A stretch of DNA of 64,000 bases from Flavobacteriia bacterium (GTDB lineage: Bacteria > Bacteroidota > Bacteroidia > Flavobacteriales_D > Crocinitomicaceae). Where the stretch lies: positions 1 to 64,000 of the forward strand of contig JACPDW010000012.1 of assembly GCA_016183815.1 (NCBI GenBank). Reading direction: 5' to 3'. Position numbers and translations under genes: made by a program. Shown here in pieces: positions 1 to 64,000 of this stretch (position 1 is its first letter; every line of letters begins with the position of its first letter). The notes beneath the pieces were generated by a model that saw only the letters and a program-made list of their open reading frames with translations, ran no database searches and was not told the origin of the DNA.

Positions 1-31
<31 letters not shown>

Positions 32-165
32 GATTTTTGCAAATAAAGTTATGAACAATTAAAAAATAGTTATTAACAAAAGAATAGATTATTTGAAAAT
101 ATAAAAGAGTGTTTTTTCAACATTTAATCACAAATTTATGAAAAAAATTTATAAACTTAATTCAA

Positions 166-1569
166 CTACTTTTGTTCTTTTTTAATCCATTGTCTATTCA
201 TCAAAGCATAAACAGCGAGATACACAAAACAAAGTACGCCTACCCAATAGCTAAGACGGATTCCTAATAACTGATCACCTGCAAGCCATCCTTGAAAAAC
301 ACTAACAAACCCACCACCCATAATCATCATAATTAGAAATCCACTTCCTTTATTGGTTAATGGACCTAAATTTCTTATGGACAAAGTAAAAATACATGGC
401 CACAAGGTACTACAAAACAATCCAACACTGATAAAAGCATAAATACTTAAAACCGAAGTTGAATACATTCCTATAAGTAAAGACACAATTCCAAGAAGAG
501 AAAACAACAACAATTGGATTTCTGGTTTTCCTTTGCTCATTAAGTCAGCGATAATCAAAAGTATAATAGGAATAAAATAATATGAAAACTGTCCTACTTC
601 GTTGTTTGTTAAAATATTTACAAGCAAAAATAACCCAAAAGCAGCAAATGGTAAGACAAAACCTAATATTTTTTTTCCATTTTCAGTCAAATTAAAAGCT
701 CCTGCAGCAGATGTCCATCTTCCTATCATTAAACTTGCCCAAAACAAAGAAACATAAGGGGATACTTCATTTGTTTTTAATCCCACCACTTTTTGAAGGT
801 AATCAGAAAAATTCCCAGCTGTAGAAACTTCCACTCCTACATATAAAAAAATCGCCAACATTCCAAAGGTGAGTTGAGGAAAAGAGAAAATAGACTTTTT
901 ATTTTCTAACTGAAGCGTATCTGAATTGTCATTAGTCAAATGATTTGGAATTTTTGAAAACTTGATGACAATTGCCACCAACACAAAAGCCAATCCTAAA
1001 ATCAAATAAGGTATTTTAATACTTTGAATGTTAGCAATGGTATTTCCAGAAGAAACAGTTCCAAAAATGGCTAAACTCAATAAAACTGGCCCAATTGTCG
1101 TTCCAATATTGTTTATTCCACCCGCTAAACTTAAGCGCTGAGAACCAGTACTTTGTTCACCAAGATTAATCGTCAATGGGTTTGCTGCTGTTTGTTGCAA
1201 AGAAAAACCTAAACCAACTATAAAAAGTCCACTAATCATTAATCCGAAAGATGCTTGATTCGCTGCAGGAATAAATAACAATGTACCTAAGGCAGACAAT
1301 AAAAGTCCGTAAATCATTCCATTCTTATAACCAATACGAAGGAGAAGATCTTTTTTTATTAAAAATGAAAACACCATATACAAAATCGAACCAATAGTAT
1401 AGGCCAAATAAAAAGCAAAACTAATTAATTGAGATTGCCATTGTTCTAAATTAAGATGATTTTTAAAGACTGGTATTAAAATATCGTTTGAAGCAGCTAC
1501 AAAACCCCAAAAAAAGAATACACTTGTGATGGTTATTAATGCTGGATAATTTGTGTTTTTTTGTTCCAT
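166..1569 (-). CDS. Sugar MFS transporter, FucP/GluP type
   Basis: Predicted inner-membrane sugar:proton symporter of the major facilitator superfamily, 467 residues with about 12 hydrophobic segments. The N-terminus carries FFFWGFVAASNDILIPVFK, typical of the L-fucose permease FucP and the glucose/galactose transporter GluP, and the loop GEQSTGSQRLSLAGGINNIGTTIGP fits the same group, though its spelling here is only for orientation. The substrate cannot be read from sequence; fucose, glucose/galactose and N-acetylglucosamine are all transported by this family. It begins 6 bases after smpB and is probably the last gene of a minus-strand run that starts near 5.0 kb. Confidence 0.85.
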   Translation of the reverse strand: MEQKNTNYPALITITSVFFFWGFVAASNDILIPVFKNHLNLEQWQSQLISFAFYLAYTIGSILYMVFSFLIKKDLLLRIGYKNGMIYGLLLSALGTLLFIPAANQASFGLMISGLFIVGLGFSLQQTAANPLTINLGEQSTGSQRLSLAGGINNIGTTIGPVLLSLAIFGTVSSGNTIANIQSIKIPYLILGLAFVLVAIVIKFSKIPNHLTNDNSDTLQLENKKSIFSFPQLTFGMLAIFLYVGVEVSTAGNFSDYLQKVVGLKTNEVSPYVSLFWASLMIGRWTSAAGAFNLTENGKKILGFVLPFAAFGLFLLVNILTNNEVGQFSYYFIPIILLIIADLMSKGKPEIQLLLFSLLGIVSLLIGMYSTSVLSIYAFISVGLFCSTLWPCIFTLSIRNLGPLTNKGSGFLIMMIMGGGFVSVFQGWLAGDQLLGIRLSYWVGVLCFVYLAVYALMNRQWIKKEQK

Positions 1570-1575
1570 TTCAAT

Positions 1576-2028
1576 TTATTTTTTCATTGCTCTGTCTAAA
1601 GCTCGTTTATCGTCTTTTTCTTTTAAATCTTCCCTTTTATCGTGCGTTTTTTTACCTTTAGCACAAGCAATATCAACTTTCACCCATCCTTTTTCGTTAA
1701 TAAATAGTTTTAATGGGATAAGTGTATTTCCTTTATCAATTAAAAATCGTGTAATTTTTCTTATCTCTTTTTTGTTTAGTAATAATTTTCTGTCAGTACG
1801 TGGACTATGTTTGTAAAACGAAGCATTCTCATAAGGGTTAATAAACATATTACGAATAAATACTTCACCATTTTGAACAATACAATAGGCCTCAACGATA
1901 CTGGCTTTATTTTGTCTTATACTTTTTATTTCAGTTCCACTCAACACAATGCCCGCAGTATAAGTATCAAACAAATGATACTCAAATCTTGCTTTTTTAT
2001 TTTTTATGTTTAAAGATTTACCAGACAT
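1576..2028 (-). CDS. smpB: SsrA-binding protein SmpB
   Basis: 150 residues, the normal SmpB length. SmpB binds tmRNA and delivers it to stalled ribosomes for trans-translation. Family hallmarks are visible: NKKARFEYHLFDTYTAGIVL, the GTEIKSIR loop, SPRTDRKLLLNKKEI, and a basic C-terminal tail (KKTHDKREDLKEKDDKR) that enters the empty decoding channel. It lies 23 bases downstream of the 2-oxoacid dehydrogenase gene and 6 bases upstream of the sugar transporter, so it is probably co-transcribed with both. No tmRNA gene is seen in this window. Confidence 0.96.
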   Translation of the reverse strand: MSGKSLNIKNKKARFEYHLFDTYTAGIVLSGTEIKSIRQNKASIVEAYCIVQNGEVFIRNMFINPYENASFYKHSPRTDRKLLLNKKEIRKITRFLIDKGNTLIPLKLFINEKGWVKVDIACAKGKKTHDKREDLKEKDDKRALDRAMKK

Positions 2029-2051
2029 TAATTAATAAAAATTCAGTTCAA

Positions 2052-4052
2052 CTAAAACTGATAAAGTTCAACTAAAGCATCAAAAAATCGTTGTTTAGGA
2101 AGATAATTTTGCTCTAAATCGTTTGCAAAAGGAATAGGTGTATCAATAGAAGCCACTCTTTTTATTGGTGAATCTAAGTTTTCAAAACAATTTTCATTGA
2201 TTAAAGCTGCCAATTCCCCTCCTATTCCACCAGTTAGATTGTCTTCGTGTAAAACAATGACTTTGCCATTGTTTTTAACTGAAGAATAAATAGTTTCAGT
2301 ATCTAAAGGAGAAAGAGTTCTAAGATCAACAATTTCTAAAGAAATTTCAGGATATTTTTGAGCAGCTTCAATAGCCCAATGCACTCCTAAACCATAAGTA
2401 ATAATTGTAATGTCATCTCCTGATTGAACAACTTTTGCTTTTCCAATTTCGATAGTGTAATAATCATCATAAACGTCTTCTTTAATTGATCTATACAAAA
2501 ATTTGTGTTCAAAAAACAATACTGGATTTGGGTCTTCAATAGCTGCGTTAAGCAAACCTTTAGCATCACTTGGAAAAGCCGGATAAACTATTTTTAGTCC
2601 AGGAACATGAAAAAACCACGCTTCATTACTTTGCGAATGAAAAGGTCCAGCTGCGGCTCCTGCTCCTGTAGGCATCCTTACTACAACATCAGCATTTTGA
2701 CCCCAACGCCAGTGAATTTTAGCTAAATTATTTACTATTTGATTAAATCCACAAGACACAAAATCAGCAAACTGCATTTCTACAATAGCTTTCATACCTG
2801 CAATTGATAAACCTAAAGCTGCACCAACAATTGCAGACTCACATAAAGGAGTATTTCTTATCCTTTCTTTTCCAAATTCTTCCACCAATCCTTCAGTAAT
2901 TTTGAACGCACCACCATATTCAGCAATATCTTGACCCATAATGATTAACTCAGGATATTTAGTAAGTGATTGTTTTAACGCTTCAGCAATGGAATCAATG
3001 AATCTTTTTTCAGATTTATTAGAACTTGCTTCTGAAATTTTTGGAATAAATGGAGCGAATAAATCCTTGATCTCCTTTTGTGTGTTTGGAATGATATTTT
3101 CCTCATTAAAGGCAAGCGTTAGTCCGTTTTGTATCTCTTCTTTAATCTCATTTTTAATTTGCTCAATATTTTCTTGAGATAAAACCCCTTCTTCTAATAA
3201 AAATTGTTCGTAATTAAAAATTGGATCTTTTAAACTCCATTTATCTTGTATTCCTTGTGGATAATATTTTGTACCAGAAGCTTCTTCATGTCCCCTCATT
3301 CTGAAAGTCATACATTCTAACAAAAATGGTCTTGGTTTTTTTCTGATTGAAGTAGCAATTTTTCTGACAGTTTGAATAACCTCTAAAATATTATTTCCAT
3401 CAATTTGAAAAGCATCTATTCCGTATCCAATCCCTTTATCAATAAATTGTTTACATCTAAACTGCTCATTACTAGGAGTGGATAATCCCCATTGATTATT
3501 TTCAATAACAAAGATGACAGGTAAATCCCAGACAGCAGCTACATTTAAAGCTTCATGAAAATCTCCTTCACTTGCTCCACCATCACCTGAAAAAGTTAAA
3601 ACGACTTTTTCCTCTTTTCGAATTTTTGAAGATAAAGCCAATCCATCAGCTATACCCAATTGAGCACCAAGATGAGAAATCATTCCAACTAGATTATTCT
3701 CTTTTGATCCAAAATGAAAAGAACGGTCTCTGCCTTTGGTATAACCTGACATTTTTCCTTGAAATTGAGCAAACAATCTATTTAAAGGAAGTTTTCTAGA
3801 AGTAAATACACCTAAATTTCTATGCATTGGCAAAATGAATTCATCTTCGTTCAAAGCATAAGTACAACCAACTGAAATGGCTTCTTGTCCCCAACCCGAA
3901 AACCATTTAGTTATTTTTCCTTGTCTTAACAAAACAAGCATTTTTTCTTCAATCAATCTAGGTCGAACCAATTCCTTATAAATCTCTAATAATTCTTGAT
4001 TTTCGAATGAAGATTTGTCAAAAGTTATTGTACGTTTTTCTTTAATTTCCAT
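2052..4052 (-). CDS. Branched-chain 2-oxoacid dehydrogenase E1, fused alpha and beta subunits
   Basis: Thiamine-diphosphate-dependent E1 component that decarboxylates branched-chain 2-oxoacids and passes the acyl group to the lipoyl E2. The 666 residues contain an E1-alpha half (about 1-330) and an E1-beta transketolase-like half (about 345-666). The alpha half has the ThDP motif GDGGASEGDFHEALN ending at NN; the beta half has GQDIAEYGGAFKITEGL and an MPTGAGAAAGPFHSQS loop. A fused E1 is common in Bacteroidota. In this lineage the enzyme feeds synthesis of branched-chain fatty acids and leucine/valine/isoleucine catabolism. E2 and E3 are not nearby. It starts 4 bases after the upstream coiled-coil gene. 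Confidence 0.92.
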   Translation of the reverse strand: MEIKEKRTITFDKSSFENQELLEIYKELVRPRLIEEKMLVLLRQGKITKWFSGWGQEAISVGCTYALNEDEFILPMHRNLGVFTSRKLPLNRLFAQFQGKMSGYTKGRDRSFHFGSKENNLVGMISHLGAQLGIADGLALSSKIRKEEKVVLTFSGDGGASEGDFHEALNVAAVWDLPVIFVIENNQWGLSTPSNEQFRCKQFIDKGIGYGIDAFQIDGNNILEVIQTVRKIATSIRKKPRPFLLECMTFRMRGHEEASGTKYYPQGIQDKWSLKDPIFNYEQFLLEEGVLSQENIEQIKNEIKEEIQNGLTLAFNEENIIPNTQKEIKDLFAPFIPKISEASSNKSEKRFIDSIAEALKQSLTKYPELIIMGQDIAEYGGAFKITEGLVEEFGKERIRNTPLCESAIVGAALGLSIAGMKAIVEMQFADFVSCGFNQIVNNLAKIHWRWGQNADVVVRMPTGAGAAAGPFHSQSNEAWFFHVPGLKIVYPAFPSDAKGLLNAAIEDPNPVLFFEHKFLYRSIKEDVYDDYYTIEIGKAKVVQSGDDITIITYGLGVHWAIEAAQKYPEISLEIVDLRTLSPLDTETIYSSVKNNGKVIVLHEDNLTGGIGGELAALINENCFENLDSPIKRVASIDTPIPFANDLEQNYLPKQRFFDALVELYQF

Positions 4053-4056
4053 TATA

Positions 4057-5016
4057 TTATTTTAAAGTAAAGCTGTCTGAACCAATTAATTGTCCTTCAC
4101 AAAATATTTTTACTCTGTAATTTCCTTTAAGAGCTTCTTCACCATGTAAATCATAAAAAATGGCTACATCAATACTTTGATTGTTATAATTAATTTCTTT
4201 TTTATCTGAATAAGCTATCATTCCATTTTCTGTTTGCATTACGTTTGATGCTCTACTTTGTAATGTTTTTCCTTCAGGATTAATGATTTGCATAAACACC
4301 GTTTTATTGCCAGAAGAAGTCAATTGATTTTCTCCAATTGTAAAAGAAGATTTTAATTGTACTGTATTTCTAGCTTTAGTTGTTTCTTCTAAAGTATTGT
4401 TCAACCTCATTTTCAACCCAGTTGAGGCAAAGGAATAACATTGTAATTTTGCTCCCTTTTTAACCTGTTCAGCACTTTTTTCGGCTTCTTGTTTGAATTG
4501 ATTTCTCTCTTCAATTGTACTATTTAATTGAGAAGTTTTTGTTTCTAAATCACTAGAAAGCTGTAAATTTAAAGTGTTTAAAGAATCAATTTGTTTGACA
4601 TATCCCTTCATTATTCCTCTTAATGTCTCATTTTCTTTTTTAAGTTGGAAAATTTGTTGAGCACTCAATTTTTTAGAACGATTAATTTGATTGATTAAAG
4701 ACTGTATTTTTTCTTTTTGCATATTAATACTGTCTGCTTTTGAGGCATCTTTTTCTTTTAATAAGTCGTAAGTTTCTAACATTTTTTTTAAATCTTTCCT
4801 CAAATCGTTGCTCATATCGCCTACATAACTCTGCATCATGTCATTCATACCTTGCATATCTGCTTGAAGTTCGGTATTTGCATTATTACAGGAATTGAGT
4901 TCCTTCTTTTTGTTAGACCACATATAAGCCATAACAGCCAAAGCACCTAGTAAAACAATGATAAACAGAATATAAATTCCATTTGATTTGTTTGATTTTT
5001 TTTCTATTTCACTCAT
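4057..5016 (-). CDS. Single-pass membrane protein with long coiled coil, function unknown
   Basis: 319 residues. A short polar, Lys/Ser-rich N-terminus is followed by one transmembrane helix (about residues 14-31), then a heptad-rich coiled coil (about 37-180), then a small beta-rich C-terminal domain with CYSFASTGLKMRL and an ending GNYRVKIFCEGQLIGSDSF. I do not recognise a named family. Similar anchored coiled-coil proteins occur across Flavobacteriia. A TAnnTTTG box on the minus strand at 5033-5040 suggests it is the first gene of the run that continues with the 2-oxoacid dehydrogenase, smpB and the sugar transporter. Confidence 0.75.
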   Translation of the reverse strand: MSEIEKKSNKSNGIYILFIIVLLGALAVMAYMWSNKKKELNSCNNANTELQADMQGMNDMMQSYVGDMSNDLRKDLKKMLETYDLLKEKDASKADSINMQKEKIQSLINQINRSKKLSAQQIFQLKKENETLRGIMKGYVKQIDSLNTLNLQLSSDLETKTSQLNSTIEERNQFKQEAEKSAEQVKKGAKLQCYSFASTGLKMRLNNTLEETTKARNTVQLKSSFTIGENQLTSSGNKTVFMQIINPEGKTLQSRASNVMQTENGMIAYSDKKEINYNNQSIDVAIFYDLHGEEALKGNYRVKIFCEGQLIGSDSFTLK

Positions 5017-5032
5017 AACATAATATTTTTAA

Positions 5033-5040
5033 CAAAACTA
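5033..5040 (-). promoter_or_regulatory. Bacteroidota-type -7 box (TAGTTTTG)
   Basis: On the minus strand this reads TAGTTTTG and matches the -7 consensus TAnnTTTG of the Bacteroidota primary sigma factor. It sits 16 bases upstream of the ATG of the coiled-coil membrane protein. No clear -33 TTTG is visible at the usual distance. Confidence 0.5.
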
Positions 5041-5084
5041 AAGATATTTTATGAAATGTGCTTAATTTTATCGAAAATTAACTT

Positions 5085-6215
5085 ATGAAAAATTTTATCC
5101 ATTCTATTAAAATTGCAATGTTTGGTATTTTATTACATTTTAATCTTTTTTCTCAAGATTATAAAGGATTATATGTAGATCAATTTCATCAAATTGTTGG
5201 CAATATAAACAAGGAAGATTCTTTGCTCAATTATGCAAAAGCAAATGGTTTTAACGCTTTAACTTTTTATAATTTACATCAAATTGATTTAAGTGATGGC
5301 TCAAATGTTTTGAAACTTAAAAATTTTATCAGTAAAGCTAAACTAAATTATGGTATTGAGGAATTTTCTGCTACTGCAGAGAATTTTTGGTTTTTTGAGA
5401 ATAAAATTTTACCCTTTAATCAACAAGTGAATAATGACGAAAAATTTACTTGCCTGAATTTAGAATTTGAATTTTGGGTACCTGAAAGTGTATCAAATTA
5501 CTATTGCACAACCTATTTACAACCTAATGGATATACTTGTGACGAAGAGGGAGCTTTTCAATTTTATATGAATGAATTAAACTCAATTTATAACTTAGCT
5601 CAAAACAACCAACTAAAAACAGAAATTTATTTAGGTTGGTTCAACCAAAATCAAGCAGACCAAGTTAAAACAAAATGTGATAGAATTTTGTTGAGTAATT
5701 ACCACCAAGACCCAAACTTTTGCTTTGATTATTCTCTACAAAGACTTCAATATTTAGGTAATTCTACACCCTCGATTGAAGTTGCCACATTGTTTTCAGG
5801 CGAAAATAGTTTTTTAAACCCATGGTTGACAACAAACAATTATAATTTAGATGCTTGTTTTACAAATTTTTCCAATGAATATGCAAATGAAAATGGTTTG
5901 TGGAAAAATAATATACAATTGATTGGACAACAATGGTTTACCTATACTCAATTGCCTTATTATCTCCCTGAAGAGCAAAGCAATAAAATTGATGAGAAAA
6001 ACGATGAACATTTTTATTTTACAAACCCTGTTGAAAATTATTGTATTCTCTCCTCCTCTTTTGATTTGAAAACAGAGCTGCATTTATTTGACTACTCTGG
6101 ACAAGAAATAACAATTGAAAAAAACAATGAAAATGTGTTGAATCTAAAAAATTTAAATAGTGGACTCTACTTTTTAGAATATAAACAAAACAAATTCAAA
6201 CTCATTAAGTTGTAA
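5085..6215 (+). CDS. Secreted protein with T9SS-type C-terminal sorting domain
   Basis: 376 residues. An N-terminal signal peptide ends near LFSQ. The middle part has alternating beta/alpha character (YKGLYVDQFHQIVGN, GFNALTFYNLH, CLNLEFEFWVP, KTEIYLGWFNQ, RILLSNYHQDP), which resembles a TIM-barrel such as a glycoside hydrolase, but no catalytic signature is certain. The last 70 residues look like a type A sorting domain: FTNPVENY, a LHLFDYSGQ strand and a final LNSGLYFLEY followed by a short basic tail. So export across the outer membrane by T9SS is likely. The enzyme activity, if any, is unknown. Confidence 0.75.
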   Translation: MKNFIHSIKIAMFGILLHFNLFSQDYKGLYVDQFHQIVGNINKEDSLLNYAKANGFNALTFYNLHQIDLSDGSNVLKLKNFISKAKLNYGIEEFSATAENFWFFENKILPFNQQVNNDEKFTCLNLEFEFWVPESVSNYYCTTYLQPNGYTCDEEGAFQFYMNELNSIYNLAQNNQLKTEIYLGWFNQNQADQVKTKCDRILLSNYHQDPNFCFDYSLQRLQYLGNSTPSIEVATLFSGENSFLNPWLTTNNYNLDACFTNFSNEYANENGLWKNNIQLIGQQWFTYTQLPYYLPEEQSNKIDEKNDEHFYFTNPVENYCILSSSFDLKTELHLFDYSGQEITIEKNNENVLNLKNLNSGLYFLEYKQNKFKLIKL

Positions 6216-6248
6216 GAGATAAAATGTTATTTTAAAAAAAAAATAAAA

Positions 6249-6279
6249 TTGAGATTATTAAAAAATAATACTACCTTTG
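6249..6279 (+). promoter_or_regulatory. Promoter of the large repeat adhesin
   Basis: TTG at 6249-6251 and TACCTTTG at 6272-6279 are separated by 20 bases. This matches the Bacteroidota consensus of TTTG/TTG near -33 and TAnnTTTG near -7. The start codon follows about 50 bases later, so the mRNA would have a leader of some 40 bases. This is the best-formed promoter I saw in the window. Confidence 0.65.
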
Positions 6280-6328
6280 GGGTTTAGTTTCTTTATAAAA
6301 ATCTTTTTATTAATTTAAATTATTCACT

Positions 6329-9300
6329 ATGAAAAAAAATTATTTGTTATTATTATTTTCATTATTAAGTATATTATCTTTTGCTCAAGCACCAACTGTA
6401 AATCCTATAAATTTCACAATAACAAATCCAAGTGAAGTTAATGGAGGTACTCCAATGAATTTATATGTTTTTGACAATGGTGGAGGGATAGATTATTCTA
6501 CTTTTGATTTAGATATAAACACCCCAGGTTATCAATATGATGCTTATTCGATGGGTGGTACAATCCTTTTACATTTTGATGTGACAACTCAATTTTTAAG
6601 TATATTATATAACGGATCCGCATGTCAGCCAGATGGTTCTAACTTTTATTATACAGTTAGTAATTCCAGCGGAGAACAAGCTATAGCAACTACCATCACA
6701 ACAATTGTTTATCAATTTGCTTATCCACCTTCATTAATGGATGATTTTTATACTATTAATCAAGGAGAAACTTTTAATTTTGATCCAACATTAAATGATT
6801 TTAGTAATCATAATTTTGGTTTTAGTGGAATTTCAATTTTTAATACCACTCCTTTGGGTAATACATGGACAACTGATTTTAACCATTCAATTACTTTTGT
6901 TCCAGATACTAATTTTGTAGGTATTGCTACAGCTTTATACTCTACTTTAAATGTGTGTGGAAATTCAAATTCTGGTTTAATAACAATTGAGGTTTTAAAT
7001 TCAAATCCTGATCCAACCTCGGGAGTTTTTGGCAAAGTGTTTCGTGATGAAAATTCAAATTGCATAGCAGAAAATTATGATTTTGGCATACAAAATGTCA
7101 ACTTATTAATTCAACCTGGTGATATTGTTGTACAAACAAATGAAAATGGTATTTGGTTTGTTGATACTTTGCCAGATGGTGACTATCAAGTTACAGCAGG
7201 GATACCAAATAATCTGTGGGAAACAGCATGTGATTTAACACAAATCTTTACGGTTGTAAATGGTAATGTTACTGTTCCTGCTAAAATTGGATTGAATTAC
7301 TTAAATGAGTGCTCACAACCAAATGTGCACATTTCAATGCCAACAATAAGAAGATGCTTTTCAAATCAAAATGTTTATGTAACAGCGTTCAATGATATTA
7401 ATGCAACAGGAACTCTAAATAATGCTTATGTTGAAGTTTCTTTAGATCAATTATTATCTGTAACAAATGCATCAATTTCGTATTCAGATATTGGAAATAA
7501 TAAGTATCGATTTGATTTAGGAAATATTGCAATTGGACAAAGTTTGAATTTTACAATTAATACATCTGTTAGTTGTTCGGCTTCTAACTTACAGACCCTT
7601 TGCCTTGAAGCAAATCTTTTTCCTGTTGAATCTTGCTCATACGACACCATTATCACCAACCCAACTTTCCCTTCTGGTGTTACACCTTGTACTCTCCCTT
7701 GGGATCGCTCTAGTTTAAGCGTTGATGGTTGGTGTGCCAATGACTCGATTTATTTTACTATCACTAATACTGGAGATCCAGGCGAAGGTGATATGGATTG
7801 TTATGCTCCCGTTAGAATTTATATCGATGGACAAATGTATCAGTTTGATTCAATTATGATTCAAGGTGGTCAGACAGTAACTTATTCTTTTTTAGGAACA
7901 GGTCAAACTTGGCGTTTAGAAACAGACCAACACCCTTTACACCCTGGTTATTCACATCCAAATGCTACTGTTGAATTGTGTGGCGATGCCGCTAATTGGA
8001 CTCCTGGTTTAGTTACAATCTTACCTCAAGATGATGCTGATCCTGTTGTCGATATTTATTGTGGTCAAGTTACTGGTAGCTACGATCCAAACGACAAACA
8101 AGGATTTCCTCTTGGAATTGGTCAAAATCACGACATTATGCCAAATCAAGACATTGAATACATGATTCGTTTTCAAAACACAGGTACGGATACAGCATTT
8201 ACCGTTGTAATCAGAGATACTTTAGACATGGATTTAGATATTTTTAGTGTAGTTGCTGGCGTTTCAAGTCATAATTATTCCTTTACCATGCAAGGACCTA
8301 GAGTTCTTGAATGGACTTTTAATAACATTTTGCTTCCTGACAGTACCACAAACGAAACAATGAGTCATGGTTTTGTTACTTTTACTGTCAATCAAAATCC
8401 TGATTTAGCCAATGGAACACAAATAACAAATTCCGCAAACATTTATTTTGATTTTAATGACCCAGTAATAACAAATCAAACCTTGCATACGATAAATTCT
8501 TGTATTCAAAATTCAACTTTCTCATCAATTACAGAAACTGCTTGTAATTCATACACCGCTCCTGATGGTCAAATTTATGATACCACTGGAATTTATACAG
8601 CAATTATTCCAAATGCAGCTTCTTGCGATAGTATCATTACCATCAATCTTACTATTAATAATAGCTCTGACTCTACATTAAATTTAACGTCTTGTAATTC
8701 ATACACCGCTCCTGATGGTCAAGAATACACTCAAAGTGGTACTTATACAGCAATTATTCCAAATGCAGCTTCTTGCGATAGTATTATCACCATCAATTTA
8801 ACAATTAATTACAGTTCTGTTTCTACTTTAAATGTTACGTCTTGTAATTCATACACCGCTCCAGACGGTCAAGAATATTCACAAAGTGGTACTTATATTG
8901 CAACTATTCCAAATTCTGTGGGTTGTGATAGTACCATTACCATTGATTTAACTATTAATCAAGGTTCTTCTTCCACTCTAAACGATGTCATTTGTCAAAG
9001 TTATACCGCTCCTGATGGTCAAGTTTATACACAAGAAGGCACCTATATAGCTATAATCCCTAACTCAGCAGGTTGTGACAGTACCATAACTTTGACTTTA
9101 ACAAGCAATAATTCAACAAGCTCTTTAGTTGAAGCCACAACTTGTGAAAGTTATATTGCTCCTGATGGACAAGTTTATTATTTAAGTGGAACTTATACTG
9201 CTATAATTCCAAATTCAATTGGTTGTGATAGTATCATTACCATTAATTTAACAACGAACAACACTTACAGCTCCATTATGGAGCATACTTGTTCTTCTTA

Positions 9301-11365
9301 TACTGCTCCTGATGGTCAAATTTATACTCAAAGTGGATACTATGCTGCTGTTATCCCTAATTCAATGGGTTGTGATAGTATCATCAATATTAATTTAAGT
9401 GTCGGACAAGCTAGTTCTAACTCAATAATTGAATCGGTTTGTGCTTCTTATACTGCTCCTGACGGTCAAGTTTATACTCAAAGTGGTATTTATACTGCAA
9501 TACTTCCAAATGCATCGGGTTGCGATAGTACAATAACAATTGATTTAACTGTTTATTCTCCAAGCTCTGCTTTAATTACTCAAATCGCTTGTGATTCATA
9601 CACAGCTCCTGATGGTCAGATTTATACTCAAAGTGGTACTTATTCTGCAATTATTTCAAATACAATGGGTTGTGATAGTACAATTACCATTGATTTGACT
9701 GTTAATTACAGTTCTTCTTCCTCTTTAAACGATGTGATTTGTCAGTCTTATATCGCTCCTGATGGTCAAGTTTATACTCAAAGTGGTACTTATTTTGCTG
9801 TAATTCCTACAGTTAATGGTTGTGACTCATTGATAACATTAAATTTAACAAGTATGAACACTACAAGCTCTCTACTTGAAGTAACTACCTGTGACCCTTA
9901 CCTTGCTCCAGATGGTCAAACTTATTATTTAAGTGGTACTTACACCGCCATCATTCCAAATACAGCTGGTTGTGATAGTATTATTACAATTAACTTAACA
10001 ACTAGTAACACTTTTAACCTTTTGCCAGTTGTTGAATGTTCTAGTTACACCGCTCCTGATGGACAAGTTTATACGCAAAGTGGTACTTATACTGCAATAC
10101 TTCCAAATGCAGTGGGTTGTGACAGTATCATCACCATCATTTTAAATATCAACAATTCTTCAGTATCTATTATAGAGCATGTTTGTGATTCCTATACTGC
10201 TCCTGATGGGCAAATTATAACTCAAAGTGGTATTTATACCATCGTTATTCCTACAATGTACAACTGTGACAGTACTATTATTGTTGATTTAACTGTACAT
10301 AATAGTTCAAATAATTCTATAAATGTTACTAATTGTGGTACTTTCACTGCTCCTGATGGACAGGTCTATAGTCAAAGTGGTACTTACACGGCAATCCTTC
10401 CAAATTCAAACGGTTGTGACAGTACTATTACTATTAATTTGACTATTTTAAATGAGTCCTCTAGTGAAATATTTGTAACTCAATGTGGTGAATACACAGC
10501 TCCAGACGGTCAAATTTACACTCAAAGTGGTACTTATTTTGCTACCATTCTAAACGCTTCTGGTTGCGATAGTATTATAACTATTCAACTAAGCTTGCTA
10601 AATCACACCACTTCCTCACTCAACGTGTCTAATTGTTACAGTTATACTGCTCCTGATGGTCAAGAATACTCCCAAAGTGGTACTTATACTGCAATAATTC
10701 CAAATGCAATTGGGTGTGATAGTATTATCACTATTAACTTGACCATAAAACAAGGAAGTTCAAACACCTTAAATGTTAGTCAATGTACTGATTACACTGC
10801 TCCTGATGGACAGGTTTATACACAAAGTGGTACTTATACAGCTGTTATAAGTAATAGTTCTGGTTGTGATAGTACCATTACTATTCATTTACAATTAAAT
10901 GTTGTCAATACAGGAATTCAAAATATTGGTGGTGTGTTGACTGCAACTGCCGATAATGCAACAAGTTATCAGTGGATAAATTGTGCCAACAATCAAATTG
11001 TTTCAGCTGCTACAGAGCAAACCTTTACCCCTACTACTCCAGGTCAATATCAAGTGTTGGTAACAGCAGGTGGATGTTCAGACACTTCAATTTGTATAAA
11101 CTCAAGTGGTGTTGGTTTGACAGAAACAAATTCATTTGAATATCTTGTTTATCCAAACCCAGCTGAAAATACTGTGTATGTTAGTGTAAATAATTTTGAT
11201 GAATTTGACCTTGTTCTCTTAGATTTAAACGGTAAGGTGTTAAAACAAACTTTACACAATAAAGAAATAGGGAAAGTACATTTAGAAGATTTACCTTCTG
11301 GATTTTATATGATTGAAATTACCCAAAACCAACAAACACAAAACAAACGTTTTGTGAAATTGTAA
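6329..11365 (+). CDS. Giant T9SS-exported adhesin-like protein with sixteen 50-residue repeats
   Basis: 1678 residues. A signal peptide (LSILSFAQA) is followed by a beta-rich region, an SdrD/Cna-B-like domain (about 233-330, beginning GVFGKVFRDENSN), a DUF11/DUF7619-like region (about 590-720, GQVTGSYDPNDKQG and FQNTGTDTAF), then sixteen tandem repeats between about residues 730 and 1525. Each repeat carries SYTAPDGQ, YTQSGTY, IPN and GCDS followed by ITINLT. One Cys precedes the SYTAPDGQ core and one lies in GCDS, so each unit could hold one disulfide. The C-terminus (YPNPAENTVYVS to FYMIEITQ) is a type A sorting domain. The likely role is cell-surface adhesion or matrix; ligand unknown. Confidence 0.88.
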   Translation: MKKNYLLLLFSLLSILSFAQAPTVNPINFTITNPSEVNGGTPMNLYVFDNGGGIDYSTFDLDINTPGYQYDAYSMGGTILLHFDVTTQFLSILYNGSACQPDGSNFYYTVSNSSGEQAIATTITTIVYQFAYPPSLMDDFYTINQGETFNFDPTLNDFSNHNFGFSGISIFNTTPLGNTWTTDFNHSITFVPDTNFVGIATALYSTLNVCGNSNSGLITIEVLNSNPDPTSGVFGKVFRDENSNCIAENYDFGIQNVNLLIQPGDIVVQTNENGIWFVDTLPDGDYQVTAGIPNNLWETACDLTQIFTVVNGNVTVPAKIGLNYLNECSQPNVHISMPTIRRCFSNQNVYVTAFNDINATGTLNNAYVEVSLDQLLSVTNASISYSDIGNNKYRFDLGNIAIGQSLNFTINTSVSCSASNLQTLCLEANLFPVESCSYDTIITNPTFPSGVTPCTLPWDRSSLSVDGWCANDSIYFTITNTGDPGEGDMDCYAPVRIYIDGQMYQFDSIMIQGGQTVTYSFLGTGQTWRLETDQHPLHPGYSHPNATVELCGDAANWTPGLVTILPQDDADPVVDIYCGQVTGSYDPNDKQGFPLGIGQNHDIMPNQDIEYMIRFQNTGTDTAFTVVIRDTLDMDLDIFSVVAGVSSHNYSFTMQGPRVLEWTFNNILLPDSTTNETMSHGFVTFTVNQNPDLANGTQITNSANIYFDFNDPVITNQTLHTINSCIQNSTFSSITETACNSYTAPDGQIYDTTGIYTAIIPNAASCDSIITINLTINNSSDSTLNLTSCNSYTAPDGQEYTQSGTYTAIIPNAASCDSIITINLTINYSSVSTLNVTSCNSYTAPDGQEYSQSGTYIATIPNSVGCDSTITIDLTINQGSSSTLNDVICQSYTAPDGQVYTQEGTYIAIIPNSAGCDSTITLTLTSNNSTSSLVEATTCESYIAPDGQVYYLSGTYTAIIPNSIGCDSIITINLTTNNTYSSIMEHTCSSYTAPDGQIYTQSGYYAAVIPNSMGCDSIININLSVGQASSNSIIESVCASYTAPDGQVYTQSGIYTAILPNASGCDSTITIDLTVYSPSSALITQIACDSYTAPDGQIYTQSGTYSAIISNTMGCDSTITIDLTVNYSSSSSLNDVICQSYIAPDGQVYTQSGTYFAVIPTVNGCDSLITLNLTSMNTTSSLLEVTTCDPYLAPDGQTYYLSGTYTAIIPNTAGCDSIITINLTTSNTFNLLPVVECSSYTAPDGQVYTQSGTYTAILPNAVGCDSIITIILNINNSSVSIIEHVCDSYTAPDGQIITQSGIYTIVIPTMYNCDSTIIVDLTVHNSSNNSINVTNCGTFTAPDGQVYSQSGTYTAILPNSNGCDSTITINLTILNESSSEIFVTQCGEYTAPDGQIYTQSGTYFATILNASGCDSIITIQLSLLNHTTSSLNVSNCYSYTAPDGQEYSQSGTYTAIIPNAIGCDSIITINLTIKQGSSNTLNVSQCTDYTAPDGQVYTQSGTYTAVISNSSGCDSTITIHLQLNVVNTGIQNIGGVLTATADNATSYQWINCANNQIVSAATEQTFTPTTPGQYQVLVTAGGCSDTSICINSSGVGLTETNSFEYLVYPNPAENTVYVSVNNFDEFDLVLLDLNGKVLKQTLHNKEIGKVHLEDLPSGFYMIEITQNQQTQNKRFVKL
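8522..10900 (+). repeat. Sixteen in-frame tandem repeats of about 150 bp
   Basis: The motif TAPDGQ (or a close variant such as IAPDGQ) recurs sixteen times, with the first copies exactly 150 bases apart (8561, 8711, 8861, 9011). The repeats are diverged at the nucleotide level but their protein core is conserved, and two units (fifth and tenth) share a YYLSG variant and similar flanks. That pairing suggests duplication of a multi-unit block rather than only single-unit amplification. Confidence 0.9.
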
Positions 11366-11381
11366 TAAATTATTTTGATTT

Positions 11382-11416
11382 AAAAAAAGACTATCCGAAT
11401 GGATGGTCTTTTTTTT
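11382..11416. terminator. Bidirectional intrinsic terminator between adhesin and dehydrogenase
   Basis: An 11-bp stem, AAAGACTATCC with GGATGGTCTTT and one G-T pair, encloses a GAAT loop. It is flanked by an A-run on the left and a T-run on the right, so it can stop transcription from both convergent genes. Confidence 0.85.
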
Positions 11417-11420
11417 GTAT

Positions 11421-12914
11421 TTATTTATTAAACCCTTGATAACAAACTGGTCGAAGAAAACGATAAATAGAATCTGGTCCAACAGCAGTAAAACGACTAT
11501 CACTTGAAGCAGGAAATGGTCCTCCATGATGCATTGCTTGATGAACTGTAACTCCAGTAGGCACATCATTTTTGACAATTCTTCCACAACGATATGCAAG
11601 ATTATCAATAAAATCATGAAATTCTTCTTGTTGTTTTTGGGTTAAAAAAATTGAACAAGTAATTTGACCCTTTAAATGATGAGCTGTTTTTTCAAAATCA
11701 TTTATCGAATTACATTCCACTAAAATAGTAAACGAACCAAAAACCTCCTCATGAAAGGAAGGGTCAGATAAAAAATCTTCTACTTTCATTGAGAGTAAAA
11801 TAGGTTTTAGTTTAATACTGTTCTCACTATTTTCATCTAAAAGTGTTACAGATGATTTTTTATTCTTTAAAATTTTTACTTTTTGGAGAAATTTTTCACG
11901 AATTTGAAAATGCAACATATTTTTTGATTCTTCTAAAGATAATAACTGCGTCAATTTTATTGACAATTCTTTAAAGATATCAGTATTTAAACAAAAAATC
12001 AATCCTGGATTTGTACAAAATTGACCAGCATTATTGGCAATTGATGAAGCGATTTTTTGCAAGTTAATTTCTTTATTATCTTCTAAATCAGCAATAAAAA
12101 TTGGGTTTACACTACCCATTTCTGCAAAAAAAGGAATCCATTCCTGTCTATCATTTATGTATTGTTGAATTGCTTTCCCTCCTTTATAACTCCCAGTGAA
12201 AGTAAGCATTTTTACCCCTTCTTTTTGAACCAAATATTTTCCAAAATCATTGCTAAATCCGTTTAAATTGGAAAATACACCATCGGGTAATCCGAGTTTT
12301 TTTGCCTCTTGTAACACCACTTGAGAAACTAAATCGCCTGTTCCAGCGTGCATATAATGAGATTTGACAATCACCGGGCAACCAGCGGCTAATGCAGCAG
12401 TTACATCTCCACCAATAGTTGAATAAGCAAATGGGAAATTACTTGCTGTAAAAACAACAACTGATCCAATCGGAATCAACTTTTTTTCTAAGTCAACACC
12501 ACTTTTAATTTCAATATCTAATGTATTAAAATTATTTTTAACAACCTTCCAGTCGTCATTTTTAATACAAGTAGAAAATAAATTCAGCTGATAGATTGTC
12601 CTATCTAATTCTTGATTTGCTCTTTCTCTTGGCAATGCAGATTCTTCACAAAAAGTTTGAATGAGTAATTCTCTATACTGATTTAAAGACAAAGCAATGT
12701 TTTTTAAAAAATCAGCTTTTAATGAAGAATCTATGTTTCGATATGTTTTAAAAGCTTTCTCTGCTTTTTCGACTGCATTATCTATTTCTTGAGTAGAAAC
12801 TTCATGGAAAATATAATCAGATTTTTTTTGAGATTCAGGTAAAATTACATGAAATGGTAATTTAGAATAAGAACTATTTTCATATCCAATCCAACTTTTA
12901 CCAGAAATTTTCAT
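11421..12914 (-). CDS. Aldehyde dehydrogenase, ketoglutaric-semialdehyde dehydrogenase type
   Basis: 497 residues, NAD(P)-dependent aldehyde dehydrogenase superfamily. Visible landmarks are VVFTASNFPFAYS in the cofactor-binding region, TFTGSYKGGKA, EMGSVNPIF carrying the general-base Glu, and the active-site segment NNAGQFCTNPG with the nucleophile at about Cys300. The EMGSVNP and QFCTNPG forms are typical of the 2,5-dioxovalerate (alpha-ketoglutaric semialdehyde) dehydrogenase branch, which acts in pentose, uronate and hydroxyproline catabolism. No genes of such a pathway are adjacent. Its start overlaps the end of purS by 4 bases, so it is the third gene of a pssA-purS run. Confidence 0.85.
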   Translation of the reverse strand: MKISGKSWIGYENSSYSKLPFHVILPESQKKSDYIFHEVSTQEIDNAVEKAEKAFKTYRNIDSSLKADFLKNIALSLNQYRELLIQTFCEESALPRERANQELDRTIYQLNLFSTCIKNDDWKVVKNNFNTLDIEIKSGVDLEKKLIPIGSVVVFTASNFPFAYSTIGGDVTAALAAGCPVIVKSHYMHAGTGDLVSQVVLQEAKKLGLPDGVFSNLNGFSNDFGKYLVQKEGVKMLTFTGSYKGGKAIQQYINDRQEWIPFFAEMGSVNPIFIADLEDNKEINLQKIASSIANNAGQFCTNPGLIFCLNTDIFKELSIKLTQLLSLEESKNMLHFQIREKFLQKVKILKNKKSSVTLLDENSENSIKLKPILLSMKVEDFLSDPSFHEEVFGSFTILVECNSINDFEKTAHHLKGQITCSIFLTQKQQEEFHDFIDNLAYRCGRIVKNDVPTGVTVHQAMHHGGPFPASSDSRFTAVGPDSIYRFLRPVCYQGFNK

Positions 12915-13165
12915 TTTAACTCAACCAACTGAAATTGAAATTGTTCCATAATTGGATTGCTAAGCATATTTTTACAAGCTTCTTCAACTTTTTTGTTTGC
13001 CTCTTCTTTATTGTCAGACTCAATAATCAATCGAATATGTTTTCCAATTCTCACATCACTAATTTCAGGAAGTCCAATGTTTTTCATACTATTACTCACC
13101 GCTTTCCCTTGTGGATCTAAAAGTGCATCTAAAGGCATAACATCAATTTCTGCTTTATATTTCAT
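12911..13165 (-). CDS. purS: Phosphoribosylformylglycinamidine synthase subunit PurS
   Basis: 84 residues, the usual size for PurS, the small subunit that bridges PurL and PurQ in the fourth step of de novo purine synthesis. The fold-defining strand patterns are MKYKAEIDVMPLDALLDPQG, then KNIGLPEISDVRIGKHIRLII, then KMLSNP-like CKNMLSNPIMEQF. Its first codons overlap the end of pssA and its stop overlaps the next gene by 4 bases. purL and purQ are not in this window. Confidence 0.9.
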   Translation of the reverse strand: MKYKAEIDVMPLDALLDPQGKAVSNSMKNIGLPEISDVRIGKHIRLIIESDNKEEANKKVEEACKNMLSNPIMEQFQFQLVELK

Positions 13166-13943
13166 TTTTTTTATTTTTATCGATTAAAATTTGTATCACT
13201 GACATTAACAAATACAAAAATACTATAATCCCTAAACTCCAAAAAGAAAAAAAGAATATTACAAAACATGAGATGATTAAAAACAAAAATCTTATTTTAT
13301 TATCTGACCATTTAAAATTTTTAAATTTTAAAGAAAATAAAGGGATTTCAGAAATTAATAATACTGAAAATAATAGAATAATACTACTTAAAAACGCACC
13401 CGAAAACAAAAATGAATTGAATGAGTTATCAATTTTGCTAACAAGGGGAAACATGCAAAAAAACATTGCATTTGCAGGCGTGGGAAGTCCAATAAATTGA
13501 TCAGATTGTCTTTTGTCTAAATTAAATTTAGCCAACCTAAACATTGAAAAAATTGGAATTAGAAAAGAAATAAAAGGTATAAACAAAGACCAATTATTTA
13601 AACTTAATGAATTAAACCAATTGATAATTAAATATTTATTGTCAAATAATAATTGAAAATGTAAAGATTCAATTAAAAAATGTAACATTATCATTCCTGG
13701 TGCTAAGCCAAAACTTATTATATCAGCAAAAGAATCCAACTGTTTACCTAATTCACCTGAAATATTTAATAATCGAGCGAAAAAACCATCAAAAAAGTCA
13801 AAAAAAACAGCCAACAACAATGGATATGGAGCTAAATCAACTCGACCTGAAATGGTAAATAATATAGAAATAATTCCACATACAAAATTTGCTGTGGTAA
13901 ATAAATTAGGTATATTAAAAAATGAAAAGCTAACTTTATTCAT
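13155..13943 (-). CDS. pssA: CDP-diacylglycerol-serine O-phosphatidyltransferase
   Basis: 262 residues with about eight membrane segments. It condenses CDP-diacylglycerol and serine into phosphatidylserine, the precursor of phosphatidylethanolamine. The CDP-alcohol phosphotransferase signature is complete: D-x2-DG-x2-AR-x8-G-x3-D-x3-D appears as DFFDGFFARLLNISGELG continuing to KQLDSFAD. It is the first gene of the pssA-purS-dehydrogenase run. The short overlap with purS implies translational coupling. Confidence 0.92.
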   Translation of the reverse strand: MNKVSFSFFNIPNLFTTANFVCGIISILFTISGRVDLAPYPLLLAVFFDFFDGFFARLLNISGELGKQLDSFADIISFGLAPGMIMLHFLIESLHFQLLFDNKYLIINWFNSLSLNNWSLFIPFISFLIPIFSMFRLAKFNLDKRQSDQFIGLPTPANAMFFCMFPLVSKIDNSFNSFLFSGAFLSSIILLFSVLLISEIPLFSLKFKNFKWSDNKIRFLFLIISCFVIFFFSFWSLGIIVFLYLLMSVIQILIDKNKKNEI

Positions 13944-14056
13944 TTGTTAGTATTATATAAAATAAAATTTGTATTTTTATGCTTTAAAATACATTATTTT
14001 GCAAAGTACACAATTTTTTTTCAGTTTTTCGTTTTTTTTAGTATATATTTTTTAAT

Positions 14057-15175
14057 ATGAAAAGATTGTTTTTCTCTATTTATTTTGTTTTAACTTGTTT
14101 AATATTACAAGCTCAAGATAAAATTGCCCCAAAATATTCAAATGAATTTTTGCAAATTGGAGTTGGCGCTGATGCTTTAGGTCGTTCGAATGCTGTTGTT
14201 GCGAGTATTGAAGGAGTAAATGCAGGCTATTGGAATCCTGCTGGTCTATTGACTTCAAGTAAGTTTCTTGAAGTCGGAGCAATGCATTCTGAATATTTTG
14301 CTGGAATTGCAAAATATGATTATTTAGGATTATCAAAAGTGATTGACAGACCGGGAACCATGCATGATAATGCTGCATTGGGGCTTTCTATGATAAGATT
14401 TGCTGTAGATGATATCCCTAATACAACACAATTAATTGATAACGAAGGGAGAATTGACTACGATCGAATCACCACTTTTACCGCTTCGGATTTTGCACTC
14501 ATTTTAAGTTATGCGAATAAAAACCTACCTATTGAAGGACTTTCGGGAGGTGTCAATTTTAAAATTATTAGACGTAAAGTTGGTGATTTTTCAAAAGCAT
14601 GGGGATTTGGAATAGATGCTGGTATTCAGTATCAAAAAAATGAAAATTTGCGTTTTGGTTTAATGTTAAGAGATGTAACCTCCACTTTTAATGCATGGAT
14701 TTTTGATTTAGACGATGAAATGAGAGAAGTATTTGTTAAAACAGGAAATGAACTTCCACAAAACGGACTTGAACTTACTTTACCTCGTTTAATTGCTGGA
14801 GTACAATACAAAAAAGAACTTGGCACAAAAGGAATTTATGCTTTAGGTGAAATTGATTTACCTTTCACTTTTGATGGAAAAAGAAACACATTGATTAAAA
14901 GTAAAGCAATAAGTATTGACCCAAACATTGGTGTTGAAATTGGATTTAAAACTTATTTTTGTGTTAGAATTGGTGTTGGGAACTTTCAAGAGATAAAAGA
15001 ATTTGATGACTCAAAAAAGATGACATTTCAACCTAATGCGGGTTTTGGTGTTAGTATAAAAAACTTTACAGTAGATTATGCTTTTACAGATTTAGGAGAC
15101 AATTCCATTGCCTTGTACTCCCATGTAATCTCTTTAAAAGCTAAATTAAATAAACCTAAAAACGCAAAAAGATAA
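14057..15175 (+). CDS. PorV/PorQ-family outer-membrane protein
   Basis: 372 residues with a signal peptide (ILQAQ). The sequence begins GADALGRSNAVVAS, then GVNAGYWNPAGL, the N-terminal signature of the PorV/PorQ (FadL-like beta-barrel) family used by T9SS to shuttle cargo to the sortase. The rest is amphipathic beta strands ending in a short basic tail. It sits 3 bases upstream of a PorU2-like peptidase, which supports a partner role. It may be the second, accessory PorV rather than the main one, because its neighbour is of the PorU2 and not the PorU type. Confidence 0.82.
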   Translation: MKRLFFSIYFVLTCLILQAQDKIAPKYSNEFLQIGVGADALGRSNAVVASIEGVNAGYWNPAGLLTSSKFLEVGAMHSEYFAGIAKYDYLGLSKVIDRPGTMHDNAALGLSMIRFAVDDIPNTTQLIDNEGRIDYDRITTFTASDFALILSYANKNLPIEGLSGGVNFKIIRRKVGDFSKAWGFGIDAGIQYQKNENLRFGLMLRDVTSTFNAWIFDLDDEMREVFVKTGNELPQNGLELTLPRLIAGVQYKKELGTKGIYALGEIDLPFTFDGKRNTLIKSKAISIDPNIGVEIGFKTYFCVRIGVGNFQEIKEFDDSKKMTFQPNAGFGVSIKNFTVDYAFTDLGDNSIALYSHVISLKAKLNKPKNAKR

Positions 15176-15178
15176 GCC

Positions 15179-18100
15179 ATGAAAAATTTTTACTCCTTCA
15201 TCTCGTTCTTTTTGATTATCCATAGCTCATTTGCACAAACTTATGGAAATGAATGGATTAATTACGATCAAAAATATTACAGTTTTAAGATTTTTAATGA
15301 TGGGATTTATAAAATTGATTACCAAACTTTAGTAAATAATCATATTAACACCTCCAGCTTTAGCTCAGCAAATATTCAAATTTTTGGAAGAGAAAAAGAA
15401 ATTCCATTGTATATTAACGATGGTGGAGATAATCAAATTAATGCGGATGGTGATTATATCTTATTTTATGCAAAAAAAAATGATTCATGGTTAGATTCTT
15501 CCCTTTTTAGAAACCCTATTGATATTGGAAACCCAGGTGTAAGTTTATTTAATGATACGATTAATTATTTTTTCACTTGGAATAACTCAAGCAATAACTC
15601 TCGCTTTGTTATAGAACAATCGAATAACTATTCTATTTACGATTATGTTTCTCCTTATTGCATGGATGAACTTTTAATTACTCCTAGTACTAGTTATAAT
15701 CCTGGTAAGGTATCTTATTATGACCCCTCTTCATTGTTTGATCCAGGTGAAGGATATAGAATAGTACAAGGAGAAGGAGGTGATACTTATTATTCTTATC
15801 CATACACTTTTGATTTATCGCAGATTTATACTGGTTCAGATGCTCCCGAAGCCAGTTTTCAGTGTAAAACAACCTCTGATAATAAAGCAAATTTAGATTT
15901 TAATCAAGATTTTCATCATCATTTAAGATTGAAATTTGGAAGTACAATTTTAGAAGACACAAATTTTGCTGAATATAAGCACATTATTTTCGATACTACA
16001 TTAAACACAACTTTTTTACAAAATAACAATACTTTTTATTTTGAAATACCAAATGAAATGGGTGTTGACCCCGATTATCAATCTTTAAACTATGTCTCAC
16101 TTAAATATCCCAAAAAAACAAATTTAGGGGGCAGTGCTTTTGATAGATTTAAGATAATAAACAATCCTCCAAATTCACCAAGTTTTACTATTCATCTTAA
16201 TATTACTGGTTCAAATATTAATTCTGCAGTTTGTATGGTATTTGGTGCAATTAATAAATTTATTAATACAGTTAAAATAAATGATACTATTCATGCTTTA
16301 GTTACCAATTCAATGAATGGACAAGCACAAGAATTTGTTATCTATGATGAAAGTTTAATTCAATCCATCTCTTTAATAAACGCAGTAAATGTCACTGGTA
16401 AATTCACAGATTTTTCATCAATAAATTATGAAGAAGCTAACTTAATTATTACTCATCCATTTTTTAATTCAGATCAAAACATACAAGCAAATTCAAAATA
16501 TATTGCTTATCGTCAACAATCTTATAATGTAGTTGACGCTAACATTGAAGAGTTGTATTTACAGTTCGGAGGAGGAATTCAAAAACACAGTAATGCTATC
16601 CGAAGATTTGCTCATTATGCCTATAATCATTCAACCTTAAAACCAATTGCTATAACTATTTTGGGTAAAGGTTTATCAAATGACATTTGCAAATACAATG
16701 CAAACAATTTCGCATTAAATTATATACCACCATTTGGTAGCCCAGGGAGTGACATGTTTTATACTTCTTTTTTAGAAGGTTCTACTTATGAACCACTAAT
16801 TCCTATTGGAAGAGTTTCTGTGATTACCGAAAACGATTTAAATGAATATTTACTTAAATTAATTGACTATGAATACGATCAAATCAACTTACCTTACACG
16901 TCTGAAGCAAGAGATTGGCAAAAACAAGTATTACATTTTGTTGGAGGTTCTGACTCACCACAAGTAGAACATTTTGTAGATTTGTTAGATAATTGTAAAC
17001 AAACAATTGAAGACGTTTATTTTGGAGGTAATGTAACAACTTTCAAAAAATTCACCACCGACCCATTAGATCCTTCACTTTTAGATGAAATATCAAATTA
17101 CTTAGAGTATGGATCTTCAATTGTAACTTTTTTTGGACACTCAGGAGTTACAGGTTTTGATATCACTGTGGACGAACCTGTAAATTGGAATAATTATCGA
17201 AAATACCCAATTATTTTTGGTAATGGTTGTCATGCTGGAGCTATATACACAAATCCATATGAAATTTATTTTGGAGAAAAAACTGTAGTTGCCCCAAGTA
17301 GGGGTGCTATTGCCTATTTTGCTTCAGGAGGTCAAGAATTTGATGTACCTCTTAAAAATTATATGTGTAGCATCTATTCACAAATAAGTCAAATAAACTA
17401 TGGAAAATATTTGGGCTTACAAATAAAAGAAGCGGCTAAACAAATTGCCCTCTCAGGTATAAGTAATCAAAATTCATTTCATAGTACGTTAGGAGCAACA
17501 AATTTAAATGGCGACCCTTTAATAATGGTCAATAATTTAGACAAACCGGAAATTGAGTTATTAGAAAATAACGTCAGTTTTAACCCTCAAGAAATCAATT
17601 TATCAGTTGACAGTTTTGATTTGAACATTATAGTTAATAATATAGGTAAAAGTATAGCAGATACATTTATGATGGAGATAGTTAGAGATTTTCCACAGAC
17701 AACATCTGATTCTAGTTATTTCTTTTTTCTATCAAATTTAAATTATAAAGATACAATTAGTATTAAAATGCCTCTTTTACCTAATATTGGAATGGGTATA
17801 AATAATTTTTCAATTAAAGTTGATATACCTTCTGAAATAGAAGAACAATTTGATGAATCTATCAATAATCAAGTAAATAAAGTGTTTTTTTTAAAGTTAA
17901 ATGGCATATTACCGGTTTTACCCTATGATTTTGCTGTAGTGCCATATGATACCATAAGAGTTATAGCATCAACAACAAATCCTATCGCAAGTATTAATAC
18001 TTATTTCTTTGAAATGGATACCACTGACCTATTTAACAGTCCTTTTTTAAGGAAAAAAACGGTTATCGGTCCTGGTGGAGCAAAATCAGTAAATTACAAT

Positions 18101-20314
18101 GAATGGAATTTAGCAACTAGCGGACAAAACTCGCCAGTTATTTGTACAGACAGTACTGTTTATTTCTGGCGTGTAGCCATTGATAGCTCAATTTTAGATT
18201 GGAAAGAAAGTTCTTTTCAATATATTATTAATAAAGAAGGTTGGGGGCAAGACCACTTCTTTCAGTTTAAAAAGAATGATTTTCAAAGCATTAATTATAA
18301 TAGAGACTTAAGACAAAGGAAATTTAATCCTAATGAAGGTGAATTAATTGTCAAAAATTTTGATTTACCTCAATCTTCTTTTGAAAGAGCAACAACTAGT
18401 TATAGTATCAATGGATATAGAGATTATGCTGGCTGTGGAACATCACCATCAATTCATGTTGCTGTCTTTGACCCTGTAACATTAATGAGCTGGAACACCA
18501 ATTGTAATGCAGATGAAAATACACCATTTGTTCATTCTTTCGACCAAGCAAATGATGATTGTGCATGCAGACAAAGACCTGAAGGATTTTTTATATTTAG
18601 GCAAACTGAAGAGCAACTTGATTTATTGTATAATATGTTACAATCTATTCCAAATGACCATTATGTATTAGTTTATACATATTACAATCCTGTTTTTGAA
18701 AATTGGACACAATACAAACCTGAATTATACACTTGGTTTCAAAACAATGGCTCTCAACAAATTCATCAAAATGCTGACAATAGAGCTTTTATATTCTTTA
18801 CAAAATTAGATGACACTAGTTATTTTGAAGAAAAAATGGCTGTTGATGAGCATGAATTAATAACATTGGTTAAACCTATTCAAGGCACAATTTATGCAGG
18901 AAACGAAACATCACCTTTAATTGGACCATCAACCGAATGGAAAACAATCTATTGGAAACAAGACCCTAGTGAACAAACTTTAGGAGACACAACCACTTTA
19001 GTTGTTACTGGTTATAACTTTTTCACAAATAACACTCAATCGTTTGAATATGACTTCACATCAAATGATTCAATTCTAAATTTTAATAATTTAATGAATG
19101 CAAGTAATTACCCCTACATGAAATTACAAGCAAAATATTATGATAAAATCAATGAAACTCCAGCACAAGTAGATAGATGGCATGTATTGTATTCACCTGT
19201 TCCTGAGGCAGCTATTGACAATACCAATGCCTACACTTTATCACCACAATTAGACACCATCAATGAAGGTCAAGAATTTATTTTTGCTGCAGATTATAAA
19301 AACATTAGCACTGTTCACATGGATTCTATGCTTGTAAAATACTGGATTGAAGATGCTAATCATAATCGACATTATATTAATTATCCACGTCAAGATTCTT
19401 TAAAAGTAAGTCAGACTTTTAGAGATACTATAACTGTCAACACTACAGGATTTGCTGGTTTAAATTCTTTATGGATGGAGATTAATCCATATATAAATGC
19501 CGAACAAACAGTACAAGACCAATTAGAACAACATCATTTTAACAATATTCTTCAAATTCCTTTTTATGTTTCTGGCGATGATGAAAATCCAATATTAGAT
19601 GTAACATTTGACGGAAGACATATTTTAAACGGAGATATTGTAAACCCAAAAGCAGAAATTTATATTAGTTTAAAAGACGACAATCCATATTTGGTTATGG
19701 ACGATGTCTCAGACACTACCTTATTTGGTGTTTATCTAACTGGTCCTGATGGTGTTCAAAATAAAATTCCATTTATGGATAATAATGGAAATGTTATTAT
19801 GCAATGGTTACCTGCAGACGCTCAAAATAAAAAATTTAAAATTATCTATAATGGGAAATTTGAAAAAGATGGGGTTTATAAACTTTTAGTTCAAGGTTCT
19901 GATAGAAGTGGGAATTTATCTGGAGATTTAGAATATCGAATTACTTTTGAAGTTATCAACGAATCTAGCATCACTTATTTAATGAATTATCCAAATCCAT
20001 TTAGTACAAGTACTCGTTTTGTATTTACTTTGACTGGTTCTGAAGTTCCTGAAGACATCATTATTCAAATTATGACAATTACTGGAAAAGTTGTTCGTGA
20101 AATTACGGAAGACGAAATTGGCCCTATTTATATTGGAAGAAACATCACTGCTTATTCATGGAATGGAACGGATGAATTTGGTGATCCACTAGCTAACGGC
20201 GTATATCTTTATAGAGTATTGTCTAGAATAAATGGTGAGGAAATTAAACATCGTTCAACTGGTGCAGATCAATATTTCAAAAAAGAATTTGGAAAAATGT
20301 ATTTAATGCGATAG
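15179..20314 (+). CDS. PorU2-like C25 peptidase of the type IX secretion system
   Basis: 1711 residues, signal peptide ending SSFAQ. A gingipain-type C25 peptidase domain lies at about 410-800: FFGHSGVTGFD holds the catalytic His and FGNGCHAGAI the catalytic Cys. Long immunoglobulin-like and beta-rich regions follow. The end has a FlgD-like Ig module (YPNPFSTSTRFVFTLTGSE, NGVYLYRVLSRING) and the sequence finishes KEFGKMYLMR. That length and ending fit PorU2, a putative second T9SS sortase, better than PorU. It starts 3 bases after the PorV-family gene. Whether it cleaves and attaches cargo is inferred from the family only. Confidence 0.8.
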   Translation: MKNFYSFISFFLIIHSSFAQTYGNEWINYDQKYYSFKIFNDGIYKIDYQTLVNNHINTSSFSSANIQIFGREKEIPLYINDGGDNQINADGDYILFYAKKNDSWLDSSLFRNPIDIGNPGVSLFNDTINYFFTWNNSSNNSRFVIEQSNNYSIYDYVSPYCMDELLITPSTSYNPGKVSYYDPSSLFDPGEGYRIVQGEGGDTYYSYPYTFDLSQIYTGSDAPEASFQCKTTSDNKANLDFNQDFHHHLRLKFGSTILEDTNFAEYKHIIFDTTLNTTFLQNNNTFYFEIPNEMGVDPDYQSLNYVSLKYPKKTNLGGSAFDRFKIINNPPNSPSFTIHLNITGSNINSAVCMVFGAINKFINTVKINDTIHALVTNSMNGQAQEFVIYDESLIQSISLINAVNVTGKFTDFSSINYEEANLIITHPFFNSDQNIQANSKYIAYRQQSYNVVDANIEELYLQFGGGIQKHSNAIRRFAHYAYNHSTLKPIAITILGKGLSNDICKYNANNFALNYIPPFGSPGSDMFYTSFLEGSTYEPLIPIGRVSVITENDLNEYLLKLIDYEYDQINLPYTSEARDWQKQVLHFVGGSDSPQVEHFVDLLDNCKQTIEDVYFGGNVTTFKKFTTDPLDPSLLDEISNYLEYGSSIVTFFGHSGVTGFDITVDEPVNWNNYRKYPIIFGNGCHAGAIYTNPYEIYFGEKTVVAPSRGAIAYFASGGQEFDVPLKNYMCSIYSQISQINYGKYLGLQIKEAAKQIALSGISNQNSFHSTLGATNLNGDPLIMVNNLDKPEIELLENNVSFNPQEINLSVDSFDLNIIVNNIGKSIADTFMMEIVRDFPQTTSDSSYFFFLSNLNYKDTISIKMPLLPNIGMGINNFSIKVDIPSEIEEQFDESINNQVNKVFFLKLNGILPVLPYDFAVVPYDTIRVIASTTNPIASINTYFFEMDTTDLFNSPFLRKKTVIGPGGAKSVNYNEWNLATSGQNSPVICTDSTVYFWRVAIDSSILDWKESSFQYIINKEGWGQDHFFQFKKNDFQSINYNRDLRQRKFNPNEGELIVKNFDLPQSSFERATTSYSINGYRDYAGCGTSPSIHVAVFDPVTLMSWNTNCNADENTPFVHSFDQANDDCACRQRPEGFFIFRQTEEQLDLLYNMLQSIPNDHYVLVYTYYNPVFENWTQYKPELYTWFQNNGSQQIHQNADNRAFIFFTKLDDTSYFEEKMAVDEHELITLVKPIQGTIYAGNETSPLIGPSTEWKTIYWKQDPSEQTLGDTTTLVVTGYNFFTNNTQSFEYDFTSNDSILNFNNLMNASNYPYMKLQAKYYDKINETPAQVDRWHVLYSPVPEAAIDNTNAYTLSPQLDTINEGQEFIFAADYKNISTVHMDSMLVKYWIEDANHNRHYINYPRQDSLKVSQTFRDTITVNTTGFAGLNSLWMEINPYINAEQTVQDQLEQHHFNNILQIPFYVSGDDENPILDVTFDGRHILNGDIVNPKAEIYISLKDDNPYLVMDDVSDTTLFGVYLTGPDGVQNKIPFMDNNGNVIMQWLPADAQNKKFKIIYNGKFEKDGVYKLLVQGSDRSGNLSGDLEYRITFEVINESSITYLMNYPNPFSTSTRFVFTLTGSEVPEDIIIQIMTITGKVVREITEDEIGPIYIGRNITAYSWNGTDEFGDPLANGVYLYRVLSRINGEEIKHRSTGADQYFKKEFGKMYLMR

Positions 20315-20367
20315 AAAATAAAAAAATGCATTTTTTTTCATAAGTTTTTTTTAACTTAGCCAATTCA

Positions 20368-23300
20368 ATGCATAAGCACTATTTAATATATTTCTTTTTT
20401 TTCTATTTCATACAGTTATGTCATTCTCAACAAATTGTAAAAAATGGGGTATATCCAAACCATCTATTTTCGGTATCAGATATAGGTAGTTCAGTTCAAA
20501 TTCGTTCTGGTGATCAAGGAACTAATCACAATGTTTATTTTGGTAATGACAATATTATTCTTGAATTTAATGGTCAAAATTGGAGTAGAATTCAAACGAT
20601 AAAAAATAAATTTTCTAAAAATGAATATGACAAAATAAATAGGTCTAGGGTCAATAAAATTTTAACATGTTCAGATGGAATCACTTACATATCTCGTGAA
20701 AATTCTTTTGGAAAATTGGAGCACGACTCATTAGGCAGAACGATATATAACCCATTTTCTTTGAAAGGCAAACAAAATGTAAAAGGAGTATTTAATATCA
20801 TTGAAAATAAAAATTGTATTTATTTTATTTCCGAAAACTCAATTTTTATAAATAAAAAAAATCATATAAATACTATTTCAATACCTACTAAATATAAAGA
20901 TTTTTCATTTATATCTTGTGTACTGGCTGACGAAAATAATTTTTTCTTGATATTAAATCATAATTCAGACTTTAACAGATTTGTGTATTTAAATTTTAAT
21001 TTAATCACTAAAGAATTTAATAATATCCAAAACAATTCAAAAAATGTTTTACAAAATATTAGAGGTTGCATTAAGAAAAATCAACAATTGGTTTTAATCA
21101 CACAAGACAATTTAACCTTTAATTATCTTTTAAATTATAAAAGTTTAACTGATAATCATGATATTCAGAACAAATTTAATGAATTAGGAATTAAATATAT
21201 CAAAAGTTTTAAAGAATACCATAACCAATATTTGATTGGTACAAAATTGGACGGACTATACGTTCTTGATGACAAATTTAATCCTATCAGACAATTTTCA
21301 ACAAATGATGGGATGGAAAACTTAGAAGTTAATCATTTTTTCAAAGGAATTGAGAATAATTTGTGGATTTGTTTAGATAATGGTTTACACTTTTTTGAAA
21401 CCTCTTCCCCATTGACCTATTTAAATAAAAACTTTGGGATTACTGATTATGTTTATAAAATCAATTTCAATAACCAATTTGCTTATTTAGGATTGTCAAC
21501 AATAGGATTACTTAAACAAAAAAACAACACTTTTGATAAAACTTTTGAAAACACCAATTTATTCGATCAATCTGTTTGGGAAGTTAAATCTTTTAATACT
21601 CCTTTTGGTAAAAAAAATATTGTAATTGCTGATGATGGGATTTATGAGTTTAATCCTTATAATAAAACAAAAAAATTAATTTTAAATATTTATGCTTGGA
21701 GTATAATTCAAAATCCTAACAATAAAAGTGAATTTTATGTGGGCTGTGAAGGTTCTTTTTTATTATTAAAATTAAAAAATGAAACTACGTGGGAAAATAT
21801 TATTCTAAAAGACGATATTAATGAAAATGTTAGAAGTTTAAAATATTTTAAAGGAAATGTAATTTTAGGTGTAGAAAATAAAGGTATATTAATTTATAAT
21901 ATTTTAGAAGGAAGATTTAAAACTTTGTACCAAAACATTATTTCTAATTATAGAATTGAAGTGTTTGAAAACAAAGTTTATATAGGTATGACAACGGGTT
22001 TGTATTATCTAAACAAATCATACACTCAACTACTACCGTTTATTGAATTTAATAGAAAATTCATTGGAGATAACAACTTAGCTGTTTTCAGACTTTACAA
22101 CGAAAAAGAGAAGAATCGTATGTGGATTGTAACTTCAGTTGAAGACGACAATTCAAATAGTGTTTTTCATACATGTTGGATAAAAAAAGTAAATAACAAA
22201 TGGGAGTGTGTGGAATGGCCATTGTCTAACCTTCAACACTTAAAAGCAGATGCAATTTTTGATATTCAATATAGAAGTCAAAATGAAACTTGGCTTGCTG
22301 GAAATAAAGGAGTTTTTATTCTAAATGAAAAAAACATTGAAAGCATAAATAAAGAATTTAAAATACAAGTTGATGAAATTAAGATAAATAACCAATGTTT
22401 TTATTACAATTATAATAATGCTAATATAGAAAATCCAATTCCTTTTGATAAAAATTCAATTTACTTTTCTTTTCATGCAAATACTTTTTCAGGTATAAAA
22501 AAAATTGAGTACAGATATAAATTATTGAATTATAACGACAAATGGTCTGACTGGTCATTCATGAATTTTGCTAATTTTCAAAAACTTCCAGAAAGTAATT
22601 ACACCTTAATTGTTGAAGCCAAAAACTATTATGGTTTTGTAAGCAAAACACTTAAAATTAATTTCACAATTTTACCACCTTGGTATCGTACTTGGTGGGC
22701 ATATCTAACTTATATAATAATTATTATATTTTTGATATATAGTTCTATTCAAATAAGTATTCAACGAGTAAAAAATCAAAATTTAAAATTAGAAGGAATT
22801 GTACAAGAAAGAACACATGAAATTGCCGAACAAAATAAAATTCTTGAAGTTCAAAAAATAGAAATAGAACAAAAGTCAAAAGATATTGTGGATAGTATTG
22901 TTTACGCTAAAAGAATTCAAGAAACTATACTCCCTGATGAAAGAATGCATGAATATTTTTCAGATTTTTTCGTTTTTTATAGACCAAAAGACATTGTAAG
23001 TGGCGACTTTTATTGGGCAAGAAAAAAAGAAAATCAAATTATTTTTTCTGTTTTAGATTGTACTGGTCATGGTGTACCAGGAGCTTTAGTAAGTATCGTT
23101 GGTAATGCTGCATTATTGCGTTGTGTGAATGAACATAAGTTAACAGAGCCCTCAGAAATTTTAGATAAATTGAGAGATATTGTCGTACGTTCTTTTGATA
23201 AAAAGGGAGAAGTTGATGTAAAAGATGGAATGGACATGAGTTTATGTTCTTTAAATCAAGATACATTATTATTAAAATATAGTGGAGCAAATAATGATTG

Positions 23301-23628
23301 TATTATTGTAAGAGATAATGAATTAATAGAATTAAAACCAGACAAACAACCAATAGGATATTTTTCTCATGCCACACCTTTTTCTCAACATGAATTTCAA
23401 TTAAAAAAAGGTGATTGTATTTATCAATTTACTGATGGATATGTCGATCAGTTTGGTGGTGAAAAAGGTAAAAAATTAAAATCAAAACCTTTTAAAGAGT
23501 TTTTAAAAGAAATTGCTTATTTACCAATGGAAAAACAATCCGTTTTGGTTCAAGAAAAATTTGATTCATGGAAAGGAGATTACGACCAAGTAGATGATGT
23601 ATGTGTATTGGGTGTAAAAATTATTTAA
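20368..23628 (+). CDS. Beta-propeller sensor with SpoIIE-type PP2C phosphatase output
   Basis: 1086 residues. After a signal peptide (QLCHSQ) there is a large periplasmic region with propeller-type repeats (GLYVLDDKFNPIRQFSTNDG, NLWICLDNGLHFFE), then a Y_Y_Y-like domain (about 680-770, IEYRYKLLNYNDKWSDWS), one transmembrane helix (about 777-795), a coiled coil, and a SpoIIE/PP2C domain (about 860-1085: YRPKDIVSGDFYWA, DCTGHGVPGALVS, DGMDMSLC, FTDGYVDQFGG). Metal-binding Asp residues are in place. So an external signal probably controls a cytoplasmic Ser/Thr phosphatase acting on an anti-anti-sigma partner; none is encoded here. Confidence 0.85.
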   Translation: MHKHYLIYFFFFYFIQLCHSQQIVKNGVYPNHLFSVSDIGSSVQIRSGDQGTNHNVYFGNDNIILEFNGQNWSRIQTIKNKFSKNEYDKINRSRVNKILTCSDGITYISRENSFGKLEHDSLGRTIYNPFSLKGKQNVKGVFNIIENKNCIYFISENSIFINKKNHINTISIPTKYKDFSFISCVLADENNFFLILNHNSDFNRFVYLNFNLITKEFNNIQNNSKNVLQNIRGCIKKNQQLVLITQDNLTFNYLLNYKSLTDNHDIQNKFNELGIKYIKSFKEYHNQYLIGTKLDGLYVLDDKFNPIRQFSTNDGMENLEVNHFFKGIENNLWICLDNGLHFFETSSPLTYLNKNFGITDYVYKINFNNQFAYLGLSTIGLLKQKNNTFDKTFENTNLFDQSVWEVKSFNTPFGKKNIVIADDGIYEFNPYNKTKKLILNIYAWSIIQNPNNKSEFYVGCEGSFLLLKLKNETTWENIILKDDINENVRSLKYFKGNVILGVENKGILIYNILEGRFKTLYQNIISNYRIEVFENKVYIGMTTGLYYLNKSYTQLLPFIEFNRKFIGDNNLAVFRLYNEKEKNRMWIVTSVEDDNSNSVFHTCWIKKVNNKWECVEWPLSNLQHLKADAIFDIQYRSQNETWLAGNKGVFILNEKNIESINKEFKIQVDEIKINNQCFYYNYNNANIENPIPFDKNSIYFSFHANTFSGIKKIEYRYKLLNYNDKWSDWSFMNFANFQKLPESNYTLIVEAKNYYGFVSKTLKINFTILPPWYRTWWAYLTYIIIIIFLIYSSIQISIQRVKNQNLKLEGIVQERTHEIAEQNKILEVQKIEIEQKSKDIVDSIVYAKRIQETILPDERMHEYFSDFFVFYRPKDIVSGDFYWARKKENQIIFSVLDCTGHGVPGALVSIVGNAALLRCVNEHKLTEPSEILDKLRDIVVRSFDKKGEVDVKDGMDMSLCSLNQDTLLLKYSGANNDCIIVRDNELIELKPDKQPIGYFSHATPFSQHEFQLKKGDCIYQFTDGYVDQFGGEKGKKLKSKPFKEFLKEIAYLPMEKQSVLVQEKFDSWKGDYDQVDDVCVLGVKII

Positions 23629-24129
23629 ATGTTAAATAAATTAATTACATATTTATATTTTTTATCCATTTTCTCATTAATACTTCTATTATTTTTATAT
23701 TTTTTTGAAAAACTAAGTCTATTAGAATTCTTATTAAAATTCTTTTATCTAGTAGGATTTTTCATTTTTTTTAATACTGTATTGTTATCAAAAAAATTAA
23801 AATATTCACTGAAAATTATTTCTAATTCGCTTTCATTTTGTTCTTTACTTATTTGGTGTTTTGCTTGTTTAAAATGGATTGATTTCATTACATTTTCCAA
23901 ATTTGGTTTTTTGGGAATGATAATTGCAACAATTTTTACTCTTACATTTAGGTATAAATCAAATCATCATTTGTTTTTTAAAACATTTCACATAGCATCG
24001 GCTTTATTTTTGATTATTATTTTGATATTAACAGGATTTTCATTATTTAGTCATTTAATTTGGGTTTATTTATCCCTTTCTATTTTTACTATAAGTATAG
24101 TTTATCAAGAAATATATAATAGAAGCTAA
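23629..24129 (+). CDS. Small polytopic membrane protein, unknown
   Basis: 166 residues, almost entirely hydrophobic, with about five membrane-spanning segments separated by short Lys/Ser loops. The ATG follows the stop of the phosphatase gene without any gap (TAAATG), so the two are translated from one message. No family is recognisable. A partner role for the upstream sensor is possible from the coupling only. Confidence 0.65.
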   Translation: MLNKLITYLYFLSIFSLILLLFLYFFEKLSLLEFLLKFFYLVGFFIFFNTVLLSKKLKYSLKIISNSLSFCSLLIWCFACLKWIDFITFSKFGFLGMIIATIFTLTFRYKSNHHLFFKTFHIASALFLIIILILTGFSLFSHLIWVYLSLSIFTISIVYQEIYNRS

Positions 24130-24202
24130 AATATAAAACTTTCCTTGCTTTTACTTTTAATCAGTATATGAATAATTTTTTAGTTTTCATACATTTAAAT
24201 TT

Positions 24203-25126
24203 TTATTTAAAAAATGTACCATAACCTGCAATTCTTTTTTGCCAATATACAGACTTCTCGATTTCAGTAACAACAATTCCATTTGTCGAACTGGAATGTA
24301 TCATAATTAATGGTTCGCCTTTGTTGGAAACTATTATACCTACATGAGAAATTCTCGTTCCATTAGAAAAAAATATTAAATCACCTTTTTTAACTTGATC
24401 AAACTTTAAATGTTGGCTTTTATTATACTGCTCTTGAGCACTTCGTGGAATTTCTATCTCGTTTTGTTTATAAACAAAGCCAGAAAAACCACTGCAATCA
24501 AAACCATCAGAATTTTGTCCATTGTACCTATATGGTACACCCAGATATTTCATGGAGGTTTTTACAATTTTTTCTCTTATTTTGCTTGAGTTTTTTGAAT
24601 CCAACTCATTACTTATAAATTCTTTAACCTTATTCTTATCTCCTTCTTCAATAATATCGGGTAATTCACTTAAATATGCTTCAATTAAATTGTTTATTTG
24701 TTGAAAAAGGACTTCGTTTTTCTGTTCTTTAATTTCTTCTAACCAATGAATCATATCTCTTTTAAAAAAAATTAACTCATAATAATGAGCATTCCAAATT
24801 TTAGAACCATCACTATTTGTTTTAATTAATTTTAAATTTTTTTCTGCATCTTTAATTGTATTTGGATTTCTTTTATGCCAAAACACATTTTTTGCCAATT
24901 GCAAAGAACTCAAAGTTTTATAATACAATGGCAATAAAGAATAATCGTATTCGGGGTTATCTATTAATTTTATTGATTTTTTAAACACTTTATTATAATG
25001 CTGTTGGTCAAACCACATTTCTAATTGATCAAATTCTTTGATTTGTGCTTGCATTTTTGAACAAGCCAATAAAAAAAGAAACAAACAAAACAATTTTTTT
25101 ATACTTTTGTTTAAGTTATTTTTCAT
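24203..25126 (-). CDS. NlpC/P60 (C40) cell-wall peptidase
   Basis: 307 residues. An N-terminal signal sequence with a cysteine near residue 22 (LLACSK) looks like a lipobox. A helical middle region has no recognised domain. The C-terminal NlpC/P60 domain (about 185-307) has GVPYRYNGQNSDGFDCSGFSG with the catalytic Cys, RISHVGIIVSN with the catalytic His, and MIHSSSTNGIVVTEI. Such enzymes cut gamma-D-glutamyl peptide bonds in peptidoglycan. It is divergent to the S41 protease, with short upstream regions that overlap. Confidence 0.82.
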   Translation of the reverse strand: MKNNLNKSIKKLFCLFLFLLACSKMQAQIKEFDQLEMWFDQQHYNKVFKKSIKLIDNPEYDYSLLPLYYKTLSSLQLAKNVFWHKRNPNTIKDAEKNLKLIKTNSDGSKIWNAHYYELIFFKRDMIHWLEEIKEQKNEVLFQQINNLIEAYLSELPDIIEEGDKNKVKEFISNELDSKNSSKIREKIVKTSMKYLGVPYRYNGQNSDGFDCSGFSGFVYKQNEIEIPRSAQEQYNKSQHLKFDQVKKGDLIFFSNGTRISHVGIIVSNKGEPLIMIHSSSTNGIVVTEIEKSVYWQKRIAGYGTFFK

Positions 25127-25179
25127 ATTTTAAGAAACAATTGCTAAAATATTATTCACACCATTCAAAATTACAAGAT

Positions 25180-26775
25180 ATGTTGAAAAAACACATTTTT
25201 ATTTTCCAATTTTTATTAAGTTTTACAATATATTCTCAAACTCAGAGCAAAACCAGTCCAAACGAATTAAAATTATTAGAAGTATATTCACATATTGATA
25301 AATCTTATGTTGATTCAGTCAATCACAATCAAATTGCTGATGCAGCTATTATCGCAATGCTTGAAAAGTTAGACCCTCATTCCACCTATATCCCTAAAGA
25401 TGAAGTAGATGATGCAAATGAAAAAATAAATGGAAGCTTTGTTGGAGTTGGAATACGTTTTCAGATTTTGAAAGACACTATCGTCGTAGTGCAAACTATT
25501 GCTGGTGGACCTTCTGAGAAATTAGGTATTCTTTCAGGTGATAAAATTATTAATATTGAAAAAAAGAAAGTAGCTGGTATTGGAATTAAAAACAGTCAAG
25601 TAAGAGAAAAACTATTAGGTGAATTAGGCACGAAGGTTGAAATTGAAATTTTGCGAAAAGGTGAAAAAAAATTACTTGATTACACCATTACAAGAGATAA
25701 AATTCCAATTTTTTCAGTTGATTCCTATTACATGATTAATGATCAAACGGGTTACATTAAACTGTCAAGTTTTTCAAAAACCAGCACAGAAGAAATTCAA
25801 AAAGGAATAAAAGACCTTAAAAGTCAAGGCATGAAAAACTTAATTTTTGATTTACAAGACAATGGTGGAGGTTTACTCTATACAGCTAGATCTGTTGCTG
25901 ATGAATTTTTATCAGATAATAAATTAGTCGTTTATTCAGAAGGTAGAAGTCAACCAAGAAGTGACCTAAACTCAGGGACAAAAGGGAATTGGGAAGAAGG
26001 GAAATTGATTGTATTAATTAATGAACATTCTGCTTCAGCAAGTGAAATCGTTTCAGGAGCCTTACAAGACTGGGATAGAGCATTAATTATTGGAAGAAGA
26101 TCTTTTGGTAAAGGACTTGTTCAACGTCCAATCAATTTGAACGATGGTTCACAAATCCGATTAACAATTGCAAGATATTACACTCCAAGTGGTCGATTTA
26201 TTCAAAAACCTTATGATGATAAAGACTCCTACAAAAATGATTATTATGAACGATATTTGAATGGTGAATTAAGTAATCAAGACTCAATTAAATTTAATGA
26301 CAGTTTACGCCATTTTACAAAACTTAATAAGAGGATTGTTTATGGTGGAGGTGGTATAATGCCTGATGTTTTTGTTCCTCTTGATACAAACAAAATGACA
26401 GAATTTTACAGAAAATTAGTTAGAGGTGGCTATTTCAATTCGTTTGGATTGACATATGTTCAAAAAAATAGAACTCAATTGAAAAAAAATTATCAAGATT
26501 TTGTTTCATATAAAAATAATTTTAGTGTTTCAAATGAGTTAATTGAAGATTTTTTTCAATTTGTTCAGAAAGAAGACAAAGAAATTACGATCAATAAAGA
26601 AGAATATCAAAAAAACAAAAAATCAATTGATTTGAGGTTAAAAGCTATGATTGCCCAAGATATTTGGGGAATATCAGAATTTTATCAATTGTTTAATGAG
26701 GAAAATGACATTCTTCAAAAAGCAATAAAAACTATTGAATCAAGTGAATTTGATAAATTCCAATTAAAAAATTAA
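25180..26775 (+). CDS. S41-family C-terminal processing protease
   Basis: About 531 residues from the ATG at 25180. I chose this start because it gives a proper signal peptide (MLKKHIFIFQFLLSF), whereas the longer open frame from 25045 runs antisense into the NlpC gene. Order: helical N-terminal region, PDZ domain (GVGIRFQILKDTIVVVQTIAGG, LGILSGDKIINI), then the S41 core with NEHSASASEIVSG carrying the catalytic Ser and GRRSFGKGLVQ carrying the Lys, and a C-terminal helical tail. A periplasmic CtpA/Prc-like protease that removes or degrades C-termini. Confidence 0.88.
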   Translation: MLKKHIFIFQFLLSFTIYSQTQSKTSPNELKLLEVYSHIDKSYVDSVNHNQIADAAIIAMLEKLDPHSTYIPKDEVDDANEKINGSFVGVGIRFQILKDTIVVVQTIAGGPSEKLGILSGDKIINIEKKKVAGIGIKNSQVREKLLGELGTKVEIEILRKGEKKLLDYTITRDKIPIFSVDSYYMINDQTGYIKLSSFSKTSTEEIQKGIKDLKSQGMKNLIFDLQDNGGGLLYTARSVADEFLSDNKLVVYSEGRSQPRSDLNSGTKGNWEEGKLIVLINEHSASASEIVSGALQDWDRALIIGRRSFGKGLVQRPINLNDGSQIRLTIARYYTPSGRFIQKPYDDKDSYKNDYYERYLNGELSNQDSIKFNDSLRHFTKLNKRIVYGGGGIMPDVFVPLDTNKMTEFYRKLVRGGYFNSFGLTYVQKNRTQLKKNYQDFVSYKNNFSVSNELIEDFFQFVQKEDKEITINKEEYQKNKKSIDLRLKAMIAQDIWGISEFYQLFNEENDILQKAIKTIESSEFDKFQLKN

Positions 26776-26780
26776 TTTTG
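26773..26780 (+). promoter_or_regulatory. -7 box TAATTTTG for the DUF1573 lipoprotein
   Basis: TAATTTTG matches TAnnTTTG and overlaps the stop codon of the protease gene. The start codon of the next gene is 16 bases downstream. It would allow separate expression of the lipoprotein. Confidence 0.45.
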
Positions 26781-26796
26781 CCAAAAAATAAATATT

Positions 26797-27291
26797 ATGA
26801 AGTTTTTAATGTGTTTTTTGATAATAGTTACTTTTTATTCATGTAATAATTCTGAGAAAAAATCAGAAAAAATTGAATCAGCAATCGCTGCGAGAGGACA
26901 ATCAGAAAAAGAATTGCAAGAAACACTTAAACAATTTCAGGAAGAAGAAAAAAAACGAATTGAAGAAGAAAAAAGATCTTCTACTACGATGAAATTTGAT
27001 AAATTAAGACATGATTTTGGCAACGTAAAACCAGATTCAGAAAATTCTTGCAAATTTAAAGTAACTAATACTGGAAAAAATCCTTTAATTATTGAAAATG
27101 TTTCTGCTAGTTGTGGTTGTACTACCCCACACAAACCAGAAAAACCAATACCACCTGGTGCATCAGATTTTATAGAAGTTGGTTTTCACCCTAAACCAGG
27201 TCAAGAAAATGAAATTATTAAAACTGTAACAGTAACAGCTAATACCATTCCTAAGATAAGTGAAATTTCAATAAGAGCTTTCGTAAAATAA
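26797..27291 (+). CDS. DUF1573 lipoprotein
   Basis: 164 residues. The signal peptide ends in a lipobox (VTFYSC, Cys at 16). A charged Glu/Lys-rich linker (about 20-65) is followed by a DUF1573 Ig-like domain: FDKLRHDFGNVKPDS, CKFKVTNTGKNPLIIENV, SASCGCTTPHKPEKPIPPG and FHPKPGQENEIIKTVTV. DUF1573 proteins are abundant in Bacteroidota and function is not established. The linker resembles a periplasmic spacer for an anchored lipoprotein. Confidence 0.85.
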   Translation: MKFLMCFLIIVTFYSCNNSEKKSEKIESAIAARGQSEKELQETLKQFQEEEKKRIEEEKRSSTTMKFDKLRHDFGNVKPDSENSCKFKVTNTGKNPLIIENVSASCGCTTPHKPEKPIPPGASDFIEVGFHPKPGQENEIIKTVTVTANTIPKISEISIRAFVK

Positions 27292-27300
27292 ATTTCTTTT

Positions 27301-27438
27301 TTACTTTTTGGGACATTTTTTACAAAACTCACCCTTTTTCTTGTATTTTTTACAACATTCTTTTTTTTTTTCTAAAATCACATCTTCTAGTCTATTCGAA
27401 AAATTATTTTGTTCTATTTTATTGAAAAAAAATGACAT
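27301..27438 (-). CDS. Small Cys/Lys-rich protein (45 residues)
   Basis: This short frame is easy to miss. It starts ATG on the minus strand at 27438 and ends TAA at 27301. The product starts MSFFFNKIEQNNF and ends with a compact cluster, KKECCKKYKKKGEFCKKCPKK, in which four Cys are spaced CC-x9-C-x2-C among many Lys. That looks like a small metal-binding or redox knuckle, and I recall similar CC..KKG..CK.CP tails in small flavobacterial proteins, but cannot verify that. It is convergent with the DUF1573 gene. It otherwise fills a 253-base interval without other content. Confidence 0.6.
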   Translation of the reverse strand: MSFFFNKIEQNNFSNRLEDVILEKKKECCKKYKKKGEFCKKCPKK

Positions 27439-27544
27439 TTTTGAATTTTATTTAGATTAATTCTAAACAAAGATAATATCTTTTTTTAATACAAAAGATG
27501 ATTTAAATCAATAAATTTGAAAAAATATTTAGAATCAAGAAAAA

Positions 27545-28585
27545 ATGAATAAAAATAGAATCATTGGTTTAGATATTTTAAGAAGTGTTGCTATTTTACT
27601 AGTTTTATATTCGCATTTAAGAATATATTGTTTTGAGTATAATCTTTATAAAATTCGAATAGATGGTGTAAGTGTTTTTTTTGTTTTGAGTGGATTTTTA
27701 ATTGGAAATATTTTAATTGAAAAAATTAGAACCAATAAGTTAAATATCTTACATTTTTTGATTTTTAGATGGACAAAAACCCTTCCTTCTTATTTTGTAA
27801 TATTATTTCTAATATTAATTTATTATATAGTCACAAAACAAGATTTTTCAGCTTTTAATTACAAATATGTTATATTTATACAAAATTTCTACACTAGTCA
27901 TCCATCATTTTTTAAAGAAGCGTGGAGTTTGAGTATTGAAGAGTGGATGTACATTTTTTTACCTTTAGTTTTAATTCTAAACAACTTTTTTAAAATTGAT
28001 AAACTAAAATACTTTATTAGTGTGTTTTTATTTTTTGTGTTTATTTCAATAATACTTAGGATAACATATTATGAACTAGGAATTTACTCTTCTTTAAAAG
28101 AAGAATTTAGAAAAATTATTTTATTTAGATTTGATTCTATAATTTTTGGTTTTTTAGTTTCAATTTTTTACATTTATTTTCACAACTTTTGGAAAAAGTT
28201 TTCTTTATTATCCCTTTTTCTTGGATTGATTTGTATTCTTTCAATCGAATTAAAACTATGGAATTATCCTCCACTCTACTTTACATTAGAATCAATTGCA
28301 ATATTATTTTTATTACCCTATTTATCAAATAAAGATTTTTTACCTCCTAAAACTTTGAATTACTTATTTTATTTTATTTCAAAAATATCCTATAGCTTAT
28401 ACTTAATCAATCTTAGTTTTATGCAAATAATTTTTATTCCATTTTTTTTAAAATATTTTAGCTTTATTGTTCCAAATAATAATTTTATTCTTTATTATTA
28501 CCTCATTTTCACATTCTTCTTTGCTATTTTACTTCATTATTTTATTGAAATTCCATTTTTAAGGTTAAGACATAAATTAAACTAA
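27545..28585 (+). CDS. Acyltransferase 3 family membrane protein
   Basis: 346 residues with about ten hydrophobic segments. The N-terminus reads IIGLDILRSVAILLVLYSHL, with the catalytic His of the acyltransferase-3 family, followed by RIDGVSVFFVLSGFLIGNIL and later SWSLSIEEWMYIFLPL (here KEAWSLSIEEWMY). Members O-acetylate or otherwise acylate surface polysaccharides, lipopolysaccharide or peptidoglycan. It lies 41 bases ahead of an LpxL-like acyltransferase, consistent with an envelope role. The acceptor cannot be predicted. Confidence 0.88.
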   Translation: MNKNRIIGLDILRSVAILLVLYSHLRIYCFEYNLYKIRIDGVSVFFVLSGFLIGNILIEKIRTNKLNILHFLIFRWTKTLPSYFVILFLILIYYIVTKQDFSAFNYKYVIFIQNFYTSHPSFFKEAWSLSIEEWMYIFLPLVLILNNFFKIDKLKYFISVFLFFVFISIILRITYYELGIYSSLKEEFRKIILFRFDSIIFGFLVSIFYIYFHNFWKKFSLLSLFLGLICILSIELKLWNYPPLYFTLESIAILFLLPYLSNKDFLPPKTLNYLFYFISKISYSLYLINLSFMQIIFIPFFLKYFSFIVPNNNFILYYYLIFTFFFAILLHYFIEIPFLRLRHKLN

Positions 28586-28613
28586 CACCCTCTTATCAAA
28601 CCACAATAAATCT

Positions 28614-28621
28614 TAACTTTG
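28614..28621 (+). promoter_or_regulatory. -7 box TAACTTTG directly upstream of the LpxL-like gene
   Basis: TAACTTTG matches TAnnTTTG. Only 4 bases separate it from the ATG at 28626, so a transcript starting at the usual distance would be leaderless or nearly so. No good -33 element is seen. Confidence 0.4.
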
Positions 28622-28625
28622 TACT

Positions 28626-29549
28626 ATGTCAGGAAAGTTAATTTATTACCTCTTTGTGCTTCCTTTATCTAAGTTACCTTTAGGAGTTTTATATTTATTT
28701 TCTGATTTGTTGAGTTTTATTTTTATTCATATCTATTCTTATCGAGGGAAAGTTGTTGACTTTAACCTCAAACGTTCTTTTCCAGACAAATCCACAGAAG
28801 AAATCAGAACAATTAAAAAACGATTTTATAGACATTTTTGTGACATCTTAATAGAAGGAATAAAAAACATCAGCATTTCTGAAAAAGAATTAAGAAAAAG
28901 AATTTTGGTAAACAATAAAGAAATCATTGATGTACTCTATCAAAAAAACAAATCTGTTTTGTTAGTTTCTGGTCATTATAATAATTGGGAATGGCTTGTT
29001 TGTGCTCAAAATTTTTTATTCCCTCACCAAGCAGTTGGTATAGGAATGCCTTTGAGTAATGCTTTTTGGGACAAAAAACTCAACGAAAGAAGAGCTCGGT
29101 TTGGAATGCGAATTATTCATGCTAAACTCGTTAAAGACTTTTATAAACAAAAATTTGAAAAACCAATTGCCACATTAATTCTTTCAGACCAATCTCCTCC
29201 AGACAGCAATAAATCTTATTGGATGAATTTCTTGAATCAACAAACAGCAGTTTTATTTGGTTGTGAACTTCTTGCACATCAACATAATTTTGCTGTAGTT
29301 TATTTTACTATGTATAAAGTAAAACGAGGATATTATGAAATGAAGTTTCAATTAATCACAGAAAAACCTCAACTCTGTAAATGGGGTGAAATCACCGAAA
29401 AACACACTAAACTTCTAGAAGAGGCGATTTTATCTAAACCAGAATATTGGATGTGGTCACACAAAAGATGGAAAAGGGAAGTCCCCAACGATTTAATTCA
29501 CTTAAAAGAAAAACAAGAAAAAGAATTTTATTCTAAATTCACCAAATAA
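28626..29549 (+). CDS. LpxL/HtrB-family lipid A acyltransferase
   Basis: 307 residues, one N-terminal membrane anchor. The catalytic H-x4-E motif is visible as SGHYNNWEW, and FKRSFPDKS-like NLKRSFPDKS, IRTIKKRFYRHFCDILIE and the block ILSDQSPP match the lysophospholipid acyltransferase family that adds secondary acyl chains to lipid A. In Bacteroidota it makes the penta-acylated form. It is followed 41 bases later by the YggS gene. Confidence 0.88.
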   Translation: MSGKLIYYLFVLPLSKLPLGVLYLFSDLLSFIFIHIYSYRGKVVDFNLKRSFPDKSTEEIRTIKKRFYRHFCDILIEGIKNISISEKELRKRILVNNKEIIDVLYQKNKSVLLVSGHYNNWEWLVCAQNFLFPHQAVGIGMPLSNAFWDKKLNERRARFGMRIIHAKLVKDFYKQKFEKPIATLILSDQSPPDSNKSYWMNFLNQQTAVLFGCELLAHQHNFAVVYFTMYKVKRGYYEMKFQLITEKPQLCKWGEITEKHTKLLEEAILSKPEYWMWSHKRWKREVPNDLIHLKEKQEKEFYSKFTK

Positions 29550-29590
29550 AGTAAATCAATAGAAAAAGTAAGTAAAAATTTAATTTAAAA

Positions 29591-30250
29591 ATGAGTAATT
29601 TAATACATAATTTAAATCAAATAAAAAACTCTATTCCAACACAAGTAACTTTAATCGTTGTTTCAAAAACCAGACCTGTTTCTGAAATTTTAGAATTGTA
29701 CAATTCTGGTCAGAAAGATTTTGGAGAAAATCGAGTTCAAGAATTAATCCAAAAACACGAAAGTTTACCAAAAGAAATTCATTGGCATTTAATCGGACAC
29801 CTTCAAACAAATAAAGTTAAATTGATTGCTTCTTTTGTTCATTTGATTCATTCTGTTGACAGTTTTAAATTGTTGGTTGAGATAGATAAAGAAGCCAAAA
29901 AACACAATCGGACTATTGATTGTTTACTTCAAATGCATATTGCACAAGAAGAAACAAAATTCGGTATGAATTTCGAAGAAGTATGTAATTTATTAGAAAA
30001 CGATTCTTTTATAAAATTAGACAACATACGAATAGTTGGACTTATGGGTATGGCAAGCAATGTGATAGATCAGGAGCAAATTCGTACAGAATTTCAATCT
30101 TTATATAATTATTTCCAAGTTATTAAAAGTAAATATTTCACTTTTAATCCAGACTTTGAACACCTTTCAATGGGAATGAGTTCTGACTATAAAATTGCTA
30201 TAGAATTTGAAAGTACAATGATTCGTGTTGGTAGTATAATATTTAATTAA
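29591..30250 (+). CDS. YggS/PLPBP-family pyridoxal phosphate homeostasis protein
   Basis: 219 residues, single alanine-racemase-like barrel. The PLP-binding lysine is in LIVVSKTRPVSEI; FGENRVQELIQKHESL, IHWHLIGHLQTNKVK, HSVDS and LSMGMSSDYKIAIE are family signatures. PLPBP proteins carry PLP and balance B6 vitamers and amino acids; they have no known catalytic activity. It is convergent with pepT, whose stop codon follows immediately. Confidence 0.93.
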   Translation: MSNLIHNLNQIKNSIPTQVTLIVVSKTRPVSEILELYNSGQKDFGENRVQELIQKHESLPKEIHWHLIGHLQTNKVKLIASFVHLIHSVDSFKLLVEIDKEAKKHNRTIDCLLQMHIAQEETKFGMNFEEVCNLLENDSFIKLDNIRIVGLMGMASNVIDQEQIRTEFQSLYNYFQVIKSKYFTFNPDFEHLSMGMSSDYKIAIEFESTMIRVGSIIFN

Positions 30251-31492
30251 TTAATTTGTTTTTTCTTCCCAAACTTGAACCAACTCAATTAGTGTGGAAA
30301 CTGCCTTTTCCATGTCTTGAACTGAAACGTATTCTTCTTTTGAATGAATTCCCATTTCACCAGTGAATAAATTAGGACAAGGGAGGTTCATAAACGACAA
30401 TCTTGAGCCATCAGTTCCACCTCTTATAATCGTATTTTTTGTTTTGATATTTGCTCTTTTCATCGCCTCAATAGCATAATCGACAACAAAAGGAAATTGA
30501 GATAAAATTTCTTTCATGTTTCGGTATTGTTCTATTAATTGAAAAGTGAAAGAAGATCCTTCGTATTTTTCTATTACTTGAGTTAAAATTTCTATCAAAC
30601 GATTTTTATATTCAACAAGTTTTTTTGTATCGTGATCTCTAATAATGAAAGAGATTTCCGCAGTTTCTAATCCCCCTTTTATAGATACTGGATGAACAAA
30701 CCCTTCTCTTCCGTCAGTTGCTTCAGGACACCAAGAATCTGAAGGTAAAGCACTTAAAAAATCAGCGAGAATCTTTGAAGCATTTTTCATTTTTCCTTTT
30801 GCATAGCCAGGATGCGTGGCGACTCCATTTATTTTAAAACTAATAAAATCGGCAGAAAAAGTTTCATCTTCAATAGTTCCTAATTCCCCACCGTCTAAAG
30901 TATATCCAAAATCAGCATCTAAAATTTCAGTATTTACTTTATCCACTCCTCTTCCAATTTCTTCATCAGGTGTAAACAATATTCTTATTTCACCGTGAGA
31001 AATGTCTTTGTTTAAAACAATTTTTTCTGCAAAATCCATAATTATTGCAATGCCCGCTTTATCGTCAGCTCCTAACAATGTTTTTCCACTTGCTGTAATA
31101 ATGTCTTCTCCAATTTTTTCTTTAAGATAAGGATGATTTTTTCGACTAATTATCACTGAATTATCATCAGGAAGTACAATATCTTCACCATTCCATTTTT
31201 CATGAACTAATGGTTTTACATTATTTCCACTACAATCGGGAGCTGTATCCATGTGAGCACAAAAGAATAATTTTGGAATTTTCATTTTATTAGAATTAGA
31301 AGGGATTTTTGCATAGACATATCCATATTCATCCATAAAAGCATTATCAATTCCCAGTTCAGTTAGTTCCTTAACTAATAAATTTCCTAAATCTTTCTGT
31401 TTCATTGAAGAAGGACAAGATTCTGAAAGTGGATCAGCTTCAGTATCTATTTGAACATATTTTAAAAAACGATTTTTAACATTTGATTTCAT
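30251..31492 (-). CDS. pepT: Peptidase T (tripeptidase)
   Basis: About 413 residues from the ATG at 31492. The open frame extends upstream to 31600, but that part runs antisense into gatC and lacks family similarity, so I start at MKSNVKNRFLKYVQIDT. M20 di-zinc motifs are FFCAHMDTAPD, LLGADDKAG and FTPDEEIGRG. GGTDGSRLSF and NLFTGEMGIHSKEEY close the site. PepT removes N-terminal residues from tripeptides in the cytoplasm. The gene is divergent from gatC, 70 bases apart. Confidence 0.92.
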   Translation of the reverse strand: MKSNVKNRFLKYVQIDTEADPLSESCPSSMKQKDLGNLLVKELTELGIDNAFMDEYGYVYAKIPSNSNKMKIPKLFFCAHMDTAPDCSGNNVKPLVHEKWNGEDIVLPDDNSVIISRKNHPYLKEKIGEDIITASGKTLLGADDKAGIAIIMDFAEKIVLNKDISHGEIRILFTPDEEIGRGVDKVNTEILDADFGYTLDGGELGTIEDETFSADFISFKINGVATHPGYAKGKMKNASKILADFLSALPSDSWCPEATDGREGFVHPVSIKGGLETAEISFIIRDHDTKKLVEYKNRLIEILTQVIEKYEGSSFTFQLIEQYRNMKEILSQFPFVVDYAIEAMKRANIKTKNTIIRGGTDGSRLSFMNLPCPNLFTGEMGIHSKEEYVSVQDMEKAVSTLIELVQVWEEKTN

Positions 31493-31534
31493 CTTGATTT
31501 TTTTGGTATTTAATGCGAAAGTAATTCTTTTTTG

Positions 31535-31542
31535 TAAATTTG
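31535..31542 (+). promoter_or_regulatory. -7 box TAAATTTG for gatC
   Basis: TAAATTTG matches TAnnTTTG, 19 bases ahead of the gatC ATG. It lies in the short divergent region between pepT and gatC. Confidence 0.45.
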
Positions 31543-31561
31543 TCTTTTTTACTTGATTATA

Positions 31562-31849
31562 ATGAAAATCGATAAGTCCACCGTTCTCCACATTGCTCAT
31601 CTTGCTCGTTTAGAAGTGAAAGAAGAAGAACTCAATCAAATGCAAGAAGATTTAGAAAAAATAACTGACTTTATGGATTTACTCAATAAAGTTGATACAA
31701 CGGGAGTGGAACCCCTAATTTTCATGACCGAAGAAATCAACGTTCTTAGAGAAGACAATGCTGTTGAGAGCATCACTCAAAAAGATGCCTTAAAAAATGC
31801 AGCCCATAAAGATTCCGATTATTTTAGAATACCAAAAGTAAAAGGGTAA
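31562..31849 (+). CDS. gatC: Aspartyl/glutamyl-tRNA amidotransferase subunit C
   Basis: 95 residues from the ATG at 31562; an in-frame TTG three codons earlier is less likely. GatC is the small clamp subunit of GatCAB, which converts mischarged Glu-tRNA(Gln) or Asp-tRNA(Asn). Visible signatures: VLHIAHLARLEVKEEELN, FMDLLNKVDTTGVEP and LREDNAV with a final YFRIPKV(K)G. gatA and gatB are not adjacent, which is common in Bacteroidota. Confidence 0.93.
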   Translation: MKIDKSTVLHIAHLARLEVKEEELNQMQEDLEKITDFMDLLNKVDTTGVEPLIFMTEEINVLREDNAVESITQKDALKNAAHKDSDYFRIPKVKG

Positions 31850-31945
31850 ACAATGCTCTCACTAATTAGAAATTTGTTTTGTAAAATTTTAACCAATTAT
31901 CTATCTCTAATTCAGAAAATATTTATAATTTTGCAACACTTTTCC

Positions 31946-34441
<2,496 letters not shown>

Positions 34442-34442
34442 T

Positions 34443-35402
34443 ATGAAGCAAAAGATAATTTATTTTTTTTCTACTTTGTTTTTGTTGGGTTTCTTCTCCT
34501 GCGAAAAAGAAGTGAGAATTGACATCCCTGGCTATGAAGAATTAGTTGTTGTTGACGGTAATATTGAAACTGGAACAGCCCCTTTCGTTCTACTATCTAA
34601 AACTAAAGATATTTATGCACCGACTGACATTAATGCCTTTTTAAGCAATTTTATTTCTGGTGCCACAATCACCGTAAGTAACGGAGAAAAAACCATAGAA
34701 TTAATTGAAATTTGTAGCGATAACCTACCACCAGGTGCAGAACTGTATTTTGCTGAATATTTTGGAGTTAGTATTGAGGAAATAAAAAAATATAAAATTT
34801 GTGTTTATACTACTTTCGACCCAACATTTGTTGGAGAAGTCGGTAAAACTTATTCATTAAATATTCAATACAATGGGCAAACTTTTACCTCTCAAGCAAA
34901 TATACCTCCTCCTACTCCACTTGATTCTGTTTATTGGATTGACAAAGGCGATGTACCAAACTATGGTTATTCCTATGCTCGATTGACAGACCCAATCGCC
35001 GTTGGTGATGCATATAAATGGGAAGTCAAAAGAATAAATAAAAACGCTGACGGTGAAGACATTGACCTTTCCTTCACCAAAACTTTTAACCCAGTTTTTG
35101 ACGATAAATTTATTAATGGCATAAGTTTTGATTTTTGGTACGAAAACCCTATGACAATGAAAGACGAAAGTTTAGACCAAAAATATCGAGGACTATTCAA
35201 ACTAAACGATACGGTTGTGATAAAATTTTCAAAGATGGATTTGGGTGTGTATGAATTTTTAGAAAAAAAATACGTTCAATTGAGCAGTGGAGGAAATCCC
35301 TTTGCTTCTCCAGCAAATATTCCAACAAATATAAAAGGAGGTGCAATTGGCTTATGGGGAGCTTATTCACCCATTTATGACACGTTAATTTGTAAACCAT
35401 AA
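34443..35402 (+). CDS. DUF4249 lipoprotein, partner of the TonB receptor
   Basis: About 319 residues from the ATG at 34443, chosen over an in-frame TTG at 34431. It has a lipoprotein signal peptide with lipobox GFFSC. The body matches DUF4249: EELVVVDGNIETGTAPFVLL, GATITVSNGEKTIEL, VGKTYSLNIQYNGQTFTSQA and IPPPTPLDSVYW. DUF4249 proteins are typically encoded directly after a TonB-dependent receptor with an N-terminal carboxypeptidase-like domain, as here, and are presumed surface ligands or lids. The imported substrate is unknown. Confidence 0.85.
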   Translation: MKQKIIYFFSTLFLLGFFSCEKEVRIDIPGYEELVVVDGNIETGTAPFVLLSKTKDIYAPTDINAFLSNFISGATITVSNGEKTIELIEICSDNLPPGAELYFAEYFGVSIEEIKKYKICVYTTFDPTFVGEVGKTYSLNIQYNGQTFTSQANIPPPTPLDSVYWIDKGDVPNYGYSYARLTDPIAVGDAYKWEVKRINKNADGEDIDLSFTKTFNPVFDDKFINGISFDFWYENPMTMKDESLDQKYRGLFKLNDTVVIKFSKMDLGVYEFLEKKYVQLSSGGNPFASPANIPTNIKGGAIGLWGAYSPIYDTLICKP

Positions 35403-36110
35403 ATGAAACTTCTTCTTTTATTTTTTTTATCTGCATCTATTTCCTCAAAGGCATTTTCACAAGAATTAAAATATGAACCCTGGAATCTTCTACTAAATCA
35501 ATATGTTAGTAAACAAGGAAATGCGAACTACAAAGCACTAAAAAAAAACACAAAACTTTTAAATGAATGTACTACATATTTTAAAAATCATCCTTTTTCC
35601 AAAGATTGGAGTCTTAATGAAAAAAAAAGTTATTGGGTAAACTTATATAATTTTTATACTATTCAATTGATTGTCAAACATTATCCTCTTAAAAGTATAA
35701 AAGAAATAAAAGTGGAAAATAAAAATGCATGGGAACTCCCAATGATTCCTTATGAAAACAAGCTCCTTACCTTAAACGAATTAGAAAATAAAATTATTAG
35801 AAAAGAAAGTAAAGACGCAAGAATACATTTTTTATTGAATTGTGCTTCATTTTCTTGTCCAATTTTATTGAATAAAGCCATTACTTCAAAGGACATTGAA
35901 CAACAATTAAACACAGCTTGTAAAACCTTTTTAAATGACAAAAAAAGAAATAAAATCAGCTCAGAACAATTAGAATTGTCCGCTTTATTTTCATGGTACA
36001 AAGAAGATTTCCCTAATTTAATTGAATTTATTCAAGAATATACAGAAATTACCCTCAATAAAAACGCTAAAATCAACTATTTAGAATACAATTGGAATTT
36101 GAATGAGTAA
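35403..36110 (+). CDS. DUF547 domain protein
   Basis: 235 residues with a signal peptide (SSKAFSQ). The DUF547 pattern is present: YWVNLYNFYTIQLIVKHYPLKSI, an acidic-aromatic helix, then KDARIHFLLNCASFSCPILLNKA with the conserved Asn-Cys. DUF547 proteins are often predicted as thioesterase-like or NlpC-fold. The ATG follows the previous stop with no gap, so it is the third gene of the receptor operon. No function is established. Confidence 0.85.
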   Translation: MKLLLLFFLSASISSKAFSQELKYEPWNLLLNQYVSKQGNANYKALKKNTKLLNECTTYFKNHPFSKDWSLNEKKSYWVNLYNFYTIQLIVKHYPLKSIKEIKVENKNAWELPMIPYENKLLTLNELENKIIRKESKDARIHFLLNCASFSCPILLNKAITSKDIEQQLNTACKTFLNDKKRNKISSEQLELSALFSWYKEDFPNLIEFIQEYTEITLNKNAKINYLEYNWNLNE

Positions 36111-36165
36111 GATATTTAATTAAAATTTATTATTTATTCATATCTTTAAGTCTTTTAAATACATA

Positions 36166-37164
36166 ATGAAGTATAAAAATTTTATTCAACATTTATTATA
36201 TATTCTTTTGTTTTTACAAAGTAGTTTTTATGTGTTTTTTTCTCAAGAGAATAGTAAAGATTCGTTAAACTATATAACATATTACCAATATAGGAACGAA
36301 GCCATGTTTTATTTTTATGAGCAAGATTTTAAAGAAGCAAAAAAATATTATGAAAACCTTTTACAAATGAATTTGAAAGTTTTTGAAAATGATTTGTATT
36401 TTTATGCTAGAACATTGTCAGAACTAGATGATACGTTAAGGGCAATTAAAATTTTATATGCACTTTATTTTTCAAAAAATTTGGCAAAAGATACTTTTTA
36501 CTTTAAAAATATATCTTTATCTACTAAAAATAATATTATAAATGAAGCAAGGAAAAAAGAAGCAAGTAAAATAGACAATTCTACACAAGTATATTTGCTT
36601 AACAAATGGAAGTATTTTGATAGTATTGATCAAAAACTCAGGTTATTTTTAAAGGATTCGTTAGTTAAACTAAATTTAAATCAAAATGAAATTAATGCTT
36701 TGAAAGACAGTATTTGGAAATTAGATAGAAAAAATTTAGCATATATGGACTCTTTGATTAAAATTCATGGATTTACAATTGAGCACTTTCCAGCTAGTCA
36801 GAGGAATCCGATGATTTCACATTTTATATTACATTCGAGTCCAGAATGGTTTTCGTATAACAGAGATTTCTTGTTTACACAAGTTAAACTTGGAAAACTA
36901 TCACCTAAAACTTTTGCTGCAGGAATAGATAGACTGCTATACACCTTCAACGGATTATATGAGTATTATGGTCAACATGTTGGAAATATGGATGAGAATA
37001 TTGATTGCAACACTTACTTTTTGCGTTGTAACGAGTTGGGTATTTCACCATATTTTGAAAAAGAAAACTTATATAAACCTAAAGGTACTCTACCGAAAAC
37101 TAGCAAATTTTATGAAACATATAAAAAGTATAAAGCAATGTATAATTGTGTTACAATCGATTGA
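36166..37164 (+). CDS. Secreted DUF6624-like protein with TPR-like N-terminus
   Basis: 332 residues. A signal-anchor (LYILLFLQSSFYVFFS) is followed by a tetratricopeptide-like helical part (YYQYRNEAMFYFYEQDFKEAKKYYENLL) and then a region with DUF6624 features: IDQKLRLFLKD near the start, LDRKNLAYMDSLIKIHGF, SHFILHSSPEWFSYNRDFL, and AGIDRLLYTFNGLYEYYGQHV. DUF6624 is widespread but uncharacterised. A shorter related gene follows at 37262. The family call rests on motif order and is not a database match. Confidence 0.65.
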   Translation: MKYKNFIQHLLYILLFLQSSFYVFFSQENSKDSLNYITYYQYRNEAMFYFYEQDFKEAKKYYENLLQMNLKVFENDLYFYARTLSELDDTLRAIKILYALYFSKNLAKDTFYFKNISLSTKNNIINEARKKEASKIDNSTQVYLLNKWKYFDSIDQKLRLFLKDSLVKLNLNQNEINALKDSIWKLDRKNLAYMDSLIKIHGFTIEHFPASQRNPMISHFILHSSPEWFSYNRDFLFTQVKLGKLSPKTFAAGIDRLLYTFNGLYEYYGQHVGNMDENIDCNTYFLRCNELGISPYFEKENLYKPKGTLPKTSKFYETYKKYKAMYNCVTID

Positions 37165-37261
37165 TTATGCAACAATATTAACACAAAATTTGAGCTTATT
37201 TAACATTGCCAAAAATTTCACAAACTTAATCTAAAACAATAAATATTAAATAAATTCATTT

Positions 37262-37843
37262 ATGAAAATACGTATTAAATTTAATTTGTTTAAAAAAACA
37301 TATTGTCATTTATTTAAAATTCTTTTGATGAATTGTATCTCATATATTAGTTTTGGACAAATCGAAAATATTAATGTTAAAAACTTAATTTCAGATTCCC
37401 TTAAAAATATTTTTTTAGAATATATTTTTGATAGAGAACAAAATTCAAGGCGAAAATCATTAATTGAAAATTATTCTTATAACATAAATGATTCATTATA
37501 TATTGAAGCACAAAAAAACGTATTGATTATTGATTCAATAAATATACATTTAATTGACGAATATTTAACATTATATGGCTATCCGATAGATTTATCAATA
37601 AAATCAAAGTTAGCACCAATAACAGTAATCCATCATTCGGATTTAAATAATAGACTTAAACACTTTTCTACTTTAAAACAAGCATTTAAACTTGGATTAA
37701 TTAATGAATCTTATATGAGTCTTTATTTGTGCAGAACAATTTTATATTTTAAAAAACAAAAAAAAATTGACAATACATGTTTTGACAAAAACATAAATGA
37801 TTTAATAGACGAAGTGAATGAGATTTTTGAAAGCCTTAAATGA
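37262..37843 (+). CDS. Second DUF6624-like protein (shorter paralogue)
   Basis: 193 residues with a hydrophobic N-terminus that could be a signal peptide ending near SFGQ. It shows FDREQNSRRKSLIEN, then IDSINIHLIDEYLTLYGYPIDLS and TVIHHSDLNNRLKHFSTLKQAFKLGLI, aligning with the DQ-x2-R, yGyP and HHS features of its neighbour, but lacks the TPR-like part and ends before the YG(T/Q) segment. Probably a diverged tandem duplicate. Lys- and Asn-rich composition is like the surrounding genes. Confidence 0.6.
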   Translation: MKIRIKFNLFKKTYCHLFKILLMNCISYISFGQIENINVKNLISDSLKNIFLEYIFDREQNSRRKSLIENYSYNINDSLYIEAQKNVLIIDSINIHLIDEYLTLYGYPIDLSIKSKLAPITVIHHSDLNNRLKHFSTLKQAFKLGLINESYMSLYLCRTILYFKKQKKIDNTCFDKNINDLIDEVNEIFESLK

Positions 37844-38189
37844 CAGTTTTTTAAATATAAATTAATGGGATAACAAGATAGAGTGCAATATAAATTATTA
37901 GTTGAAAATTCGTCTTACAAATAGTGAAAATTACAGGTTTAACGATAATCAATGGCACCTAATTGTTAGTAAAAAGCGAAGCGATGGCTATTGCGGGAAC
38001 CGTGAATCTTAATTTTAATACACCAATTTAGATTAAAGTAACAACTCATATAGCTTTTTTAATTGATTAAAGTTCTATTACTTAAGATTACAAATAGATT
38101 TTAATAAATTGAAATGTTTATACAATTAATATAAAAAAAATTATTGAAAATTCTCTTTAAATTTGACCTTGTAAATATTAATTCATCAT
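37844..38189. other. 346-base gap with a possible gene remnant
   Basis: No intact gene. On the plus strand near 37960-38030 a slightly GC-richer patch reads as LLVKSEAMAIAGTVNLNFN then a stop, preceded in the same frame by TGLTIINGT and a stop. This may be debris of a decayed gene, but no family is recognisable. The rest is AT-rich intergenic sequence; the next start codon is at 38190. Confidence 0.4.
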
Positions 38190-39817
38190 ATGAAATTTAG
38201 TTTATTTTTCTATATCATTTTTGTCTATAGTTCAATAGTACAAGCACAAAACGGACCATACGCGACATCTTATACAACAGAAGGAAAACCTTATGGATAT
38301 TCTTATGCAGAGCACAAGCAGTTTTTTGTGAACGATAGCGGACAAGTCGTCTCTATTAAAGTTGATAAAAACAAAGTAGAATTGGAATTGTTTAGTACTT
38401 CATTAAAAAAGCAGCTTAATAAAAAGAAATATTCTGATTTTCATAAAGATGCGAAGTATCAAAAGATTTTTGAATGGTACAAAAAACTTTATTATTTGTA
38501 TTCTGAATTTGATCAAAAAAACAAAAAAGAGTTTTTAAAGGTTAGAGAAATCAATAAGAATACAGGTTTATTTCTCGAACCAATAAATTTATTTGAAACT
38601 TCAAGAGAACTTACAATAAGTAGAAATGAAATACCTCAAGAACAAAACCTAAAAAAATTGTTGATTTAGGATATAATTTTAGATTTGAAGTTCAATTTTC
38701 AAAAGATCAAAAAAAAATATTAATACGTTATAAATTAATTCCATTAAAAAAAAACAACAAGGAAAATTTTGATGAGCTTGGATTTTTTGTTTTCGATGAA
38801 AATTGGAAAAAATATTGGGGCAAAGAATTCAAAATGCCCTTAAAAGAAGATCAAATGGACAATTGGGGTTATGGAATTACTAATAAGGGAGAAGCTTTTA
38901 GCTTACATTTAATAAAAAATCCATCACAACTATTAGTCAAGTTTTATGAAAATGACCTAGAAACAAGAAATATCAACATAAAGTTGATTGACACTCTAAA
39001 ACTTCAAAACGTTTATTTAGAAGAATCTAAACTTGGTCAATATTCAATTTATGCCTATTATTTTAACGGTATAGAATTTAAAATAACTGGAGTTGGCACT
39101 GGGTATTCATCAATTAATTCTAATGGATTACAACATATCTTATTTAATGATTCTGGATTTGTGCTTATAAATAAAAAGCATGAATTTTCATTAGATTTAA
39201 TAAAATCTTTTGAATCAGATTTTGCACAGAAAAAAGCTGATAGAAAAGAAAATAAAAATAAAGCTGGAATTAATGATTTAGTATTAAAAGAACAAATCTT
39301 TCTTAAAGATGGTAGTAGATTTATTATTGGCGAACAACAATCTACTCAAAATGAACGTGAGTTTTTTGGCATGAGTAATAGCGTTTCGACCTTTTATCAT
39401 TTCGAAAACATTATTATTTGCAAACTTGATTCAGCCCATAACTTATTATGGATAAAAAAGTTGCCGAAAAAACAAAAAGGAACATACGGCAAAGGTTCAA
39501 TGGGATATAAAATTTGGTTTAATGAAAATAATGCATTATTCTTTTTTGTAGAAAGAAAACAGAATTTAAAAAAACAACAAGGCATTCCTTTAAAATATTA
39601 TCAAGACGGTCAAAAAGGTTTTTTATGTGTATATTTTATAGATATTGAAACAGGTTCTTATGTGCGAAAAACTGTATTAAATAAAGGTAAATTAAATGGA
39701 AAACGAACCTTTAAATTTGGATTAGATGGTTTAACAAAATATAGTCCTAACGATTATATGGCAGAATTTTATATGAAATATAAGAAAAACAACATATATT
39801 TCTTTAAGGTAAAATAA
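38190..39817 (+). pseudogene. Secreted protein disrupted by a -1 frame change at A7
   Basis: Two adjacent frames belong to one gene. The first (38190-38669, 159 residues) begins with a signal peptide (SIVQAQ) and ends at TAG just after a run of seven A at 38651-38657. Reading on in the -1 frame continues without a stop through VDLGYNFRFEVQFS and FDELGFFVFDENWKKYWG into the second frame, which ends at 39817. The joined product would have about 540 residues and no recognised domain. One extra A, or a -1 slip at A_AAA_AAA, restores it. It may be a pseudogene, a sequencing error, or a programmed or phase-variable frame. Confidence 0.7.
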
Positions 39818-39956
39818 ACTTAAGTTTTAAAATCGAAATTTTAATAGATTTTAATTTTTTCATAAAAACATTTTGTGTATTTTTTAAATATTTTTGTAAA
39901 GACTAAGTTCTACGAAACTCTTAAATTGTGATCAATAAACTATAGTTTTGCCTGAG

Positions 39957-40307
39957 ATGAATTTTAGAGTAGCTGATGTAATTGGTAAACACATAAAACC
40001 AAATACAGAGATTATTGCACTGTTAGATAATAATGCAGCTTATATTATTAAAGATTTGACTAATAACAAAGTTTACGGAAAACCAAAAAACACCTATATT
40101 ATTGCAATTTTATTTTTGCTGGCTTTTAATTCTTATATGTATTATATGAATATTACTGGTCAAAAAGATATTTTCGTTTCTTATAAACAAGTGATGATAA
40201 TTGGAAATATCGTTTTTGGATTCGCATTTTTGTTTTCATTCACCTCATTTATAAGTTCAGTTAAAACATATAAGGTGTTTAATCAAATGTTAAAACAGAA
40301 CAATTAG
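39957..40307 (+). CDS. Small two-helix membrane protein, unknown
   Basis: 116 residues from ATG 39957; an in-frame TTG three codons earlier is less likely. A polar N-terminal part (ADVIGKHIKPNTEIIALLDNN) is followed by two membrane helices (about 47-62 and 83-102) and a short charged tail. No family is recognisable. It is the first gene of the accessory stretch that contains the toxin-antitoxin, Fic and SIR2 genes. Confidence 0.6.
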   Translation: MNFRVADVIGKHIKPNTEIIALLDNNAAYIIKDLTNNKVYGKPKNTYIIAILFLLAFNSYMYYMNITGQKDIFVSYKQVMIIGNIVFGFAFLFSFTSFISSVKTYKVFNQMLKQNN

Positions 40308-40341
40308 AATTTCAATTGAAATTGATGTGTTTTCTTTATAA

Positions 40342-40490
40342 CTACCTGTTTATGTAAATATTACGATTGCAATCTGTTTTGAACTAATAACCATCTTTTA
40401 TGGACTTTTTAAATTAAAAGAGATTTAGCTCAAAAAGATTGGATTTTAATTGCTAGAGTAAGTTTTGGAGTAATTTTGATGATGGTTTAG
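40342..40490 (+). pseudogene. Remnant of a small membrane protein, frameshifted
   Basis: One frame gives VYVNITIAICFELITIFYG then FKLK; after a frame change the neighbouring frame gives KRDLAQKDWILIARVSFGVI and ends LMMV stop. Together this looks like the C-terminal two thirds of a two-helix membrane protein. The last 36 bases are repeated at 41148-41183, where they again encode an ILMMV-stop ending. Confidence 0.4.
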
Positions 40491-40498
40491 TTTAAATT
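40463..40498 (+). repeat. Direct repeat B, copy 1
   Basis: A 36-base sequence starting TTTTGGAG and ending GGTTTAGTTTAAATT; its second copy at 41148-41183 has two mismatches. The copies bracket the toxin-antitoxin pair, 685 bases apart. Confidence 0.75.
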
Positions 40499-40533
40499 CA
40501 GTTATTTTTTTTATTTTTATAAAAAAAATAACT

Positions 40534-40541
40534 TAACTTTG
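40534..40541 (+). promoter_or_regulatory. -7 box TAACTTTG of the toxin-antitoxin operon
   Basis: TAACTTTG matches TAnnTTTG, 16 bases before the antitoxin ATG. No palindromic operator is obvious around it. Confidence 0.5.
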
Positions 40542-40557
40542 TTTAAAACAGATTCAC

Positions 40558-40779
40558 ATGAAACAAGTAATCTTAAACATCGAGGATGATAAACTTTTAG
40601 CTTTTATGAATTTTATTAAAACATTAAATTACGTTTCAATTGAAAAGGAAAGTGATTTAACTGATTGGCAAATACAACAATTAGACCTTGCTTTAGAAGA
40701 ACATCAAAATGGAAAAGCTAATTATGTAGATTGGGAAGATGCAAAAAAAGATTTGTTTGAAAAGTTCAATGTTAAATGA
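40558..40779 (+). CDS. Antitoxin of a RelE/ParE-type module
   Basis: 73 residues, acidic, starting MKQVILNIEDDKLLAFMNFI and containing SDLTDWQIQQLDLALEEHQNG, the helix-turn typical of antitoxins paired with RelE/ParE toxins in Bacteroidota. The C-terminal ANYVDWEDAKKDL is probably the toxin-wrapping segment. Its stop overlaps the toxin start by 4 bases (ATGA), a coupling that keeps antitoxin in excess. The antitoxin comes first, as usual. Confidence 0.8.
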   Translation: MKQVILNIEDDKLLAFMNFIKTLNYVSIEKESDLTDWQIQQLDLALEEHQNGKANYVDWEDAKKDLFEKFNVK

Positions 40780-41060
40780 ATAACAAACTAGTATTAAGTA
40801 AGCGTTCTATTCAACAAATTAACAAAGCTTCTACCTATTTTTCATTAGAAAAAAGTGGCCTTGAAATTTTATTTTTAAAAGAGTTAGAAACTAATTTAAA
40901 ATACATCAAAAAGAATCCTTTAAAATGTCAGATACGCTACAAAGGTATTAGAATAAAATTTTTGAAAAAATTTAACTTTGGAATTCATTATCTTATTGAA
41001 CAAAACACAATTTATGTTTTAGCTGTGTTTCATACAAGTCAAAACTCAGATGAATGGTGA
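40776..41060 (+). CDS. RelE/ParE-family toxin
   Basis: 94 residues, basic. The frame LVLSKRSIQQINKASTYFSL and the fixed blocks NPLKCQIRYKGIRIKFLKKF and FGIHYLIEQNTIYVLAVFHTSQ match the RelE/ParE toxin fold; the terminal aromatic/His segment VFHTSQNSDEW resembles the end of ParE-type toxins. RelE members cut mRNA at the ribosome while ParE members block gyrase; sequence does not decide which. Coupled to the antitoxin by a 4-base overlap. Confidence 0.82.
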   Translation: MNNKLVLSKRSIQQINKASTYFSLEKSGLEILFLKELETNLKYIKKNPLKCQIRYKGIRIKFLKKFNFGIHYLIEQNTIYVLAVFHTSQNSDEW

Positions 41061-41147
41061 GTATTGTAAAGCTAATCGTCATGGAAAATAATGCTTTTCT
41101 TTGAACTTTTAGTTAAATAAAGTTTTGATTTTGATTGGTTTTATAAA

Positions 41148-41183
41148 TTTTGGAGAAATCTTGATGATGGTTTAGTTTAAATT
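41148..41183 (+). repeat. Direct repeat B, copy 2
   Basis: Matches 40463-40498 over 36 bases with two differences, 88 bases downstream of the toxin stop. It includes the same ILMMV-stop reading frame. Confidence 0.75.
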
Positions 41184-41218
41184 TTAAGTATAGTTAAATT
41201 AAATGTGTCATTTAAAAA

Positions 41219-41253
41219 AGTATTAAGTATAGTTAAAATTAATACTATATTTG
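41219..41253 (+). promoter_or_regulatory. Inverted repeat and promoter ahead of the ATPase remnant
   Basis: AGTATTAA (41219-41226) and TTAATACT (41239-41246) form a perfect 8-bp inverted repeat that abuts the -7 box TATATTTG (41246-41253). A half-copy AAGTATAGTTAAA also lies just upstream. This is a plausible operator/promoter for the gene that begins at 41273, which is now dead. Confidence 0.5.
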
Positions 41254-41272
41254 TGAAAGTTTTAATTATAAA

Positions 41273-41356
41273 ATGCTAAATAAAAATTACATTAAACGAC
41301 AGCAGTATTTAGATTAAATTATCCCTTATCTTGATACTCCATTAATTAAAGTAATC
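41273..41356 (+). pseudogene. 5' remnant of an AAA ATPase (DUF4143-type) gene
   Basis: The frame reads MLNKNYIKRQQYLD, stop, IIPYLDTPLIKVI. This is the N-terminus that precedes the Walker A motif in the DUF4143 family of AAA ATPases; the internal TAA looks like a single change from AAA (Lys). The similarity ends exactly where repeat A begins at 41357, so the rest of the gene was lost at that junction. Confidence 0.6.
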
Positions 41357-41571
41357 TTTAGCTTGTGTAGGTTCAGTTGTGAGTTTTACGGCTGCTGTGA
41401 TTCTGAAGTGGGTTTGGGTGAGAATTAAAAATTGAGCATGTAGAATTCAGATTTTTTTATTTTCTAAAATGTAAATAATTTAAGAATGATTTTTAGCACT
41501 TCGATTAGACAAAGTGTAAATTTGTTGAAATAATTTTAGTGAAACGTCATTCGAAAGAGTGGCGTTTTTTT
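41357..41571 (+). repeat. Direct repeat A, copy 1
   Basis: About 215 bases that recur at 43332-43546, 1975 bases away, with roughly 15-20 differences; the last 68 bases differ at one position. The 5' part of both copies is the same reading frame (LACVG then VVSFT, ending RIKN stop), and the 3' end is an intrinsic terminator. The copies bracket the Fic gene. Confidence 0.85.
41542..41571 (+). terminator. Intrinsic terminator at the end of repeat A copy 1
   Basis: Stem AAACGTCA with TGGCGTTT (one G-T pair), loop TTCGAAAGAG, then a T-run. Confidence 0.7.
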
Positions 41572-41581
41572 AGTTTTAAGA

Positions 41582-41729
41582 GAAAATATTTTCTTATTTC
41601 TATGTTTAATTGGAAAATATTTTCTTTCTGCTTGTTTTTTTCATTTATAGAGGAAAATAATTTCTACTTCAATTTCACTTAAAATAGAAATTATTTACTT
41701 AATTTTGCTTTATAATGGAAATTATTTTC
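41582..41729 (+). promoter_or_regulatory. Array of five near-palindromic operator-like sites before the Fic gene
   Basis: Five 12-base sites of the form GAAAWTAWTTTC: 41582-41593 and 41613-41624 (both the perfect palindrome GAAAATATTTTC), 41653-41664, 41687-41698 and 41718-41729 (imperfect). They start 31, 40, 34 and 31 bases apart, near whole helical turns. The -7 box TAATTTTG at 41700-41707 lies between sites 4 and 5, so a repressor on those sites would block the promoter. The AbiEi-like domain of the Fic protein is the natural candidate. Confidence 0.7.
41700..41707 (+). promoter_or_regulatory. -7 box TAATTTTG of the Fic gene
   Basis: Matches TAnnTTTG; transcription would start near 41714, giving a leader of about 40 bases. 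Operator-like sites flank it on both sides. Confidence 0.55.
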
Positions 41730-41753
41730 TGTTAAAAGAAAAATAGCAACTTA

Positions 41754-43241
41754 ATGGAAAAAAATATCCCAATACATTTGCAAGAAATTATTTTTGGTTC
41801 ATCAGATCCAAAAACATCTAAGCTAATCTCAAAACTTGAAAAGGAAGGTAAAGTCAGAAAAATTTCACCTAGATTATATTCTGGTAATTTAATTGATGGA
41901 GCAGATATTATTGTAAGAAGAAACATATTTACCATATTAGGGCATCTATATCCTGGTTCTGTTTTGAGTCATAGGTCTGCTCTTGAATTTAAACCAACAG
42001 CAACTGGTCAATTGTTTGTTACCTATACATATAACAAAAAAATTAGCCTACCTGGTATTACTATACGATTTTTAGAAGGTTATGCTCCAATTGAAGGGGA
42101 TAATAAATTGGCTGGTGAATTATTTGTTTCTCAAAGAGAACGAGCTTTGCTTGAAAATTTGCAAGTTTCAAGGAAACTAGGACCTGATTCTAAAACGCTT
42201 ACACTTCCAGAAATCGAAGAAAAACTAGAGCAAATTGTTCGTGTAAATGGAGAGGATGAATTGAACAAAACTAGAGATTTAGCTCGAGAAATTTCAATAA
42301 AATTGGATTTAAAAGCGGAATTTGAAAAACTTGATAAAATGATAAGTGCGTTACTCAGCACGCAAACATCCAAAATTTTAAAATCACCACTTGCCTTAGC
42401 AAGAGCATTTGGAAAACCATACGATTCCTCAAGATACGAACTTTTTGATATGTTATATCAACACTTAAGTCAGCATGAATTTAAATATTTTCAAGATGAA
42501 AATGTTGAAATTCAAGCATATAGGAATTTTGCTTTTTTTGAGAGTTATTTTTCTAATTATATAGAAGGAACAGAGTTTGAACTTGATGACGCAAAAAAAA
42601 TAATTGAAACACAAATCCCATTGGCTGCAAGAAATGCAGATTCACATGACATTTTAGGCACATACAATTTAGTTTCTAACAAACAAGAAATGAGTATAGT
42701 TCCAGATACCGCTGAAGAATTACTTCATATTCTTAAATATAGGCATCAAGTACTATTGTCAGCTAGAAAAGATAAGAATCCTGGAGAATTTAAGGATAAG
42801 AACAATTTTGCAGGTCAAACATCATTCGTAGATTTTAAATTGGTTGAAGGGACACTTATTAAGAGTTTTGATTATTATGGTGCATTGAAACATCCTTTTG
42901 CAAAAGCCGTGTATATTATGTTTGTAATAAGTGAAGTTCATCCTTTTCTCGATGGAAATGGAAGAATTGCAAGACTGATGATGAATGCAGAATTGACACA
43001 AGCGAATCAATCAAAAATAATCATTCCAACAGTATATCGTGAAGATTATATTCTAGCAATCAGGAAATTAACTAGACAAAGATCTCCCGATGCTTATGTT
43101 CGGATGTTATCAAAAATTCGAGAATATAGCACAAATATTAAAGGAGCAACGATGGAAAAGATGCAAAAAATTCTTGAAACTTCCAATGCGTTTTATGAGC
43201 CTAATGAAGGGAAATTGAAGCTAATTCAAGGGACTATTTAG
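41754..43241 (+). CDS. AbiEi-like domain fused to a Fic AMP-transferase
   Basis: 495 residues. Residues 1 to about 200 resemble an AbiEi-type antitoxin winged-helix regulator: LISKLEKEGKVRKISPRLYS, IIVRRNIFTILGHLYPGSVL, SHRSALE, LPGITIRFLEG. The C-terminal Fic domain has the full active-site loop HPFLDGNGRIAR starting at His396, so AMPylation is expected. The inhibitory motif (S/T)xxxE(G/N) is present as SNYIEG at 267-272, placing it in the class of Fic proteins inhibited by their own N-terminal side. It may repress its own gene through the palindromic array. Target unknown. Confidence 0.85.
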   Translation: MEKNIPIHLQEIIFGSSDPKTSKLISKLEKEGKVRKISPRLYSGNLIDGADIIVRRNIFTILGHLYPGSVLSHRSALEFKPTATGQLFVTYTYNKKISLPGITIRFLEGYAPIEGDNKLAGELFVSQRERALLENLQVSRKLGPDSKTLTLPEIEEKLEQIVRVNGEDELNKTRDLAREISIKLDLKAEFEKLDKMISALLSTQTSKILKSPLALARAFGKPYDSSRYELFDMLYQHLSQHEFKYFQDENVEIQAYRNFAFFESYFSNYIEGTEFELDDAKKIIETQIPLAARNADSHDILGTYNLVSNKQEMSIVPDTAEELLHILKYRHQVLLSARKDKNPGEFKDKNNFAGQTSFVDFKLVEGTLIKSFDYYGALKHPFAKAVYIMFVISEVHPFLDGNGRIARLMMNAELTQANQSKIIIPTVYREDYILAIRKLTRQRSPDAYVRMLSKIREYSTNIKGATMEKMQKILETSNAFYEPNEGKLKLIQGTI

Positions 43242-43242
43242 C

Positions 43243-43410
43243 TTGAAAAAGATTCATTACACTTTGCTTTTAAAGAACAATTTATTCGTATTTGCGACTT
43301 TGGACCCGCAAGATTACACAAAAACGAATGTTTTAGCTTGTGTAGGTGCAGTTGTGAGTTTTACGGTTACAGTTTTTTTGAAGTGGGTTAGGGTGAGAAT
43401 TAAAAATTGA
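43243..43410 (+). CDS. Possible small single-helix membrane protein with TTG start
   Basis: A 55-codon frame starts TTG one base after the Fic stop and ends TGA at 43410. The product starts MKKIHYTLLLKNN, has LDPQDYTKTN, then one membrane helix (VLACVGAVVSFTVTVFLKW) and a basic end RVRIKN. Its last 26 codons belong to repeat A, and in copy 1 (41358 onward) the same protein ending is kept despite several base changes. That suggests a real, once-selected gene of unknown function. The TTG start is uncertain. Confidence 0.45.
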   Translation: MKKIHYTLLLKNNLFVFATLDPQDYTKTNVLACVGAVVSFTVTVFLKWVRVRIKN

Positions 43411-43546
43411 GCATGTAGAATTTAGAATTTTTATTTTCTTAAATGTAAACAATTAAAGAATGATATTTAGCACTTCGATTAAACAAAGTGTAAATTTGTT
43501 GAAATAATTTTAGTGAAACGTCATTCGAAAGAGTGGCGTTTTTTTT
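43332..43546 (+). repeat. Direct repeat A, copy 2
   Basis: Second copy of the 215-base repeat at 41357-41571. It contains the 3' end of the small membrane-protein frame and ends in an intrinsic terminator, just ahead of the SIR2-like gene. Confidence 0.85.
43516..43546 (+). terminator. Intrinsic terminator at the end of repeat A copy 2
   Basis: Stem AAACGTCA with TGGCGTTT, loop TTCGAAAGAG, then a run of eight T. It isolates the SIR2 operon from the Fic transcript. Confidence 0.75.
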
Positions 43547-43564
43547 AATTTTCAAAAGAAATAC

Positions 43565-43572
43565 TATTTTTG
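43565..43572 (+). promoter_or_regulatory. -7 box TATTTTTG of the SIR2-cyclase operon
   Basis: TATTTTTG matches TAnnTTTG. The ATG is only 4 bases downstream, so the message is probably leaderless. Confidence 0.5.
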
Positions 43573-43576
43573 CTAA

Positions 43577-44458
43577 ATGTCAGACAATGAGAAAGTTTTA
43601 GAAACTTCAAAAATTAACACAGAGAAAATTGTTCTTATTACTGGTTCTGGTTCAGTAAAAAATTCATGGAAACCAATTTATCGAGCAATTGGTATGCAGT
43701 TTGATGAACCTGAATTATCAAATATTTTTTTTAGTTCTATTGTCCATGAGTTAAGAGTTTTGTCATTTTTATCAGGACCTGATCAAGAAGACAAATATCT
43801 CAAGATAACTTGGGAGAAATTGAAAAATACTCGCTTTGAATTCTACTCTTCTTTAAAAAAGAGAATAGCAATTGAAATAAAAAAAAGTATAAAAATTAAT
43901 GAAATTGAATTGCAAGACAATTTTGAATTCCTCATTGATAAATACTGTGATTCTATACCTTTATTATATACAACTAATTGGGACGATATTATTCAAAGCT
44001 TTGCATTTACTAAATATGGTAAAAATCATTTTGTAAATTTTATTCATGGTTCAATAAATAGATTTCATGTCTTTATGCCTGGAATTTCTCATAATGATGC
44101 TTTTCACTCTTTATTACTTCCAAGTGAAACTAGTTTTGAACACTATTTCCCAGAATCTACCAAGACACATTTATTTTCATATTCACTTTCACCAATATGT
44201 AATTTTGAAAAACTAATTTTTTATGGTATTTCATTGTCGCCCTTAGACTCTGAATTGAATTATATGATTAGCAGTTTACTAAACAGAAATTCATTGATTT
44301 TAATAATTGTAATAGATCCGAATTACAAGTCAATTTTTAATCGTTTATTGATAATTATGAGTGTGTCTAACAATTCAAAAGAGTTAAAAGGAATTGGTAT
44401 AGATCCAAATACTCTTAAAGAAGAAAAATTTATTCTTAAAGGGAAACCAATAGTGTAA
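43577..44458 (+). CDS. SIR2-like protein, probable NAD-degrading effector
   Basis: 293 residues. SIR2-fold landmarks occur in order: VLITGSGSVKNSW (about 19-31, nucleotide-binding glycine loop), LLYTTNWDDII with Asn134, FIHGSIN with His157, and IFYGISLSPLD (about 214-224). Asn and His match the catalytic pair of sirtuins and of SIR2 NADases such as those in Thoeris ThsA, DSR1/2 and prokaryotic Argonaute systems. There are no zinc-finger cysteines, so a deacetylase is unlikely. It is 8 bases upstream of a nucleotidyl-cyclase-like gene, which suggests that a cyclic nucleotide could trigger it. No ligand-binding SLOG or STING domain is attached. Confidence 0.75.
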   Translation: MSDNEKVLETSKINTEKIVLITGSGSVKNSWKPIYRAIGMQFDEPELSNIFFSSIVHELRVLSFLSGPDQEDKYLKITWEKLKNTRFEFYSSLKKRIAIEIKKSIKINEIELQDNFEFLIDKYCDSIPLLYTTNWDDIIQSFAFTKYGKNHFVNFIHGSINRFHVFMPGISHNDAFHSLLLPSETSFEHYFPESTKTHLFSYSLSPICNFEKLIFYGISLSPLDSELNYMISSLLNRNSLILIIVIDPNYKSIFNRLLIIMSVSNNSKELKGIGIDPNTLKEEKFILKGKPIV

Positions 44459-44466
44459 TTATTTAT

Positions 44467-45372
44467 ATGACAAAGATTGAGTACAGATTAGTAGCTTTTA
44501 TTGATATTTTGGGATTCAAAAATTTAGTATTAAATAATGTTGAGTCAATTCTTGATATACTGTCATCTTTTCAAAGTGAGGCTTCAAGAATTTCACATTT
44601 TGAAAGCCACATCATGGAACAATTAAATACAAATGAGTTAACTGAAGAACAAAAAAACGGTGCATTATCTGATTTAAAACGTCAAGATATGCAAATCTCG
44701 ATGTTTTCTGATTTGTTTGTAATATCTTATTCAAATTATAGGAATAATTTGGGTTATAGTATCATCGAATTATTTGATAAAATAAGGGATATGCAGAATG
44801 AATTAAGTTCATTTAATGTTTTTTTAAGAGGAGGTATTACGTATGGAAAATTGTATCATAAAGGCAAAATTTGTTTTGGAGAAGCGATGATAAAAGCATA
44901 CAAAATTGAAAGCACAGTAGCAGTATATCCACGAATAATAATTGACTCAGAAATATACAATAAAAAGTTTTTTCAGCAACTTTTTGAATTTTCGTCATGC
45001 AAAATTGAATATTTTGAAGACAATCAATTTGGGATTTCAATTTTTAATTCTGCCAAAAGAGTATTACAAACTGAAAAGATTGTAGAAATTTTAAAAGTTG
45101 AAAATCCTTTAATGAAAGAGAATGGTGACTATTCTTACAAATTTCTTTTTTTTATTGAAATGGAAAAACTTAAAAAAGTTATTGAAGTGAATGTTAAATG
45201 GTATTTCGACCAAAGTAAAAATGATGAGCGAACCCGAGAAAAAATAAAATGGATGGTTTTAACCTATAATCAAATACTAAATATGCAAGTTGAATATATT
45301 GATGAAAAATATTACAAAGACCTTTACAAAAAGCTGATTTTAGACAAGGAGTCTAACCTTCTAACTTCTTAA
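44467..45372 (+). CDS. Class III nucleotidyl-cyclase-like protein
   Basis: 301 residues. The first metal-binding motif is AFIDILGF (Asp13), the second is ISMFSDLFVIS (Asp82), the substrate/metal hairpin region reads FLRGGITYGKLYHKG (about 119-133), and FGEAMIKAYKIES (137-149) takes the place of the G-D-x-VN-x-AAR-x-E stretch of class III cyclases. The following AVYPRIIID (152-160) is typical of stand-alone bacterial cyclase-like proteins. The last 100 residues are helical and unassigned. Both metal Asp residues are present, so activity is plausible; which nucleotide is made is unknown. It pairs with the SIR2-like gene (8 bases apart) and converges with a small minus-strand gene, overlapping by 4 bases. 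Confidence 0.7.
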   Translation: MTKIEYRLVAFIDILGFKNLVLNNVESILDILSSFQSEASRISHFESHIMEQLNTNELTEEQKNGALSDLKRQDMQISMFSDLFVISYSNYRNNLGYSIIELFDKIRDMQNELSSFNVFLRGGITYGKLYHKGKICFGEAMIKAYKIESTVAVYPRIIIDSEIYNKKFFQQLFEFSSCKIEYFEDNQFGISIFNSAKRVLQTEKIVEILKVENPLMKENGDYSYKFLFFIEMEKLKKVIEVNVKWYFDQSKNDERTREKIKWMVLTYNQILNMQVEYIDEKYYKDLYKKLILDKESNLLTS

Positions 45373-45587
45373 TATTTCTCTTTCCTCACCAAATCCTTTG
45401 CAACTTCCTTCTTTATCTTCTTCAAAGTTGCAGTCAAATCCTCAAAATAATGATCTTTTTCATTTACTGTTTTGAGCAAAATAAGTGCTTTTTGAAAAAG
45501 TTCATTTTTTGCTTGTGCTTTTTGGAATGTATCGAGGATAAGGTTAATACAATTGTATTTGTTTTTAAGTCCAAAACCTTTTAACAT
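45369..45587 (-). CDS. Small basic helical protein, unknown
   Basis: 72 residues, Lys-rich and mostly helical (LILDTFQKAQAKNELFQKAL, LKKIKKEVAKDLVRKEKY). No family is recognisable. Its stop overlaps the stop region of the cyclase-like gene. The 100 bases upstream contain a weak inverted repeat (TTAGAAT and ATTCTAA) and nothing else obvious. It may be a truncated remnant. Confidence 0.45.
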   Translation of the reverse strand: MLKGFGLKNKYNCINLILDTFQKAQAKNELFQKALILLKTVNEKDHYFEDLTATLKKIKKEVAKDLVRKEKY

Positions 45588-45687
45588 TTTACAATTTTCC
45601 TGATAAAATCAGGATTAAAATAAATCTTAAAGACCTTAGAATTAGAAAATAATCTTACATTCTAAAATCCTCAACCATCAACCTTTT

Positions 45688-47097
45688 TTAACTACAAATT
45701 GTATCCTGTGTAATTTTTAATATTTTTCTCACTTCTTCTAATGTAGGTGCTTCTGCGTAAGTTCTTAAAACTGGCTCAGTTCCTGAAGGTCGTATCATCA
45801 TCCAACGTTCCTCATCAAAAAAATATTTAAAACCATCTATGGTTTTTAATTCTTTTACCTGATAATTTCCAAATGAAGGATATGCTTCTTGTTTACAATT
45901 ATTTATGATTTTTTGTTTCAAGTCTTCTGTAATATGTAAATCATTTCTTTCAAATTTAAATGACCCAACTAAATCGTAAACTTCTTTTACCAATTCATCT
46001 AAAGTTTTTCCTGATTTAGCCATAAATTCCCAAATGATTAAGCCCATCCATATTCCATCTCTTTCTGGTATATGTCCTTTAACAGCAATTCCTCCTGATT
46101 CTTCTCCTCCAACCAATACATCTTCTTTGACCATAATAGAGGCAATATCTTTAAATCCAATTTTGGTTACCTGATAAGGTAAATTATAATGAGCAGCTAA
46201 TTTTTCAACACGTGGAGTAGTACTAAAAGCAACCACCACTTTACCACTCATTTTTTTGTAATGCACTAAATAATGAATCAACAATAATATAATATGGTGA
46301 GAATCAACAAAATCACCATATCCATTATACAAACCGATTCTGTCAGCGTCTCCATCTGTGGCTAAAGCACAATGAATGTTTCCTTTTTCTTTAATGTATG
46401 TTTCAAGTTCTTTTAAATTTTTTGCAATAGGTTCTGGAGCTTGACCATAAAAAGACGGATTATGTTCACAATGTAAAAAGTCTATATTGGGTAAAAGTCG
46501 TTTCATTACATTTTGACCTGCACCATACATGGCATCATAAACTAATCTTAAACCAGATTTTTGAATTGCATCTAAATCAAAGTTTGCTTTTACGTGGTCA
46601 ACATATAAAGTCTCTAAATCAACTATTTCTAATTGTTTATTTTGAAAATAATTCTCTAAATTTATTTTAGATAAATCAATTAAATTTTTGTCAGGTATAA
46701 TATTTTCAATTTCTTGAACATATTCTGGTTGTAAGGGTCCACCAAATTTCGCTTTAACTTTATATCCATTGTAAGCCGGTGGATTATGACTGGCAGTAAA
46801 AATAATTCCTAAATCACAGTCTAATCTATTTGCTCCTAATGAAATCATAGGAGTTGAAACAATACCTTTTGCCATTTTTACCTGTATCCCATGTTGCAAA
46901 AAGATTTTTGTTGCTGTTTCGACGAATAATTCTCCGGCAAAACGACAGTCATGCCCTACTACAATTTTCGCATTTGGATTTTGTTTAAGTACCCAAATTG
47001 CTGTTGCAGTTGCCACTCTTGCTACGTTTTCTACTGTAAAATCATCTCCTATAATGGCTCTCCAACCATCTGTACCAAATTTAATTTGTTGTGCCAA
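45688..47097 (-). CDS. Phosphoglucomutase/phosphomannomutase family enzyme
   Basis: 469 residues, alpha-D-phosphohexomutase superfamily. All four site motifs are visible: KFGTDGWRAIIGDDF at the N-terminus, the phosphoserine loop FTASHNPPAYNGYK, the metal loop ATDGDADRIG, and the sugar- and phosphate-binding GGEESGGI and RPSGTEPVLRTYAEA. It interconverts 1- and 6-phosphates of glucose or mannose (possibly glucosamine) in the cytoplasm and feeds envelope polysaccharide synthesis. A minus-strand TAATTTTG box lies upstream. Confidence 0.92.
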   Translation of the reverse strand: MAQQIKFGTDGWRAIIGDDFTVENVARVATATAIWVLKQNPNAKIVVGHDCRFAGELFVETATKIFLQHGIQVKMAKGIVSTPMISLGANRLDCDLGIIFTASHNPPAYNGYKVKAKFGGPLQPEYVQEIENIIPDKNLIDLSKINLENYFQNKQLEIVDLETLYVDHVKANFDLDAIQKSGLRLVYDAMYGAGQNVMKRLLPNIDFLHCEHNPSFYGQAPEPIAKNLKELETYIKEKGNIHCALATDGDADRIGLYNGYGDFVDSHHIILLLIHYLVHYKKMSGKVVVAFSTTPRVEKLAAHYNLPYQVTKIGFKDIASIMVKEDVLVGGEESGGIAVKGHIPERDGIWMGLIIWEFMAKSGKTLDELVKEVYDLVGSFKFERNDLHITEDLKQKIINNCKQEAYPSFGNYQVKELKTIDGFKYFFDEERWMMIRPSGTEPVLRTYAEAPTLEEVRKILKITQDTICS

Positions 47098-47124
47098 TTT
47101 GTTTTATTTTAAAAGTTATACCTA

Positions 47125-47132
47125 CAAAATTA
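47125..47132 (-). promoter_or_regulatory. -7 box TAATTTTG of the phosphohexomutase gene
   Basis: On the minus strand this matches TAnnTTTG, 27 bases before the start codon at 47097. No -33 element is clear. Confidence 0.4.
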
Positions 47133-47160
47133 AAGAAAATTTGAATTTATTCTTAATTTT

Positions 47161-50100
47161 ATGTATAAATTATTAAGCATATGTCAGTTAATCGATTGTT
47201 TTTCAATATTCTATTTTATTTTATTTTTTGCATATCAAAACTATTTTAGCCAAATAAAAATCAACGAAGCAAGCAATGCTAATGCAAATACAATAATAAT
47301 TGGAGAAAACACACCTGATTGGATTGAACTTTATAACTCTTCGTCAAGTAATATTTCATTAAAAAACTATTTTTTAAGTGACTCAAAAAATAATCTAAAT
47401 AAATGGAAATTTCCTGATATCATTTTAAATCCTCAATCTTTCTATGTTGTTTTAGCATCTGGAAAAACAGAAAATAGTACAAGCAATATTAATCATTATG
47501 AAACAGCAATATTTGCAGATAATTTTTGGTCATATATTGTCCCTTCAAACAATATTGCAAATTGGTTTCAACTTTCATTTGACGATTCAAACTGGTCAAG
47601 TGGAGCTGGTGGCTTTGGTTTTGGCGACAATGACGATCAAACTGTCTTACCTGATGGAACAGTTACAGCTTATATTAGAAAAAGTTTCACTATTTCAGAT
47701 ACCTCAAAAATTGAAAACATTATTCTTGATATTGATTTTGACGATGGTTTTGTAGCGTACTTAAACGGTCAAGAAATTGCTCGAAGTGGATTGCTTGGCT
47801 CACCACCAAACTGGGATGAATTGTCCTCCGATCATGAAGCAACAATTTATCAAGGAATGTCCATTACTCGATATGAAATTAATCCAAACAATATTATTTT
47901 AAATCAAGGTGAAAATATTTTGGCAATTGAAGTTCATAATACCTCTAACACATCTTCAGATTTATCTTTAATACCATTTCTAAGTTTTGGCTTCATTGAT
48001 GATGACATATACTATAACGGCAATGTACATCCTTATTTTCAAGGAAATAGCTCCAACGCTATTGAAACAAATTTTAAAATTGATGCTTTAGGAGAAACCA
48101 TATATTTATCCGATTCTTCTTTAACAATTTTAGACAGCTTACAAGTTCCCGACTTAGAAGCAGATATGTCTTTTGGTAGAAAAATTGATGGTGATACTTC
48201 ACAAGTCTATTTTACGATTTCAACTCCAAATTCAAGCAATCCATCATTAAGTTTTTTAGGTTTTGAAAAAGAACCAATTATTAGCGTTGAGGGTGGTTTA
48301 AAATACGGCAGCTTTTCAGTTGAAATAATAAACCAATCAAGCTCTGGTGGACAAATTTATTATACTTTGGATGGGCAAAATCCGACGCAAAATTCAATAT
48401 TATATTCTCAAAGTATTACTGTTTCTTCAACAAGCATATTAAAAGCAAAATGTTTTCCTAATTCTAGTGATTTATTGCCAAGTAAAACAAGTTCTGAATT
48501 TTATTTATTTAATCAAAATCATGTTTTACCTGTACTGTCCTTAACGGTTGACAATCAAGATTTATATGGTGCAAATGGGATTTTTGACAACTATTGGACG
48601 GATTGGAAAAGAAAATGTCATATTGAATATTTTGACGAAAACGGACAAAAACAATTTGAATCATTTGCTTCTGTCAAATCCGATGGAGGTGCAGGAGGTT
48701 CAAGATCAAACCCACAACATAGTGTAACTATTGAACCTTCAAACGGAAGTTTTGGAGCAGGCAAACCTATTGAATATCCACTTATACCAGAAAAATCTGA
48801 AATCAATAAATATTATGCTTTTTATTTAAGAAATGGTAGTAATTTTTGGAATCAATATCCTCAACGTGATGCAACATTTATGAGAATGATGAGAAAAACC
48901 CATACTAATTCTCAAGCTTATCGTCCAGTTGTGGTTTATTTAAATGGTGATTATTTTGGTTTTTATGAAATCCGTGAAAAAGCAAATGAATATTATTTTC
49001 AAGAGAATTATGGAAACGACCCTGATTTATTAGATTTATTATCAGTAAGTTATTTTTACGCCCCTTCTATAATTAGAACTGTTAAAGGATCTGACTCCTC
49101 TTTTTATTCAATGAGAGATTATATTATTAATACAGATAAAAATGACAATCAATTTTTTCAAAAGACTCACCAAAAACTAGATTTATACAATTTTATGGAC
49201 TATTTAATTGGTGAAAATTGGTTTGCCAATTACGATTGGATTTATAATAATATGAAAATGGCGAGAACAAGAAACACAGACAACCGTTGGAAATTTTTTC
49301 TCCAAGATATGGAATTGGGATTAGGTTCATGGGGAAATGCTTATTCGAATCTATTTGACTACTTACTAAATGACAATCTGCCCAATCCATTTAATGAAAT
49401 TTATACCAACCTTATTCAAAATAATTTATTTAAGAAAAAATTTATCAATCGATATGCTGATTTAATGAATACTGTATTTACTTACAAACAATATTATCCT
49501 ATTGTAGAGTCGATGTACCAAGAAATTTTACCAGAAATGCCTCAACATTTTCAACTGTGGACAGGCGATGTAAATGGAGGAATGCAGACCTATTTAAACA
49601 ATAGAAATATTTTATTGGAACAATTTCAACTGAGAAATCCAATAGTTAGAGAACAAATTGTCCAACAATTTTCCTTAACTAAACCAGTTGATGTACGTCT
49701 TGAAGTTGAGCCAATCGATGCTGGTTATATTAAAATATCAACTATCGTTCCCGATTCTTTGCCATGGAATGGGTATTATTTTGATGGTAATCCTGTTGAA
49801 ATATCAGCTATTGCCAATCCTGGTTTTCAGTTTGACCATTGGGAAAATAATTCCGTTATTCCATTTGAACAGTTGAATAATCCATATTTAGATTTAAATG
49901 TATCACAAAATTCCATTTTTAAAGCTGTCTTTGAAGGTCAATCCATTGATCCAACTATTATTATTTCTGAAATCAATTATCACCCAGACAGTAGTTTAAA
50001 TGGAGGAAATTGGATTGAAATATATAATTATGGAAATACGGATATTCAATTAGATTCTTGGAAACTTAAAAGCAAAAAATTTTATGAAACTTATGAAATT

Positions 50101-51183
50101 CCTTTAACAACAACAATAAAACCAAAAGAATTTTTAGTCATCTGTGAAGATACCACTAAATTTAAAGAAATTTATCCTAATATCGACAACTTTATTGGTT
50201 CTATTGAATTTGCTTGGGACAATGACATCGATACAGTTTTTTTAACAAATCCAGAAAATAACATTGTAACCTTCAGTCCTTATACCGACAGTTTGCCTTA
50301 TCCTGAATGTGCCGACGGCTGGGGAAGAACGTTAGAAAGAGATGATTTAGAAAATCCTATTTTAAATGAAGTGAAGTGGAAATGCTCTTGTATTGGTGGA
50401 ACACCAGGTGTTGGTCCACAAATTTGCGAAGACGATTTAATTATTACTGAAATAAATAGTTATAACATTTCAAGTCCTTACAATTCAGGAGATTGGATCG
50501 AAATAAAAAACAATTCTTCTAATGCGATAAACTTAACAAATTATCAATTTAGAGATAAAAGAGACAAACATATTTTTGTTTTTCCAAATATTGAGTTGAA
50601 TCCAAATTCTTATTTAGTTTTAAGTAATGATTATAATTCTTTTGCTCAAATCAATCCAAAAGTTGAAAATGTGATTTCTACTTTTAATTTCAATTTAGAT
50701 TCAGAAAAGGAAATACTTCGAATATATGATTCTTCAAAAAAACTCATTCAAAGCATAATTTACAACTCTATCACCCCTTGGCCAAATAAATTTTCAACGA
50801 ATAATTACACTTTAGAATATAATGAAACATTGAATTTAAACCCAAATTTATCTGAAGCATGGTTTGATGGTTGTTTCTTAGGTTCATCTGGAAGAACTTT
50901 TTCTCCTTGTGTTGTATTACCTGAAGGTGAAAATATACATCTTTATCCTAATCCAACTTTCGATGAATTTCTAATAGTATATAACAATGATTTTTTTAAT
51001 TTTAATGAGGTTACTATTGAAATTTCGGATTTTAGTGGTAGAGTTGTGATGAACAATAAATCGCAATCTGATTTGGAAAAAGCTAATATTAAAATGAATG
51101 TTAGTGATTTATCTTGTGGCACTTATCTACTTCATTTTTCTGGAAATAATGAAAAAATAATTAAAAAATTCATTAAATTATAA
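47161..51183 (+). CDS. T9SS-exported protein with CotH kinase and lamin-tail domains
   Basis: 1340 residues. A hydrophobic N-terminus ends near NYFSQ. Then: lamin-tail domain (about 38-130, NEASNANANT, WIELYNSSSSNISLKNYFLS), a carbohydrate-binding-like jelly roll (about 130-280), a chitobiase-like region (GGQIYYTLDGQNPTQNS), and a CotH-like kinase domain (about 455-830: FYLRNGSNFWNQYPQRDATF, YLNGDYFGFYEIREKANEYY, WKFFLQDMELGLG). Two further lamin-tail domains follow, then a type A sorting domain (LYPNPTFDEFLIVY). CotH kinases phosphorylate Ser of secreted proteins; the sequence does not name a substrate. The gene is monocistronic. Confidence 0.85.
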   Translation: MYKLLSICQLIDCFSIFYFILFFAYQNYFSQIKINEASNANANTIIIGENTPDWIELYNSSSSNISLKNYFLSDSKNNLNKWKFPDIILNPQSFYVVLASGKTENSTSNINHYETAIFADNFWSYIVPSNNIANWFQLSFDDSNWSSGAGGFGFGDNDDQTVLPDGTVTAYIRKSFTISDTSKIENIILDIDFDDGFVAYLNGQEIARSGLLGSPPNWDELSSDHEATIYQGMSITRYEINPNNIILNQGENILAIEVHNTSNTSSDLSLIPFLSFGFIDDDIYYNGNVHPYFQGNSSNAIETNFKIDALGETIYLSDSSLTILDSLQVPDLEADMSFGRKIDGDTSQVYFTISTPNSSNPSLSFLGFEKEPIISVEGGLKYGSFSVEIINQSSSGGQIYYTLDGQNPTQNSILYSQSITVSSTSILKAKCFPNSSDLLPSKTSSEFYLFNQNHVLPVLSLTVDNQDLYGANGIFDNYWTDWKRKCHIEYFDENGQKQFESFASVKSDGGAGGSRSNPQHSVTIEPSNGSFGAGKPIEYPLIPEKSEINKYYAFYLRNGSNFWNQYPQRDATFMRMMRKTHTNSQAYRPVVVYLNGDYFGFYEIREKANEYYFQENYGNDPDLLDLLSVSYFYAPSIIRTVKGSDSSFYSMRDYIINTDKNDNQFFQKTHQKLDLYNFMDYLIGENWFANYDWIYNNMKMARTRNTDNRWKFFLQDMELGLGSWGNAYSNLFDYLLNDNLPNPFNEIYTNLIQNNLFKKKFINRYADLMNTVFTYKQYYPIVESMYQEILPEMPQHFQLWTGDVNGGMQTYLNNRNILLEQFQLRNPIVREQIVQQFSLTKPVDVRLEVEPIDAGYIKISTIVPDSLPWNGYYFDGNPVEISAIANPGFQFDHWENNSVIPFEQLNNPYLDLNVSQNSIFKAVFEGQSIDPTIIISEINYHPDSSLNGGNWIEIYNYGNTDIQLDSWKLKSKKFYETYEIPLTTTIKPKEFLVICEDTTKFKEIYPNIDNFIGSIEFAWDNDIDTVFLTNPENNIVTFSPYTDSLPYPECADGWGRTLERDDLENPILNEVKWKCSCIGGTPGVGPQICEDDLIITEINSYNISSPYNSGDWIEIKNNSSNAINLTNYQFRDKRDKHIFVFPNIELNPNSYLVLSNDYNSFAQINPKVENVISTFNFNLDSEKEILRIYDSSKKLIQSIIYNSITPWPNKFSTNNYTLEYNETLNLNPNLSEAWFDGCFLGSSGRTFSPCVVLPEGENIHLYPNPTFDEFLIVYNNDFFNFNEVTIEISDFSGRVVMNNKSQSDLEKANIKMNVSDLSCGTYLLHFSGNNEKIIKKFIKL

Positions 51184-51187
51184 TGAA

Positions 51188-52585
51188 TTAAAAAATTATA
51201 GTTGAAATTAAATATACTACTAAAACACCAATAATATTTAATAAAAACCCTGCTTTTACCATTTGTTTGATGGTAACATGACCAGATGAGAACACAATTG
51301 CATTAGGAGGAGTCCCAATTGGCAACATAAAAGCAAAACTTGACGCTAATGTCAAAGCAACGCATAACTGAACGAGTGGATAATGAAACGCCGTTGCAAA
51401 ACCAGCCACAATTGGAATTAGAATAGTAACTAAAGCTAAGTTCGATAAAATTTCAGTAGCAAAAATAGCAATCGTGATTAAACATAAAAGCAAAATAGGA
51501 AAAGATAAAGCCGTTAATGAATGTAAAGAATTAGCCATATAAACGATCACCCCTCCATTTGTCAAGATCTCAGCTAAAGCCAAACCACCACCAAATAAAA
51601 ATAATATTCCCCATGGAATTTGTTTGGTATCATTCCATTCTAATAAGTTTTGAGTTTTGTCAGCTGGAACTAAAAACAACAGTAAACCTCCTAAAATAGC
51701 AGCATTTTCATCTGAATAGATTAATCCTGTTTTTGCTATTAGGTCTTTGAACGACCATAAAAAAACTACCAATAAAAAAATTGACAAAACTTTCAACTGA
51801 TTTGATGTCCAAGGAGTATATTCTAAAGAAAAATTATCTACCGACTCTTTTGCTTCTTTTCCCATCGAAAGTCTTATAAAAATATAGGTCGCAATAATCA
51901 TTACAATACAAACTGGAAATCCAATTTTAAACCATGAAATAAAATCTATTTCTATTTGATATTGTTTAGAAAGAATGGAAGCCATTTGGAGATTGGGTGG
52001 AGAACCAAGTAATGTTCCAACACCTCCTATGCTAGAACCATAAGCAATAGAGAGTAAAACATATAAAGAAAATTTTGAATTTTTTTGTGCTAAAGGTAAA
52101 CCCTTAATCATTGCTGTTGAGATAGGCAACATCATTAATGCACAAGCAGTATTAGATACCCACATACTCAAAAGGGCTGTGCTCATCAAAAATCCTAGAA
52201 TTATTTTTCCTTTTGAGTTCCCTACTATTTTGATTATACGTTTGGCTATTTGTGTATGTATTTCCCATTTTTCCAGTGCTAGAGCTAACATAAACCCTCC
52301 TAAAAAAATAAATATCATTGAATTTCCGTAGGATTTGGCTAAAATTCCAGAATCTATTTTACCATTTACTTCTAACAAACCCAAAGGGAATGCAAAAATT
52401 AAAGGAAAAAAAGCAGTGATGTAAATTGGAATTAACTCTAAAATCCAAAAATACACCATCAATCCTCCTAAAGAAAGAGCATTGATAAATTTATTTTCAG
52501 CTCCTGTAAAAAATAAGATAGCAAAAAAAACAATAAAACCCGCTGAAATTGATATTTTTTTAAGGTTTTTTTTAAAAAAATCCAT
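51188..52585 (-). CDS. SLC13/DASS-family sodium-coupled anion transporter
   Basis: 465 residues with about eleven membrane segments. DASS hallmarks: SNTACALMMLPI, ASIGGVGTLLGSPPN (the first SNT-like anion/Na site is GSSIGGVGTLLGSPPN), FGGGLALAEI, and SNLALVTILIPI with LASSFAFMLPIGTPPNAIVFSSG near the C-terminus. It would import di- or tricarboxylates, sulfate or similar anions. Its start codon overlaps the stop of the preceding small gene by one base (TAATG), so translation is coupled. Confidence 0.9.
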   Translation of the reverse strand: MDFFKKNLKKISISAGFIVFFAILFFTGAENKFINALSLGGLMVYFWILELIPIYITAFFPLIFAFPLGLLEVNGKIDSGILAKSYGNSMIFIFLGGFMLALALEKWEIHTQIAKRIIKIVGNSKGKIILGFLMSTALLSMWVSNTACALMMLPISTAMIKGLPLAQKNSKFSLYVLLSIAYGSSIGGVGTLLGSPPNLQMASILSKQYQIEIDFISWFKIGFPVCIVMIIATYIFIRLSMGKEAKESVDNFSLEYTPWTSNQLKVLSIFLLVVFLWSFKDLIAKTGLIYSDENAAILGGLLLFLVPADKTQNLLEWNDTKQIPWGILFLFGGGLALAEILTNGGVIVYMANSLHSLTALSFPILLLCLITIAIFATEILSNLALVTILIPIVAGFATAFHYPLVQLCVALTLASSFAFMLPIGTPPNAIVFSSGHVTIKQMVKAGFLLNIIGVLVVYLISTIIF

Positions 52586-52842
52586 TAATACATTTGATTT
52601 ATCGTATCAAAAAATTCTTCAGATTTTTCTTCAATTTTTTGAATTATTTCTTTAAATTCAGCTTTCTGTTTGGATTTATAAATCTTATTAATAATGTCGT
52701 TTCTAAACTCAACAATTTCATCAATAACTCGATCACTTTCTTCTTTTTTTGCAGGTTGGTATAACTGAATTGAATAACATTCGTCTAACGCATCAAAGAT
52801 TAAATTGTCCATTGCTTTTTTAAGTTGTTTTTTACTTGCCAT
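52585..52842 (-). CDS. Small charged helical protein, unknown
   Basis: 85 residues, Glu/Lys-rich helices (SKKQLKKAMDNLIFDALDECY, KIIQKIEEKSEEFFDTINQMY). It lies between a DinB gene 17 bases upstream and a transporter that overlaps it by one base, so it is probably a middle gene of a three-gene minus-strand operon. Related small proteins are common in Flavobacteriales, but I know no function. Confidence 0.65.
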   Translation of the reverse strand: MASKKQLKKAMDNLIFDALDECYSIQLYQPAKKEESDRVIDEIVEFRNDIINKIYKSKQKAEFKEIIQKIEEKSEEFFDTINQMY

Positions 52843-52859
52843 ATTTTTATTTTTTAAAT

Positions 52860-53354
52860 TTAATTAAGTGAATTATTATCATAATAATTTGTTTCCTCTT
52901 TGGTAAACCATTTTGTCAACAAAGTAATCTGTCCTGTGTGATAAGAAAAATGTTCCATTACATGGCACAATATAGAAACTCCGTCTGTATCAAATCCTTG
53001 TATATTTTTTTTTGAATGTAAATCTTCAATTTTGAGGTATTTAAAAACAGTTTCCACCTTAATTTTAACATGTTGCAATAAAAATATCAAATCGCTTTTT
53101 CTGATATGATTTTGTTTTAAAAACTCTTCTTCACGTTTTCTTTTATCCATTTCATTTCCAATACCGTGTACAATCCATTGTGTTACATTGCCACATAGAT
53201 GTAAAATTATATTACCAATTGGAGGAATAACCGAATTTGGACTAATCCACAATTGTTCTTCATTTAATTTTGATAGACATTTATAAATTCTAGGATAATT
53301 TTCATCAAAAACCCTAATTTGGAACTCATTTAATACTTTTTGTTCAGTATTCAT
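52860..53354 (-). CDS. DinB-family (YfiT-like) metal-binding protein
   Basis: 164 residues, four-helix bundle. The DinB triad is visible: HLCGNVTQW in helix 2 and HVMEHFSYHTGQITLL in helix 3, the three His expected to bind a divalent metal. Many DinB proteins are thiol transferases in Firmicutes and otherwise uncharacterised. It is probably the first gene of the run with the small helical protein and the SLC13 transporter, and is divergent to clpP. Confidence 0.82.
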   Translation of the reverse strand: MNTEQKVLNEFQIRVFDENYPRIYKCLSKLNEEQLWISPNSVIPPIGNIILHLCGNVTQWIVHGIGNEMDKRKREEEFLKQNHIRKSDLIFLLQHVKIKVETVFKYLKIEDLHSKKNIQGFDTDGVSILCHVMEHFSYHTGQITLLTKWFTKEETNYYDNNSLN

Positions 53355-53430
53355 TTATTTATCTACTCTTTTCAAATCATAAAAATAACTAAATTTTTCA
53401 TATCACGATTAATTATTTGCCAATTTTATG

Positions 53431-53438
53431 TAAATTTG
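53431..53438 (+). promoter_or_regulatory. -7 box TAAATTTG of clpP
   Basis: Matches TAnnTTTG, 27 bases before the clpP ATG. No heat-shock operator is evident. Confidence 0.45.
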
Positions 53439-53465
53439 TTTCCAAATAATTACAAAATATAAGAT

Positions 53466-54134
53466 ATGTTTCCAAAAGACGAATTTAATAAATATGCTAC
53501 CAAACATTTGGGAATCAGCAGCATGCACCTCGATAATTACATAGAATCTTCTTTAACTCCCTATATAATTGAAGAACGTCATTTAAACATGACGCAAATG
53601 GACGTGTTTTCAAGATTGATGATGGATAGAATTATTTTCCTTGGTACAGGAATTAATGACCAAGTAGCAAATATTATTAATGCTCAATTATTATTTCTAG
53701 AATCAGTGGACTCTAAAAAAGACATTCAAATTTATATGAATTCTCCAGGTGGCTCTGTTTACGCAGGCTTAGGGATTTACGACACAATGCAATACATTAA
53801 ACCAGATGTGGCAACTATTTGTACTGGAATGGCGGCGTCAATGGGTGCTGTCTTATTATGTGCAGGTGCTGAAGGCAAAAGATCTGCTTTAAAGCATGCA
53901 AGAGTAATGATTCACCAACCAATGGGTGGAGCTCAAGGTCAAGCTTCTGATATCGAGATTACTGCACGTGAAATTCAAAAGTTAAAAAAAGAATTATACG
54001 ATATTATCGCCACTCATTCTAAACAAACTTATGAAAAAGTATGGGAAGATTCTGACAGAGATTATTGGATGACTTCAGAAGAAGCCAAATCTTATGGTAT
54101 GGTAGATGAGATTTTATTGAGAAATCCAAAATAA
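53466..54134 (+). CDS. clpP: ATP-dependent Clp protease proteolytic subunit
   Basis: 222 residues. The ClpP core is complete: RIIFLGTGINDQVANII, YMNSPGGSVYAGLGIYDTMQ, the catalytic Ser in CTGMAASMGAVLLCAGAEGK, the His in RVMIHQPMGGAQGQASDIEI, and the Asp in DRDYWMTSEEAKSYGMVDEIL. The mature protease begins after a short propeptide. It is co-transcribed with clpX, 24 bases downstream. The trigger factor gene that often precedes clpP is absent; a DinB gene lies upstream on the other strand. Confidence 0.97.
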   Translation: MFPKDEFNKYATKHLGISSMHLDNYIESSLTPYIIEERHLNMTQMDVFSRLMMDRIIFLGTGINDQVANIINAQLLFLESVDSKKDIQIYMNSPGGSVYAGLGIYDTMQYIKPDVATICTGMAASMGAVLLCAGAEGKRSALKHARVMIHQPMGGAQGQASDIEITAREIQKLKKELYDIIATHSKQTYEKVWEDSDRDYWMTSEEAKSYGMVDEILLRNPK

Positions 54135-54158
54135 TTTAAATCAAATTCTTTATTTATA

Positions 54159-55388
54159 GTGACTAAAAAACAACAATCTTGTTCATTTTGTGGAAAACCA
54201 GAAAATCAAGTGAATGTTTTATTAACAGGTTTTTCAGCTCACATCTGTGATTCATGTATTGAACAAGCTTCTCAAATAATAACAGAAGATACCTCGTATA
54301 AAAGAAAAGAACAAAAATCGGAGGATTTAAAAATATTTAAACCTATTGAAATTAAAGATTACCTTGATGAATATGTGATTGGACAAGAAGATGCAAAAAA
54401 AACATTGTCTGTTGCTGTTTACAATCATTATAAAAGGTTAAATCAAAAAAAAGTTAAAGACGATGTTGAAATTGAAAAATCTAATGTCATTTTAGTAGGA
54501 AGAACGGGTACAGGAAAAACTTTATTAGCAAAAAGTATCGCAAGATTACTAAATGTCCCTTTTTGTATCGCTGATGCTACTGTTTTAACTGAAGCAGGTT
54601 ATGTTGGTGAAGATGTAGAAAGTATTTTATCAAGACTTTTACAAGCAGCCGATTATCAAGTGGATAAAGCTGAAAAAGGCATTGTTTTTATTGATGAGAT
54701 TGATAAGATTGCTAGAAAAAGTGATAATCCATCAATTACAAGAGATGTTTCTGGAGAAGGAGTTCAACAAGCTTTACTTAAACTTCTAGAAGGTGCAACG
54801 GTAAATGTACCCCCACAAGGTGGAAGAAAACATCCTGAACAAAAAATGATACAAATTGATACTAAAAATATCCTATTTATTTGTGGTGGTGCTTTTGATG
54901 GAATAGAACGAATTATTGCTAAAAGAGTTGATTCGCAAACAATTGGATTTAGTAAAAATGGTAAAGACGATTTGATTGATAAAGAAAATCTATTAAAATA
55001 TATCAACCCAACAGATATTAAAACTTATGGTCTTATTCCTGAATTAATTGGTAGATTTCCTGTTTTAACACATTTAAACCCTTTAGATGCAAAAAGTTTA
55101 AAAAGGATTTTAACTGAACCAAAAAATGCGATTATTAGACAATATGTCAAATTATTTGAAATGGATGGTGTAAAATTGAGTATTGACAACGAAACTTTAG
55201 ATTTTATTGTGGAAAAAGCCATTGAGTACCATTTAGGAGCAAGAGGTTTACGCTCTATATGTGAAGCCATTTTAAATGATGCGATGTTTCACTTGCCCTC
55301 TGATAAAAAACAATCTTTTAAAGTCGATGTCAATTACGCTGAAAAAGAGTTTTCAAAATCAAAAGTACTTTCTTTGAAAGTGGCTTAA
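54159..55388 (+). CDS. clpX: ATP-dependent Clp protease ATP-binding subunit ClpX
   Basis: 409 residues with a GTG start. N-terminal zinc-binding domain ([21 protein letters not shown]), then AAA+ Walker A ([17 protein letters not shown]), Walker B ([15 protein letters not shown]), pore loop region ([10 protein letters not shown]), sensor (GRFPVL), and a C-terminal helical domain. It unfolds substrates for ClpP, including SsrA-tagged proteins whose tagging needs the SmpB encoded at the start of this window. Strong match throughout. Confidence 0.97.
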
Positions 55389-55397
55389 GTATTTTAA

Positions 55398-55943
55398 TTA
55401 AGTGAAAATAGTATCTTCCTCTTTTTTATTATTCTGAAGATAAAATAAAATTGAATTTACTATTATCACTAAAATAGAAATTTTATCAAATGTTGTAGTA
55501 TCTTCTTTATAATATGGAATTCCAAAAAATGTAATAATTACAAGGTGATATGCAATAATAAAACTAAGAGAAATAAAAAAACTGTATCGTTTCTTATGAT
55601 ATAAAAAAAATCCTAAAATAAATACAGTCAACCATAAAGTTATAGAAATAAAATGAAATAAAATTAAGTTTTTACTAAATAAATCAAAAGTATATCCTAA
55701 TTCTTCACCTCTTTTCTCAATTAAATTTTTAACTGTTACATTTTTTACTTTTCCAATAAACTCATGGTTTTTTATTACAAAATAACTTATGGAATGCCAA
55801 AGAAAAAAAATAAAACTTCCAACTAAATGAATGATAAACATACTTGTTAGGAGAGCACTTTTTGGTTTGATACCAAAAATAAACGATCTTAATCTTCTTA
55901 ATATTTTTATCTCGATTAGTTCTTTATCTTCCACAAGTGTCAA
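55398..55943 (-). CDS. Four-helix membrane protein, unknown
   Basis: 181 residues with four hydrophobic segments (about 32-52, 97-117, 123-140 and 154-171) and a long extracytoplasmic loop between the first two. The arginine-rich start (KILRRLRSFIFGIKPKS) resembles the N-termini of DUF3667-type and related flavobacterial membrane proteins, but the match is weak. It is convergent with clpX, 9 bases from its stop. Confidence 0.6.
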   Translation of the reverse strand: MTLVEDKELIEIKILRRLRSFIFGIKPKSALLTSMFIIHLVGSFIFFLWHSISYFVIKNHEFIGKVKNVTVKNLIEKRGEELGYTFDLFSKNLILFHFISITLWLTVFILGFFLYHKKRYSFFISLSFIIAYHLVIITFFGIPYYKEDTTTFDKISILVIIVNSILFYLQNNKKEEDTIFT

Positions 55944-55998
55944 ATTTAAAAAGAAAACGAGATTAATAAATCTTTATGCTATATTTTTTAAAATGGAA

Positions 55999-56187
55999 TT
56001 AATTTAATGCAATATGAACTTGATAAGAATTTACTTTTTTGGAACTTTCATTCTGGTTTAATATATCCATAAGTTTTGCTACCTCAATAATAGATAAGTT
56101 CGACTCTAATCCTTTATTTTTATGGGTAAACAATTTTTGTTCTGCTTTCTTTTTGTTGTCACATTCAAACGTTTGAAACCAATTCAT
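55999..56187 (-). CDS. Short hypothetical protein
   Basis: 62 residues: WFQTFECDNKKKAEQKLFTH then a helical, acidic middle and a tail ending YQVHIALN. The start is faintly like the last strand/helix of a GIY-YIG-type domain, so this may be a decayed fragment. No RBS or promoter is clear. Low certainty that it is expressed. Confidence 0.35.
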   Translation of the reverse strand: MNWFQTFECDNKKKAEQKLFTHKNKGLESNLSIIEVAKLMDILNQNESSKKVNSYQVHIALN

Positions 56188-56260
56188 TTTGATATTTTTT
56201 TGATTGTTCTACGTAACAAACCCTCTTAGGTTTCAAAAAAACATAAAATCATTTTATTTA

Positions 56261-58741
56261 TCATCTATAAAACCAAGAAAAATCCTCTATTTTGGGCAGA
56301 TTTATATATTGTATATCAATGACATGTTCTCCTGGAAGATAATTTTCAAAATTCTCACCATAACTAATTCCAATTTGAGAAGAAAATATCCAAAAATCAG
56401 CTAAAAATTGGTCATTTTTAATTATCAATTGAGCTTTTTTATTAACTTCATTAATATTTTTTAATTCTACCTCAATTTTAGAAGTTTTTTCTGATTTATA
56501 ATTTTTTGTAGAATGGAAAAAGCTTCTGTTTATATTTTTTTTATTTATACCAGTCCATGAAAATTTTATGACATAATTTTTATTTACCCATTTATCTTCT
56601 TGTGTAAAAGGAACTAATTCACGTAAATAAGGGCCATCAAAGTCAATTTTTTCATCTTCATTATATATTCTATTTCCTTGTAAGTCAAATATTTCTATTT
56701 TTAATTGTATTGAAAAACTATTTGGCAATTCGTTAATAATGTAGAATCTTTCTTTACCAACAACTTCCCCTTTTTGTAAAACGGCAACAGTTTCATAATC
56801 CTTTTTTACTTGATATTGCAAACATTTCCATTGTAAAAAATAGTCTATACTCGACCATGTTGGTGCTTGCCAACAATCATTTAATTGCCAAAAAATAGTT
56901 CCCATGCATCTTGGAGAATCTAATCGATGTCCACTAATAGCCATACTAACTGCTTTTGCTTGTGTAAGTTGCGAAAAGTAAACAAATTCCTTAAAATCAA
57001 AACTTTGTCCATATAAATAATCCGAATGTTTTTGAATCATTCCATTTCCAACGTAGCTTTTTTGATGATGTTTCATTACAGAAGAAAACAAATCCCAGTC
57101 TTTTTCATTTGAAAATGTTTTTAATGTAGAAAATTCAGGAAATGATTGAAAACCATATTCTGCATTAAAACGACCTATTTTTAAACTAAAATCTTCAATA
57201 GGATCTTTTCCATGCCAAACTCCCCAATAATGCATTGTCCCATGATTAAAAAACTCCTCTTTACCCCAATTACTGAGTGGCGATGTATGCTCATAAGGCA
57301 GAAAAGAATATTGTTTAACTTTTTTCGGAAGTAATTTTTTAAAAACATCAATATATGCTTCTTCAATCTCCTTTTGTGTTTTTGGCCCTATTAAATATCT
57401 AACTTGAAAACCCCAATTTTTCCATGCGACATCAACTTCATTATTTCCATTAAAATAAACCGTAGATGGATGAGCTGAAATTCGGGGAATCACTTCATTT
57501 GCTTCAATCTCTATTAGGTCAAGAAAATGTTTATCACCTGGATACATAGCACAAGCAAACATAAAATCTTGCCAAATCATAATTCCTAATTTATCACACG
57601 TCTCATAAAAAATTTCGTCTGGATAATATCCTCCACCCCAAACTCTTAACATATTAAAATTGCTCTCTTTTGCTGACTGAATCAATTGAACAATATCTTT
57701 ATTTTTAACTCTAGAAGGAATAGCATCTTGTGGAATATAATTTGCACCTTTTATAAAAATATTCTGATTATTGATTTTAAAATAAAATGAGGTTCCAAAA
57801 TTATCTTTTTCTTGTATCAATTCAGCTGTTCGAATACCAAAGTATATTTGTTTTTTGTCAATTTGATCACCATTTTTATTCACTAAAAACAAAGAATCAT
57901 CATACAAAAAAGCTTCACCATAACCATTAGGCCACCACAATGTAGGATTGTTTATATTTACTTTAAAATGAAACTCTGTTGTGCCTCCTTCTAATAAAAA
58001 TTGTCCAAAATTTTTACTTTTTACTGTTTTTGGCTCAATTACCTTATGTTTTAGGCGAATAAATAAATCCAATACTGCATTTTCTTTATTTATTGATATC
58101 GTTTCTATTTTAACTAAATCAAATTGATTTTCTGAATATGCATTAACATTTACTGGTTTCCATAATCCTATGGTATTCATTCTTAAAGCCCAATCCCAAC
58201 CAAATTGATATTGAGGTTTCCTGCTCATTGAAGCCACTGCAATTTCTCCAACATCATTAGGAGCTGGCAACTGTGATTTTCTTTTTTTATATGCTTCTTT
58301 GTGGAAATTTATTGGTGAAATAAAATGTATTTGTATAAAATTTTCTCCTGCTTTTACATATTTTTTAATTTGAAACCGATGAGTGTGAAAAGCATTTTCC
58401 GTTGAACCAACCAGTTGATTATCAATATAAATTTGAGTATAAGTATCCAAAGATGGCAAAGAAAGTTCAATATACTCTTCCTTCATTTGATTTTCTGTAA
58501 TAGAAAACTTTGAATAAAATATCCATTTTTCTTTCTCAATCCAAGTGAATAAATTTTCATTTTCTCCGTAATAAGGGTCTGGCAACTCACCACTTTTGAT
58601 CAATAATTCTTGAACTGTCCCCATCTCTCCAAGAAAAAGAGTATCTTTTTTTATAGGGTGGACAACATACCAAGAAAAAAGTTGAGTAAAAGTGCTTGTT
58701 ATATTAAACATAAATAATAAAGTCCAAAATTTACTTAACAT
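56261..58741 (-). CDS. Glycoside hydrolase family 2 beta-mannosidase
   Basis: 826 residues with a signal peptide-like start. A GH2 sugar-binding jelly roll (about 60-180, NLFTWIEKEKWIFYSKF, LPSLDTYTQIYIDNQL), an Ig-like domain, and a TIM barrel. The acid/base Glu is in YFNGNNEVDVAW at Glu435 and the nucleophile in NAEYGFQSFPEF at Glu528; the pattern EYGFQS is characteristic of beta-mannosidases. It should release beta-1,4-mannose, including the core mannose of N-glycans. It follows a glycosylasparaginase by 9 bases, and both enzymes act on the core of N-linked glycans. Confidence 0.9.
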   Translation of the reverse strand: MLSKFWTLLFMFNITSTFTQLFSWYVVHPIKKDTLFLGEMGTVQELLIKSGELPDPYYGENENLFTWIEKEKWIFYSKFSITENQMKEEYIELSLPSLDTYTQIYIDNQLVGSTENAFHTHRFQIKKYVKAGENFIQIHFISPINFHKEAYKKRKSQLPAPNDVGEIAVASMSRKPQYQFGWDWALRMNTIGLWKPVNVNAYSENQFDLVKIETISINKENAVLDLFIRLKHKVIEPKTVKSKNFGQFLLEGGTTEFHFKVNINNPTLWWPNGYGEAFLYDDSLFLVNKNGDQIDKKQIYFGIRTAELIQEKDNFGTSFYFKINNQNIFIKGANYIPQDAIPSRVKNKDIVQLIQSAKESNFNMLRVWGGGYYPDEIFYETCDKLGIMIWQDFMFACAMYPGDKHFLDLIEIEANEVIPRISAHPSTVYFNGNNEVDVAWKNWGFQVRYLIGPKTQKEIEEAYIDVFKKLLPKKVKQYSFLPYEHTSPLSNWGKEEFFNHGTMHYWGVWHGKDPIEDFSLKIGRFNAEYGFQSFPEFSTLKTFSNEKDWDLFSSVMKHHQKSYVGNGMIQKHSDYLYGQSFDFKEFVYFSQLTQAKAVSMAISGHRLDSPRCMGTIFWQLNDCWQAPTWSSIDYFLQWKCLQYQVKKDYETVAVLQKGEVVGKERFYIINELPNSFSIQLKIEIFDLQGNRIYNEDEKIDFDGPYLRELVPFTQEDKWVNKNYVIKFSWTGINKKNINRSFFHSTKNYKSEKTSKIEVELKNINEVNKKAQLIIKNDQFLADFWIFSSQIGISYGENFENYLPGEHVIDIQYINLPKIEDFSWFYR

Positions 58742-58750
58742 GAGATTTAA

Positions 58751-59746
58751 TTACCATTTTCTATTGTACTCAGCATTTATTAGCTCATGTTTTTCTGAAT
58801 TGGTGAATGCGAAATTAAACCCCTCATATACAGAATAGGCACCAACTTCTCCTTTTTTATTTATGGCTAGAAAAGCACATTGTAAACCTACCAAATTATC
58901 GTGTTTAGAAATAATTCTTTCTACTGCCATCTGACATGCTTTTTGAGGCGATTTACCTTGTCTCATTAATTCTACAACAGTATGACTGCCTGCAATTCTT
59001 ATAATAGCTTCACCCATTCCTGTTGCAACAGCTCCACCAATTTCATTGTCAATAAATAAGCCAGCTCCAATAATAGGCGAATCCCCTACCCTTCCATGTA
59101 ATTTATACGCCCAACCACTTGTAGTACATCCTCCACTTATATTTCCGTTTTCATCTATAGCTAACATACCAATAGTATCGTGGTTTTCATGATTTATTTG
59201 AGGTTGTGTTTGTTTTTGTTCTTTTTTCCATTTTTCATAAGCTTCCTGTACTTCAGGAAGTGGAGTTTGAATCGTTTTAAAATTGTTTTTAAGTGCAAAT
59301 TGTTTAGCTCCTTCTCCAACCAACATCACATGTGGAGTTGTTTCCATAATTTTTCTCGCTACTGAAATTGGGTGAGCAATTCCTTCTAAAAACGCAACTG
59401 AACCACAACGTGATTTTTCATCCATTATACAAGCATCTAATGTAACTTTTCCTTCGCAATCGGGCAATCCACCAATTCCAACACTACGATTTGTCACATC
59501 CGCTTCGGTTACTTTTAATCCCTCCTCTATTGCATCTAATATTTTATTTTTGTTTTGCAAAACTTCCCAAGCTTTTTTATTTGCTTCTAAACCATGAGAC
59601 CATGTAGAGATTACCTTTGCTTTGTTTAGATTAGGACGATTTTCCATATTTTCATTGATAAAATCAATTTTTGTTTCTCTTTTATTATGAATTGAAATTA
59701 ATGAAAATCCAAGTACTGATAGTTTTAAATATTTTCGTCTATTCAT
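58751..59746 (-). CDS. N4-(beta-N-acetylglucosaminyl)-L-asparaginase
   Basis: About 331 residues from ATG 59746; the open frame extends upstream but the N-terminus MNRRKYLKLSVLG is a proper secretion (possibly Tat-type) signal. It is an Ntn-hydrolase of the glycosylasparaginase family: VISTWSHGLEANKKAW, GGLPDCEGKVTLDACIMD, and the self-cleavage/nucleophile site HDTIGMLAID at Thr191, followed by GRVGDSPIIGAGLFIDNEIG. It hydrolyses the GlcNAc-Asn bond of glycoasparagines. The next gene is a beta-mannosidase, so both may dismantle N-glycans in the periplasm. Confidence 0.9.
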   Translation of the reverse strand: MNRRKYLKLSVLGFSLISIHNKRETKIDFINENMENRPNLNKAKVISTWSHGLEANKKAWEVLQNKNKILDAIEEGLKVTEADVTNRSVGIGGLPDCEGKVTLDACIMDEKSRCGSVAFLEGIAHPISVARKIMETTPHVMLVGEGAKQFALKNNFKTIQTPLPEVQEAYEKWKKEQKQTQPQINHENHDTIGMLAIDENGNISGGCTTSGWAYKLHGRVGDSPIIGAGLFIDNEIGGAVATGMGEAIIRIAGSHTVVELMRQGKSPQKACQMAVERIISKHDNLVGLQCAFLAINKKGEVGAYSVYEGFNFAFTNSEKHELINAEYNRKW

Positions 59747-59862
59747 TCTTAATTTTATGAATTTTGCAATAAACTGTAAAAATATAAATTTAACCACTAA
59801 TTCTTTTATAAATAAAAAAAAACATAAAAAAAACTTTTTACGCATTGTATTAAATGATTTTT

Positions 59863-59870
59863 TATCTTTG
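59863..59870 (+). promoter_or_regulatory. -7 box TATCTTTG of deoC
   Basis: Matches TAnnTTTG, 20 bases ahead of the deoC ATG, in the divergent interval with the glycosylasparaginase gene. Confidence 0.45.
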
Positions 59871-59890
59871 TTTTTCAATCGTTACAAAAT

Positions 59891-60808
59891 ATGTCTAACA
59901 AAATCAATTTAGTAATTCCAGATTTTAAACTTACACCTACTATCGATAAAGTAGGAGTAGAAGAACGTGTAGCACGTATCCAAACTAGAAGTATCAAAGA
60001 TCAAGCTAAAGTGCAAGGAATGAAAATGGTACTTAACATGATTGATTTAACCACTCTAGAAGGAAAAGACTCTCCTGGAAAAGTGAAACAAATGTGCTAC
60101 AAGGCACTACATTTACATGATGTCTATCCTGATTGTCCAACTGTTGCAGCTGTATGTGTTTATCCTTCAATGGTAAAAATTGCAAAAGCATCTTTAAATG
60201 GTTCTAATGTTAAAGTTGCCTCTGTTTCTACTGCTTTTCCTAGCGGTCAAGCTCCTAGAAATATCAAAATAGATGATACTAAATTTGCTGTTGATAATGG
60301 AGCAGATGAGATAGATATGGTCATTTCTCGTGGAGAATTTTTACGTGGAAATTATTCTTTTGTATTTGACGAAATTGCAACTATTAAAGAAACATGCGGC
60401 AAAGCAAGATTAAAGGTTATTTTAGAAACTGGTGAATTAGTTACTTTAGATAATGTAAGAAAAGCAAGTGAAATTGCAATGTATGCTGGAGCTGATTTTA
60501 TTAAAACTTCAACTGGTAAAATACAACCAGCAGCAACAATGCAGGTAACGTATGTGATGTTAATGGCAATTAAAGATTTTTTCAATAAAACGGGTGTTAA
60601 AATAGGAATGAAACCAGCTGGAGGAATTTCCACTTCCAAATTGGCTCTTCATAATTTATTGATGGTAAAAGAAACTTTAGGAGAAGAATGGTTAACAAAT
60701 GAATGGTTCCGCTTTGGAGCAAGTAGCTTGGCAAATGATGTCTTGATGCAATTAATGAAAGCGAAGACTGGTGCGTACCAAAGTGCTGATTATTTTTCTA
60801 TTGATTAG
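59891..60808 (+). CDS. deoC: Deoxyribose-phosphate aldolase
   Basis: 305 residues, a long-form DeoC that splits 2-deoxyribose 5-phosphate into glyceraldehyde 3-phosphate and acetaldehyde. Seen: DEIDMVISRGEFLRGNY, LKVILETGELVTLDNV, the Schiff-base Lys in ADFIKTSTGKIQPAATM, and the proton-relay region GMKPAGGISTSKLA. Acetaldehyde from this reaction could be the substrate of the aldehyde dehydrogenase at 61333. A small four-helix protein gene lies between. Confidence 0.94.
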   Translation: MSNKINLVIPDFKLTPTIDKVGVEERVARIQTRSIKDQAKVQGMKMVLNMIDLTTLEGKDSPGKVKQMCYKALHLHDVYPDCPTVAAVCVYPSMVKIAKASLNGSNVKVASVSTAFPSGQAPRNIKIDDTKFAVDNGADEIDMVISRGEFLRGNYSFVFDEIATIKETCGKARLKVILETGELVTLDNVRKASEIAMYAGADFIKTSTGKIQPAATMQVTYVMLMAIKDFFNKTGVKIGMKPAGGISTSKLALHNLLMVKETLGEEWLTNEWFRFGASSLANDVLMQLMKAKTGAYQSADYFSID

Positions 60809-60882
60809 ATTGTTAACTAGGATATTTGAAAATGAGATTATTTGTCTATATAGCTTGTAGATTTTGATTATGAGATAAAGAT

Positions 60883-61233
60883 ATGCATAGATTTAAGGAA
60901 TTTGAGTTTTGGAAAAAAAGTAGAGAGTTGAATAAAGAAATTTATTTGATTACTAATGCTTTTCCTGATGTAGAAAAGTTTGGTTTAATTAGTCAACTTA
61001 GAAGTGCATCTGTTTCAATTTCTTCTAATATAGCTGAGGGTTGTTCAAGAAGATCCTATAAAGATTTTTACCGCTTTTTAGAAATTGCTATAGGTTCTGC
61101 TTACGAAGTAGAGTCTCAATTATTATTAGCACTCGATTTAGAATTTATAGAGGAAAAAGAACAACTAACACTAGTAAATAAAATTGAAACTATTGTTAAA
61201 ATGATGTCAAAATATATGTCAACTTTAAAATAA
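60883..61233 (+). CDS. Four-helix-bundle protein (S23/IVS-type)
   Basis: 116 residues. The start FKEFEFWKKSRELNKEIYLIT, then FPDVEKFGLISQLRSASVSISSNIAEGCSRRS, then FYRFLEIAIGSAYEVESQL, is the four-helix-bundle family best known from intervening sequences of 23S rRNA genes. Here it is free-standing between deoC and an aldehyde dehydrogenase, as is common in Bacteroidota. Function unknown. Short AT-rich intergenic repeats flank it. Confidence 0.88.
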   Translation: MHRFKEFEFWKKSRELNKEIYLITNAFPDVEKFGLISQLRSASVSISSNIAEGCSRRSYKDFYRFLEIAIGSAYEVESQLLLALDLEFIEEKEQLTLVNKIETIVKMMSKYMSTLK

Positions 61234-61239
61234 AAAATA

Positions 61240-61257
61240 AGATTGTTCGATTTTAGA
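61240..61257 (+). repeat. Intergenic inverted-repeat arm 1
   Basis: AGATTGTTCGATTTTAGA; its reverse complement with one mismatch is at 62854-62871, so the pair brackets the aldehyde dehydrogenase gene. The following bases hold three tandem CTATCTAA-like units. Confidence 0.6.
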
Positions 61258-61332
61258 TAATTGGATTATCAGACTTAAGTCTTTACATTCCAACCATCTA
61301 ACTATCTAACTATCTAAAAATCGATAACAGGA

Positions 61333-62802
61333 ATGAAAAAAGAAAAAGAAATAAAAAAAACCGAATCAATTAAATGGGAATTATCTCCAGCTCCTGAAAG
61401 CACGGGACATATCTCATTGAAAGCTAAATACGATTTATTTATTGATGGAAAATGGGTTAAACCTAGTTCTGGGAAATACTTTGATACGATAAACCCAGCA
61501 AATGAAGAAAAATTAGCTGAAATTGCTTATGCAAATGCTTCAGATGTAGATAAAGCTGTGAAAGCTGCTAGAAAAGCTTATTCTAATATTTGGTCTAAAA
61601 TTTCTCCATCCGAACGCTCTAAATATATGTATCGAATAGCTAGAATGATTCAAGAACGTGCTCGTGAATTTGCTGTAATTGAAACTTTAGATGGAGGTAA
61701 ACCTATCCGTGAATCAAGAGATGTTGATATACCTTTGGCGGCTAATCATTTTTTCTATTATGCAGGCTGGGCTGATAAATTAGAATATGCTTTTCCCAAT
61801 CGTAAAGTAGAATCATTGGGTGTAGCTGGACAAATCATACCTTGGAACTTTCCTTTACTTATGGCCTCTTGGAAAATAGCTCCAGCTTTAGCATGTGGAA
61901 ATACCGTAGTTCTTAAACCAGCTGAAACAACTTCTTTAACCTGTTTAAAATTAGCTGAAATAATTGAAGAATCAGGTTTACCCGCAGGTGTAGTGAACAT
62001 TATTACTGGCTTTGGTGATACGGGAGCTGCAATTGTAAATCATCCAGATGTGAATAAAGTAGCTTTTACAGGTTCAACAGGTGTGGGTAAAATTATACAA
62101 CGTACTGTTTCAAATACAGAAAAGAAATTAACTTTAGAATTAGGAGGTAAATCAGCAAACATTATTTTTGAAGATGCTCCAATAGACCAAGCTGTTGAAG
62201 GAATTATAAATGGTATTTTCTTTAACCAAGGTCATGTTTGTTGTGCAGGCTCTCGTCTATTTGTTCAAGAAGGTGTAGCTGATGAGGTAATTCAAAAGTT
62301 AAAAAATCGAATGGAACATCTTTATATTGGCGATCCAATGGATAAAAACACTGATATAGGTGCAATTAACTCTAAAGAACAACTAGAAACCATAAAAAAA
62401 TATTTAAAAATTGCTAAAAATGAGGGGAATAAAATAATTGAAAGCTCATGTAATACTCCATCTAAAGGTTATTTCTGTAAACCTACTTTGATTTTAGATG
62501 TTGCTCAATCTAGCACTTTGGTACAAGAGGAAATTTTTGGTCCTGTGTTGACTATTCAAACATTTAGAACGGTAGATGAAGTAATTCAAAAAGCAAATAA
62601 TACGCCTTTTGGACTAGCAGCTGGGGTTTGGACAGATAAAGGTTCAAAAATTTTTAATTTAACCACAAAATTGAGAGCAGGTGTTGTTTGGGCAAATACT
62701 TATAATAAATTTGATCCAACTTCTCCTTTTGGTGGGTATAAAGAAAGTGGTTTTGGTAGAGAAGGTGGGGTTCATGGATTGGAAGCTTATTTAAAAATAT
62801 AG
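61333..62802 (+). CDS. Aldehyde dehydrogenase, catalytic (ALDH16-like first domain)
   Basis: 489 residues. Active-site features are complete: cofactor loop IIPWNFPLLMASWKIAPALA, FTGSTGVGKIIQ, base Glu in LELGGKSANIIF, nucleophile in NQGHVCCAGSR at Cys303, and EEIFGPVLTI. It lies downstream of deoC and upstream of a shorter ALDH-like gene without the active-site Cys. This order matches the two-domain ALDH16 proteins, whose second domain is a truncated, non-catalytic ALDH. So it may act on acetaldehyde from the aldolase. Confidence 0.9.
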   Translation: MKKEKEIKKTESIKWELSPAPESTGHISLKAKYDLFIDGKWVKPSSGKYFDTINPANEEKLAEIAYANASDVDKAVKAARKAYSNIWSKISPSERSKYMYRIARMIQERAREFAVIETLDGGKPIRESRDVDIPLAANHFFYYAGWADKLEYAFPNRKVESLGVAGQIIPWNFPLLMASWKIAPALACGNTVVLKPAETTSLTCLKLAEIIEESGLPAGVVNIITGFGDTGAAIVNHPDVNKVAFTGSTGVGKIIQRTVSNTEKKLTLELGGKSANIIFEDAPIDQAVEGIINGIFFNQGHVCCAGSRLFVQEGVADEVIQKLKNRMEHLYIGDPMDKNTDIGAINSKEQLETIKKYLKIAKNEGNKIIESSCNTPSKGYFCKPTLILDVAQSSTLVQEEIFGPVLTIQTFRTVDEVIQKANNTPFGLAAGVWTDKGSKIFNLTTKLRAGVVWANTYNKFDPTSPFGGYKESGFGREGGVHGLEAYLKI

Positions 62803-62853
62803 AATGAAAGATTATTAAACGTTTCGATTATTAGACTAATATTAAGTAAAAAT

Positions 62854-62871
62854 TCTAAAATCGAATAATCT
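62854..62871 (-). repeat. Intergenic inverted-repeat arm 2
   Basis: TCTAAAATCGAATAATCT, the reverse complement of 61240-61257 with one mismatch. The whole 62803-62893 gap is composed of similar TTAGA/ATCGAA motifs. Confidence 0.6.
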
Positions 62872-62893
62872 ATTTGTCTAAAAATTAAAAAAA

Positions 62894-63775
62894 ATGGAAA
62901 GAATTGAAATTTTGAAAACATACAAATTATACATCGGGGGTCAGTTTCCTAGAACAGAGTCTGGTAGATATTACGACCCGAAAGATTTAAATGGCCAACC
63001 TTTAGCAAATATTTGTTTGTCATCACGTAAAGATTTAAGAAATGCTGTTGTCTCAGCTCGAAAAGCTTTGGGTGGTTGGTCAGAGCGAACTGCTTTTAAT
63101 CGTGGACAAATCATTTATCGCATTGCTGAAATGTTAGAAGGCAGAAAGGTTCAGTTTGTCGATGAATTAATCAAACAAGGTAGTTCAAAAATAAGTGCTG
63201 AAAAAGAAGTAACATTAGCCATAGACCGACTAGTTTACTATTCTGGATGGTGTGATAAATATCAACAAGTATTTAGTTCTGTAAATCCTGTTGCAAGTTC
63301 TCACTTTAATTTTTCTGCTCATGAACCAATGGGAGTAATTGGTGTAATTGCTCCTCAAGATTCGTCTTTAATTGGTCTGATATCAACCATTATTCCAATT
63401 ATTGTTGGGGGAAATACATTAGTTGTTTTGGCATCAGAAAAAATGCCATTGTGTTCAATTTCCTTCGCTGAAGTTTTAAATTCATCAGATGTACCTGGTG
63501 GAATTATTAATATTTTAACTGGAAAAGAAAAAGAATTGTTGGAACATTTTGGTACCCACATGGACATTAACGCTATTTGTTATGCTGGAAATTCTAAAGA
63601 GAATTTTATTCAGCTTAAGAATTTAGGAACAGAAAATGTTAAACGAGTAAAAAGATTTGCTTTAAATTCAATGGATAAAAGTTCACAAAATCCTTATTTA
63701 ATTACAGATTTTACTGAAGTAAAAACCACATGGCATCCCATCGAAAATATCGGAGGGAGTTCGAGTAATTACTAA
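62894..63775 (+). CDS. Truncated, non-catalytic aldehyde dehydrogenase homologue
   Basis: 293 residues. The N-terminal NAD-binding half of ALDH is clear (KLYIGGQFPRTESGRYYDP, YYSGWCDKYQQVF, HEPMGVIGVIAPQDSSLI, DVPGGIINILTGKEKELLEHFG), but it ends before the catalytic Cys and the LELGGK Glu region, and its cofactor loop is altered (GVIAPQDSS instead of the PWNFP type). The length equals the second domain of ALDH16. It may be a structural partner of the preceding ALDH rather than a degraded gene, because the frame is intact. It has a distinct, neat C-terminus. Confidence 0.8.
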   Translation: MERIEILKTYKLYIGGQFPRTESGRYYDPKDLNGQPLANICLSSRKDLRNAVVSARKALGGWSERTAFNRGQIIYRIAEMLEGRKVQFVDELIKQGSSKISAEKEVTLAIDRLVYYSGWCDKYQQVFSSVNPVASSHFNFSAHEPMGVIGVIAPQDSSLIGLISTIIPIIVGGNTLVVLASEKMPLCSISFAEVLNSSDVPGGIINILTGKEKELLEHFGTHMDINAICYAGNSKENFIQLKNLGTENVKRVKRFALNSMDKSSQNPYLITDFTEVKTTWHPIENIGGSSSNY

Positions 63776-63871
63776 GCAAAGTTTATTTAAAATTTTAGAA
63801 GATATTAGTTTTAAGTGTCTGTGGTATAAATACATGTTATTTTTATATACCTATTAATTGACACAAATAAA

Positions 63872-63903
63872 AAATCCCGACAATACAAGTAAAATCGGGA
63901 TTT
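63872..63903 (-). terminator. Terminator of the rRNA operon
   Basis: Perfect 9-bp stem AAATCCCGA (63872-63880) with TCGGGATTT (63895-63903). On the minus strand it lies 8 bases after the 5S 3' end and is followed by a T-rich stretch. It can also stop plus-strand transcripts from the ALDH pair. Confidence 0.85.
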
Positions 63904-63911
63904 AAAAAAAG

Positions 63912-64000
<89 letters not shown>

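What the first reader, a model, noticed from the sequence alone, without database searches (positions are those of the whole stretch)
44467..45372. Stand-alone cyclase-like family with FIDILGF and FSD motifs
The protein has class III cyclase-like metal motifs, but the usual substrate-specifying Lys/Asp positions are replaced and AVYPRIIID follows a G-E-A helix. So the base it uses may not be adenine or guanine. Its 100-residue helical tail is also unassigned.
Basis: partly seen in the sequence, partly recalled or inferred. Interest (0 to 1): 0.55.

Follow-up and report, generated by a model that had tools for sequence, protein, structure and literature searches.

The report
Cyclase-fold family in bacterial defence loci
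This gene makes a protein built like the enzymes that produce cyclic AMP, but with the usual base-choosing and catalytic residues replaced; some of its relatives sit beside toxin-antitoxin and restriction genes, which points to a defence or toxin role with unknown chemistry.

Summary
The 301-aa protein has the class III nucleotide cyclase fold. D13 and D82 take the two metal positions; the base-choosing Lys/Asp positions read S78/I135. (1) The Asn/Arg pair of class III catalysis is never present together (0 of 119 members), while both Asp are in 117 of 119; R121, E148, R156 and K259 are near-invariant. (2) The helical tail is part of the family. (3) The gene starts 8 bp after a SIR2-like gene. 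Relatives occur in prophages, plasmids, inside type I restriction operons and, in four loci, directly behind PanA antitoxin genes. A published PanA-neutralised toxin, PanT of Burkholderia prophage phi52237, is called a putative nucleotide cyclase (PMC8832971); I infer, without direct comparison, that it belongs here. Best reading: a conflict-system effector that keeps the metal-nucleotide scaffold but has a rebuilt active site, in the window probably wired to a SIR2-type NADase. Many relatives stand alone, and no activity of any member was tested. Not a canonical cyclase, not Pycsar.

The parts
44467..45372 (+). Cyclase-fold protein, 301 aa (the finding)
44497..44517 (+). FIDILGF, metal motif 1 (D13)
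   Evidence: D in 117 of 119, gap in 2
44704..44712 (+). FSD, metal motif 2 (D82)
   Evidence: D in 119 of 119
44827..44847 (+). RGGITYG strand (R121 to G127), equivalent of RIGIHTG
   Evidence: R121 in 117 of 119
44878..44913 (+). GEAMIKAYKIES helix; class III Asn/Arg positions are I142/K146; E148 near-invariant
44926..44946 (+). YPRIIID strand (P155, R156)
   Evidence: R156 in 108 of 119
45046..45351 (+). Helical C-terminal part (residues 194-295), with family residues K259 and W262 at 45241-45252
43577..44458 (+). SIR2-like protein, 293 aa, stop 8 bp before the cyclase-fold gene; probable operon partner; GSGS, TTNWD (N134), HGS (H157), GISL..D motifs in order
   Evidence: no Pfam hit above cut-off

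Best explanation
The protein belongs to a widespread, mobile family with the class III nucleotide cyclase fold. The family keeps the two metal aspartates and the nucleotide scaffold but has lost both the base-choosing Lys/Asp and the Asn/Arg pair. It has fixed R121, E148, R156 and K259. I propose that it is an effector of bacterial conflict systems (toxin-antitoxin, abortive infection, accessory gene of restriction systems): it binds a metal-nucleotide and, when released or triggered, poisons the cell's nucleotide or transcription economy. In the PanA clade an antitoxin would hold it in check. In the window it is probably co-transcribed with a SIR2-like protein whose NADase residues are kept, so the pair is probably a two-gene suicide-type defence module working as a complex. 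Shown here: fold (predicted), metal residues, residue losses, gene layout, genomic contexts. Inferred: co-transcription, toxicity of this member, nucleotide chemistry, complex with the SIR2-like partner, defence function.
For: Fold. Residue mapping; conservation in 119 members. PanA pairing: L027 (gap 2 bp), L043 (-4), L108 (1) and, found by a later search, L209 (13 bp, Panacea domain 3.9e-12). PF13274 occurs once in each of the three records searched, and that copy is the neighbour (two are large assemblies of 7.0 and 3.7 Mb, the third a 38.5-kb virus contig). The first three form one clade, support 0.989. Published toxin PanT of prophage phi52237: putative nucleotide cyclase, blocks transcription more than translation, bound and neutralised by PanA (PMC8832971, passages, section 9). 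L027 fits phrog_21097 over its whole length (698 bits) and the window protein also hits it, 2.3e-9. Restriction context: HsdM_N in 4 of 119 adjacent co-directional genes against 218 matches in 148 genomes (summed); gene inside hsdM-hsdS-hsdR operons in L038, L051, L077, L083 (HsdM of L051 and HsdS of L038 and L077 by Pfam, the others by similarity to these, hsdR by size and place). SIR2-like partner: hhalign 91.6 percent, E 8.1e-7; ordered motifs in 0 of 200,000 shuffles.
Against: 67 of 109 loci have no co-directional mechanical ORF within 40 bp on either side (24 have one upstream, 25 downstream). The nine other members of the window's clade show no shared partner (eight opened, L052). No PanA lies beside the window gene. 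No SIR2-like neighbour was found for other members in the 124 loci then held (phmmer at E 1 and a strict motif pattern, short flanks for L002-L015). No activity is known for any member by direct identity; PanT of phi52237 was not compared residue by residue. The PanA-paired members lack W262. Single-sequence folding of the partner failed (pLDDT 33). The RM background is from the window's phylum only.
Confidence: 0.48

Rival explanations
1. One reading: a true nucleotide cyclase with another base choice, working like Pycsar, making a messenger that switches on the neighbouring NADase.
For: Both metal Asp in 117 of 119 members; PycC enzymes also use non-standard base residues (PMC11224242, passages); PycTIR, a Pycsar effector, depletes NAD+ (same passages), and the window partner is SIR2-like.
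Against: Asn and Arg are never present together (0 of 119), whereas the PycC-like protein in L074 keeps an N...R motif by eye (ANVASR). Base positions vary across the family. Only 1 of 86 members touches the PADLOC PycC model, E 0.0023. No recurrent effector: a PycTM gene was found near one member, L074, where a separate PycC-like gene stands between. The 293-aa partner leaves little room for a messenger-binding domain (inference).
Confidence: 0.2
2. A pseudocyclase: it binds a nucleotide and metal but does no chemistry, acting as a sensor or regulator of its partner.
For: Loss of Asn/Arg and of base residues; a P. aeruginosa 'class III adenylyl cyclase-like ATP-binding protein' (6yii) is among the fold matches (title only, no paper found).
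Against: Near-invariance of D13, D82, R121, E148, R156 and K259 over very distant members is more than binding alone usually keeps; many members have no partner to regulate; PanA pairing suggests that the protein itself is the toxic part.
Confidence: 0.22
3. A mobile-element gene without a conflict role, carried along by prophages and plasmids.
For: Patchy presence (15 of 395 genomes of the phylum, and 3 of 249 of the order, own genome counted in both); many copies without a tight neighbour.
Against: Repeated placement in restriction operons and next to PanA.
Confidence: 0.1

Closest known systems
PanA-PanT toxin-antitoxin, 'nucleotide cyclase' PanT of Burkholderia prophage phi52237 (PMC8832971, passages and section 9)
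   Same: Predicted cyclase-like fold without domain-database hit; four family members here sit directly behind PanA antitoxin genes, one of them (L027) in a virus contig that looks P2-like by eye.
   Different: The window member has a SIR2-like partner instead of PanA; direct sequence comparison was not made; product of that toxin unknown.
Canonical class III adenylate/guanylate cyclases (PF00211)
   Same: Fold, both metal Asp, R and G of the RIGIHTG strand, A and E of the helix.
   Different: Base-choosing Lys/Asp and Asn/Arg absent as pairs in all 119 members examined; R156, K259, W262 added; C-terminal helical part. No Pfam match at E 0.01 for the window protein; 2 of 86 members give weak PF00211 hits (best 0.0022).
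Pycsar (PycC + PycTIR/PycTM)
   Same: Class III fold, mobile defence loci, possible NADase partner.
   Different: No PycC signature in the window protein, no cyclic-nucleotide effector beside it; in L074 the family gene stands beside a PycC-like/PycTM pair as a separate gene.
SIR2-domain NADases of defence systems (ThsA, DSR; recalled)
   Same: Upstream gene keeps TTNxD Asn and HG His (catalytic roles recalled).
   Different: Partner is a short single domain, too divergent for Pfam SIR2_2.

Membership tests
Class III nucleotide cyclase | Fold | tested here: met
   predicted model, (Z 13.4, rmsd 2.9, 148 aligned for 1ab8_B)
Class III nucleotide cyclase | Two metal-binding Asp | tested here: met
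   D13 and D82
Class III nucleotide cyclase | Base-choosing Lys/Asp (or Glu/Cys; recalled) | tested here: not met
   S78 and I135; K78 with D135 in 0 of 119
Class III nucleotide cyclase | Asn/Arg pair on helix 4 (role recalled) | tested here: not met
   I142 and K146; both N and R in 0 of 119; in the 16 canonical domains both columns are invariant
Class III nucleotide cyclase | Head-to-tail dimer with shared active sites; cyclase activity | not testable with these tools
   no complex prediction or assay
Pycsar | PycC profile match | tested here: not met
   window protein none; 1 of 86 members at E 0.0023
Pycsar | Adjacent cyclic-pyrimidine effector (PycTM/PycTIR) | tested here: not met
   window neighbour is SIR2-like without Pfam hit over cut-off; PF00027, PF18967 and TIR families are not among the 16 Pfam families that match two or more of 119 neighbours
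PanAT toxin-antitoxin | PanA (PF13274) gene next to the toxin gene | tested here: not met
   for the window gene (neighbour has no PF13274 hit); met for L027, L043, L108, L209
PanAT toxin-antitoxin | Sequence relation to PanT of phi52237 | not tested
   phage collection gave no match for the window protein or three relatives; whether it holds that phage was not checked; the record was not fetched
SIR2-like (upstream gene) | Ordered GxG, TTNxD, HG, GYS..D motifs | tested here: met
   the shuffle pattern was written after seeing the sequence and loosened to fit it
SIR2-like (upstream gene) | Pfam SIR2_2 over cut-off | tested here: not met
   also not among the SIR2_2 matches of the own genome

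The most novel reading that the evidence does not exclude
A class III cyclase fold with a rebuilt active site (D13, D82, R121, E148, R156, K259) that carries out a different metal-dependent nucleotide reaction, used as a cell-poisoning effector that evolution plugs into many conflict systems: PanA toxin-antitoxin, a ParA-like ATPase pair, type I restriction operons, and in the window a SIR2-type NADase pair.
Probability: 0.33. Interest if true: 0.8.

Novelty: new variant of a known kind. Interest (0 to 1): 0.55.

Why it matters
It joins scattered uncharacterised proteins and probably one orphan toxin into one family with a clear residue signature, and it makes testable whether the cyclase fold was converted into a toxin with different chemistry. 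No Pfam or NCBIfam model covers the family in the scans made.

Tried and rejected
Pycsar membership was rejected. A 'conserved synthase with swapped effectors' reading (CBASS-like) was considered from SIR2-like, PIN, PycTM, CHAT-like and membrane neighbours; the neighbour survey showed no recurrent effector, so I dropped it. The L074 PycTM most likely belongs to the PycC-like gene next to it. Relatives of the SIR2-like gene: none in 395 genomes of the phylum, plasmids, virus contigs or the loci held. One search (249 genomes of the order) gave six weak matches (E 3e-4 to 0.006): five contain stops; the two loci opened (L197, L201) hold aro-type genes by eye. Single-sequence fold of the partner failed. 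The first SIR2 comparison with 8 sequences gave 41 percent over 28 columns; with 16 it gave 91.6 percent. A repeat at the flanks was followed and taken as ordinary genome repeats. The profile search of solved structures put a designed helical bundle (0.0043) and a chemokine (0.29) above the first cyclase (0.62); 7 of 13 listed rows are class III cyclases; with the first 13-sequence profile the only row was an unrelated protein. BFVD gave no match with E <= 0.001. Literature: searches listed no paper on the family as such, only the single PanT toxin; the library lacks most subscription journals, and I opened three papers (PMC11224242 and PMC10440598 passages, PMC8832971 passages and section 9).

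Rows dropped before counts: one search left out five ORFs under 215 aa, identical sequences and the duplicate L028 (114 kept); one search adds L202, L203, L204, L209, L210. One search, with a rougher alignment, gave D13 in 112 of 114 (one R, one gap) and D82 in 114 of 114. The structure alignment A3 holds the window and 85 of the 88 candidates (L027, L119, L121 left out). The neighbour set of 119 leaves out opposite-strand genes, genes under 90 or over 900 aa and repeats of the same protein. The genome scan kept 80 of 97 relatives. Near-identical loci (L022-L024; L026/L068; L110/L111) count separately among the 109.

Full report
WHAT IS THERE. The ORF at 44467-45372 encodes 301 residues. It has no match in NCBIfam or PADLOC at E 1 and only a chance-level Pfam hit (E 0.2); it matches two PHROG families of unknown function, phrog_23933 (6.8e-29) and phrog_21097 (2.3e-9). 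The own-genome search found one copy.

FOLD. With 85 relatives AlphaFold2 gives pLDDT 84.7 and pTM 0.83. The order of elements for residues 5-159 is strand, helices, strand, strand, helix, strand pair, helix, strand. The best solved-structure matches are adenylate and guanylate cyclases (Foldseek 1.8e-4; VIA Z 13.4, rmsd 2.9, 148 residues for 1ab8_B). Foldseek TM-scores are low for the whole chain (0.35 for the first row), partly because the tail is not covered. By sequence profile alone the class III cyclases are reached only weakly (first cyclase E 0.62, below two unrelated helical chains; 7 of 13 rows are cyclases).

ACTIVE SITE. hhalign against 16 class III domains (E 0.001, probability 21.5 percent, but colinear over all motifs) gives the mapping. 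D13 and D82 take the metal positions. The Lys/Asp base positions are S78 and I135. The Asn/Arg positions are I142 and K146; in the 16 canonical domains these two columns are invariant. Across 119 members both Asp are present in 117 (two ORFs have a gap at 13); Asn and Arg together occur in none (Asn alone in 15, Arg alone in 7); Lys and Asp together in none. Near-invariant are R121 117, A144 117, E148 117, K259 115, P155 114, W262 108 and R156 108 of 119. R121, G127, G138, A144 and E148 correspond to conserved cyclase positions. R156, K259 and W262 are special to this family; the four PanA-paired members keep R156 and K259 but not W262. That R156 or K259 reaches the metal site is inference: no coordinates were available.

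TAIL. Residues 194-295 are helical. They hold the K259/W262 signature, so they are part of the family. Their fold was not searched alone.

RELATIVES. 15 of 395 genomes of the phylum and 3 of 249 of the order, own genome counted; 24 plasmid records; 97 genome loci (80 kept); 23 virus contigs; none in the phage-record collection. By record title members come from many phyla, two archaeal records among them (L072, L101). In a FastTree of 117 members the window protein groups with nine others, support 0.912, all nine Bacillota by record title.

CONTEXT IN THE WINDOW. The SIR2-like ORF 43577-44458 ends 8 bp before the gene. It has GSGS, TTNWD, HGS and GISL..D in order (0 of 200,000 shuffles; pattern written after seeing it) and aligns with 16 SIR2_2-type proteins (91.6 percent, E 8.1e-7), but has no Pfam match and no convincing relative in the collections tried. 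Upstream lie a Fic gene with AbiEi-like N-terminal hits in PADLOC and an addiction-module antitoxin (PF09720) followed by a RelE/ParE-like ORF by eye, so the stretch looks like a small conflict-gene island.

CONTEXT ELSEWHERE. (a) PanA: L027, L043 and L108 have a Panacea gene directly upstream (gaps 2, -4, 1 bp); each record has one PF13274 match, and it is this neighbour. A survey of 250 genomes of the order of L108 gave two matches besides L108 itself: L209 (40 percent identity) has a Panacea gene 13 bp upstream; L210 (33 percent over 114 residues) does not. (b) Restriction: HsdM_N matches 4 of 119 adjacent genes; the background is 218 matches in 148 genomes (summed), about one per two thousand genes by rough reckoning, in the window's phylum only. 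In L038, L051, L077 and L083 the gene lies between hsdM and hsdS/hsdR (12 loci opened). (c) A ParA-like AAA_31 gene directly upstream in L026/L068 (overlap 4 bp), L117 (0) and L203 (14 bp), one clade with support 0.84. (d) L074: beside a PycC-like gene (PF00211) and PycTM. (e) L023: between tail tube and tail assembly genes of a P2-like prophage by eye (Phage_tube PF04985 in one neighbour). Against this, 67 of 109 loci have no co-directional ORF within 40 bp, and the nine others of the window's clade share no partner.

MECHANISM. The published PanT of Burkholderia prophage phi52237 has no CDD hit, HHpred similarity to nucleotide cyclases (97 percent), inhibits transcription more than translation, leaves ATP unchanged, lowers GTP slightly, triggers RelA-dependent ppGpp, and is bound and neutralised by PanA (PMC8832971; passages, section 9). 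Given the PanA clade here and the 698-bit full-length match of L027 to a phage protein family, I infer at about 0.8 that this toxin is a member. The loss of the Asn/Arg pair means that the authors' suggestion of a cyclic nucleotide stays open. For the window I infer a two-gene module in which the SIR2-like protein is an NADase and the cyclase-fold protein is co-effector or trigger. The short partner lacks an obvious messenger-binding domain, so a protein complex is more likely than messenger signalling.

VERDICT. Real, widespread, ordinary in fold, unusual in active site and context. New variant of a known kind.

Noticed in passing
window 41754-43241 (+): Fic-domain protein (PF02661, 6.5e-13) whose N-terminal part has weak AbiEi hits in PADLOC; stands upstream of the pair.
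   Followed up: partly
window 40561-41060 (+): Addiction-module pair: antitoxin (PF09720, 1.7e-5) followed by a RelE/ParE-like ORF (toxin named by eye).
   Followed up: partly
window 41357-41585 and 43332-43561: A 230-bp non-coding repeat, 91 percent identical, in front of the Fic gene and in front of the SIR2-like/cyclase-fold pair, ending in a terminator-like hairpin by eye; parts recur elsewhere in the genome and in a genome of the same genus.
   Followed up: partly
window 45375-45547 (-): Fragment similar to a small protein family repeated elsewhere in the genome and in a genome of the same genus (L133, L134).
   Followed up: no
L071, L093, L101: A clade (support 0.994) of about 600-aa members with an N-terminal extension of about 290 residues; no Pfam hit for the L071 extension.
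   Followed up: partly
L026, L068, L117 and L203: Tight two-gene pair of a ParA-like AAA_31 ATPase and a cyclase-fold member in three different settings (L026 and L068 carry the same protein).
   Followed up: partly
L202:2040-2732 (-) and 260-982 (-): Member flanked by a caspase/CHAT-like ORF (by eye, no Pfam hit) and an OmpA-domain MotB/ZorB-like ORF (PF00691; Zor name by eye): looks like a defence island.
   Followed up: partly
L097:6888-9623 (+): hsdM- and hsdS-like genes, the family gene and a 911-aa SMC/AAA-type protein in a row with 4-bp overlaps on both sides of the family gene.
   Followed up: no
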